A program made the position numbers and the translations under genes. This document shows, piece by piece, positions 1 to 36,012 of a stretch of 36,012 nt of DNA. The notes beneath the pieces are model-generated. The model saw only the letters and a list, made by a program, of their open reading frames with translations, was not told the origin of the DNA and made no database searches. Source of the DNA: Candidatus Margulisiibacteriota bacterium (GTDB lineage Bacteria; Margulisbacteria; WOR-1; O2-12-FULL-45-9; XYB2-FULL-48-7). The number at the start of each line of letters is the position of its first letter. Positions within the stretch are counted from its first letter, which is position 1. The DNA is taken from positions 1 to 36,012 of the forward strand of contig JAQVPA010000009.1 of assembly GCA_028702315.1 (NCBI GenBank). Direction: 5' to 3'.

Positions 1-2
1 GG

Positions 3-215
3 CCGACACACCCGGCGGTTCAAGCGACCCGGCTGACCAAGCCGATCGTCCAGACTTCGATCTTTGATAAGGGGAAGACGATTGTCCAGCCGGCGATCAA
101 GCCGATCGTGTCGGTTAAGGCCGCGCCGGCCCCCCAGCCGCCGCTGCCCAAGCCGGAACCAAAGAAGCAAGATAAGCCCGATCCATATTCAAACATGCGC
201 TTTTTTAATTTTTAA
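3..215 (+). CDS. C-terminal end of an unknown Pro/Lys-rich protein (partial)
   Basis: An open frame enters from the left edge and runs to a TAA at 213-215, giving the last 70 residues of a protein whose start is outside the window. The tail is rich in Pro, Lys, Ala and Val (for example the stretch PAPQPPLPKPEPKK) and ends in SNMRFFNF. Such a tail suggests a flexible, extracytoplasmic or linker-like region, but no domain can be named. The stop codon overlaps the Shine-Dalgarno sequence AAGGAGG (214-220) of the next gene, so the two are probably co-transcribed. The other two forward frames hit stops before base 70, which supports this frame. Confidence 0.55.
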   Translation, partial: PTHPAVQATRLTKPIVQTSIFDKGKTIVQPAIKPIVSVKAAPAPQPPLPKPEPKKQDKPDPYSNMRFFNF

Positions 216-226
216 GGAGGAGAAAA

Positions 227-979
227 ATGAGAAAAGTTGTCGTTGCTTTATGCGCGTTGGTTCTTGCCGGTTCTTTGGCCTATGGCGAGGTCTTCAAGCT
301 AGATAATTTGTCCTTGAATAAGGCAAGAGGGATCAAAACCTCGGATAAATCGAGCGGCAAGGTGCTCTGGACGAGCCGGACGATGTCAAAAAAGATCGTC
401 GATAAAGGGCAAACTTTCTTATATATTACCGATGACGGCGCCGGGATATTTGGCAAAGATAAAACTTATAAGACTTGGCATTCAGACGCTTACTATAAAT
501 TGGCCGGCAATCTGGCGATTCCTTATGATGGGAAACTTGTTTACAAGGATAAGGACGGCAAGGTGGTAATGACGATAAATAAGGATTATTATCCGGCCGA
601 CACTAAGGCCGTCGTGACCATTAATTCCCAGCCGAAAGAATTTGTGATGCGTTCCGACCTGATCGATAAGGAACTGGTCGGTACGGCGCTGGCTAATTAT
701 CCCTTTGATAATCCCCGGGATTTTGTCTTTTACATGCTGACTAACGAGCCGACCGTTTATAAGATGACGCTCAAGTATCGTGGCGTGGAAAAGATCAACG
801 GCGTTGATAGCTATAAATTGGAAATGATCCCTGACCTGGGAGCGCTGGGCATTTTTGGCGCCTTTGTGCCGAAGACCTACTTCTGGTACACGGTCAGCAC
901 TCCGCACGAATTTGTCCGTTACGAAGGATTAGAGAGCGGGTTGGGAACGCCTTATATTGTAATGGAAGCGACCGACTAG
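227..979 (+). CDS. Exported protein of unknown function, LolA/DUF3108-like flavour
   Basis: The 250-residue product starts with a clear signal peptide: a basic MRK, a hydrophobic core of about 15 residues, and a cleavage site after AYG near residue 20. The mature part has many short beta-type segments and ends with KTYFWYTVSTPHEFVRYEGL, in which a protein partner or lipid is read off a curved sheet in LolA/DUF3108-type families. I cannot show membership from sequence alone. The start ATG has an ideal AAGGAGG six bases upstream, which overlaps the previous stop codon, so it is likely the second gene of an operon. It converges with the sixA-like gene with only 5 bp between the stops. No catalytic motif is visible. 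Confidence 0.6.
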   Translation: MRKVVVALCALVLAGSLAYGEVFKLDNLSLNKARGIKTSDKSSGKVLWTSRTMSKKIVDKGQTFLYITDDGAGIFGKDKTYKTWHSDAYYKLAGNLAIPYDGKLVYKDKDGKVVMTINKDYYPADTKAVVTINSQPKEFVMRSDLIDKELVGTALANYPFDNPRDFVFYMLTNEPTVYKMTLKYRGVEKINGVDSYKLEMIPDLGALGIFGAFVPKTYFWYTVSTPHEFVRYEGLESGLGTPYIVMEATD

Positions 980-984
980 ATCAT

Positions 985-1443
985 TTATTTAATAACAGAG
1001 GGAGATACCAGCCACTCCATCTGCCAGCCGAACTGGCCGAGCTCAAGGAAGAGGACCGACCCGTTGACGAATTTGACCAGCTCTTTTTTCTCCTCTCCGG
1101 TCAGTAAATAGGAGAGCAGTTTTTGCAGGAAGGGGAGGTGGCCGATGATGATAATGTCTTCGTCGCTCCGGTTCAAGGCTTTGACCGCTTCCCCGATCGG
1201 GTCGTTAGGGTTAAGAAAATTCTTTTCTTTGACGGAGTTGTAACGGACTCTTTTTTTGATGATTTCCGCGGTCTGTTTTGAGCGGAGCTTGCTGCTATAC
1301 CAGATCTCATCGGTCTTGGCGCTGATCTTCTCCAGGAATTTGGCGGTTTTTTCGATGTCGGATTTGCCTTTCTCCGTTAGGGAACGTTGCGGATCGAGAT
1401 CTTCGGCAACCGCTTCGCCGTGTTCAATGAGATAAAGGTGCAT
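985..1443 (-). CDS. sixA: SixA-like histidine phosphatase
   Basis: The 152-residue protein fits the SixA branch of the histidine phosphatase superfamily, which removes phosphate from phosphohistidine on signalling proteins. The N-terminal motif reads LIEHGEA, with catalytic His8; the usual Arg before it (RHG) is Glu7. The family signatures SLTEKG (residues about 21-26), SSKLRSKQTAE (about 50-60) and IIIIGHLPFLQ (second catalytic His, about residue 101) are present. Length is normal for SixA. It is read from its own promoter (-35 TTGACG, -10 TATCAT) ending 5 nt before the ATG, with no Shine-Dalgarno, and is divergent from proS. Specificity cannot be fixed from sequence. Confidence 0.8.
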   Translation of the reverse strand: MHLYLIEHGEAVAEDLDPQRSLTEKGKSDIEKTAKFLEKISAKTDEIWYSSKLRSKQTAEIIKKRVRYNSVKEKNFLNPNDPIGEAVKALNRSDEDIIIIGHLPFLQKLLSYLLTGEEKKELVKFVNGSVLFLELGQFGWQMEWLVSPSVIK

Positions 1444-1448
1444 TTCAA

Positions 1449-1477
1449 ATGATAGAATGCGGCGGCCGAAACGTCAA
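1449..1477 (-). promoter_or_regulatory. Promoter of the sixA-like gene, leaderless
   Basis: On the minus strand a -35 TTGACG (1477-1472) is followed after exactly 17 bases by a -10 TATCAT (1454-1449). The ATG begins 5 bases downstream at 1443, so the transcript should start at or next to the start codon. No ribosome binding site fits in the gap. Confidence 0.6.
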
Positions 1478-1498
1478 GGAGAAGTTTTTCTTGTTCCA

Positions 1499-1527
1499 TT
1501 GTAACGAAGCCGGTTTTGTAGTATAAT
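1499..1527 (+). promoter_or_regulatory. Promoter of proS and the purine run
   Basis: A -35 TTGTAA (1499-1504) and a perfect -10 TATAAT (1522-1527) are spaced by 17 bases. The expected start leaves a leader of about 28 nt containing GGGAGG (1543-1548), 13 bases before the proS ATG. It lies back to back with the sixA promoter in a 118-bp divergent region. Confidence 0.65.
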
Positions 1528-1561
1528 CAAGTTTGTAGACGTGGGAGGGAAGCTTAATTAG

Positions 1562-3256
1562 ATGAGAATGTCGCAGGTGGTGGCGCCGACGCTGCGGGAG
1601 GACCCATCGGAGGCGGAGGTAATTTCCCATAAATTGATGCTTCGGGGCGGTTTTATCCGGAAGCTGGCAGCGGGAGTCTACACATTTTTACCCCTCGGTT
1701 TTCGCGTTCTGAACAAGGTTTCTTGCATTATTCGTGAAGAAATGACCCGGGCCGGCGCCCAGGAAGTCCTGATGCCGACCCTGCTTCCAGCCGAGCTCTG
1801 GCAGGAGACCGGCCGTTGGGATATGTACGGCAAGGAGCTTTTCAGGATAAAAGACCGCCATGACCGCGAATTTTGCCTTGGCCCGACCCACGAAGAGGTC
1901 ATTACCGACCTAGTCCGAACCTCGGTCCGTTCGTATAAGCAATTACCGGTTAATCTCTATCAAATTCAAACCAAATTTCGTGACGAAATCCGCCCCCGGT
2001 TTGGCCTGATGCGCGGCCGGGAATTCATGATGAAAGACGCTTACTCATTTCACACCAGTGAAGAGTCGCTTGATAAAGAGTATAAAAATATGTATGAGAC
2101 CTACTGCCGGATATTCGACCGGATGGGGCTGAAATACCGGGTGGTTGAAGCCGATTCCGGCTTGATCGGCGGCGGCTACTCACAGGAATTCATGGTGTTA
2201 GCGGAGACTGGCGAAGAGGAGATATTCCACTGTTCGCATTGTGATTATTCAGCGAGTAGGGATTCAGCCGGGATTGGCAAATGGAAAGTGGAGGCGGGAA
2301 CTCCGAACTCCGAACTCCGAACTCAAGAACTGCACACCCCGAATGTTCGAACCGTCGAAGAGGTCAGCGCGTTTCTTAAGATCAAACCGTCACAACTGAT
2401 AAAAACTTTGATTTACGAAACGGAAACCGGGCCGATCGCGGCGCTGGTCAGAGGTGATCATGCTATTAATGAAGCTAAACTTAAAAAGGTTGCGGGAGTT
2501 GAAGACCTGCGGCTGGCAGACGCGGCGGTTATCAAGAAGGTGACGAAAGCGCCGGTTGGTTTTGCCGGGCCGGTCGGGCTCAAAGGGGTCAAGATCATTG
2601 CCGATACTGTTGTCCCCCTCGTTGAAGACGGGGCGTCGGGCGCGAATAAAGAAGATCATCATCTCGTCCATATCGCTTATGGGCGTGATTATAAAGCGGA
2701 ACTGATCGGTGATATTCGCTATGCGGTCGCGGCCGATAAGTGCCCGCGCTGTGCCGAGGGGAAATTCGAAGTTTCCCGCGGCATCGAAGTTGGCCATATC
2801 TTTAAACTAGGGACAAAATATTCCACGAAAATGAACTGTGTCTATCTTGACGAGAATAACCAGGAAAAAGTAATGATCATGGGCTGTTATGGTATTGGGG
2901 TGGGGCGGACAGCCGCAGCGGCGATCGAGCAGAATCATGACAAAGACGGGATCCTCTGGCCGGCGCCGATCGCGCCATTCAAGGTGGCGCTTATTCCGGC
3001 CAATACGTCGGAAAAAGAACAGTTGGAGACAGCCGAAAAACTTTACGCTGAGCTTCGATCGGCCGGAATCGAGGTCCTCCTTGATGACCGGGAAGACCGG
3101 ATGGGGGTCAAATTGAAAGATATCGATCTGATCGGGATCCCGATCAAGGTTATCATCGGTAAAGCGCTAAAAGAGGGGAAGGTCGAAGTCAAAGATCGAA
3201 AAACCGGCGAAATGAAGCTGGTAGAGGTAAAAGATGTGCGGAATATTTGCGGTTAG
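1562..3256 (+). CDS. proS: Prolyl-tRNA synthetase, bacterial type with editing domain
   Basis: This cytoplasmic class II synthetase charges tRNA-Pro with proline. The 564-residue product starts MRMSQ and continues TLREDPSEAEVISHKLMLRGG, as is standard for bacterial ProRS. Motif 2 is seen around RDEIRPRFGLMRGREFMMKD (near residue 140-160) and motif 3 at GCYGIGVGRTAAAAIEQNHD (near 440-460). Between them lies a YbaK/INS-type editing domain (about residues 260-390), which clears mischarged alanine; the C-terminal anticodon-binding domain follows. A four-copy heptamer repeat is inserted in frame just before the editing domain. The start ATG at 1562 is preferred over the internal ATG at 1568 because homologues begin MRMSQ. 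The last 23 bases overlap the purF paralogue. Confidence 0.95.
   Translation: MRMSQVVAPTLREDPSEAEVISHKLMLRGGFIRKLAAGVYTFLPLGFRVLNKVSCIIREEMTRAGAQEVLMPTLLPAELWQETGRWDMYGKELFRIKDRHDREFCLGPTHEEVITDLVRTSVRSYKQLPVNLYQIQTKFRDEIRPRFGLMRGREFMMKDAYSFHTSEESLDKEYKNMYETYCRIFDRMGLKYRVVEADSGLIGGGYSQEFMVLAETGEEEIFHCSHCDYSASRDSAGIGKWKVEAGTPNSELRTQELHTPNVRTVEEVSAFLKIKPSQLIKTLIYETETGPIAALVRGDHAINEAKLKKVAGVEDLRLADAAVIKKVTKAPVGFAGPVGLKGVKIIADTVVPLVEDGASGANKEDHHLVHIAYGRDYKAELIGDIRYAVAADKCPRCAEGKFEVSRGIEVGHIFKLGTKYSTKMNCVYLDENNQEKVMIMGCYGIGVGRTAAAAIEQNHDKDGILWPAPIAPFKVALIPANTSEKEQLETAEKLYAELRSAGIEVLLDDREDRMGVKLKDIDLIGIPIKVIIGKALKEGKVEVKDRKTGEMKLVEVKDVRNICG
2298..2325 (+). repeat. In-frame heptamer array in proS
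   Basis: Four consecutive 7-bp units, GAACTCC three times and then GAACTCA, sit in the proS reading frame at about residue 246. They encode TPNSELRT in the linker leading into the editing domain. Three heptamers equal seven codons, so the frame survives. Confidence 0.8.
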
Positions 3257-4538
3257 TTCGGCCAAGGATAATATCATTGACGATCTGTTCCTGGGGGCTT
3301 TCTACCTCCAGCACCGGGGACAGAAGTATTGTGGGCTCTCAACCTGGGCTGGCGACGGAATCAAAATCCGAACCCACCGCGGCCTGGTCAGAAGCTCGTT
3401 CACTGACGACCTGACAGGAATGGACGGACAGATGGGGATCGGCCACACGTCACTCAAGGACCGCCAGCCGCTCAAGCTCGATTCCAAAATGGGTGAGTTT
3501 ACGATTTGTTTTGAAGGGAATATCATCAATGCCGCGGAGCTGACCACGGACTTGAAGAAAAAAGGCCATTCATTTTACAGCGACTCTGATATCGAAATAG
3601 TTGCCAAGCTGATTGCCCAGGGGGACGATTTTGTCTCCGGCATTGAGTACATGGCGGACAAGGTGCGCGGCTCTTACGCGCTGGTTATTTTGTCCAAGGG
3701 GAAAATTTATGCCGCCAGGGATAAGCATGGTTTTCGGCCGATGATCATCGGGAAAAAAGATGGGGCGGTCGCGATCACCTCCGAATCTTGTTCCTTTGTT
3801 AATCTGGGCTATTCGATCGTCCGCGATGTTAAACCGGGCGAGATCATCGAGGTTAAAGAGGGTGAGTTCGAAACCAAAAAGGAGATCCATTCCGATCTTA
3901 TCCAGTACTGCACTTTTGAGTGGGTCTATACCGCTAACGTGGCGTCGACGATCGACGGGCAGTCGGTCGACATTGCCCGGCGGAACATCGGGGCCTGCCT
4001 GGCCAAACGCTATCCTGCCAAAGTGGACATTGTCGGTGCAGTGCCGAATTCCGGGATCGGCCACGCGATCGGCTACGCCCAGGAATCAAAGATCCCGTAT
4101 GATAATGTTTTCATTAAATACGATTATGCCAGCCGGAGCTATACCCAGCCGACCCAGGCGGAACGTGACCGGGAAGCCAAATTAAAATTGATCCCGGTAC
4201 CGGCCAAGATCACCGGCCGGAGTGTCGTGATCTGTGATGATTCGATCGTCCGCGGGACGCAGATGAGGAACGATCTGGTCGTCAAACTGCGTAAGAATGG
4301 GGTCAAGGAGATCCATGTCCGGGTTGCCTGTCCGCCGCTCAAGGCCCCTTGTCTTTACGGCGTCGCGACCCGTTCCAAGAGCGAGCTGGCTGCCAACGAA
4401 AAAAGCGTTGAGCAGATCAGGGAGTATATCGGGGTTGATGGCCTGGCTTTTGCCACTCTGGAAGACCTGGAAAAGTCGATCGGCAAGCCACTGAACCAAC
4501 TTTGCTGCTCCTGCTGGACCGATGTATACAAGGTTTAG
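3234..4538 (+). CDS. PurF paralogue with degenerate glutamine site
   Basis: The 434-residue protein has the two-domain layout of amidophosphoribosyltransferase: an Ntn-type glutaminase starting at Cys2 (MCGIF) and a C-terminal PRPP domain with the loop VVICDDSIVRGTQ. The Fe-S cluster cysteines seen in the Bacillus-type enzyme appear conserved (IQYCTFEW, APCLYG and LCCSC near the end). However, the motif GHVRY that supplies the glutamine-binding Arg is GHTSL (Ser73), and AHNGN that supplies the oxyanion Asn is CFEGN (Glu94). The aspartate of the TTDSE motif is kept (Asp119). Its ATG overlaps the last 23 bases of proS, with GAGG about 7 bases upstream, and an intact PurF follows at once. I infer a paralogue with altered or lost glutamine hydrolysis; partner, regulator or ammonia-using enzyme are all possible. 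Confidence 0.8.
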   Translation: MCGIFAVSSAKDNIIDDLFLGAFYLQHRGQKYCGLSTWAGDGIKIRTHRGLVRSSFTDDLTGMDGQMGIGHTSLKDRQPLKLDSKMGEFTICFEGNIINAAELTTDLKKKGHSFYSDSDIEIVAKLIAQGDDFVSGIEYMADKVRGSYALVILSKGKIYAARDKHGFRPMIIGKKDGAVAITSESCSFVNLGYSIVRDVKPGEIIEVKEGEFETKKEIHSDLIQYCTFEWVYTANVASTIDGQSVDIARRNIGACLAKRYPAKVDIVGAVPNSGIGHAIGYAQESKIPYDNVFIKYDYASRSYTQPTQAERDREAKLKLIPVPAKITGRSVVICDDSIVRGTQMRNDLVVKLRKNGVKEIHVRVACPPLKAPCLYGVATRSKSELAANEKSVEQIREYIGVDGLAFATLEDLEKSIGKPLNQLCCSCWTDVYKV

Positions 4539-4558
4539 GTGGTTAGGTGGATAGGAAA

Positions 4559-5947
4559 ATGAAAGATCACTGCGGCGTTTTTGGTGTTTATAATTTAGTT
4601 CAGGATTCGCCGGCTAAGTCCGCTTACTATGGGCTTTATGCCCTGCAGCATCGCGGGCAAGAGGCGGCCGGCATTGCTGTTTCTGACAGCAAAGATATTA
4701 AGTGCCATAAAGGGATGGGGCTGGTCAACCAGGTTTTTAATGAAGAGATCTTAAGCGGCTTAAAAGGCCGAATTGCTATCGGCCATGTCCGTTACTCGAC
4801 TACTGGTTCGTCCGTCCTCGAAAATGCCCAGCCGATTGTCATCGATACCCGTTACGGGCCGATCGCGGTCGCCCATAACGGCAATCTGGTCAATGCCGAG
4901 GACTTACGCCACGAGCTGAAAGAAAAGGGTTTTAGCTTTACCGGCACGACCGATTCCGAGGTTCTGGCGGCGATGATCGCGGCCTCCAAGAAAGATGATT
5001 TTGACGAAGCGCTGACCGAAACTCTCAGGCGCTGCAAAGGGGCGTTCGCCCTGGTCATTCTGACCAGCGATAAACTGATCGCGGCGCGCGACCCGAGCGG
5101 AATCCGGCCGCTCTCCGTCGGCCGGCTTGACCGGGGTTATGTTGTTTCTTCCGAGACTTGCGCGCTCGATATCCTGGGAGCGCAATTCATGAGAGATGTC
5201 TCGAACGGCGAGATCGTGGTCTTTAGCCAGGAAGGGATAAGTTCGCGGACCTATGAGATCAGTGAACGTGAAGCGCTCTGCGTTTTCGAATACATTTATT
5301 TTGCCCGGCCGGATAGTGTTTTGCATGACCGGAACGTTTATGAGGCGCGGTTTAACATGGGGAAATCTTTGGCCAAAGAGCATCCGGTCGATGCTGACGT
5401 GATCATGCCGGTCCCGGAATCCGGCGTCCCGGCAGCGATCGGTTTTTCCGCGGAATCGAAGATCCCGTACGGCGAAGGGTTGATCAAGAACCGGTACATC
5501 GGCCGGACTTTCATCCAGCCGAGCCAGGAGATCAGGGACCTGGGGGTTAAATTGAAATTAAATCCGATCAGGGAAGCGGTCAGAGGGAAGAAAGTCGTGG
5601 TGATCGATGATTCGATCGTTCGGGGGACGACGTCGCGGCAGATCGTCCGCTTAGTGCGTGATGCCGGCGCGCGGGAAGTCCATATGCGGATCTCTTCGCC
5701 GCCGACGATGAATTCGTGTTTTTACGGGATCGATACGCCGACCCGGGCGGAGCTGATCGCTGCTAATCTGTCGGTCGAAGGGATCAGGAAATATATTGAA
5801 GCCGATTCTTTGGGCTATCTTAGCCTAAAGGATTTGATCCGTTCGATCAGCCTGCCGAGCAAGAACCTTTGCTTGGCCTGCCTCAACGGCGATTACCCGG
5901 TCAAGATACCAGAGCGGATGTCGAGTCTAAAATTGTTCTTTAAGTAA
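4559..5947 (+). CDS. purF: Amidophosphoribosyltransferase
   Basis: This enzyme makes phosphoribosylamine from PRPP and glutamine, the first committed step of purine synthesis. After a short propeptide (MKDH) comes the catalytic Cys in CGVFG, then LQHRGQEAAG, IGHVRYSTTG, VAHNGNL and TTDSEV, all intact, unlike the paralogue just upstream. The PRPP loop VVVIDDSIVRGTTS and the four candidate [4Fe-4S] cysteines (EALCVFEY, NSCFYG, LCLAC) are present. I chose the ATG at 4559, with AGGTGG eight bases before it; a GTG at 4547 would add four residues. It lies 20 bases after the paralogue and heads the run toward purM. Confidence 0.95.
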   Translation: MKDHCGVFGVYNLVQDSPAKSAYYGLYALQHRGQEAAGIAVSDSKDIKCHKGMGLVNQVFNEEILSGLKGRIAIGHVRYSTTGSSVLENAQPIVIDTRYGPIAVAHNGNLVNAEDLRHELKEKGFSFTGTTDSEVLAAMIAASKKDDFDEALTETLRRCKGAFALVILTSDKLIAARDPSGIRPLSVGRLDRGYVVSSETCALDILGAQFMRDVSNGEIVVFSQEGISSRTYEISEREALCVFEYIYFARPDSVLHDRNVYEARFNMGKSLAKEHPVDADVIMPVPESGVPAAIGFSAESKIPYGEGLIKNRYIGRTFIQPSQEIRDLGVKLKLNPIREAVRGKKVVVIDDSIVRGTTSRQIVRLVRDAGAREVHMRISSPPTMNSCFYGIDTPTRAELIAANLSVEGIRKYIEADSLGYLSLKDLIRSISLPSKNLCLACLNGDYPVKIPERMSSLKLFFK

Positions 5948-5966
5948 GCAAGGGGAGGTGAGTAGC

Positions 5967-6161
5967 ATGAGTGAGGAGTGTTTCCCGAAGTGCCAGAAAT
6001 GCGAAAAAGGTGTTTTGGTCCCGTTATCTGATTTCAGTAATAACTCGGTTTCGATCAAGTACAAGTCCTGGGCTTGTACTAATAAAGATTGCCGGTTCTT
6101 CATCGTCCTGCGCGGCGGCGACGTTTACTACGGTACCGCGACGGCCGAAGCGGCAAGATGA
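5967..6161 (+). CDS. Small zinc-ribbon protein of unknown function
   Basis: The 64-residue product has Cys5, a CxxC at Cys9/Cys12 and a pair at Cys37/Cys42, spaced as in a zinc ribbon. The start ATG at 5967 follows a strong AGGGGAGG with good spacing; a GTG at 5958 inside that site is unlikely. It sits 19 bases after purF and before purM, so it is probably translated from the purine transcript. There is no recognised family: a nucleic-acid or protein binding ribbon, or a small regulator or cofactor chaperone for the Fe-S PurF pair, are possible but unsupported. Its stop codon touches the first heptamer arm downstream. Confidence 0.65.
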   Translation: MSEECFPKCQKCEKGVLVPLSDFSNNSVSIKYKSWACTNKDCRFFIVLRGGDVYYGTATAEAAR

Positions 6162-6250
6162 AATGACTAATGACTAATTCTGAAATGACTAATTGCGGAG
6201 TTGTTTATTTAGAAAATATTAATTAGGCATTAGTCATTAGTAATTAGTCA
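6162..6250. repeat. Heptamer inverted-repeat element before purM
   Basis: The left arm holds the 7-bp units AATGACT, AATGACT and AATTCTG, then AAATGACT. The right arm holds TTAGGCA, TTAGTCA, TTAGTAA and TTAGTCA (6223-6250). The arms are reverse complements (AATGACTAA against TTAGTCATT) around an AT-rich centre, so the RNA could fold into a long hairpin. No T-run follows, so it does not look like a terminator. The purM Shine-Dalgarno GGAGG (6267-6271) lies just beyond. Confidence 0.8.
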
Positions 6251-6277
6251 TTAACGTGTCTTAAATGGAGGTAATAA

Positions 6278-7261
6278 ATGATAACTTATAAACAGGCTGG
6301 CGTTGATATCCAGGCCGGCTACGAAGTGGTGAAGCGGATCAAGAAGATCGCCAAGGGGATCGGTTTGTTCGGCGGCCTTTTCCCGTTTGGCAAGAATTAC
6401 CTGGTTGGCGCGACCGACGGCGTTGGGACAAAACTGAAATTGGCTTTCATGCTGAATAAGCACAACACGATCGGGATTGACCTGGTAGCGATGAATGTTG
6501 ACGATGTCGTGGCGATGGGGGCGACTCCGCTTTTTTTCCTTGATTATATCGCCGTGCAGAAAGTCGAGCCGAACATCATCGAAAAGATTGTTAAGGGGAT
6601 CGTGGAAGGATGCCGGCAGTCAAGTGTCGAACTGGTCGGTGGCGAAACAGCTGAGCTTTCCGACATGTACCATAAAGGGGAGTATGACCTGGCCGGCTTT
6701 GCGGTTGGCGTGGTGGAAAAAAGCAAAGTGATCGATGGTTCCAAGATCAAAGAAGGGGACAAGATAATCGGCCTCGCTTCTTCCGGCTTGCACAGCAACG
6801 GCTATACGCTGGCTCGCAAAGTGATCTTTGAACAGGCGCAGATTCAGCCAAAAGATAAATTGGATGGTTTTGATAAAGGGATTGGCGACGAACTATTGAC
6901 GCCGACCCGGATTTACGCTTCGCTGATCCTGGAGATGATAAAAAAATTCAAGATCAAGGGTATCTCCCACATTACCGGCGGCGGTATTCCCGAAAACCTG
7001 GGCCGGATAATCCCTCCTAAGAGGCAGGCAGTTGTTGAACTAAATTCGTGGCCGATCCCGAAAATCTTTCGCTTGATCGAGCGCCTCGGCGAAGTTGACC
7101 ATGAAGAGATGTATAAGACTTTCAATATGGGGATCGGCATGATTCTAGTTGTGGATGCCAAAGAAGCTGACAAGATCATGAAGTACCTGGCGAAGAAAAA
7201 AGAGACGGCGTACCTTATTGGAGAGATCGGGAAGGGGAATAGGGAAGTCATTATTATTTAG
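6278..7261 (+). CDS. purM: Phosphoribosylformylglycinamidine cyclo-ligase
   Basis: PurM closes the imidazole ring to give aminoimidazole ribotide, using ATP. The 327-residue protein begins ITYKQAGVDIQAGYEVV and contains GATDGVGTKLK (around residue 48), the ATP and substrate loop, then DLVAMNVDDVVAMGATPLFFLDY and LVGGETAELSDMY, all typical of the AIRS/PurM superfamily. The C-terminal HITGGGIPENLGRIIP and FNMGIGM motifs are also present. The ATG has GGAGG six bases upstream. It follows the heptamer hairpin region and precedes purN by about 100 bases. No residue looks abnormal. Confidence 0.96.
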   Translation: MITYKQAGVDIQAGYEVVKRIKKIAKGIGLFGGLFPFGKNYLVGATDGVGTKLKLAFMLNKHNTIGIDLVAMNVDDVVAMGATPLFFLDYIAVQKVEPNIIEKIVKGIVEGCRQSSVELVGGETAELSDMYHKGEYDLAGFAVGVVEKSKVIDGSKIKEGDKIIGLASSGLHSNGYTLARKVIFEQAQIQPKDKLDGFDKGIGDELLTPTRIYASLILEMIKKFKIKGISHITGGGIPENLGRIIPPKRQAVVELNSWPIPKIFRLIERLGEVDHEEMYKTFNMGIGMILVVDAKEADKIMKYLAKKKETAYLIGEIGKGNREVIII

Positions 7262-7363
7262 TTGAACGAAGTGCGGTTGCGGTAGCGTCAAGCGAATCGT
7301 AAATCGGACGCGTACCGCGTGACACAAACCGTTTCACCCGACGCTGCCGGATAACGATTATAA
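7262..7363. other. Purine intergenic region with weak inverted repeats
   Basis: This 102-base gap has no open gene. It holds a near-match inverted pair, CGGTAGCGTC (7280-7289) against GACGCTGCCG (7340-7349), and a CG-rich patch with ACGCG and CGCGT words. It may be another decayed repeat element. No clear terminator, and no good Shine-Dalgarno for purN, is seen. Confidence 0.35.
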
Positions 7364-7975
7364 ATGAATAAAATGATAAACATAGGCGTATTAATCTCGG
7401 GCAGGGGTTCCAACCTTCAAGCCATTATAGACGCGGTGGAGAAGGGGACGATCCCGGCCAAAGTGGTGGTGGTCATCTCCAATGATCCGTCCGCTGGCGG
7501 ACTTGAGCGGGCCAAGAAGCATAATATTCCAGCTGTTGTCATTGATAACCGCAATTTCAAAGACAAAAATACTTATGAGCTTGAGATCGTTAAGGTTTTG
7601 CAGCAGCATAAGGTCGAACTGGTCTGCCTGGCCGGTTATATGCGGATCGTTGGCCCGATTTTGCTCGAACATTATGAAGGGAAGATGATCAATATTCACC
7701 CTTCACTTTTACCATCGTTCCCAGGCCTTCACGCCCAGAAGCAGGCGCTCGACCATGGTGTTCTCATTACCGGTGCGACTGTCCACTTTGTCGATTCTGG
7801 CTGTGACACCGGGCCAATCATCGTCCAGTCGGCGGTCCCAATAAAGGAAAAAGACGACGAGGAAACCTTGTCAGCCAGGATATTGGAACAGGAACATATT
7901 ATTTATCCTCAAGCGATCAAGCTTATCGCGGAAGATAAGTTGAAAATAGAAGGGAGAAAAGTGAAACTGAAATGA
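7364..7975 (+). CDS. purN: Phosphoribosylglycinamide formyltransferase
   Basis: PurN transfers a formyl group from 10-formyltetrahydrofolate to glycinamide ribotide. The 203-residue product has the PRPP-ribotide loop VLISGRGSNLQA, the catalytic NIHPSLLPSFPGLHA (Asn and His) and the downstream Asp in HFVDSGCDTGP, all intact. Two start codons are possible (7364 and 7373); neither has a convincing Shine-Dalgarno, and the second gives MINIGVLISG, closer to homologues. The end overlaps purH by four bases (ATGA), so the two are translationally coupled. Confidence 0.95.
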   Translation: MNKMINIGVLISGRGSNLQAIIDAVEKGTIPAKVVVVISNDPSAGGLERAKKHNIPAVVIDNRNFKDKNTYELEIVKVLQQHKVELVCLAGYMRIVGPILLEHYEGKMINIHPSLLPSFPGLHAQKQALDHGVLITGATVHFVDSGCDTGPIIVQSAVPIKEKDDEETLSARILEQEHIIYPQAIKLIAEDKLKIEGRKVKLK

Positions 7976-9585
7976 AACGGAAAGTAAAAAGGGTCAAGGG
8001 TCAAGTAGCAAGGGTCAAGGGTCAAGTAGCAAGGGTCAAGAAATATGCTTTGATATCTGTTTATGATAAAACAGGATTAGCTCTATTCGCTAAAGAATTG
8101 AAAGGCCTGGGCTTTGAAATAATTTCTTCCGGCGGGACGGCGAAGTTCTTGCGGGAAAAAGGGATCAAAGTCACTGAGGTCGCCAAGATAACCAAATATC
8201 CGCATATGTTCGACGGGCGGGTCAAGACGCTCCACCCGATGATCCACGGCGGGATACTGGCCGACCGGACCAACCCAAAACACCTGAAAGAGATCAAAAA
8301 ATACAAAATTACACCGTTCGATATCGTGGCCTGCAATCTTTATCCTTTTGAAGAAGTAACATCACGCAAGAATTTTACCCACGAGGAAGCGATCGAGAAT
8401 ATCGATATCGGCGGGCCAACCATGGTCCGCGCTTCGGCTAAAAACCACAAGAATGTTGCCATTGTTGTTGACCCGAGCGATTACAAAAAGCTTATCGAAG
8501 AATTGGCGGCCGAAGGTAAAATATCCAAGTTGACCAAAGAACTCTTAGCTTTAAAGGCTTATAAACACACCGCGCAGTACGACGCGCTGATCGTCCGTTA
8601 CCTGTCGGGCAAGCTCGAAGGGCAGGAAGAATTTCCCAGTGAACTAAGCATTCTACTTGAGAAAATCCAGGACCTCCGCTACGGCGAGAACCCTCATCAG
8701 AAGGCAGCTTTCTACCGGGAGAGGGGGGCGAGGGGTGAGGGACGAATTACTGAAGCTGTTCAACTTCACGGGAAAGAACTTTCTTTTAATAATATTGTTG
8801 ACATGGAAGCGGCCTGGAACTGCGCTAATTATTTTGCCGACCCGACGGTGGTGATTGTCAAGCATACCAATCCCTGCGGCGTGGCTAAGGCGGATACGCT
8901 GGTAGCGGCATATAAAATGGCGTTGGCTTGCGACCCGGTCTCCGCGTTTGGCGGGATCGTGGCCGCCAACCGCCGGATCGACGAGCTGACGGCGAAAGAA
9001 GTCTCCCAACTTTTTGTTGAAGTGATCATTGCGCCGTCGTATACGCCAAAAGCGCTGGATATCCTCAAGGGGAAACAGAACATTCGGATCATGGAGATGG
9101 GGGAAAAGTCGATTAATAAGCCGTTCAAAGGATTTGATTATAAACGGATCAGCGGCGGCTTGCTGGTCCAGGAACCGGATATCGCCCAGCTCGGGATCAA
9201 CGAAATTAAAGTCGTGACCAAGCGCGAGCCGACGATGGCAGAGATGGAAGACCTCTTCTTTGCTTGGGGAGTCGCCAAGTATGTGAAATCGAACACGATC
9301 GTTTATGCCAAGGATGGGCGGACGATCGGCGTTGGGGCGGGGCAGATGAGCCGGATCGATTCGGCCGAGATCGCGATCAAAAAAGCCAAAGGGAATGTCA
9401 AGGGGACAGTATTAGCCTCTGATGCATTTTTCCCTTTTCCTGACGTTGTTGAACTAGCCGCTAAAGCCGGTGTGACAGCAATCATTCAGCCGGGAGGATC
9501 GAAGAATGACCAATTATCGATTGACAAAGCGAACGAAGCCGGGATCGCGATGGTTTTTACCGGCCGTCGGCACTTTAAGCACTAA
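7972..9585 (+). CDS. purH: Bifunctional AICAR transformylase / IMP cyclohydrolase
   Basis: PurH performs the last two steps to IMP. The N-terminal MGS-like cyclohydrolase domain begins KYALISVYDKTGL, with IISSGGTAKFLREKGI, VTEVAKITKYPHMFDGRVKTLHP and NLYPFEEV following. The transformylase domain carries RYGENPHQKAAFYRE and the catalytic VIVKHTNPCGVA (Lys-His near residue 297), and ends FTGRRHFKH as expected. Before the first domain lies an extension of about 22 residues, RVKGQVA twice, encoded by seven heptamers; no in-frame start lies after it. A short G-rich stretch also interrupts the loop after HQKAAFYRE. The start overlaps purN. It ends exactly at the AAGGAGG that serves the porin. Confidence 0.96.
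   Translation: MKRKVKRVKGQVARVKGQVARVKKYALISVYDKTGLALFAKELKGLGFEIISSGGTAKFLREKGIKVTEVAKITKYPHMFDGRVKTLHPMIHGGILADRTNPKHLKEIKKYKITPFDIVACNLYPFEEVTSRKNFTHEEAIENIDIGGPTMVRASAKNHKNVAIVVDPSDYKKLIEELAAEGKISKLTKELLALKAYKHTAQYDALIVRYLSGKLEGQEEFPSELSILLEKIQDLRYGENPHQKAAFYRERGARGEGRITEAVQLHGKELSFNNIVDMEAAWNCANYFADPTVVIVKHTNPCGVAKADTLVAAYKMALACDPVSAFGGIVAANRRIDELTAKEVSQLFVEVIIAPSYTPKALDILKGKQNIRIMEMGEKSINKPFKGFDYKRISGGLLVQEPDIAQLGINEIKVVTKREPTMAEMEDLFFAWGVAKYVKSNTIVYAKDGRTIGVGAGQMSRIDSAEIAIKKAKGNVKGTVLASDAFFPFPDVVELAAKAGVTAIIQPGGSKNDQLSIDKANEAGIAMVFTGRRHFKH
7991..8039 (+). repeat. Seven heptamers encoding the PurH N-terminal extension
   Basis: Seven 7-bp units run without a break: GGGTCAA, GGGTCAA, GTAGCAA, then the same three again and a final GGGTCAA. 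Together they form a 21-bp super-repeat that encodes KGQVARV twice. They lie between the purH start codon and the conserved domain. Confidence 0.85.
8720..8742 (+). repeat. G-rich repeat-like insert in a PurH loop
   Basis: A purine-rich stretch with repeated GAGGGG and GAGGG words encodes ERGARGEG between HQKAAFYR and the conserved QLHGKELSFNN. Homologues have a variable loop here. It resembles a decayed tandem repeat, but no clean period is visible. Confidence 0.35.
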
Positions 9586-9596
9586 GGAGGGGGAAA

Positions 9597-10895
9597 ATGA
9601 CAAATGACAAATTAAAAATGACAAATGTTGGTGTGCCTGCGGCACATTATTTAAATAATGTCGCGAAGCGACTCATTCATTTGACATTTGTCATTGGACA
9701 TTTGACATTGATGGTGGTTCTTTTGACGGCGGCCGCTTATGCCGAGACCCTGCCGCTGGAAATTTTGCCGATCACCACAAAGGTATCCAGCGGGACCAAT
9801 GTACCGACCCAGCTCCAATCAAACATTGGCGGGATGAGCATCGGCTACGTCAAGGTCGGCACCCAGGATGTTTTTTCTCTTGACTGGCGACCTGATTTCA
9901 AGATTGGGCCATGGGGACTCGGTTTTGATGTCAATCTTGGCCTCGGCGATAATAAACCGGCCGGTTATGAAAACCTGGTTATCCGGTATGCCGAATACGA
10001 CGACAGCAAAAAAGGCCTCCGCTATGGCGTGCTTGATAATGTCACGCTTGGCCATGGCTTGATCATGAGTAACTATTCGACCCGACTCGGCAATCAGGTC
10101 CTCTTGACCAACGAACAGGTCGGCTTGAAAGGTTATTATGATTTCGAGCGGGGAGTTGCCCGGGTGATGGGGACAAAATCGAATATTTATTACGCCAGGG
10201 CTGAAGAGCGGATCAATCCGGTTCTAACCTTGGGCCAATATTATGTGGTTGACTCGACCGGGCGCAAAGTTACGCTCCCCGGCGGAACGACCCAACAGTA
10301 TTCACCCGTCTCGGCAATCGGCGTCGACGCCACCTACCAGCTGCCCGCTAATTGGCAGGCTTACGCGGAAGCCGGCCAGCTGATGAATTACGGGAACGGT
10401 GTAACCGCCGGTTTGTCCTGGGCTTATGATGCAATGGTGGCCAATCTAAATTTTTCCGCCGAGTATCGGATGCTCGACAAGGGTTTTGTGCCGAGCTATT
10501 TTGACGTCGATTACGAAACTAACCCGGTCAATCTTTCTTCGGCGGAAGCTTCGGGCCAGGCGAAGAACGGCTACCTTGCCCAGCTCGGGGTCAACGCCCT
10601 TGGCTTAGCAACCTTGACCGCGGCTTACGAAAGTTATCAGGGGAGCAATTCGACTTTGACTGCTGACTTGAGCGCGAAACTTAGCGATCAGGTTAGCTTG
10701 TCCGGTTATTATAAACAGCCGAACTTTGTCGACTACCGCTCGCTCACGCTTGAAGAAGGATCAATCTTAGGGGCGGACATAGCGATCAAGATAAACCCAA
10801 TGACCACTTTGGTTACGCATTACAAGAAAGCGTGGGATCCGGCGCTCGGCAAGGTTGCTTCGACGCAGTATTATGAGGTTGTGTTCAGCTTCTAA
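9597..10895 (+). CDS. Outer membrane beta-barrel protein, porin-like
   Basis: The 432-residue product has a hydrophobic export segment, HLTLMVVLLTAAAYA, ending near residue 49, then alternating polar and hydrophobic strands rich in Tyr, Gly and Asn. It ends YYEVVFSF; a terminal Phe is the usual signal for the BAM assembly machine. Motifs such as RYGVLDNVTLGHGLIMSNY suggest a transmembrane barrel of unknown cargo. The ATG has AAGGAGG six bases upstream, overlapping the purH stop. The N-region before the hydrophobic core is unusually long (about 30 residues) because it is encoded by an inverted heptamer element; the right arm encodes part of the core itself. The last 11 bases overlap the convergent tsaC gene. 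Confidence 0.75.
   Translation: MTNDKLKMTNVGVPAAHYLNNVAKRLIHLTFVIGHLTLMVVLLTAAAYAETLPLEILPITTKVSSGTNVPTQLQSNIGGMSIGYVKVGTQDVFSLDWRPDFKIGPWGLGFDVNLGLGDNKPAGYENLVIRYAEYDDSKKGLRYGVLDNVTLGHGLIMSNYSTRLGNQVLLTNEQVGLKGYYDFERGVARVMGTKSNIYYARAEERINPVLTLGQYYVVDSTGRKVTLPGGTTQQYSPVSAIGVDATYQLPANWQAYAEAGQLMNYGNGVTAGLSWAYDAMVANLNFSAEYRMLDKGFVPSYFDVDYETNPVNLSSAEASGQAKNGYLAQLGVNALGLATLTAAYESYQGSNSTLTADLSAKLSDQVSLSGYYKQPNFVDYRSLTLEEGSILGADIAIKINPMTTLVTHYKKAWDPALGKVASTQYYEVVFSF
9598..9711. repeat. Heptamer inverted-repeat element encoding the porin leader
   Basis: The left arm has TGACAAA, TGACAAA, TTAAAAA and TGACAAA (9598-9625). The right arm has CATTTGA, CATTTGT, CATTGGA and CATTTGA (9678-9705), reverse complementary to the left. 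Between them lie three small hairpins in a row: GTGCC/GGCAC (9633-9645), the perfect palindrome at 9646-9659, and GTCGC/GCGAC (9660-9672). The whole element is in frame with the porin and covers its start codon. Confidence 0.85.
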
Positions 10896-11430
10896 GGACT
10901 TTGACCCTGCCGGTTGCGTCAATAACCTTGGAAGGCTTGCCGTGTTTCACTCTGCCGGGAAGGATGTAATCTAAAGCGGCAAGTTTTTGTTTTACTTCTT
11001 TAGCAGTCAAAGACGGTTTTTCTCCCGCTTCATTGGCCGAAGTGGCCACTATCGGCCCGCATTTTCTGACCAGATCGATAATTGTCCGGTGGGCAGGGAT
11101 TCTTAAACCGACTTTTTCCGTTCCGCCGGTGATCAGCTTTGGAACTTTGGCGGTTTTGTGGACGATTAAAGTCAAAGGTCCCGGCCAGTCCTTTTTCCCC
11201 AGTTCCAGCGCCTGTTTGCTGAATTTCCCCAGTTCCAGCGCTTGCGGCAAACTGGCGACGAGAACCTGCAGCGGTTTCGATCTTGGCCGTTTCTTTAGTT
11301 TGTAAATTCTTTTGATCGCTTCTGGTTTTGATAACAACGCGCCGATGCCGAAAACAGTTTCGGTCGGGAAAGCGATGACCCCGCCAGATTTCAGGGTTTT
11401 AACCGCTCTATTAAAATTCTTTGCGCTCAA
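10885..11430 (-). CDS. tsaC: Sua5/YciO/YrdC-family threonylcarbamoyl-AMP synthase
   Basis: TsaC makes threonylcarbamoyl-AMP from Thr, bicarbonate and ATP for the t6A37 modification of tRNAs. The 181-residue product has GGVIAFPTETVFGIGA, the KKRPRSKPLQVLVAS motif, GLRIPAH and ATSANEAGEKPS, typical of the YrdC fold, at the usual short (TsaC-like) length. The start appears to be a TTG at 11430, just after the stop of the upstream minus-strand gene; no ATG fits before GGVIAFP. Near residue 65 the word QALELGK is repeated, from an imperfect tandem duplication in the DNA. It converges with and overlaps the porin end. Confidence 0.88.
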   Translation of the reverse strand: MSAKNFNRAVKTLKSGGVIAFPTETVFGIGALLSKPEAIKRIYKLKKRPRSKPLQVLVASLPQALELGKFSKQALELGKKDWPGPLTLIVHKTAKVPKLITGGTEKVGLRIPAHRTIIDLVRKCGPIVATSANEAGEKPSLTAKEVKQKLAALDYILPGRVKHGKPSKVIDATGRVKVLRS

Positions 11431-11431
11431 A

Positions 11432-12568
11432 TTATTCGATCCCCATTAGTTTTACTAACCACGACCGCTTTAGTTCGACCGCGCTATATTCGCAAAGTTC
11501 ATGACAACAAAAGCAATGGATGCAATTTTTTAGATCGATCTCGACGATCTTCTTCTCTTTTTCGTAATTGATCGTCTTGGCCGGGCAGTTCTTATAACAG
11601 ACCAGGCATTGGGTGCATTTTCCCTGGTCGATAAAAGGGTCGATCTGCAGCTGCCCCAGCAGCGGCTTGATCAATAGAGCAAGCGGCCGGGCAAACCATT
11701 TTGATAGTTGATAAATATTTACCGGCTTTTTCCAGTTTGCCTGCCGGATCTTTTCTAATGGGACCCCAATAATTTTAATTTTTTCCAGCGACATTTCTCC
11801 TAGTCCTCTTTTATACGCCGTGACCGTAGTGCCAATCTGTTCGGGCTTGAACCCGATGAGATAGGAGCCGACTGCGTCGAGGGCGACCGCATCAGTTGAA
11901 GCCATTATTATTGCCAATGGTCGCGGTGTGCCAGCCGCGCCCGGGCCTTTCCCTTCCATGCCGACGACCGCGTCCATGATATTGAGCGTTGGCCGGACGA
12001 TCTCAAACACATTGACCAGCAGCTTTGCAAAGTCATCAGGGTGGGGGGCTTTAACATGGAATTGGGATTTATAAAATCCAGGCACACAGCCAAACATATT
12101 CTTGATTGCGCCGGTGTAGAGGGTCAGGTTATGGGTTTTTAATTTTGGCAGGTTGATGATCACGTCCGCTTCGAGCGCCGCGCCGGCAATTGGGATCCCT
12201 TTGACCATTGTCACTCCCTCGGATTGGAACAGAACTATTTTACCGCCGCCGTCTTCGGCTGCTTTTTTTACCCCCGTTTGTTCCAAAGTTCGAAGGACAT
12301 TCGCGTATGTGTTTCCCGGGCTGTCGCCAACCAAGGCGATCCCGCCGGCTTTGACGACCTCTTTCACGACGGCAGTAATGATCGCCGGGTGGGTGGTTAC
12401 CGCCTGATCGGGGGACTGGCTAGCGAGAATGTTCGGTTTGATCAGGACTTTTTGGCCCGGTTTAACGAATGCAGAGATGCCGCCGAGGGGGGCTAATACT
12501 TCATGGATCGCAGAATCGACTACTGATTGTTCGTAGTTATCACATTTGGTTATTGAGACTTTTGGCAT
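11432..12568 (-). CDS. DUF362 domain protein with C-terminal 2x[4Fe-4S] ferredoxin
   Basis: The 378-residue protein carries the DUF362 domain, marked by KVLIKPNILASQSPDQAVTTHPAII, ALVGDSPG, INLPKLKTHNLTLYTGAIKNMFG and DAVVGMEGKGPGAAG. A C-terminal module has two ferredoxin motifs, CTQCLVCYKNCP and CIHCFCCHELCE, ligating two [4Fe-4S] clusters. The substrate is unknown; the family is found with radical and redox enzymes and is usually cytoplasmic. I chose the ATG at 12568 (MPKVSITKCD), not the upstream starts in the repeat region. Its Shine-Dalgarno-like GAGGTG, 10 bases upstream, is part of the repeat unit that ends the DUF559 gene. The stop of that gene lies 4 bases before this start. Confidence 0.85.
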   Translation of the reverse strand: MPKVSITKCDNYEQSVVDSAIHEVLAPLGGISAFVKPGQKVLIKPNILASQSPDQAVTTHPAIITAVVKEVVKAGGIALVGDSPGNTYANVLRTLEQTGVKKAAEDGGGKIVLFQSEGVTMVKGIPIAGAALEADVIINLPKLKTHNLTLYTGAIKNMFGCVPGFYKSQFHVKAPHPDDFAKLLVNVFEIVRPTLNIMDAVVGMEGKGPGAAGTPRPLAIIMASTDAVALDAVGSYLIGFKPEQIGTTVTAYKRGLGEMSLEKIKIIGVPLEKIRQANWKKPVNIYQLSKWFARPLALLIKPLLGQLQIDPFIDQGKCTQCLVCYKNCPAKTINYEKEKKIVEIDLKNCIHCFCCHELCEYSAVELKRSWLVKLMGIE

Positions 12569-12572
12569 TCCT

Positions 12573-12995
12573 TTACCCCACCTCATCCCGTTTTGGTGCC
12601 TGAATGATATTTTGTCGTTTAAGCCCTTCTCCATTGCTATGGAGAAGGGGGAGATTTTCTTTTATTTTTAGCAAGACCGATCTGGTATCATTTAAGAGCT
12701 GGTCATTGCTAAAGCGCAGGAGCTTTACGCCATGACTGTTAATAATTTGGTCTCTGGCTTTATCGTAATCTTTCCTCTTATTATGAATGGCGCCATCTAG
12801 TTCGATGCCAAGCATAATTTCCGGACAATAAAAATCAATAATAAAACCGCGAAATAAATATTGCCGCCGGAACTTTACGCCTTTGAATTTTCGGTCACGA
12901 AGATGCCGCCAAAGATATTGTTCTGCGGCCGTTTGATTTTTCCGGAGTTCCCGGGCGCGGAGGATTTTAGCGAATTTTTTATTGGGTGTTGTCAT
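12573..12995 (-). CDS. DUF559 (PD-(D/E)XK nuclease-like) protein
   Basis: About 140 residues, starting MTTPNKKFAKILRAREL. The family signature is clear: RKNQTAAEQYLWRHLRDRKFKGVKFRRQYLF, then IDFYCPEIMLGIELDGAIHNK and VKLLRFSNDQLL. The Asp of IDF and the ELD motif match the PD-(D/E)XK (Vsr-like) nuclease fold, but nuclease activity of DUF559 proteins is little tested. I chose the ATG at 12995 because an extended -10 (TGATATAAT, 13011-13003) ends 7 bases before it; an open frame continues upstream through repeat units. The last residues (QAPKRDEVG) are encoded by another copy of the same repeat. The gene and its flanking repeats look like one mobile unit. Confidence 0.8.
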   Translation of the reverse strand: MTTPNKKFAKILRARELRKNQTAAEQYLWRHLRDRKFKGVKFRRQYLFRGFIIDFYCPEIMLGIELDGAIHNKRKDYDKARDQIINSHGVKLLRFSNDQLLNDTRSVLLKIKENLPLLHSNGEGLKRQNIIQAPKRDEVG

Positions 12996-13245
12996 TGAAA
13001 TAATTATATCATCCTCATCCCAGTTTGGAGCCAATTGAATATTCTTCGTAATAATTCTTCTCCAATCCTCATCCCGGTTAGAAGCCAATTTAATATTCTT
13101 TGTTAAAGCCCTTCTCCATCGGGGATGGAGAAGGGTGTATTTGATAGATAGAACTTAAAAAAGAACCCACCCCTCTCCATTTTCAATGGAGAGGGGCTTA
13201 AAAGATAATTATAATCGACTGGGAGAAAAACTGGGGTGAGGATTC
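12581..13245. mobile_element. Repeat-bounded DUF559 element
   Basis: Three 34-bp units in the same orientation begin CCTCATCCC (12581-12614, 13013-13046, 13067-13100). The last two match at about 30 of 34 positions, and the first is more diverged. Three strong hairpins are also present: CCCTTCTCCAT stem (12624-12649), CCCTTCTCCATC stem (13109-13135) and CCCCTCTCCATT stem (13170-13196), all perfect over 11-12 bp with loops of 3-4 bases. The set brackets the DUF559 gene. On the minus strand the last hairpin is followed by TTCTTTTTT and may act as a weak terminator for thrC. No target duplication was found, so mobility is inferred. Confidence 0.6.
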
Positions 13246-13253
13246 AGGAACGA

Positions 13254-14303
13254 TCAGTAGCCCAGCGCCTTAGCGACCGCGTCCGCCTTGCAGGGGATAA
13301 AGGTCGGTTTGGTGCCGAACATGATGGCGTTATCAGGGTCTTTCAGGCCGTGGCCGGTCAGGATGCAAACGATCGTTGACCCGTCGGATATTTTCCCGGC
13401 TTTAACAAGTTTTAAAATGCCGGCAACCGGGGCAGCTGAGGCCGGTTCGCAGAATATCCCTTCTTTACTGGCGATCAACTGGTAAGCGGCGACGATCTCT
13501 TGGTCGGTGACAATGCTGATCGAGCCGCCCGATTCTTCGGCGGCGGCGACGGCGCCCTTCCAGCTGGCGGGATTGCCGATGCGGATCGCAGTCGCGATCG
13601 TTTCCGGTTTCTCGATCGGGTGGCCGCGGACGATCGGGGCGGCTCCTTCGGCCTGGAAGCCGATCATTTTCGGCAAGGAAGAGATCTTCTTGGCGCCGAA
13701 AAATTCCTTGTATCCTTTCCAGTAAGCGGTAATATTGCCGGCGTTGCCGACAGGGATGGCGTGGTAGTCAGGGACAGCGTTCAACTGCTTGCAGATCTCA
13801 AAGGCGCCGGTTTTTTGCCCTTCGATCCGGTAGGGATTGATCGAATTGACGATCTCAACCGGGTATTTGTCGCCCATTTCCCGGACCAGGTCAAGCGCCT
13901 GGTCAAAATTGCCGTCGACTTCAAAAACCTTGGCCCCATGCATGATCGCCTGGGATAATTTACCGAGCGCGATCTTACCTTTGGGGATAATAACGATGCA
14001 ATCCATACCAGCTTTAGCGGCATAAGCCGCAGCAGAAGCAGAGGTATTGCCGGTCGAGGCGCAGATGACCGCCTTGGAATTGTTCTCTTTTGCCTTGCTG
14101 ATCGCCAGCGTCATGCCGCGATCCTTGAAAGAACCGGTCGGGTTCGCCCCTTCATATTTAAGGTAGACCTGGCATTTGGTCAGTTCGGACAGATGCTTAG
14201 CATGAAGAAGCGGGGTATTCCCTTCACAGAAAGTGATGACAGGGGTATCTTCGGTCACCGGCAGGTAGGGACGATATTCTTCAATTACTCCGCGCCATTT
14301 CAT
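13254..14303 (-). CDS. thrC: Threonine synthase
   Basis: ThrC converts O-phosphohomoserine to threonine with pyridoxal phosphate. The 349-residue product has the usual layout: [13 protein letters not shown], the PLP lysine Lys60 in [29 protein letters not shown], the phosphate loop [15 protein letters not shown] and the C-terminal [11 protein letters not shown]. The length fits the short bacterial type. It is divergent from amj, and its ATG lies 9 bases beyond a -10 box, with no Shine-Dalgarno, so it is probably leaderless. Downstream lies the hairpin-rich DUF559 element. Nothing in the sequence shows threonine attenuation. Confidence 0.93.
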
Positions 14304-14306
14304 GGT

Positions 14307-14343
14307 TTGGTTATTATAACACGCGCGTGTTATAATTTACCAA
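14307..14343. promoter_or_regulatory. Symmetric bidirectional promoter of thrC and amj
   Basis: A perfect 24-bp palindrome at 14313-14336 holds TATAAT reading right (14331-14336) and the same box reading left (14318-14313), each preceded by TGT as an extended -10. Candidate -35 boxes TTGGTT (14307-14312, plus) and TTGGTA (14343-14338, minus) sit 18-19 bases away, each beyond the opposite -10. The ATGs lie 8 bases (amj) and 9 bases (thrC) past their boxes, so both transcripts should be leaderless. The central ACGCGCGT could also bind a repressor. Confidence 0.7.
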
Positions 14344-14344
14344 C

Positions 14345-15163
14345 ATGAACCCTCTTTATATTGTCTGTATCTTGACAGCGGTCATCCACTTTACCGAAAC
14401 GGCGGCGTCGTCGCTCCGGCTGGCCGGGGTGCGGACCAAGCAGATCGCGACTTCCCTTTCCTTCGTCAATGCTACATTATTAGTAACCCGGACCTCGAAC
14501 ATGCTCCAGGCGCCGTTCCTCGGTGGCATGGTCGATCACGCGATCATGACTGGGAACCCGGCTTCGTTAATTGATAGTTTCCGGCTGGTGATCTTTGCCG
14601 CTTTCATCGGTAATTCGCTTGGTGCATTGATGTCCCCGTTCTTTGTGGCGGTCTTTACCAAGGCGATCTTGCGATTTGAGAAGGGTGGATCGGTCCCACG
14701 TTTGATTGGCGCCGCTTTTAAACCAAAAAACATGAAAGCGATCATCTCGAGATTCCGTCTTCCTGAACGCGGGTCATTAATGAACCTTTCTTTGAAAAAT
14801 ATGCCGCAAGGCTTTCTCTGGACAAATTTGATCGTGGTTGCGGTTTATTCGATCGGCGTCCTTTCATCGTTATATGCCGGGGCGTTGGTTCCCGAGTTCC
14901 GGATCACCGCTTCCCAGCTCTCGGCGATTGTCAATGGGATCGCAACTATTTTATTGGTTACTTTAGTTGATCCGACTTGCGCTTATATCACTGACCAGGC
15001 GATCAAGGGGAAGAGGAGCGAGGCCGATGTCAGGACGATGGTCTTTTACATTATAATAGGGAGAGTAGTCGCGACCCTGGTCCTCTCCCAGCTTCTTTTC
15101 CTGCCGGCGGCTGAATATATCAAATCGACCACGCTCCTGGTTAAAAGCATGTTCGGGCAATGA
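14345..15163 (+). CDS. amj: Amj-family lipid II flippase
   Basis: The 272-residue membrane protein matches the Amj (DUF2837) family: a start of MNPLYIVCILTAVIHFTETAASSLRLAGVRTKQIATSLSFVN, then LLVTRTSNMLQAPFLGGMVDHA, LIDSFRLVIFAAFIGNSLGALMSPFF, and a C-terminal half with hydrophobic segments around LWTNLIVVAVYSIGVLSS and GRVVATLVLSQLLFLP. Amj was described in Bacillus subtilis as an alternative to MurJ for moving the peptidoglycan precursor lipid II across the inner membrane. About six membrane segments are visible. It shares the palindromic promoter with thrC and overlaps ribF by four bases (ATGA). Confidence 0.85.
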   Translation: MNPLYIVCILTAVIHFTETAASSLRLAGVRTKQIATSLSFVNATLLVTRTSNMLQAPFLGGMVDHAIMTGNPASLIDSFRLVIFAAFIGNSLGALMSPFFVAVFTKAILRFEKGGSVPRLIGAAFKPKNMKAIISRFRLPERGSLMNLSLKNMPQGFLWTNLIVVAVYSIGVLSSLYAGALVPEFRITASQLSAIVNGIATILLVTLVDPTCAYITDQAIKGKRSEADVRTMVFYIIIGRVVATLVLSQLLFLPAAEYIKSTTLLVKSMFGQ

Positions 15164-16059
15164 GAATAATCCGCCACCCCAAAAGAGGGAAGCTCCACCG
15201 GCCGGTCGTTGCCTTGGGCACTTTTGACGGCGTCCATGTTGGGCATAAAAAGGTTATAACCGGGGCGACCAAATACGCCAAGAAGCTAAAAACCCACTCC
15301 GCGGTCATTACTTTTGATCCCCATCCCCAGGAGATCATTGCTCCAACTAGAGGTTTGAAGTTATTGACGACCTTAAAGGAGCGGGAAGAGCTGTTTTGCG
15401 GCTTGGACGCCGATTCGGTTGTCGTCGTAAAATTCAGTAACCATCTTAAAAAACTGTCCTGCCAGCAGTTTGTCGGACGATACCTGATTGGCAAGCTTGG
15501 TGTCCGGGCGGTCTTTGTCGGTTACGATTACGCTTTTGGCCACGGCCGCTCTGCCGGCGTGGGCAAATTGAAAAAGCTGGGGGAGAAGCACGGCTTTGCG
15601 GTCAAAGTCATTCCACCGATCACAGTTGCCGGACAGATTGCGAAATCCGGCCGGATCAGGGAATTCATCAGCCAGGGAGAATTTGGCAAAGCGGTGAAAA
15701 TGCTTGGGCATGCTTATCGGGTCACAGGAAAGGTGGTTAGGGGGAGGGGGCGGGGGGCGGAGCTCGGTTTTCCGACCGCTAATTTACGTGTTGATGATCG
15801 AAAACTTATTCCAGCACAGGGTGTTTATGTCGGTTTTGTCAATAAAAAGAAATGCGTGGTCAATATCGGCTCGCGGCCGACTTTTGGAGCGGGCGAACTC
15901 CTGGTGGAGGTCCATATCCTTGGTTTTACCGGCAGCCTGAGAGGAAAAACGATCAAAGTCGACCTTTTTGCCCGGCTCCGGGATGAGCAGCAATTTACCG
16001 ATACGGGTGACCTTATCCGGCAGATCAAAAAAGATATTGCCCGTGCCCGGCGAATGTGA
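15160..16059 (+). CDS. ribF: Bifunctional riboflavin kinase / FAD synthetase
   Basis: RibF phosphorylates riboflavin to FMN and adenylylates it to FAD. The N-terminal nucleotidyltransferase has VALGTFDGVHVGHKKVI, VITFDPHPQEII and FVGYDYAFGHGRSAGV. The C-terminal kinase has the GRGAELGFPTANL loop, PAQGVYVGFV and NIGSRPTFG, with EVHILGF near the end. The 299-residue length is usual. A run of G-rich words at about residue 193 (VVRGRGRG) is longer than the normal loop. It is translationally coupled to amj upstream, and the rpsO promoter lies inside its last bases. Confidence 0.93.
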   Translation: MRIIRHPKRGKLHRPVVALGTFDGVHVGHKKVITGATKYAKKLKTHSAVITFDPHPQEIIAPTRGLKLLTTLKEREELFCGLDADSVVVVKFSNHLKKLSCQQFVGRYLIGKLGVRAVFVGYDYAFGHGRSAGVGKLKKLGEKHGFAVKVIPPITVAGQIAKSGRIREFISQGEFGKAVKMLGHAYRVTGKVVRGRGRGAELGFPTANLRVDDRKLIPAQGVYVGFVNKKKCVVNIGSRPTFGAGELLVEVHILGFTGSLRGKTIKVDLFARLRDEQQFTDTGDLIRQIKKDIARARRM

Positions 16060-16065
16060 TACAAT
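16037..16065 (+). promoter_or_regulatory. Promoter of rpsO-pnp, leaderless
   Basis: -35 TTGCCC (16037-16042), a 17-base spacer ending in TGA, then -10 TACAAT (16060-16065), an extended -10. Nine bases separate it from the rpsO ATG at 16075, with no Shine-Dalgarno. The promoter overlaps the ribF stop. Confidence 0.6.
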
Positions 16066-16074
16066 GACAGTGTT

Positions 16075-16341
16075 ATGCCGTTAAAGAAAGAAATAAAGAC
16101 CGGTTTGATCGACAAGTTTAAACAACATGCCGGCGATACCGGTTCGTCTGAAGTTCAGGTCGCCCTGATCACCGCCCGGATTGCCCAGCTGGTCGAGCAT
16201 CTCAAGAAAAACAAGAAAGACAATCATTGCCGCCGCGGCCTGCTGATATTAGTCGGCCAGCGCAAACGGCATTTAGCTTATCTCAAACGGACAAATGTTA
16301 AGAAGTACGAAGAACTAACTTCTAGCTTAGCCCTCGCATGA
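16075..16341 (+). CDS. rpsO: 30S ribosomal protein S15
   Basis: The 88-residue product is the standard length of uS15, which binds 16S rRNA helices 20-22 early in small-subunit assembly. Signature words are DTGSSEVQVALITARIAQLVEHLKK and DNHCRRGLLILVGQRKRHLAYLKR. The start is 9 bases after an extended -10 box. Its end overlaps pnp by four bases (ATGA); the rpsO-pnp pair is a conserved arrangement in bacteria. The leader-binding autoregulation known in other bacteria would have no 5' leader to act on here if the mRNA is leaderless. Confidence 0.97.
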   Translation: MPLKKEIKTGLIDKFKQHAGDTGSSEVQVALITARIAQLVEHLKKNKKDNHCRRGLLILVGQRKRHLAYLKRTNVKKYEELTSSLALA

Positions 16342-18458
16342 TAAAAAAAGTAGAATTGCCGCTTTCAGACGGCCGTGTCCTCACTTTAGAAACCGGCAGG
16401 GTTGCCAGGGAAGCTGGCGGTTCGGTCATTGTCCGCTTGGGCGACACTATGGTTCTCTGCACCGCGACGATGGCGGCGACCCCGCGCGAAGGGATCGATT
16501 TTTTTCCGCTGCTGGTTGACTTTGAAGAAAAACTTTACGCCGCCGGCCGGATACCAGGCGGCTTCTTTAAACGGGAAGGGCGCGCTTCAGAAAAAGCGAT
16601 CCTGACCTCCCGTAAGATCGACCGGCCGATCCGCCCGATGTTCCCCGAAGGCTTCCGCAATGACGTCCAGATAGTTGTGACTCCGCTCTCCGTTGACCAG
16701 GAAAACCCGCCGGATTGTTTAGCCATCATTGGAGCTTCGGCCGCGCTGTCGATCTCCGAAATTCCGTTCGATGGCCCAATCGCCGGAGTCCGGGTTGCCA
16801 AAGTCGACGGTAAATTTATTGTTAACCCAACCACCGCCCAGATGAAGGAATCAACCCTTGACCTGGTGATCGCCGGGACGAATGAGGCGGTTTCCATGAT
16901 CGAAGCGGGAGCCGAAGAGGTCGTCGAGAGCGAGATGCTCGAGGCAATCAAAGTCGGTCATAAAGTAATCAAGGAATTGATCGCCCTGCAGAAAGAGCTG
17001 ATGAAACAAACCGGCCAACCGAAAATCAGTGTTGAGATCCACCAGATCGACCCGAAAATCGAAAAATTAGTCCATGACAAGGGAGCGTCGCGAATCGAAG
17101 CGGCTCTCAAGATCGCTGACAAAGATAAGCAAAACGCCGAGATTAAGAAGCTGGTCGAAGAGATCAAGGCTAGTGTCAAGGATAACGTTGAGCTGACCGG
17201 GATCATTGCCAAAGCGCCGGGCGACATTAACAAAGTGATCGAAGAGATCGAGTATGACTCGATGCGGCGGATGATCTTGAAAGATGGCAAGCGGATCGAC
17301 GGCCGCGGGCCAAAAGAGATGCGCCAGATCGGCTGCGAACTTGGCGTCCTGCCGCGAACCCACGGTTCGGCGATCTTTTCCCGCGGGCAGACACAAGTCT
17401 TGACTGTCGTGACCCTTGGTTCAGCCGGCGAAGGGCAGCGGCTCGAAGGATTAGACCTCGAAGAGACCGAAAAACGCTACATGCATCATTACAATTTCCC
17501 GGCCTATTCGGTCGGCGAAGTGCGGCCAATGCGCGGACCCGGCCGGCGCGAGATCGGCCACGGCGCCTTAGCCGAAAAAGCCCTGTTGCCGGTCATCCCT
17601 TCAGAAGAAAAATTCCCGTATACAATTAGATTGGTATCTGAGGTGTTAGGGAGCAATGGTTCAACTTCCATGGCTTCGACCTGCGGGTCAACGCTGGCGC
17701 TGATGGATGCGGGAGTCAAGATTGACGCGCCGGTCGCCGGTATTTCGATCGGCCTGATCAGCGAAGGGGACAAATACGTTACTATTACCGATATCCAGGG
17801 AGTAGAAGACCACCTGGGCGACATGGACTTTAAAGTGACGGGAACTCGCAAGGGGATTACTGCTATCCAAGTTGATATCAAGATCAAGGGCTTGTCTTTT
17901 GAGATCATCGAACGCGCTCTGGCGCAGGCCAAAGAGGGGCGCGAGTTCATTCTGGACAAGATGGAAGCGACGATCAAGGCGCCGCGGACCGAACTTTCGC
18001 CTTACGCACCGCGGGTCATTTCGTTCAAGATCGATCCCGACAAGATCGGTATGGTCATCGGGCCAGGCGGCAAGAATATCCGCCGGATCACCGACGAGAC
18101 CGGCGTCCAGATCGATATTGAAGACGATGGGACGATATTAATCACCACCGCCGATGCCGAAGCGGCTAAAAAAGCCAAAGCGGAGATCGACGCGATCACG
18201 TTTGAACCGAAACCGGGCGACGTTTTCACTTCTAAGGTCGTCAGGCTGATGAATTTTGGCGCTTTCGTTGAAATTCCTGGCGGCAAGGATGGTTTAGTGC
18301 ATATTTCCCAACTGGCTGACCGCCGGGTCGCTAAAGTTGAGGATGTCGTTAATGTCGGCGACACTGTCACCGTCAAAGTCATCGAGATTGACGACATGGG
18401 CCGGATCAACCTGACGATGAAGGGCCTGACTGACGAAGACAAGAAGCGGGCGCTTTAA
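16338..18458 (+). CDS. pnp: Polynucleotide phosphorylase
   Basis: PNPase is a trimeric 3'-5' phosphorolytic exoribonuclease involved in mRNA decay. The 706-residue product shows the first RNase PH domain (RVAREAGGSVIVRLGDT, GGFFKREGRASEKAILTSR), an alpha-helical linker (near 215-300), the second RNase PH domain (RTHGSAIFSRGQTQVLTV, GPGRREIGHGALAEKAL, TSMASTCG), a KH domain (MVIGPGGKNIRRITDETG) and an S1 domain (VVRLMNFGAFVEIPGGKDGLVHISQL). Order and length are normal. It follows rpsO with overlapping start and stop codons. The gene ends 54 bases before the separate purL promoter and start. Confidence 0.97.
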   Translation: MIKKVELPLSDGRVLTLETGRVAREAGGSVIVRLGDTMVLCTATMAATPREGIDFFPLLVDFEEKLYAAGRIPGGFFKREGRASEKAILTSRKIDRPIRPMFPEGFRNDVQIVVTPLSVDQENPPDCLAIIGASAALSISEIPFDGPIAGVRVAKVDGKFIVNPTTAQMKESTLDLVIAGTNEAVSMIEAGAEEVVESEMLEAIKVGHKVIKELIALQKELMKQTGQPKISVEIHQIDPKIEKLVHDKGASRIEAALKIADKDKQNAEIKKLVEEIKASVKDNVELTGIIAKAPGDINKVIEEIEYDSMRRMILKDGKRIDGRGPKEMRQIGCELGVLPRTHGSAIFSRGQTQVLTVVTLGSAGEGQRLEGLDLEETEKRYMHHYNFPAYSVGEVRPMRGPGRREIGHGALAEKALLPVIPSEEKFPYTIRLVSEVLGSNGSTSMASTCGSTLALMDAGVKIDAPVAGISIGLISEGDKYVTITDIQGVEDHLGDMDFKVTGTRKGITAIQVDIKIKGLSFEIIERALAQAKEGREFILDKMEATIKAPRTELSPYAPRVISFKIDPDKIGMVIGPGGKNIRRITDETGVQIDIEDDGTILITTADAEAAKKAKAEIDAITFEPKPGDVFTSKVVRLMNFGAFVEIPGGKDGLVHISQLADRRVAKVEDVVNVGDTVTVKVIEIDDMGRINLTMKGLTDEDKKRAL

Positions 18459-18474
18459 ACTTTTTAGCCTCCAT

Positions 18475-18503
18475 TTGTAAACCTTTCCCCAAAATGATAA
18501 AAT
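18475..18503 (+). promoter_or_regulatory. Promoter of purL, leaderless
   Basis: -35 TTGTAA (18475-18480), 17 bases, then -10 TAAAAT (18498-18503) preceded by TGA (extended). The ATG lies 9 bases downstream at 18513. The same -35 word is used in front of proS. No Shine-Dalgarno fits in the gap. Confidence 0.65.
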
Positions 18504-18512
18504 ACTCCTGAA

Positions 18513-20654
18513 ATGGAGCGTAAAGTTTACCAGGAACTTGGTTTAAAAGACGACGAATACAAGCGGATCTTAAGCATCCTCAAGCGCGAACCGACCCCGA
18601 CGGAACTGGCGATGTTTTCCGTTGAATGGTCGGAGCATTGCGGCTACCCGCGCTCACGAAAATGGCTAAAATTATTTCCCCAAACCGGTAAATACCAGTC
18701 GCTAGTCGGTGAAGACGCGGGTGGTTTTGTTTATGACGACACCGCGATCATCTTTAAGATGGAATCGCATAACCATCCCTCCCAGGTCGAACCGAAACAA
18801 GGGGCCGCGACTGGGGTAGGCGGCATCCTGCGCGATATTTTTACGACTGGCGCCCGGCCGATCGCCCTTTTTGACTCGCTCCGCTTCGGCAAGATCGATA
18901 ATCCGTTCAATAAATATATTTTTAACGGCGTTATTGACGGGATCCAATTTTATGGCAACTGCGTTGGTGTCCCAACTGTTGGCGGCGAGATTTATTTTGA
19001 TGATTCATATTCTGGGAACTGTTTAGTTAATGTAATGTGCATTGGTGTTTGCCCTAAAGATGAGATCGCGAGAGCCAGGGCGGTCGGCGTTGGCAACCCG
19101 ATCATCTACGCCGGGTCAAAGACTGGCCGCGACGGGATCGGCGGTTGTTCGATCCTCGCTTCTTCCGAATTTGAGGCCGGCGAGATTGAAAAACGGCCCA
19201 CAGTCCAAGTTGGTGACCCTTTCACCGAAAAATGCCTGATCGAAGCGACACTTGAATCGCTCAAGACCGGTGTCGTCCTCGGCATCAAGGATATGGGAGC
19301 GGCTGGCCTTACCTGTTCGTCGGCCGAGATGGCGGCGGCAGGGGATGTTGGGATCGAAATAGATCTGGACAAGATCCCGGTGCGCGAAGAGGGGATGGAG
19401 CCGTGGGAGATCATGATGTCGGAGTCGCAGGAACGGATGCTTTTATGCGTGGAAAAGGGGAAAGAAGAGAGGATCCTCAAAATTTTTAGAAAATGGGGGC
19501 TCGATGCTGTTGTCGCTGGTAAAGTTCTCAAAGAAAAGAAAGCGGTAATTAAATGCAAAGGCACGGTCATTGCGGACGCACCGACGGAAGGGTTGGCCCA
19601 GGCGCCGATTTATGATATGGCCTTCAAAAAGTCAAAAGTTAAAAGTCAAAAGTCAAAAGTGTTGTCGGGGAAAAATCATAATAAGACATTAATTAACCTG
19701 CTAAGCGACCCGAATATTGCCAGCAAAAAGTCGGTTTATGAGCAATACGACCATATGGTCCAGATCAATACTGCCGTCTATCCCGGCGGTGACGCGGCGG
19801 TTTTGCGGATCAAGGGGAAGGATTGGGGGATCGCCGCGACGACCGATTGCAACGGCCGCTATTGCTACCTCGATCCTTATACCGGCGCGCAGATCGCGAT
19901 CGCCGAAGCGTGCCGCAACCTGGTCGTGACCGGCGCCGACCCGGCCGCGGTTACCGATTGCCTCAACTTCGGCAACCCGGAAAAACCGGACCGCTTCTAC
20001 CAGTTCAAATCGTGCGTCGAAGGGATCGTTGATGCCTGCAAATATTTTGAATTGCCGGTCGTTTCGGGCAACGTCTCTTTCTATAACGAAAGCCCGAAAG
20101 GGGCGATCTACCCGACCCCGACGATCGGGATGGTTGGTATTTTGAAAGATATCGATCACCGTTGCTCTGTTCCCTTTAAGGAAGAGGGTGATATCATTGT
20201 TCTTCTGGGGCATAATAAAGAAGAGGAGGGGGAATTGCCGGAACTCGACCTCGACATGGAAAAGAGGGTGCAAGCCGCCTGTCTTGAGGCGATCCAGATT
20301 GGGATTGTTAAGTCGGCTCACGACCTGTCAGAAGGGGGGCTCTCGGTCGCGCTGGCTGAATGCGCGATCCTTTCAGGGAAAGGGGCTTCTGTTAATTTAT
20401 CGGATAAGATCAATAACGCGTCACTTTTGTTTGGTGAAACGCAATCGCGGATCATTTTGACGATCGCCCCAGACAGTATCTTTTCCCTTTCCGACGTTGC
20501 GATGCTTTACGAGATACCATGTAATATTATTGGTAAAGTCGGCGGCAAATCGCTGGTGATTTCCAAAGGAAAGAAAAAATTGGTTAATCAGCCGGTAACT
20601 AAGCTAGCAGAGACATATTTTTCTGCCATACCAAATCTTTTAAAGAAGGCCTGA
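18513..20654 (+). CDS. purL: Phosphoribosylformylglycinamidine synthase, large subunit (small PurL type)
   Basis: PurL makes formylglycinamidine ribotide from FGAR and ammonia, which PurQ supplies with the bridging help of PurS. The 713-residue length is that of the stand-alone PurL used with PurQ and PurS, not the 1300-residue fused type. Seen motifs: FSVEWSEHCGYPRSRKWL, FKMESHNHPSQVEPKQGAATGVGGILRDI, KDMGAAGLTCSSAEMAAAG and, in the second half, CNFG-like TDCLNFGNPEKPD and SAHDLSEGGLSVALAE. A five-unit heptamer array is inserted in the linker between the halves. PurQ and PurS are not in this window. The next gene overlaps by one base (TGATG). Confidence 0.96.
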   Translation: MERKVYQELGLKDDEYKRILSILKREPTPTELAMFSVEWSEHCGYPRSRKWLKLFPQTGKYQSLVGEDAGGFVYDDTAIIFKMESHNHPSQVEPKQGAATGVGGILRDIFTTGARPIALFDSLRFGKIDNPFNKYIFNGVIDGIQFYGNCVGVPTVGGEIYFDDSYSGNCLVNVMCIGVCPKDEIARARAVGVGNPIIYAGSKTGRDGIGGCSILASSEFEAGEIEKRPTVQVGDPFTEKCLIEATLESLKTGVVLGIKDMGAAGLTCSSAEMAAAGDVGIEIDLDKIPVREEGMEPWEIMMSESQERMLLCVEKGKEERILKIFRKWGLDAVVAGKVLKEKKAVIKCKGTVIADAPTEGLAQAPIYDMAFKKSKVKSQKSKVLSGKNHNKTLINLLSDPNIASKKSVYEQYDHMVQINTAVYPGGDAAVLRIKGKDWGIAATTDCNGRYCYLDPYTGAQIAIAEACRNLVVTGADPAAVTDCLNFGNPEKPDRFYQFKSCVEGIVDACKYFELPVVSGNVSFYNESPKGAIYPTPTIGMVGILKDIDHRCSVPFKEEGDIIVLLGHNKEEEGELPELDLDMEKRVQAACLEAIQIGIVKSAHDLSEGGLSVALAECAILSGKGASVNLSDKINNASLLFGETQSRIILTIAPDSIFSLSDVAMLYEIPCNIIGKVGGKSLVISKGKKKLVNQPVTKLAETYFSAIPNLLKKA
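19627..19661 (+). repeat. In-frame heptamer array in purL
   Basis: Five 7-bp units, AAAAGTC, AAAAGTT, AAAAGTC, AAAAGTC and AAAAGTG, are read as KSKVKSQKSKV in the linker between the two PurL halves, next to YDMAFKK. The frame is maintained on both sides. Confidence 0.85.
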
Positions 20655-21256
20655 TGGATACTACAACCACGGCAATTATATTGTTATTTGTCGTTTCGAT
20701 CTTCGGCGGCTTTGGCAGTAACAAAGGGTACAAGCAACCGACTGCTACTTCGTCCCCGCCCGGTGTTGTTTATACGCAGGTTTCGGTCACAACCCCCGCT
20801 CCCAGTTTTTCCGCTGCTGATGCGACGGTAAATAAAGCGGTCATCGAAAGTTATATTAAACGCTACCGGTCGCCGGAAGAAGCGGCGATGATCTCCTCCA
20901 GCATCATGACCTATTCCCAGACTTATGATATGAATCCTAAGCTGGTTGCGGCGCTGATTGCCCGGGAGTCGAAGTTTAACCCGCGGGCGGTTTCTTCTTC
21001 CGGAGCGATGGGCCTCGGGCAATTGCTCCCTTCAACTGCCAAGGGGTTGAATATCAGTGATGGTTTTGACATTGACCAGAACGCTAAAGGTACGGTCCGG
21101 TATATGAAGGCTTTGGTTGACCGCTTTAAAGGGAATGTCTCCAGCGCGATCGCGGCTTATCTGGAAGGGCCGAACGCGGTTGACCGGAACGGCGGCTATT
21201 CCGATAAGACCAAAAGTTACGTCGAAGATATCCTCACTATTTACCAGAAGATATAG
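20654..21256 (+). CDS. Membrane-anchored lytic transglycosylase (SLT family)
   Basis: The 200-residue product starts with a hydrophobic segment (AIILLFVVSIFGGF) that should anchor or export it, then a Ser/Thr/Pro-rich linker to about residue 55, then an SLT domain. The catalytic Glu105 sits in ARESKFNPRAVSSSGAMGLGQLLPSTA, the standard SLT core. The late motif that normally reads AAYNAGPGAV is AAYLEGPNAV here, so one substrate-groove position has changed. It cleaves peptidoglycan glycan strands in the periplasm. It begins inside the purL stop (TGATG) and probably shares its transcript. It is followed by a 208-base gap containing an inverted-repeat element. Confidence 0.85.
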   Translation: MDTTTTAIILLFVVSIFGGFGSNKGYKQPTATSSPPGVVYTQVSVTTPAPSFSAADATVNKAVIESYIKRYRSPEEAAMISSSIMTYSQTYDMNPKLVAALIARESKFNPRAVSSSGAMGLGQLLPSTAKGLNISDGFDIDQNAKGTVRYMKALVDRFKGNVSSAIAAYLEGPNAVDRNGGYSDKTKSYVEDILTIYQKI

Positions 21257-21300
21257 GCGGCACAACTTCGTCAGTGATTGACGAGATTTCGTCGGTTCTA

Positions 21301-21431
21301 CCCTAATATTCGAATGAATGCCCTAATATCCTAATATTACCCGAATATAAATTAATTGTTATTATTACAATTAATATTAAGCCATTCGGGTTTGCATTCG
21401 GATATTAGGGCCCATATTCGGGCATTCGGGT
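21301..21431. repeat. Large inverted-repeat element before comEA
   Basis: The left arm carries CCCTAATAT twice with ATTCG and CCCGAATA words. The right arm carries ATATTAGGG and repeated ATTCGGG. The arms flank a perfect 9-bp hairpin, ATTAATTGT/ACAATTAAT (21351-21375, loop 7). Units are about 7 bp with slips. It fills most of the 208-base region between the transglycosylase and comEA; the rest shows no gene. Confidence 0.75.
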
Positions 21432-21464
21432 TGTAACTGGCAATAACCTTGCTACTCCTCCTGC

Positions 21465-22088
21465 ATGGACTTAAAACTATCCAAGGAACAACAACTTCTC
21501 TTGCTTGGGCTGATACTATCTATTATTGTCGGGCTTGGGGTGATGGCTTTTCGCAACCTTGCTCCGGCAACTGTAAATGAAGATATCTCCATTGAAACAC
21601 CACAGGAAACCAAGCCGATCAGCTTGATTGTTCACATTTCCGGTGCGATCAGGCGGGAAGGGGTTTATAAGTTGCAGGTAGGCGATCGATTAATGGATGC
21701 CTTAAAGCTTGCCGGTGGCGCGCTCCCCAACGCTGATCTGTCGGCGTTGAATTTGGCGGAGATTGTCAAAGATGGGGAGAAGATCATAGTTCCGGCCAAG
21801 GTTGAGTTAATGCATGAGGAGGGACTGGGGACTGGGGGACTAGGGACTAATGGGACTGGGGACAAGGGGACTAAAGGGACCGGGGTGATCGGGAATGGAA
21901 AAGTAAATTTGAATACTGCTAATGTGGAACAACTCGATAGCCTGCCCGGGATCGGCAAGTCGACTGCGCAAAAAATAATCGAATACCGCCGTAAAATCGG
22001 CTCTTTCCAACGTATTGAACAGATCATGGAGATCCCGCGGTTTGGCAAGGCTAAGTTTGGAAAAATTAAGGAGAGACTTTCACTTTAA
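21465..22088 (+). CDS. comEA: ComEA-like DNA-binding competence protein
   Basis: ComEA binds incoming double-stranded DNA in the periplasm and passes it to ComEC. The 207-residue product has an N-terminal membrane anchor (LLLLGLILSIIVGLGVMAF), an SLBB-like domain (ISLIVHISGAIRREGVYKLQVGDRLMDALKLAGG) and a C-terminal helix-hairpin-helix domain (VNLNTANVEQLDSLPGIGKSTAQKIIEYRRKIGSF). Between them is a Gly/Thr-rich linker encoded by a repeat array. The start ATG at 21465 has no good Shine-Dalgarno. comEC lies 500 bases downstream, separated by the GxxExxY element. Confidence 0.9.
   Translation: MDLKLSKEQQLLLLGLILSIIVGLGVMAFRNLAPATVNEDISIETPQETKPISLIVHISGAIRREGVYKLQVGDRLMDALKLAGGALPNADLSALNLAEIVKDGEKIIVPAKVELMHEEGLGTGGLGTNGTGDKGTKGTGVIGNGKVNLNTANVEQLDSLPGIGKSTAQKIIEYRRKIGSFQRIEQIMEIPRFGKAKFGKIKERLSL
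21821..21885 (+). repeat. GGGAC-word repeat array in comEA linker
   Basis: Eight GGGAC words, spaced 7-9 bases apart (most at 7 or 8), encode GLGTGGLGTNGTGDKGTKGTG between the SLBB and HhH domains. This is the G-rich member of the same short-repeat class, kept in frame. Confidence 0.75.
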
Positions 22089-22094
22089 GACTTT

Positions 22095-22130
22095 TACCGC
22101 CAAGTCGCAAAGGAGCCAAGGGCGCCAAGG
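22095..22130 (+). repeat. Left inverted arm of the GxxExxY element
   Basis: ACCGCCAAG, GCAAAGGA, GCCAAGGGC and GCCAAGG words, 8-9 bases each. The reverse complement matches the arm at 22542-22567. The purine-rich end is the likely ribosome binding site of the gene. Confidence 0.75.
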
Positions 22131-22144
22131 GAAAGGGAAAAATC

Positions 22145-22537
22145 ATGACAATAACAACTATCGAGGAAGATAATATTGCCAAGATGATAGTGAATGCCGC
22201 TTATATTGTTCATAAAAATCTTGGGCCGGGTCTATTAGAAAGCGTGTATGAGATTTGTTTTTGCCATGAATTGTCAAAATCAGGGCTAAAAGTTAAGCGT
22301 CAGGCCGTTGTTCCTGTGAATTATGATGGCATTGTCTTTGATTTAGCGCTGAAATTGGATGTTATAGTAAACGATCTTGTAATTTGTGAGTTAAAAGCCG
22401 TTGATTTAATGCATCCTGTCTTTGAAGCGCAATTGCTTAGCTATTTAAAGCTTGCAAATAAGCGACTTGGATTTTTGATCAATTTTAATGTTCCTTTGAT
22501 AAAAGATGGAATAAAACGAATGATCCTAAAATCTTAG
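22145..22537 (+). CDS. GxxExxY-family protein
   Basis: The 130-residue product carries the name-giving motif in LGPGLLESVYEICF (G-x-x-E-x-x-Y) and ends with the usual basic FDLALKLDVIVNDLVICELKAVD, in which Asp and Glu-x-Lys match the PD-(D/E)XK nuclease core. The family's role is unknown. The gene is smaller and looks more AT-rich than the flanking com genes, and sits exactly between two arms of an inverted repeat. It interrupts the expected comEA-comEC pair. It has AAGGG words from the left arm as a plausible ribosome binding site. It is most likely a recent insertion rather than part of DNA uptake. Confidence 0.85.
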   Translation: MTITTIEEDNIAKMIVNAAYIVHKNLGPGLLESVYEICFCHELSKSGLKVKRQAVVPVNYDGIVFDLALKLDVIVNDLVICELKAVDLMHPVFEAQLLSYLKLANKRLGFLINFNVPLIKDGIKRMILKS

Positions 22538-22541
22538 CGTA

Positions 22542-22567
22542 CTTGGCGCCTTGGCTTCTTGGCGGTG
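22542..22567 (-). repeat. Right inverted arm of the GxxExxY element
   Basis: Three 8-bp units, CTTGGCGC, CTTGGCTT and CTTGGCGG, start 5 bases after the GxxExxY stop. They are reverse complementary to the left arm at 22095-22130. The comEC start follows within 26 bases. Confidence 0.75.
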
Positions 22568-22592
22568 AAATCCGGAAAAATGGGGTGGGTTA

Positions 22593-24863
22593 GTGGACAG
22601 ACCGTTGGTGTGGATAACTGGTGCGTATGCTATTGGAATCATTATCGGTAAAGCATTAAATATGCCGATAATAGTTACCTCTATTATTTTGCTGATATTT
22701 TTAATCCTCGCATTATACGCCATTATTAATAAACTTAACTTCTCCTATTTTCTTATCGCTCTTTGCTTAATTGTAGGCGCTTTGTCTTATCAAACACGAA
22801 ACATTCCAGATAAGAACGATATCTCCAACTATGTGGATAAGGGCTATCTGACCATAACTGGGATGGTTGATAACACGCCGAAGGAAAAGAACGGGAAAAT
22901 TTCGTTTCCTTTAAAAGCTGAAACACCGGGGAAGGGTAAAGTTTATGTTTCACTACAAGGGAGCTTGAACGACCTTCAATATGGCGACCGGATCGAGGTG
23001 CGAGGCGTTATCTCCCAAAGCGACCAATATGTCAATCCGTTGATGCCTGAAGGGAAAAAGATATATTTTCTGAGCTCTTATTATTGTAAGAAGCTTTCCA
23101 GCGGAGGCGGCAGCGAACTTAAACGCCTTAGTTTGTGGTTAAGCTTTCACTTTAATCGAGTCTTGAACTTAGTCTTACCGCAGAAAGAAGCGTCACTCCT
23201 CGGCAGTATCTTGCTGGGCAGTTCGGTTTCGCCTCTTCCCAGCGAAATGCAGGAAACTTACCGCCAGGCTGGGTTGATCCATTTATTAGTAGTGTCCGGA
23301 ACCCAGGTCTCCATTCTAATCGGTGTCTGTTTAGGGATTACGAGAGGAGTTGGTTTGCCCTTATGGCTGGCGGTGGTGGTGACTTCATTCTTAAATCTAC
23401 TGCTAGTTGTTATGACGGGAGCAGGGGCCTCGATCCTTCGTGCGGCGATCATGGGGGAGACAGCCCTGGTCGGGCTCCTTTTCGAGCGGCAAAAGGAGGT
23501 TTATACGGCACTCGCGCTTTCTGCCCTGATCCTCTTGATCGTTGACCCAATGACTCTGTTCGATATCGGTTTTCAGCTTTCGTTCCTGGCGACCTGGGCG
23601 CTGGTTTACATCGCGCCGGTCTTGCAGCAAAAATTGCCCCAACTCCTTGCCATTTCCTTAGCCCCAATCATTGCGACCGCGCCGGTTATTGCTTTAAACT
23701 TCAATCAAATAACCCCGGGAGCGGTTATTTCCAATCTTTTGGTCTTGCCGTGGGTTGAATTCTTGGTTATCCTCGGTTGCTTAACAACTCTGCTTGGCTT
23801 CATCTTTTTGCCGTTGGCCCAAATACTTGGCAACACGATCTGGCTGATGTTAACGATCCTGGATAAAATTGCCGGTTTTGTCGCGGCCATGCCGGGCGCC
23901 TGCTTTTACATCGGTGTTCCGTCTATTCCTTTGGTTGCCGCTTACTACGTTGGGCTGATTTCGCTGATTGAACTAAGATCGGTCCGTTTTCGTTTAGCTT
24001 TGATCGGGCTGATAATTATTTTTGTTATCACTTGGCAAGGAGCGCTGGCCCCGGCTAGTTTGGGTGGAGGGGAAATGGTCGTGACTTTTATCGATGTGGG
24101 ACAGGGGGACTCTGTTTTAATAGAAACTCCGGAAGGAAAAAAGGTACTGATCGATGGCGGCGGGATCGATGGCACGAAAGAGATTGAAGAGGATAAAATC
24201 GGGTCAAAGGTTGTTGTCCCCTTTTTGCGAAAGAAAGGTATCAATAAATTGGATTTAGTTGTCTTGACCCACCCGCATGCAGACCATTTGGGCGGGCTTA
24301 ATGTTGTTTTGGATAAGATAAAAGTTGACCAGGTATTGGATAGCGGGCAGACTTATGCCTCTGAAGCATACAAAAGGTTTAGAATGTTGATCAAAGCGAA
24401 CAAAATTAGATATTCAATTGCTAAGGCTGGCGGAATTCTCTCTTTCGGTCAAAACATTAAAGGGTATATTTTAAGTCCAATTAACCCAATGCTTGGCGAT
24501 ACAAATTCCGATTCGATCGTAATGCGCTTGGTTTACGGCGATATTTCCTTTCTGTTCACGGGTGATTTAGAGAAAGAAGGGGAGGAAAGAGTTCTTCAGT
24601 CCACATTCCACAATCCGCATTCCACATTTCTTAAGGTAGGCCACCACGGGAGCTCCACTTCGACTTCGGACGAATTCCTCAAAGCGGTCCGTCCCAAATA
24701 CGCGGTCATTTCCGTTGGGAAACACAACCGTTACCGGCATCCGTTCCCCGGAACTCTTAAAAAGCTGGATTGCACCGGGATAAAATATTACCGGACCGAT
24801 GATGATGGCGGGGTGGTGGTCAGGACCAACGGCCATGAGCTCCAGGTTTTGCCCCGCAAGTAG
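22593..24863 (+). CDS. comEC: ComEC/Rec2-family DNA channel protein
   Basis: ComEC forms the inner membrane channel for single-stranded DNA in natural transformation. The 756-residue product has a DUF4131-like N-terminal region with two membrane segments and an OB-like part (YLTITGMVDNTPKEKNGK), a central competence domain with many membrane helices (LLGSILLGS, LIHLLVVSGTQVSILIGV, GAGASILRAAIMGE, LFDIGFQLSFLATWALVYIAP), and a C-terminal metallo-beta-lactamase domain (FIDVGQGDSVLIETPEGK near 500, LTHPHADHLGG near 558, KVGHHGSSTSTS). The GTG start at 22593 has GGGGTGGG upstream. A heptamer array is in frame before the last motif. The coaE promoter lies inside its 3' end. Confidence 0.93.
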   Translation: MDRPLVWITGAYAIGIIIGKALNMPIIVTSIILLIFLILALYAIINKLNFSYFLIALCLIVGALSYQTRNIPDKNDISNYVDKGYLTITGMVDNTPKEKNGKISFPLKAETPGKGKVYVSLQGSLNDLQYGDRIEVRGVISQSDQYVNPLMPEGKKIYFLSSYYCKKLSSGGGSELKRLSLWLSFHFNRVLNLVLPQKEASLLGSILLGSSVSPLPSEMQETYRQAGLIHLLVVSGTQVSILIGVCLGITRGVGLPLWLAVVVTSFLNLLLVVMTGAGASILRAAIMGETALVGLLFERQKEVYTALALSALILLIVDPMTLFDIGFQLSFLATWALVYIAPVLQQKLPQLLAISLAPIIATAPVIALNFNQITPGAVISNLLVLPWVEFLVILGCLTTLLGFIFLPLAQILGNTIWLMLTILDKIAGFVAAMPGACFYIGVPSIPLVAAYYVGLISLIELRSVRFRLALIGLIIIFVITWQGALAPASLGGGEMVVTFIDVGQGDSVLIETPEGKKVLIDGGGIDGTKEIEEDKIGSKVVVPFLRKKGINKLDLVVLTHPHADHLGGLNVVLDKIKVDQVLDSGQTYASEAYKRFRMLIKANKIRYSIAKAGGILSFGQNIKGYILSPINPMLGDTNSDSIVMRLVYGDISFLFTGDLEKEGEERVLQSTFHNPHSTFLKVGHHGSSTSTSDEFLKAVRPKYAVISVGKHNRYRHPFPGTLKKLDCTGIKYYRTDDDGGVVVRTNGHELQVLPRK
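24602..24629 (+). repeat. In-frame heptamer array in comEC
   Basis: Four 7-bp units, CACATTC, CACAATC, CGCATTC and CACATTT, encode STFHNPHSTF just before the conserved LKVGHHGSS of the metallo-beta-lactamase domain. Confidence 0.8.
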
Positions 24864-24877
24864 CGGCGTGTTATAAT
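24849..24877 (+). promoter_or_regulatory. Promoter of coaE, leaderless
   Basis: -35 TTGCCC (24849-24854), a 17-base spacer ending in TGT, then a perfect -10 TATAAT (24872-24877). The coaE ATG is 6 bases further at 24884. The -35 word matches the rpsO promoter. It overlaps the comEC stop. Confidence 0.65.
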
Positions 24878-24883
24878 CATGAC

Positions 24884-25468
24884 ATGAAAGTGATCGGATT
24901 GACCGGGCCGATAGCGGCCGGCAAGAACGAAGCGGTCAAAGCCTTGAAGAAAAAAGGGGCGTTGATTATCGAAGTTGACGAGATCGCCCATTCTTTCTAC
25001 CAACCGCAATCTTCTCTCTGGCATGAACTGGTAAAAGCTTTTGGCTCCAAAATACTGATGCGCGGCGGCAAGATCAACCGCCACAAGCTTGGCGAGATCG
25101 TCTTTGCCGATAAAGCAAAACTCCATCAGCTTAACCAGATGGTCCACCCCTTATTAAAAGAACAGATCATCAAAATATTGGACAGCCGGAAAACGATCGC
25201 CGAGAGCCGGCAGAAAACTATCGTTATTAATGCGGCTGTGCTTAAAGAGATCGGGTTGATCGATTTAGTCGACGAAGTCTGGGTTGTCATGGCATCAGCG
25301 GAAAATCGACTAAAACGGTTAGTTAAAGCCGGCTTGACCAAAGAAGAAGCCGCCCAACGGATCAAAGCCCAGCTACCGCAGAAAGAATATTTGAAGATGG
25401 CTGACAAAGTTATCAATAATGACGGTACGTTGAAGCAACTTCATGCCAAAGTTCAAGATAGTCTCTAA
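24884..25468 (+). CDS. coaE: Dephospho-CoA kinase
   Basis: CoaE adds the 3' phosphate in the last step of coenzyme A synthesis. The 194-residue product starts [26 protein letters not shown] and has [12 protein letters not shown] (base-accepting Asp), [30 protein letters not shown] and [29 protein letters not shown], a typical CoaE order. The P-loop ends GK-Asn15 where Ser or Thr is usual, which is odd for a magnesium-binding position. The start is fixed by the promoter ending 6 bases before it; an overlapping ATG at 24879 stops after two codons. It overlaps the uvrB start by 26 bases. Confidence 0.88.
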
Positions 25469-27455
25469 TTACGAGCCCTGCGGCGACCAACCTGAAGCCA
25501 TTAGTCAATTGGTCAAGGGCTTAGAAGCTGGTGATCGATATCAGACACTCCTTGGCATTACCGGTTCAGGCAAAACCTTTACTATGGCCAATGTTATCGA
25601 GAAAGTACAACGGCCGACCCTGATTATTTCTCCCAATAAGACCTTAGCCGCCCAGCTTTGCCAGGAATTCCGCTCCTTCTTCCCTCATAATGCCGTTGAA
25701 TATTTCGTCTCTTATTATGACTATTACCAGCCGGAAGCGTATATCCCTTCAACGGATACTTACATTGAGAAAGACTCGTCGATCAATGACGAGCTTGACC
25801 GGCTGCGGCACGAAGCGACCATGTCCCTCCTTTCCCGGCGCGATGTGATCGTGGTCGCTTCCGTATCTTGCATTTACAGTTTAGGCACTCCCAAAGATTA
25901 CTTAAAAGCGATGCTGATTCTCCGGCTGGGCGAAACACACGACCGGGAAGAGATCATCAAGCATTTAGTCTCGGTTAAATATGAACGGAACGATTTTGAG
26001 CTGAAGCGGGGACGTTTCCGCGTCCGCGGCGATGTCGTTGAAGTCCTCCCAGCTTACGCAAAAAATATTTTACGGATCGAGCTTGATGGGGACAAGATTT
26101 CTAAATTGACCGAGTTGGAAGCGGTGACTGGCCAGAAAATGGCGGAACAAGAGTCGGCCGCGATCTTTCCGGGGACGCATTATCTGACCTTTGAAGACCG
26201 GATGGAGACCGCTTTGGCCGCCATAAGGCAGGATATGGAAATTCAGGTTGCCGAGCTTAAAACTGCTAACAAGCTGGTCGAAGCCCAGCGGCTCGAACAG
26301 CGGACCAAATACGATCTCGAAATGATCAAGGAGATGGGGTACTGCAACGGGATCGAGAATTATTCGCGCTATTTTGACGGGCGGAAGCCCGGCGAAGCGC
26401 CGTCAACTTTAATGAGTTATTTCCCTGATGATTATCTCTTGTTCATTGACGAATCACATGTTACCGTCCCCCAACTCCACGCCATGTATAATGGCGACCG
26501 GGCGAGAAAGAACACATTGATCGATTTTGGTTTCCGCCTTCCGTCTGCGCGGGACAACCGCCCGCTAAAGTTCGAGGAATTCGAAAAGAAACTTAACCAA
26601 GTGATGTTCATCTCTGCAACCCCGTCCGCTTATGAGCGGAAAATTTCGACCCAGATTGTTGAGCAGATCATCCGGCCGACCGGCCTGATTGATCCGGCGG
26701 TTGAAGTGAGGAAGGCGGAAGGGCAGGTGGAAGACCTCCTTAAAGAAATTCGCGTCAGAGTTGAAAAGAAGGAGAGGGTATTGGTTACAACTTTGACTAA
26801 ACGGATGGCGGAGGATCTGTCAGAATATCTTAATGAAGCCGGGATTAAAGTCCGCTATCTTCATTCTGATGTTGAAACCCTTGACCGCATTGATATTCTA
26901 CGCGGACTCCGCAAGGGAGAGTTTGACGTTCTGGTCGGGATTAATCTCCTGCGCGAAGGGTTGGACCTGCCGGAGGTTTCGCTTGTTGCTATTCTTGATG
27001 CCGATAAGGAGGGTTTCCTTAGAGGGGAGACTTCACTTATCCAGACGATCGGTCGGGCAGCGAGGAATATTAACGGAACGGTTTTGCTCTATGCTGAAAA
27101 GATGACCGATTCAATGAAGCGGGCGCTGGCAGAGACGAACCGGAGAAGAAAGATCCAGATCGAATTCAATGAGAAAAATAATATTACGCCGCAAACTATT
27201 GTCAAAGAAATACATGATATTTCCGACCGGATCAGGGAGAGCAAGCTGGAAGAGATCAAGCGGCTCAAGGATTTCATGCCGAAAGAAGAGGTTCCCGACC
27301 TGATTCGCGCGCTGGAAGAAGAGATGCAGATGGCGGCGACCGAACTCAACTTCGAACAAGCGGCGGAGATCCGCGACCGGATCAAAGAGCTAAAGAAGGC
27401 GTTTGGCCTGTCTACCGGTTTATCCGCCGGAGGTGGGCAGGGAATCAAGTCTTAA
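25443..27455 (+). CDS. uvrB: Excinuclease ABC subunit B
   Basis: UvrB is the damage-verifying helicase-like subunit of nucleotide excision repair. The 670-residue product has the start [22 protein letters not shown], Walker [11 protein letters not shown], the beta-hairpin [25 protein letters not shown]-like FIDESHVT, the motif [23 protein letters not shown], motifs V-VI ([35 protein letters not shown]) and a C-terminal UVR domain. The last residues [15 protein letters not shown] look like an artefact: a second copy of the 3' end 2.3 kb away reads AFGI then stop. The ORF thus appears extended by inserted DNA. It overlaps the convergent TPR gene by 36 bases. Confidence 0.95.
27366..27406 (+). 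repeat. 41-bp direct repeat, copy 1 (uvrB 3' end)
   Basis: These 41 bases encode [14 protein letters not shown] near the end of UvrB. They occur again, without a mismatch, at 29673-29713. The two copies are 2307 bases apart, start to start, and bracket the TPR gene. Confidence 0.95.
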
Positions 27456-29588
27456 TGTTTTTTCTTTTTTTTCTTTCTTTTTTATTGCTAAAATATTTTT
27501 CCCTTCCTGAATATAGGCGTCTCCTTTTTCCGCCTCACCTGTGGAAATAAGAGCGTATCCCAGATTGATCATGACCCAAGGGAGCAGGTCTGTGTCTCTT
27601 AGTGATTTAAGCTGGACCAACAATTCAGACAATAGTTCTATTGCCTGCTTGGTCTCTCCTAAGTAGATAAAATATTTGGCTATATTGTGGTGTTCGGCCG
27701 CGGCTTTGACCGGGACACCAACCTCTTCATAGAGACTGGCCGCTAATTGTGCCAACTTAAAGGCTCGATTGAATTCCTTAATTTTCCGGCAATAACCGGC
27801 GGCAATGCTTATTTCGTCAGCGCGTTTTTCGTTATTGTTAATCGTTTTATATAAAGTTGCCAAGGACATTTTGGCTTTGATTGCGAGATCGAGACGATCC
27901 GCGTTACGATAGGCGGTAGCGGCAGCTTGAAATTTCCTGATCCCTTCCTGATAGTTGCCAAGTTTCTTTTCGATCAGGGCGCTGGCAACGTAAAGATCGC
28001 CAACTTTTTGGAGGTTCTTGGCGCGAGCATAGGCCTGGGCTGCGTTTTCCAGCTCTTTAGCTTGGTGAACAGTCTTTCCCCATCGATCATACGCTTGAGC
28101 GATAAAATAAGCTGCCTCAGCTGCCAAAGAGAACTTCTTGGCTGCGTTCAATTGTAACTTAATTTTAGTAAAACGATCTATCAGTTTGTTTTGCTGTCCG
28201 GCTTGGGTAAAGAGTGTTGCCAAAGCGGATAATTCTTGCGATATATACTCGTCATCCAGCTCTTTTTTGTTAAGATGTTTCGATAATCTATTGCTCCGAT
28301 TAGTTGACTCGGCGATAATATTACTGATCTCTAACCGTAATTGATCGATGTGGGCCGATAATTCTTCGGCTTTTTCATTTTCGTTGGCCGAACGAAAAAA
28401 TTCCGCCGCTTGGAGAAGAAAGGTAAGGCTGTTCCTTGTTTGCCCTAAATTTTTAATTTCCACAAAGAGACGAAGAGAAAGTTCCCCGGCCTTAGCCAGC
28501 TCGCCATGTTTATGGCAGGCGGCAACTAGTGTCTTTAGCCTGCCGATCAAAAAATTGTTAGGTAAAGCCTCTCTTTCTCTGTGGATATCGATCGCTTGGA
28601 GGGTTAAATTGATCGCCGGCTCTAATTGATCTAATTGATCGGAGTCGAGTAGCGCTTTACTGGCTTGGAAAAGCTCGTTGGCTTGCTGAACTGGTTCGCG
28701 TAATCCCCAGTAAATCTCGGCCGCTCGTAATTTTAGATCAATGCCAGCCTCATATTTTCCCGCTTGAATCAACTCTTTCCCTTGGGCGCTCGATCTATTT
28801 GCCAGTCTTACGTCGTTGTTGATGATCTGTTGGATTGGAGTGAGTTCTTTTTGCAAGATCGCTATTTGGCTCTTGTTGCCAAGCAAACCATAATATTTTA
28901 TTGCTGCCAACAAATCATAATATTGATTAACATGATTGTTTAGTTCGGCATAAAGCTTGGCGGCCTTAAGTTTCATTGTTGCCGCCGGCTCTAATTTATT
29001 GTTTTGGAAAAAGTAACGGCCGGCCAAAGAATAAGCGCGCGCCTCGTCATTTATTTTGCCCAATGAATTTGAAAGAGCGGCAATCCTTAAATTGAGTTCG
29101 GCAATGGCCAAATTGTTTTCTGGTAGATCGTTCCCTTTGGCTTTGAGCCGCTGACACTCACTTAGCAGAAAAGCCAATTCCTCATGTTGAGTACGCAGGA
29201 TCAGGGTTTTATCGTTGTCTGGATTTGACGCTTCGCTTGGCAAGAGCAAAGGTTTCTCTTGGCTGAAAATTGTTTTGAGCGAGGCTAAGGAGATTTCTGG
29301 CTTTGCATATAAGGCGGGGTTTGCCAGATCAATACTGCCAATCAGATCCGGCTCTGCCTTTCTCCAGACCAGCAAAAGATCCAGGAGCTGAAAGATGGAG
29401 CGGAATCGCAGGCCGTGTTTTTCGTACTCCCGATTGATCCAAAAAGCGCTTTTGTCAAGCAATGGCTCCCGGTTTAGGGAGAGAGATATCCCTAGGGTGT
29501 CAAGCTTTCCAATTGCTCCGCGAACAGAAGGAAACCAGCCCTTTCGTAGCGCATATTGAATTGAAGTAATGGCGCTTGTATTGTTCAT
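27420..29588 (-). CDS. Large TPR-repeat protein of unknown function
   Basis: The 722-residue product has no signal peptide or membrane segment. From about residue 125 on it is a series of helical repeats of TPR type, each about 35-40 residues, with words such as [47 protein letters not shown] and [26 protein letters not shown]. The first 100 residues ([31 protein letters not shown]) match no family I know. The tail [20 protein letters not shown] is encoded by the junction DNA overlapping uvrB. The gene looks more AT-rich than uvrB. It lies just downstream of the FHA-like gene on the same strand, so the two may work together in a signalling or scaffold complex, by inference only. Confidence 0.7.
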
Positions 29589-29672
29589 GTTTAGCCAATA
29601 TCTATTTCTTTAATAACAATGAAAAATTTCATCCTTTTTGTGAACGATGGAATGCGGCTGATGGTAATGGTC

Positions 29673-29720
29673 GAGATCCGCGACCGGATCAAAGAGCTAA
29701 AGAAGGCGTTTGGGATTTAA
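29673..29720 (+). pseudogene. uvrB 3'-end remnant with 41-bp direct repeat copy 2
   Basis: Bases 29673-29713 are identical to uvrB 27366-27406 and continue in the same frame to FGI and a TAA at 29718-29720. This copy has no upstream uvrB sequence. It probably is the original end of uvrB, displaced when the TPR segment entered. The 144-base gap between the TPR and FHA genes holds this remnant and otherwise no gene. Confidence 0.75.
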
Positions 29721-29732
29721 ACCTTTTTACGC

Positions 29733-30866
29733 TTACTGTTTCTGCTTGGCTTTTGGCTGGCGAGAAGGCGTCGGTTCTTTTACTCCCTGGTTTGCAGGAA
29801 TGGCTGTAGCTGTAAATGAATCTTCGGGATCAATAGTTAGTTCTGCTTGTTCGATGGGTCCTATTGCTGCTGGTTCAGCATGATTTTCCATGATATTTGC
29901 GATCAGGCGACTGATCAGAGCGGCTTTTATAGGATCTTTTTCCTCCATTAATTCTAGTATCTCAGTTCGCTCTTCCGCGTCTATCTTTTCCAGCGCTTCG
30001 GCCAGGTCCTTTGCGGCCAAGGGGAGCAGCTGATCAATCAGCTTTGTTTTTGCCTTGATGAGAATAGATATATCGCGACCACCTATCACCCCAAAAGCAA
30101 GCATAAAAAACGCAAGTAAAGAATATGCCGTGGAAAGCCAAGGGGGCAGAATCGTGCTAATGCTGATAAGTTCGCTGCCGAGTATTCCTAAGCCGCCGAC
30201 TGTCGCCATGCTGGCAAAAACAAGGGAGACCCTGTCTTCTAATTTTTCTGCCTCTTTTACTTGATTGAGATATAAGGTAAGCTTTTCATCAGCAGAACCA
30301 GCAACTACGGCTGTTTTTTCTGCTCTGCAAAGGGCTGTTTCTGGGGACACTGATTCGATGGCTGGTTTTTGGACTACGGGAAGGGCTTCACTCGCGTTTG
30401 AAACTAGTGATTTTGGCGGGAGAATTTTAATTTCCAAGTATTTTATAGTATCCCTTACTGTTTTTCCTCTAATAGGGACAAGTAAACTTTCCTTGCATGA
30501 TAAATTAAAAGTTTCTTCGGTTTGGGGGTCTGTAGTGCCTTGCTTGATCTGACCTTTTTGTCCCCGGATGACGAACTCGCCATTTATTAAATCAGAAACA
30601 GTTATATTCCCTGGCCCGCGGAGCTCGATTAAGGCGCTTATTGGTTGAGTGCCGGTAATTCTAATATCACAAGCTGAAGAGCTGCCGATGGAAAATGTAC
30701 CATATTTGGGTAGTGTGATTTCCTGTTTACCAATTAAAAGCCGGGCGCCAGTTTCTCCGGGCAGAAGATTTTTTAATTGGGGAGTGATCCTTACTTTAAC
30801 TTTTCCGCCACCGAGCAGCGGAGCGGAAACCATTGTAGGTTTTGGGCCGGTTCTAAAAATTGACAT
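29733..30866 (-). CDS. FHA-like domain protein with two membrane segments
   Basis: The 377-residue product has an N-terminal part resembling a forkhead-associated fold: GTFSIGSSSACDIRITG (residues about 56-72), then ISALIELRGPGNITVSDLINGEFVIRG. FHA domains bind phosphothreonine peptides, but the key Arg is not evident (the word is GSSSA rather than GR-x-x), so binding is doubtful. Two membrane helices follow at about 213-235 and 243-263, then a soluble tail with helical Lys/Glu-rich stretches. AGGAGGAA five bases before the ATG supports this start. The gene converges on the uvrB remnant with 12 bp between the stops and precedes the TPR gene on the same strand. Confidence 0.6.
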   Translation of the reverse strand: MSIFRTGPKPTMVSAPLLGGGKVKVRITPQLKNLLPGETGARLLIGKQEITLPKYGTFSIGSSSACDIRITGTQPISALIELRGPGNITVSDLINGEFVIRGQKGQIKQGTTDPQTEETFNLSCKESLLVPIRGKTVRDTIKYLEIKILPPKSLVSNASEALPVVQKPAIESVSPETALCRAEKTAVVAGSADEKLTLYLNQVKEAEKLEDRVSLVFASMATVGGLGILGSELISISTILPPWLSTAYSLLAFFMLAFGVIGGRDISILIKAKTKLIDQLLPLAAKDLAEALEKIDAEERTEILELMEEKDPIKAALISRLIANIMENHAEPAAIGPIEQAELTIDPEDSFTATAIPANQGVKEPTPSRQPKAKQKQ

Positions 30867-30980
30867 GTTGTTCCTCCTGGAAATCTTCTTAGTTATATGG
30901 CGGGAAACTTAGTTCCACCTCTACATAATAATATCGTCAAAAAGTGACATAAATTTCAGCTATTTTTGGTTTTAAAGATG

Positions 30981-30989
30981 TGCTAAAAT
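30981..30989 (+). promoter_or_regulatory. Extended -10 of dapA
   Basis: TGC followed by TAAAAT (30984-30989) lies 21 bases before the dapA ATG. No good -35 is seen at the usual distance. A GGAGG Shine-Dalgarno stands at 31000-31004, so this transcript has a short leader. The 144-base region between the FHA-like gene and dapA holds this and otherwise no gene. Confidence 0.45.
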
Positions 30990-31010
30990 TCAGGTATTCG
31001 GAGGTGTTCT

Positions 31011-31895
31011 ATGGTCAATTTAGGCAAAGTTTTAACCGCGATGGTGACGCCATTCAAAGCCGACCTGTCGGTCGACTGGAAAAGAGTGGAGGAGATCGCG
31101 GATTATTTAGTTAAAAATGGCTCGGATGGTCTGGTCGTTCACGGGACGACCGGTGAATCGCCGACCTTGACCCACGAAGAAGAATACGAGCTCTACAAAG
31201 TTGTCAAAAAAGTGGTCGGCGGCCGGTGCAAAATAATTGCCGGGACCGGCTCGAATTCGACCGAAACCACGATCAAATCGACCAAAAGAGCGGAAGAGAT
31301 CGGCGTTGACGGAGTGATGGTTGTTGTCCCGTATTACAATAAACCGTCGCAGGAAGGGCTCTACCAGCACTTCAAAGCGGTGGCGGACAATACTTCTCTG
31401 CCGATCATCATTTACAATATCCCCGGCCGGACCGGGATCAACATGACCCCGGAGACGACCGCCCGGATCGCCGGCTTGAAAAATATTGCCGGCTTGAAAG
31501 ACGCAGCGGGAAGCCTGGACCAGACTTCCTCGACGAGACAGCTTTGCCTAAAAGAGTTCACGATCTGGAGCGGGGACGACTCGTTGACCCTGCCGATGAT
31601 GTCAGTTGGCGCGGTTGGGATAATTTCCGTCGCTTCCCATATTGTTGGCAAAGAAATAGCCCAAATGGTGGCGGCTTATCATTCTGGTGACGTAAAAAAA
31701 GCGGCCGAGATCCATCTTCGGTTGATGCCGATATTCAAAGTGCTCTTTATCACCTCGAACCCGTCGCCGGTCAAATACGCGCTGGAGCTGATCGGCCAGC
31801 CGGTTGGGAAAACTAGATTACCACTGGTTGAGCCGAGTGAAGGGGAAAAAGCTCAGATAAAAGAAGTGTTAAAGAGGTTGGGGTTGATCGGTTAA
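31011..31895 (+). CDS. dapA: 4-hydroxy-tetrahydrodipicolinate synthase
   Basis: DapA condenses pyruvate with aspartate semialdehyde, the first step of the lysine/meso-diaminopimelate branch. The 294-residue product has ALTAMVTPF-like VLTAMVTPFKADLSVDW, VVHGTTGESPTLTHEEE, GTGSNSTETTI, PYYNKPSQEGLYQHFKAVAD, IYNIPGRTGINM and the Schiff-base Lys163 in AGLKDAAGS, then WSGDDSLTLPMMSVGAVGIISV. All are typical of the TIM-barrel family. GGAGG gives a clear start. The following gene is an unrelated TIM-barrel protein; dapB is not in view. Confidence 0.95.
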   Translation: MVNLGKVLTAMVTPFKADLSVDWKRVEEIADYLVKNGSDGLVVHGTTGESPTLTHEEEYELYKVVKKVVGGRCKIIAGTGSNSTETTIKSTKRAEEIGVDGVMVVVPYYNKPSQEGLYQHFKAVADNTSLPIIIYNIPGRTGINMTPETTARIAGLKNIAGLKDAAGSLDQTSSTRQLCLKEFTIWSGDDSLTLPMMSVGAVGIISVASHIVGKEIAQMVAAYHSGDVKKAAEIHLRLMPIFKVLFITSNPSPVKYALELIGQPVGKTRLPLVEPSEGEKAQIKEVLKRLGLIG

Positions 31896-31936
31896 GATGC
31901 TGGTCTGGTTGATAGGTAACGTTATAGGAGAGAAAA

Positions 31937-32611
31937 ATGCCTAAGCTGATAGAACTACTGAACAAGAATAAATTGACCCTGATCGTGGCGCTGCCGCAAA
32001 ACGACTTGGAATTGGCGACGGCAGCCGCTGGGGCCGGCGCTGACGCTTTGCACCTGAGTATAAATTCGGGGGAAACAAGTTCTTTTTCGGTTGAAAAGGA
32101 TAACATTAAAAAGATCATTAAGAAGATCGATCTCCCTGTCGGGTTGGGCATTGGCGGTAAGGATGCCCTTGATGAGGATGAGATCGCTGAAATGATGAGG
32201 CTTGGACTTGATTATGTGGATTTGCCGGTGTCTGCGTTACCGGAGTCGATCAAAAAATCTAAAAAACTTGCCAAGATCGTTATGCTTGACAGCCGGTTTG
32301 TGCTGAATGATGTTCATAATCTGTCCAGCCGGGGGAGTGAAGCGATTGACGCTGCGATCATTCCAAATAGCGGGCATGGGAGCAACCTGGTTGTCGGCGA
32401 CCTCCAAAATTATATTGCCATCATCATGTCGGCTGGCATTCCGGTCATTATCCCGACCCAGCGGTCGATCAAGATATCGGAAACGGCGATCATTGCCGAC
32501 ACCGGGGCTAAAGGGTTAATGCTGACCCAGGTCGCGACCGGCACCACCGCCGCCCATATTGAGCGGGCAGTGAGAGAGTTCCGGGCGGCAATTGATGACC
32601 TTGGTGAATAG
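31937..32611 (+). CDS. Small TIM-barrel-like protein of unknown function
   Basis: The 224-residue product reads as a (beta/alpha)8 barrel: LTLIVALPQ, ADALHLSINSG, LPVGLGIGG, LDYVDLPVSALP, KIVMLDS, IDAAIIPNSGHGSNLVVGDL, IPVIIPTQ and the late phosphate-type loop DTGAKGLMLTQVATG before a final helix. The strand order resembles the NanE and KGPDC-type phosphate-binding barrels, but the residues are not close enough to name a reaction. AGGAGAG stands before the ATG. The gene is 41 bases after dapA, probably in the same transcript. Its stop codon begins the heptamer element that encodes the next protein's signal peptide. Confidence 0.65.
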   Translation: MPKLIELLNKNKLTLIVALPQNDLELATAAAGAGADALHLSINSGETSSFSVEKDNIKKIIKKIDLPVGLGIGGKDALDEDEIAEMMRLGLDYVDLPVSALPESIKKSKKLAKIVMLDSRFVLNDVHNLSSRGSEAIDAAIIPNSGHGSNLVVGDLQNYIAIIMSAGIPVIIPTQRSIKISETAIIADTGAKGLMLTQVATGTTAAHIERAVREFRAAIDDLGE

Positions 32612-33386
32612 TAACGCGGGACGCGTAACGCGGAACGGGTACATTGTACGCGTTACTCTATTCGCGTTACTCGTTAATTTATTAATTATTCCCGCTTACG
32701 CTTTCTCCTTCGCTGTCCTCGGTGATAGCTGCGATGGTAAACAAGTATTCAATGATATTGTCGATAAGATCAACCGGGATAAAGAACTCTCTTTTGTTGT
32801 CAATCTTGGCGATTTTGTTTCAACCGGGCAACCAGCTCAGTATAATGAGTTCAAGAAAACGGTTAGTCGCTTGAAAATCCCTGTTTATAACGCCCTGGGG
32901 AATCACGATGGGATCTACGGCGGTTGGAAAATATTCCGAAAAATGTTTGGTCCCTCATATTATTCCTTTGATTTTGATAATTCGCACTTTATTGTTTTGG
33001 ATAATGCTTTTAAGGAAAGCTTTGATCGCGACCAGTTTGAATGGCTGAAGCTTGACCTGACGTTGAGCCGGGCCGAACATAAGTTTGTTTTTATGCATAA
33101 GCCGGTTTTTGACCCTTCGGCGATCTATAAAGACTATATTATGTCGGGCAGGGCGGTGACCGAAGAATTAATGGGCTTGTTCCAAAAATATAAAGTTGAT
33201 TATGTTTTTGCCGGGCATATTCATGGTTATGCTAAATCAAAGCGGGATGGAGTCACTTACATTATCAGCGGGGGTGCCGGTTCACCGCTCCGCCTGCCGC
33301 CCGAGTTTGGCGGATTCTATCATTATGTTAAAATAGAGGTTGATGGCAGCAAAGTCAATGACCAGATCATCAGGCCATATGAATAA
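32595..33386 (+). CDS. Exported calcineurin-like metallophosphoesterase
   Basis: The protein has an N-terminal signal peptide (YIVRVTLFALLVNLLIIPAYA, then FSFAVLGDS) and the metallophosphoesterase motifs: GDS near the mature start, NLGDFVST, LGNHDGIYG, FMHKPVFDP and the late AGHIHGYAK. The domain hydrolyses phosphoester substrates in the periplasm, which one unknown. About 260 residues. Start is uncertain: ATG at 32595, GTG at 32604 or TTG at 32592; no Shine-Dalgarno decides it. Most of the n-region and signal core is encoded by a heptamer inverted repeat. It overlaps the upstream barrel gene and its stop overlaps the following gene by 8 bases. Confidence 0.8.
   Translation: MTLVNSNAGRVTRNGYIVRVTLFALLVNLLIIPAYAFSFAVLGDSCDGKQVFNDIVDKINRDKELSFVVNLGDFVSTGQPAQYNEFKKTVSRLKIPVYNALGNHDGIYGGWKIFRKMFGPSYYSFDFDNSHFIVLDNAFKESFDRDQFEWLKLDLTLSRAEHKFVFMHKPVFDPSAIYKDYIMSGRAVTEELMGLFQKYKVDYVFAGHIHGYAKSKRDGVTYIISGGAGSPLRLPPEFGGFYHYVKIEVDGSKVNDQIIRPYE
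32611..32680. repeat. Heptamer inverted-repeat element encoding a signal peptide
   Basis: The left arm has GTAACGC, GGGACGC, GTAACGC and GGAACGG (32611-32638). The right arm has GTACGCG, TTACTCT, ATTCGCG, TTACTCG and TTAATTT (32646-32680), the reverse complement theme CGCGTTAC. It is in frame with the metallophosphoesterase. Confidence 0.85.
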
Positions 33387-33990
33387 AGCGAAACCGAAGA
33401 AAGCGTCCAAGGCGATCATCGAACGTAAGATTATTGAACGTAACCGGATGGCGTTGGCCCATTTGGAGCTGGCCGGTGATAAGGTCTTTAAATCGTTGCC
33501 CGAAGACGAAAAGAACCGCTTGATCAAAGAGGTCATGGCGGTCGGCGATGAAACGGCCAAGTGGGTTGAAAATGAATATAAAAGCGATGACCCGCGCAAG
33601 ATCGCGGTCAAAATGGGCTTACGGATTTACGGCGAAGAGAGCCAGGCGCTGAAGAAAAGCGAGTACCGCCACGAGAAGAAGGAGATCGCCATTTCTCGCC
33701 GCTTCCACGAAAAGCTGCTGCGCGAAGTTAAATCAAAAGATATCTCGGACCGGCTGCTGAAATTGGTTGTCGCTCAGGAGCTTTTCCGCCACATTGAGCT
33801 GGACCGGATCGGGGAGGTCTATAAGCGCTATAAGTTCAAAGTTTGGCAGATCGGCCCTTTCGTCCGCGAAAAATTTGTCAAAGGCTTAAGCGGCGTTGCC
33901 GCTCAGGCTTTTACCCAGCGCCTGCTGGGGATCGAAGTGACTCCCCAGGTTTTTGATTACCTGGTCCTCGCCTCTTTTCCCGCCTCGTAA
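33379..33990 (+). CDS. Uncharacterised protein with zincin-like helix
   Basis: The product, about 203 residues (MNKAKPKKASKAIIERKII), has no signal or membrane segment. The centre is basic and helical (EESQALKKSEYRHEKKEIAISRRFHEKLLREVKSKD). Around residue 125 comes LKLVVAQELFRHIELDRIGEVYKRYKFKVWQIGPFVREKFVKGLSGVAAQAFTQRLLGI, reminiscent of metallopeptidase families whose helix reads HELxHxxE followed by IGP. The zinc His pair is replaced (QELFR), so it is unlikely to be an active protease. The start ATG at 33379 overlaps the upstream stop by 8 bases; upstream starts would lie inside that gene. Not a family I can name. Confidence 0.6.
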   Translation: MNKAKPKKASKAIIERKIIERNRMALAHLELAGDKVFKSLPEDEKNRLIKEVMAVGDETAKWVENEYKSDDPRKIAVKMGLRIYGEESQALKKSEYRHEKKEIAISRRFHEKLLREVKSKDISDRLLKLVVAQELFRHIELDRIGEVYKRYKFKVWQIGPFVREKFVKGLSGVAAQAFTQRLLGIEVTPQVFDYLVLASFPAS

Positions 33991-34003
33991 TATTTGTTAT
34001 AAT
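33975..34003 (+). promoter_or_regulatory. Promoter of the PHP gene, leaderless
   Basis: A perfect -10 TATAAT (33998-34003) preceded by TGT, with a weak -35 TTTTCC (33975-33980), spacer 17. The ATG at 34011 is 7 bases downstream. No Shine-Dalgarno. Confidence 0.5.
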
Positions 34004-34010
34004 TAACTAA

Positions 34011-34835
34011 ATGCCAGCCGACCTTCACACTCACAGTACATTCTCTGACGGCACTGATTCACCCGAAGAACTGGTTAGGCTGGCGGCGGCGGCCGGGCTT
34101 ACGACCATCGCGCTGACCGACCACGATAATGTTGACGGGATAGAGCAAGCAGCTGAAGCCGGACGGGGGGTGGGGGTCGAGGTGATCCCCGGGATCGAGT
34201 TCACGACCGAAAACTCCCGAGCCGAGCTCCACATTCTCGGTTATTTTATCGACTATCGGAGCGAGCCGTTGTTGGCAGTTTTGCAAAAGGTCCAGCACGG
34301 GCGGGTCAAACGGATCGATAAAATAGTCCAGAAGTTGAATAAGCTTGGTGTTGATATTGAACCATCCGATGTTTTTTCGATCTCGGGAGAAAAAGCGCCG
34401 GGCCGGCCGCATGTGGCCAGGGCGTTAATCAAACGGGGCGCGGTCGGTAGTTTTAAAGAGGCTTTTGACCGATACCTTGATTGGCGGGCGCCGGCGTATG
34501 TGCCGCATTACAAGTTGGCGCCGATTGAGGCGATAAAATTGATCAAAGAGGCTGGGGGGATACCGGTTTTTGCCCACCCGGCGATTTCTAATTGTGATGA
34601 CCTGGTGCCAAAATTGGTTGAGGCTGGTTTACGCGGCCTGGAGGTCTATTATCCTGGTTATTATCGCGATATGATAGATCATTACCTGGCGCTGGCTAAA
34701 AAGCATGATCTGCTAGTGACCGGCGGCACCGACTTCCATGGTGAAGGTTCTGGCCGGGAGATCAAACTTGGCGACCTGACCGTGCCGGACGAATTGGTGG
34801 ACAAATTAAAAAATGAACACTTACGCGGAAATTAA
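34011..34835 (+). CDS. PHP-domain phosphoesterase (YciV/TrpH-like)
   Basis: The 274-residue cytoplasmic protein has the PHP metal site: DLHTHSTFSDGTDSPEELV, ALTDHDNVDGI, PGIEFTTE, LHILGYFID, and the late FAHPAIS and GGTDFHGEG. The order and length fit the YciV/TrpH group, which includes enzymes that remove nucleotides from RNA 5' ends or dephosphorylate 3',5'-bisphosphates. The start is supported by the -10 box 7 bases upstream, with no Shine-Dalgarno. The end overlaps alr by 23 bases. Exact substrate is not readable from sequence. Confidence 0.88.
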   Translation: MPADLHTHSTFSDGTDSPEELVRLAAAAGLTTIALTDHDNVDGIEQAAEAGRGVGVEVIPGIEFTTENSRAELHILGYFIDYRSEPLLAVLQKVQHGRVKRIDKIVQKLNKLGVDIEPSDVFSISGEKAPGRPHVARALIKRGAVGSFKEAFDRYLDWRAPAYVPHYKLAPIEAIKLIKEAGGIPVFAHPAISNCDDLVPKLVEAGLRGLEVYYPGYYRDMIDHYLALAKKHDLLVTGGTDFHGEGSGREIKLGDLTVPDELVDKLKNEHLRGN

Positions 34836-35904
34836 TCTTGGGGCGGTTAAACATAATATTAGCGAAATAAAGCGGTTTATTTCGCCGGCCGCGAAATTCA
34901 TGGCGGTGGTGAAAGCGAACGCTTACGGTCACGGTTCGGTCGCAGTCGCGCGGGCGGCGGGTGAGGCGGGCGCCGATTACCTTGGCGTCGCCAACTTGAA
35001 GGAAGCGCTGGAATTGCGGGAAGCGGGGATCCTTTCACCGATCCTGATCCTGACCGAATCGCCGACCTCGGTCGCTGACGAAATAATCCAGCATGGGCTG
35101 ACGCAGACGATCTATTCGTTCGCGGAAGCGCAGGCGTTGTCGGCCGAAGCGGGAAAACGGGGCAAAATTTCCAGCGTTCATGTCAAGATCGATACCGGCA
35201 TGGGGCGGGTTGGCGTTCTCCCTTCCGAAGCAATGGCGTTTATCGCCAAAGTTTCTTCTCTCCCTAATTTGAAGCTGGAAGGAGTTTTCACCCACTTTGC
35301 CAAAGCCGAAGATCCGGAAGATAATTTTACCGCCGACCAGTTCCAGAAATTCCAGCAGATCGTTTCGCGTTTGCCGAAGATCGCGCTCAAACACGCGGCT
35401 AATTCGGCCGCGGCGCTTTTTCACAAGGATACCCATCTCGACATGGTCCGGGTCGGCTTGATGATGTACGGTTTATATCCGCTGGGGAATTCGCGGCGGC
35501 TGATAAACTTGAAGCCCGCGCTCTCTTTTAAGACCCGGGTCGCTTACCTGAAAAAAGTCCCGGCCGGTACGCCGCTCTCTTACGGCAGTACCTTCGTTAC
35601 CCAGGCGGAGACGACGGTGGCGACGATCCCGGTTGGCTATGCCGACGGCTTTAGCCGGCGCCTGTCCAACCACGGCCATGTCCTGATCCGCGGCAAACGT
35701 TTTCCGGTCGTCGGCCGCGTCACGATGGATCTGACGGTGGTTAACGTCGGCAACAACAAAATCGAGATGGGGGACGAGGTTGTCCTGATCGGTGAGCAGA
35801 ACGGCCAGTGCATTTCGGCCGACGAGATAGCCGCGCTGGAAGACACGATCTCTTACGAGGTTGTCTGTTCGATCGGAAAGAGAGTGCCGAGGGTTTACAA
35901 ATGA
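34813..35904 (+). CDS. alr: Alanine racemase
   Basis: Alr is a pyridoxal phosphate enzyme that makes D-alanine for peptidoglycan. The 363-residue product has the PLP Lys34 in MAVVKANAYGHG, then GVANLKEALELREAG, KIDTGMGRVGVLP, EGVFTHFAKAED, RVGLMMYGLYP and, near the C-terminus, SYGSTF (catalytic Tyr), PVGYADGFSRRLSN and GRVTMDLTVV. All expected motifs are present. It starts inside the PHP gene and its stop overlaps dnaX (ATGA). Confidence 0.95.
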   Translation: MNTYAEINLGAVKHNISEIKRFISPAAKFMAVVKANAYGHGSVAVARAAGEAGADYLGVANLKEALELREAGILSPILILTESPTSVADEIIQHGLTQTIYSFAEAQALSAEAGKRGKISSVHVKIDTGMGRVGVLPSEAMAFIAKVSSLPNLKLEGVFTHFAKAEDPEDNFTADQFQKFQQIVSRLPKIALKHAANSAAALFHKDTHLDMVRVGLMMYGLYPLGNSRRLINLKPALSFKTRVAYLKKVPAGTPLSYGSTFVTQAETTVATIPVGYADGFSRRLSNHGHVLIRGKRFPVVGRVTMDLTVVNVGNNKIEMGDEVVLIGEQNGQCISADEIAALEDTISYEVVCSIGKRVPRVYK

Positions 35905-36012
35905 ACTACATTTCCTTATACCGAAAATACCGCTCACAGGATTTTGACGAGATTGTCGGGCAGGCGGTGATTGTCCAGACGCTGAAGAACGCGATCCAGC
36001 ATAACCGCCTGG
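35901..36012 (+). CDS. dnaX: DNA polymerase III subunit gamma/tau, N-terminal end (partial)
   Basis: The frame starts ATG at 35901, overlapping the alr stop, and reads MNYISLYRKYRSQDFDEIVGQ, the conserved start of DnaX, the clamp-loader ATPase subunit, and then VIVQTLKNAIQHNRL. It runs off the right edge after 37 residues. The Walker A motif lies beyond the window. Confidence 0.93.
   Translation, partial: MNYISLYRKYRSQDFDEIVGQAVIVQTLKNAIQHNRL

Follow-up and report, generated by a model that had tools for sequence, protein, structure and literature searches.

The phylum Margulisbacteria is regarded as related to the Cyanobacteria, in which heptameric repeats have long been known. Tandem repeats with 7-bp units include the STRR heptamers of cyanobacteria, which form several families, and the TAACTGA repeats of Beggiatoaceae; for such heptamers, the consequences for reading frames have been considered, and a protein might accommodate such inserts at either of its ends (PMC4679880). 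The arrays described here are similar in that tandem 7-bp units far exceed other periods. However, the TAACTGA repeats are mainly intergenic, whereas a large share of the arrays here lies in frame within conserved genes, with a bias toward signal peptides. In P6b of the Nostoc tRNA-Leu intron, one slot holds either of two classes of 7-nt motifs, and one class has repeatedly been replaced by the other (PMC4476775). Here, too, different 7-nt motifs occupy the same structural slot, although the slots are protein-coding rather than part of an RNA intron, and the families are many rather than two.

Palindromic repeats within genes are represented by the Rickettsia palindromic elements (RPEs), reportedly described by Ogata in 2000. 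These elements, about 105-150 bp long, are read in frame as parts of conserved protein-coding genes (PMC10969869, PMC2229807). The elements analysed here are also palindromic and in frame within protein genes, but they are built from heptamers and are about 62-70 bp long, and are thus set apart from RPEs by the described lengths. We know of no heptamer structure in RPEs. In enterobacteria, the RU-2/YPAL element forms part of the signal peptide of YPO1552 (PMC2759123); that is a single described case involving a 168-bp element, whereas the phenomenon here is recurrent, statistically supported, and shows turnover between genera. REP/RAYT systems share with our elements the character of short dispersed palindromes, but here the elements are composed of heptamers and are often in frame in genes, and no Y1_Tnp domain (PF01797) was found in this 90% complete genome, the controls being positive. 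A reverse transcriptase (PF00078) was likewise not found in this 90% complete genome.

In comparison with these systems, we regard the Margulisbacteria arrays as a variant of cyanobacterial heptamers and RPEs. A literature search of incomplete coverage found no paper on such arrays in Margulisbacteria. In this work, we focus on a repeat at the start of a metallophosphoesterase gene in a window of 36,012 nt, which allows the idea that repeat DNA supplies functional parts of bacterial proteins to be tested.

The repeat in the metallophosphoesterase signal peptide

The features of the window are listed in Table 1. The start of the metallophosphoesterase gene is supported because many orthologues begin at the equivalent ATG, where they overlap the preceding gene's 3' end. 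In the window, the TAG stop codon of the upstream gene (32609-32611) is situated where the repeat has its left edge, in overlap with the metallophosphoesterase start. The N-terminus has the features of a Sec signal peptide, namely a charged n-region, a hydrophobic core and an AxA-type cleavage motif, and export is predicted from these features together with 25 orthologues, in which a signal peptide and a junction of the FSFAVFGD type are present. The cleavage site itself is placed, as a prediction, by the AYA motif. Among the orthologues, signal peptides with repeats and signal peptides without repeats both occur.

Table 1. Genes, repeat elements and heptamer arrays of the window
Feature	Position	Strand	Basis or remark
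GAACTCC array in frame within ProRS	2275..2323	+	Array scan; relatives hold other 7-mer families there
AAGGGTC array, N-terminus of PurH (cytosolic)	7989..8039	+	Array scan
AAATGAC/GTCATTT inverted heptamer arrays, signal peptide of porin-like gene 9597-10895	9595..9708	+	Array and inverted-repeat scans
AAAAGTC array in frame within PurL	19627..19659	+	Array scan; relatives hold other 7-mer families there
TCCACAT-type array in frame within ComEC-like gene	24597..24627	+	Array scan
Upstream gene, 224 aa	31937..32611	+	No Pfam match
Calcineurin-like metallophosphoesterase, predicted to be exported, 263 aa	32595..33386	+	PF00149 match; start ATG 32595
Predicted signal peptide MTLVNSNAGRVTRNGYIVRVTLFALLVNLLIIPAYA, then mature FSFAVLGD	32595..32702	+	Sequence and relatives
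Dispersed palindromic heptamer element, GTAAC family, central TACATTGTAC	32610..32671	+	82% identical to family consensus over 62 bp
Left arm AGTAACGCGGGACGCGTAACGCG; codes for part of the polar, Arg-bearing n-region	32610..32632	+	Inverted-repeat pairing
Right arm CGCGTTACTCTATTCGCGTTACT; codes for RVTLFALL, front half of hydrophobic core	32649..32671	+	Inverted-repeat pairing, translation

The repeat is in frame with the metallophosphoesterase and covers codons 6-26. The first-pass annotation had placed a heptamer inverted repeat inside this signal peptide, and this is borne out: the two arms, of 23 nt each, are 78% complementary; the folding energy is -31.9 kcal/mol compared with -20.2 for shuffles (z = -4.5, with 0 of 200 shuffles equally good); TRF finds a period-7/14 array at 32611-32641; and the element belongs to a family dispersed in the genome, so that the 62-bp repeat is not due to chance. 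For the signal-peptide region as a whole, comparison with shuffles gave p = 0.016.

The same annotation held that a repeat arm encodes the core RVTLFALLVNL, which stands with one qualification. The units GTACGCG TTACTCT ATTCGCG TTACTCG TTAATTT occupy 32646-32680 and read V-RVTLFALLVNL in the frame of the ATG at 32595; the palindromic arm, however, gives RVTLFALL only, and VNLLIIPAYA, which completes the hydrophobic core and includes the AYA motif, lies outside the arm and is not repeat-made. These units are indeed unrelated to those of the porin-like gene, as had been claimed. The further statement that two of the three clear signal peptides in the window are repeat-made is a fair description, the signal-peptide gene at 227 being the one without an array.

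The family element is a palindrome of about 62-70 bp made of 7-bp units. A 301-bp query around the repeat gave 26 matches genome-wide, and the family was found at 36 places in a 605-kb sample of the genome. A 69-bp consensus, AGAATAGAGTAACGCGAGACGCGTAACGCGTACATTGTACGCGTTACCCGTTACTCTATTCGCGTTACT, compiled by visual comparison of the copies, has many matches in this genome and also matches one relative (G004, see below). Copies sit both between genes and in frame within genes, and two further N-terminal hydrophobic segments carry them, one in an Omp85 protein (L052) and one in a membrane protein (L054). In relation to MITEs, which combine terminal inverted repeats with target-site duplication, the observation is an imperfect palindrome.

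Heptamer arrays in this genome and its relatives

We sampled 605 kb of this 1.53-Mb, 90% complete genome (G000) and 338-400 kb from each of four relatives (G002-G005). Arrays were counted by period; a strict hairpin scan yielded few elements and was unsuitable for counting. The 605 kb of this genome contain 91 period-7 arrays, compared with 0-3 for periods 5, 10, 11 and 13, and 17 for period 8. Period-7 arrays number 70 in G002, 41 in G004, 23 in G005 and 3 in G003. The last (L084-L103) belongs to the same family and consists of a single contig; with 3 arrays in 400 kb it is nearly array-free and makes a natural comparison genome in the search for the responsible machinery.

In this genome, 33 of the 91 arrays are intergenic and 58 overlap genes; per length, intergenic DNA is still the densest. 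When arrays and hairpins are combined (n = 147), 68 are intergenic, 65 lie within genes, 10 at 5' ends and 4 at 3' ends. The inverted repeat at the start of the porin-like gene, with a score of 24, ranks top among all sampled gene starts.

In-gene arrays are typically about 30 nt long; KSKVKSQKSKV, ALRVTRYALR and RVKGQGAR are examples of the peptides they encode. Because 7 is not divisible by 3, reading a perfect heptamer array in any of the three frames yields one and the same cyclic heptapeptide; for example, a GTTACTC array reads as the cycle V-T-R-Y-S-L-L. Consequently, an orientation without stop codons is open in every frame. For 69 of the 117 in-gene arrays in four genomes every sense frame is open, and for 36 every antisense frame is, which fits this arithmetic combined with selection against the stop-bearing orientation. 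A single genome can carry dozens of repeat segments read in frame within housekeeping enzymes, which matters for annotation and for the question of array origin.

We consider it probable that the repeat at the metallophosphoesterase start is a copy of the dispersed palindrome, and that heptamer arrays multiply by some process and survive where the protein sequence is permissive, with no part of an exported protein being more permissive than its signal peptide. A short palindrome of 7-bp units would have landed, or been rewritten, at this gene start. Arrays would generally be spread by copying and then filtered by selection; in cytosolic enzymes the survivors would lie in loops and linkers, and in exported proteins they would sit chiefly in the signal peptide. 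Signal peptides are degenerate in sequence, and the repeat may persist there because charge, hydrophobicity and a cleavage motif are needed rather than a fixed sequence. This degeneracy appears to have been exploited repeatedly, by unrelated short repeats in different genera. Spread combined with a filter of permissiveness is the simplest account.

Arrays at orthologous positions

The main alternative is active rewriting, by slippage with homogenisation within arrays or by gene conversion between arrays, which would swap families at fixed slots and continually rebuild signal peptides. It is favoured by the behaviour of PurL and ProRS, in which the family at a given position differs among most array-bearing genera (the exception being GAACTCC, shared by G000 and G004 in ProRS), while slot lengths differ by only 1-2 codons between genera, including relatives without clear arrays. 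Across all sampled orthologues, arrays occupy the same slot in 58 out of 158 directed comparisons, where 5.6 would be expected; each pair is counted in both directions, and the number of independent pairs is about half. This excess over chance speaks for rewriting and for the preferred account alike.

Exported proteins provide further examples. In the signal peptide of an AMIN-Amidase_3 protein, G004 has CTTTCTA-type units and G005 has ATTCGTC, while G000 has none; in a solute-binding lipoprotein, G004 carries both AAATCCA and GTCATTT and G002 carries neither these nor other units. A protein that we take to be PorV-like (Pfam gave SLH for a paralogue) carries TGCTTAC in G004, CATTGGT in G005 and CATTTGT in G002. 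In the porin, G000 carries AAATGAC/CATTTGA and G002 carries AACATCC/GGTTTGA, and the repeat content of another lipoprotein differs between G000 and G004.

The metallophosphoesterase slot holds the GTAAC family in G000, G002 and G005, and unrelated palindromes or none in other relatives. The three genera share the scaffold GTAACGXG..ACGXGTAACGXG, in which X is C, A or G and is uniform within each genome, which speaks for rewriting. Over 24 orthologues, the hairpin scores of the slot are suggestive at most (p = 0.09) and its period-7 content is significant (p = 0.0007), although T-rich composition may lie behind part of the period-7 signal. At this start slot, L010, L012, L014, L015, L018, L024 and L029 have unrelated GC-rich palindromes of the GGAAACCGCGACGTTnAGTCGCAGGTTTCC or CCCTCTCCC..GGGAGAGGG type.

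Against rewriting, the similarity of families within genomes barely exceeds that between genomes (the values for unit pairs with at least 6 of 7 matches are 0.05-0.12 and 0.04-0.10, respectively, a weak difference), some slots resemble clean insertions of about 12 codons, and no enzyme was identified. Family switching at constant length is therefore suggested by the sequences but unproven, and we regard active rewriting as possible, though doubtful. We are equally tentative about its broader form, in which a heptamer-generating process would continually rewrite the signal peptides and linkers of the clade, orthologous slots switching 7-mer family while frame and function are kept.

Arrays at signal-peptide gene starts

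The permissiveness account, which we prefer, gives signal peptides a particular place, and the first-pass annotation had likewise raised an enrichment of repeats at signal-peptide codons relative to other gene starts. Counting reveals such an enrichment in sampled stretches of four genomes. When an array is required to have its midpoint inside the first 40 codons of a protein of at least 80 aa, in the sampled stretches of the four array-rich genomes, 11 of 205 signal-peptide genes have one compared with 8 of 911 cytosolic genes (odds ratio 6.4, p = 1.2e-4, a value to be read with the knowledge that this tight definition was picked after the result of a looser count had been seen). The looser count, which took any 9-nt overlap, among them arrays situated mostly ahead of the start, and also covered the array-poor G003, gave no significant enrichment (8/297 versus 18/1178; odds ratio 1.8, p = 0.21), and thus the size of the enrichment varies with the definition of the count. 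The tight-count enrichment holds for array thresholds of 11-16 and hydropathy cut-offs of 1.7-2.1, and in the same count the other control periods showed no significant difference between signal-peptide and cytosolic genes. Strong inverted repeats, with a score of at least 13 within the first 50 codons, occur in 8 of 213 signal-peptide genes and 2 of 894 cytosolic genes (p = 5e-5).

These counts are small and come from partly sampled genomes with home-made gene calling, and signal peptides were called by a simple hydropathy criterion. A problem arises here: an array in the hydrophobic core can itself produce a signal-peptide call. When only arrays that barely touch the core are considered, about 4 signal-peptide genes remain against 8 cytosolic genes, which is not significant alone. 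However, most of the array-bearing signal-peptide genes either are exported according to independent evidence (an Omp85/BamA-like protein, an SBP_bac lipoprotein, an AMIN-Amidase_3 protein and an SLH protein) or have array-free orthologues with signal peptides, so that the confound is reduced, not removed. Misassignments also exist: one of the 11 matches, the QueH-like L162:83, has a wrong start, and L143:15672, counted as cytosolic, is actually exported; the effects roughly cancel. Since arrays also lie in frame within cytosolic enzymes, the result indicates a bias toward signal peptides, not an exclusive role.

Array density bears on a further alternative, in which mainly intergenic arrays spill over gene edges and are tolerated by signal peptides without any special link to export. 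In the four genomes, exported proteins have 0.53 arrays/kb in the first 40 codons and 0.026/kb in the remainder, while cytosolic proteins have 0.07/kb and 0.15/kb, respectively. The mature parts of exported proteins are thus almost array-free, though cytosolic interiors are not. Spill-over would agree with the highest array density being found between genes and with the unrelated GC-rich palindromes at the metallophosphoesterase start in other relatives, but cytosolic gene starts are poorer in arrays than interiors, which means that gene starts as such are not favoured; we therefore consider this explanation unlikely.

It is very unlikely that the palindrome has a further role in the DNA or RNA itself, such as that of a hairpin which regulates how the coupled downstream gene is translated: although its fold is stable and it sits where the two overlapping genes are coupled, the overlap is kept in orthologues without any hairpin, the arrays in enzyme interiors are mostly single-armed, and an Rfam search gave no match. 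Highly improbable is the idea that insertion of a hairpin running from A-rich to T-rich creates an export signal at once, reading as a polar n-region and then a hydrophobic core; the left arm is A-rich (A minus T > 0) in 7 of 8 strong signal-peptide hairpins, but intergenic hairpins are signal-like in 10 of 105 cases in that orientation, 14 of 105 in reverse and 9 of 105 when shuffled, so that the orientation idea is largely refuted.

Other repeats were observed in the same material. Long two-armed arrays of the AAATCC/GGATTT and AAAAGTC/TTTTGAAT types, such as those at L067:1683-1779 and L045:9425-9522, represent additional palindrome families, each of which has its own loop sequence. In the window, a 54-bp tandem duplication with 81% identity (13011-13118) overlaps the start region of the reading frame at 12573-13088.
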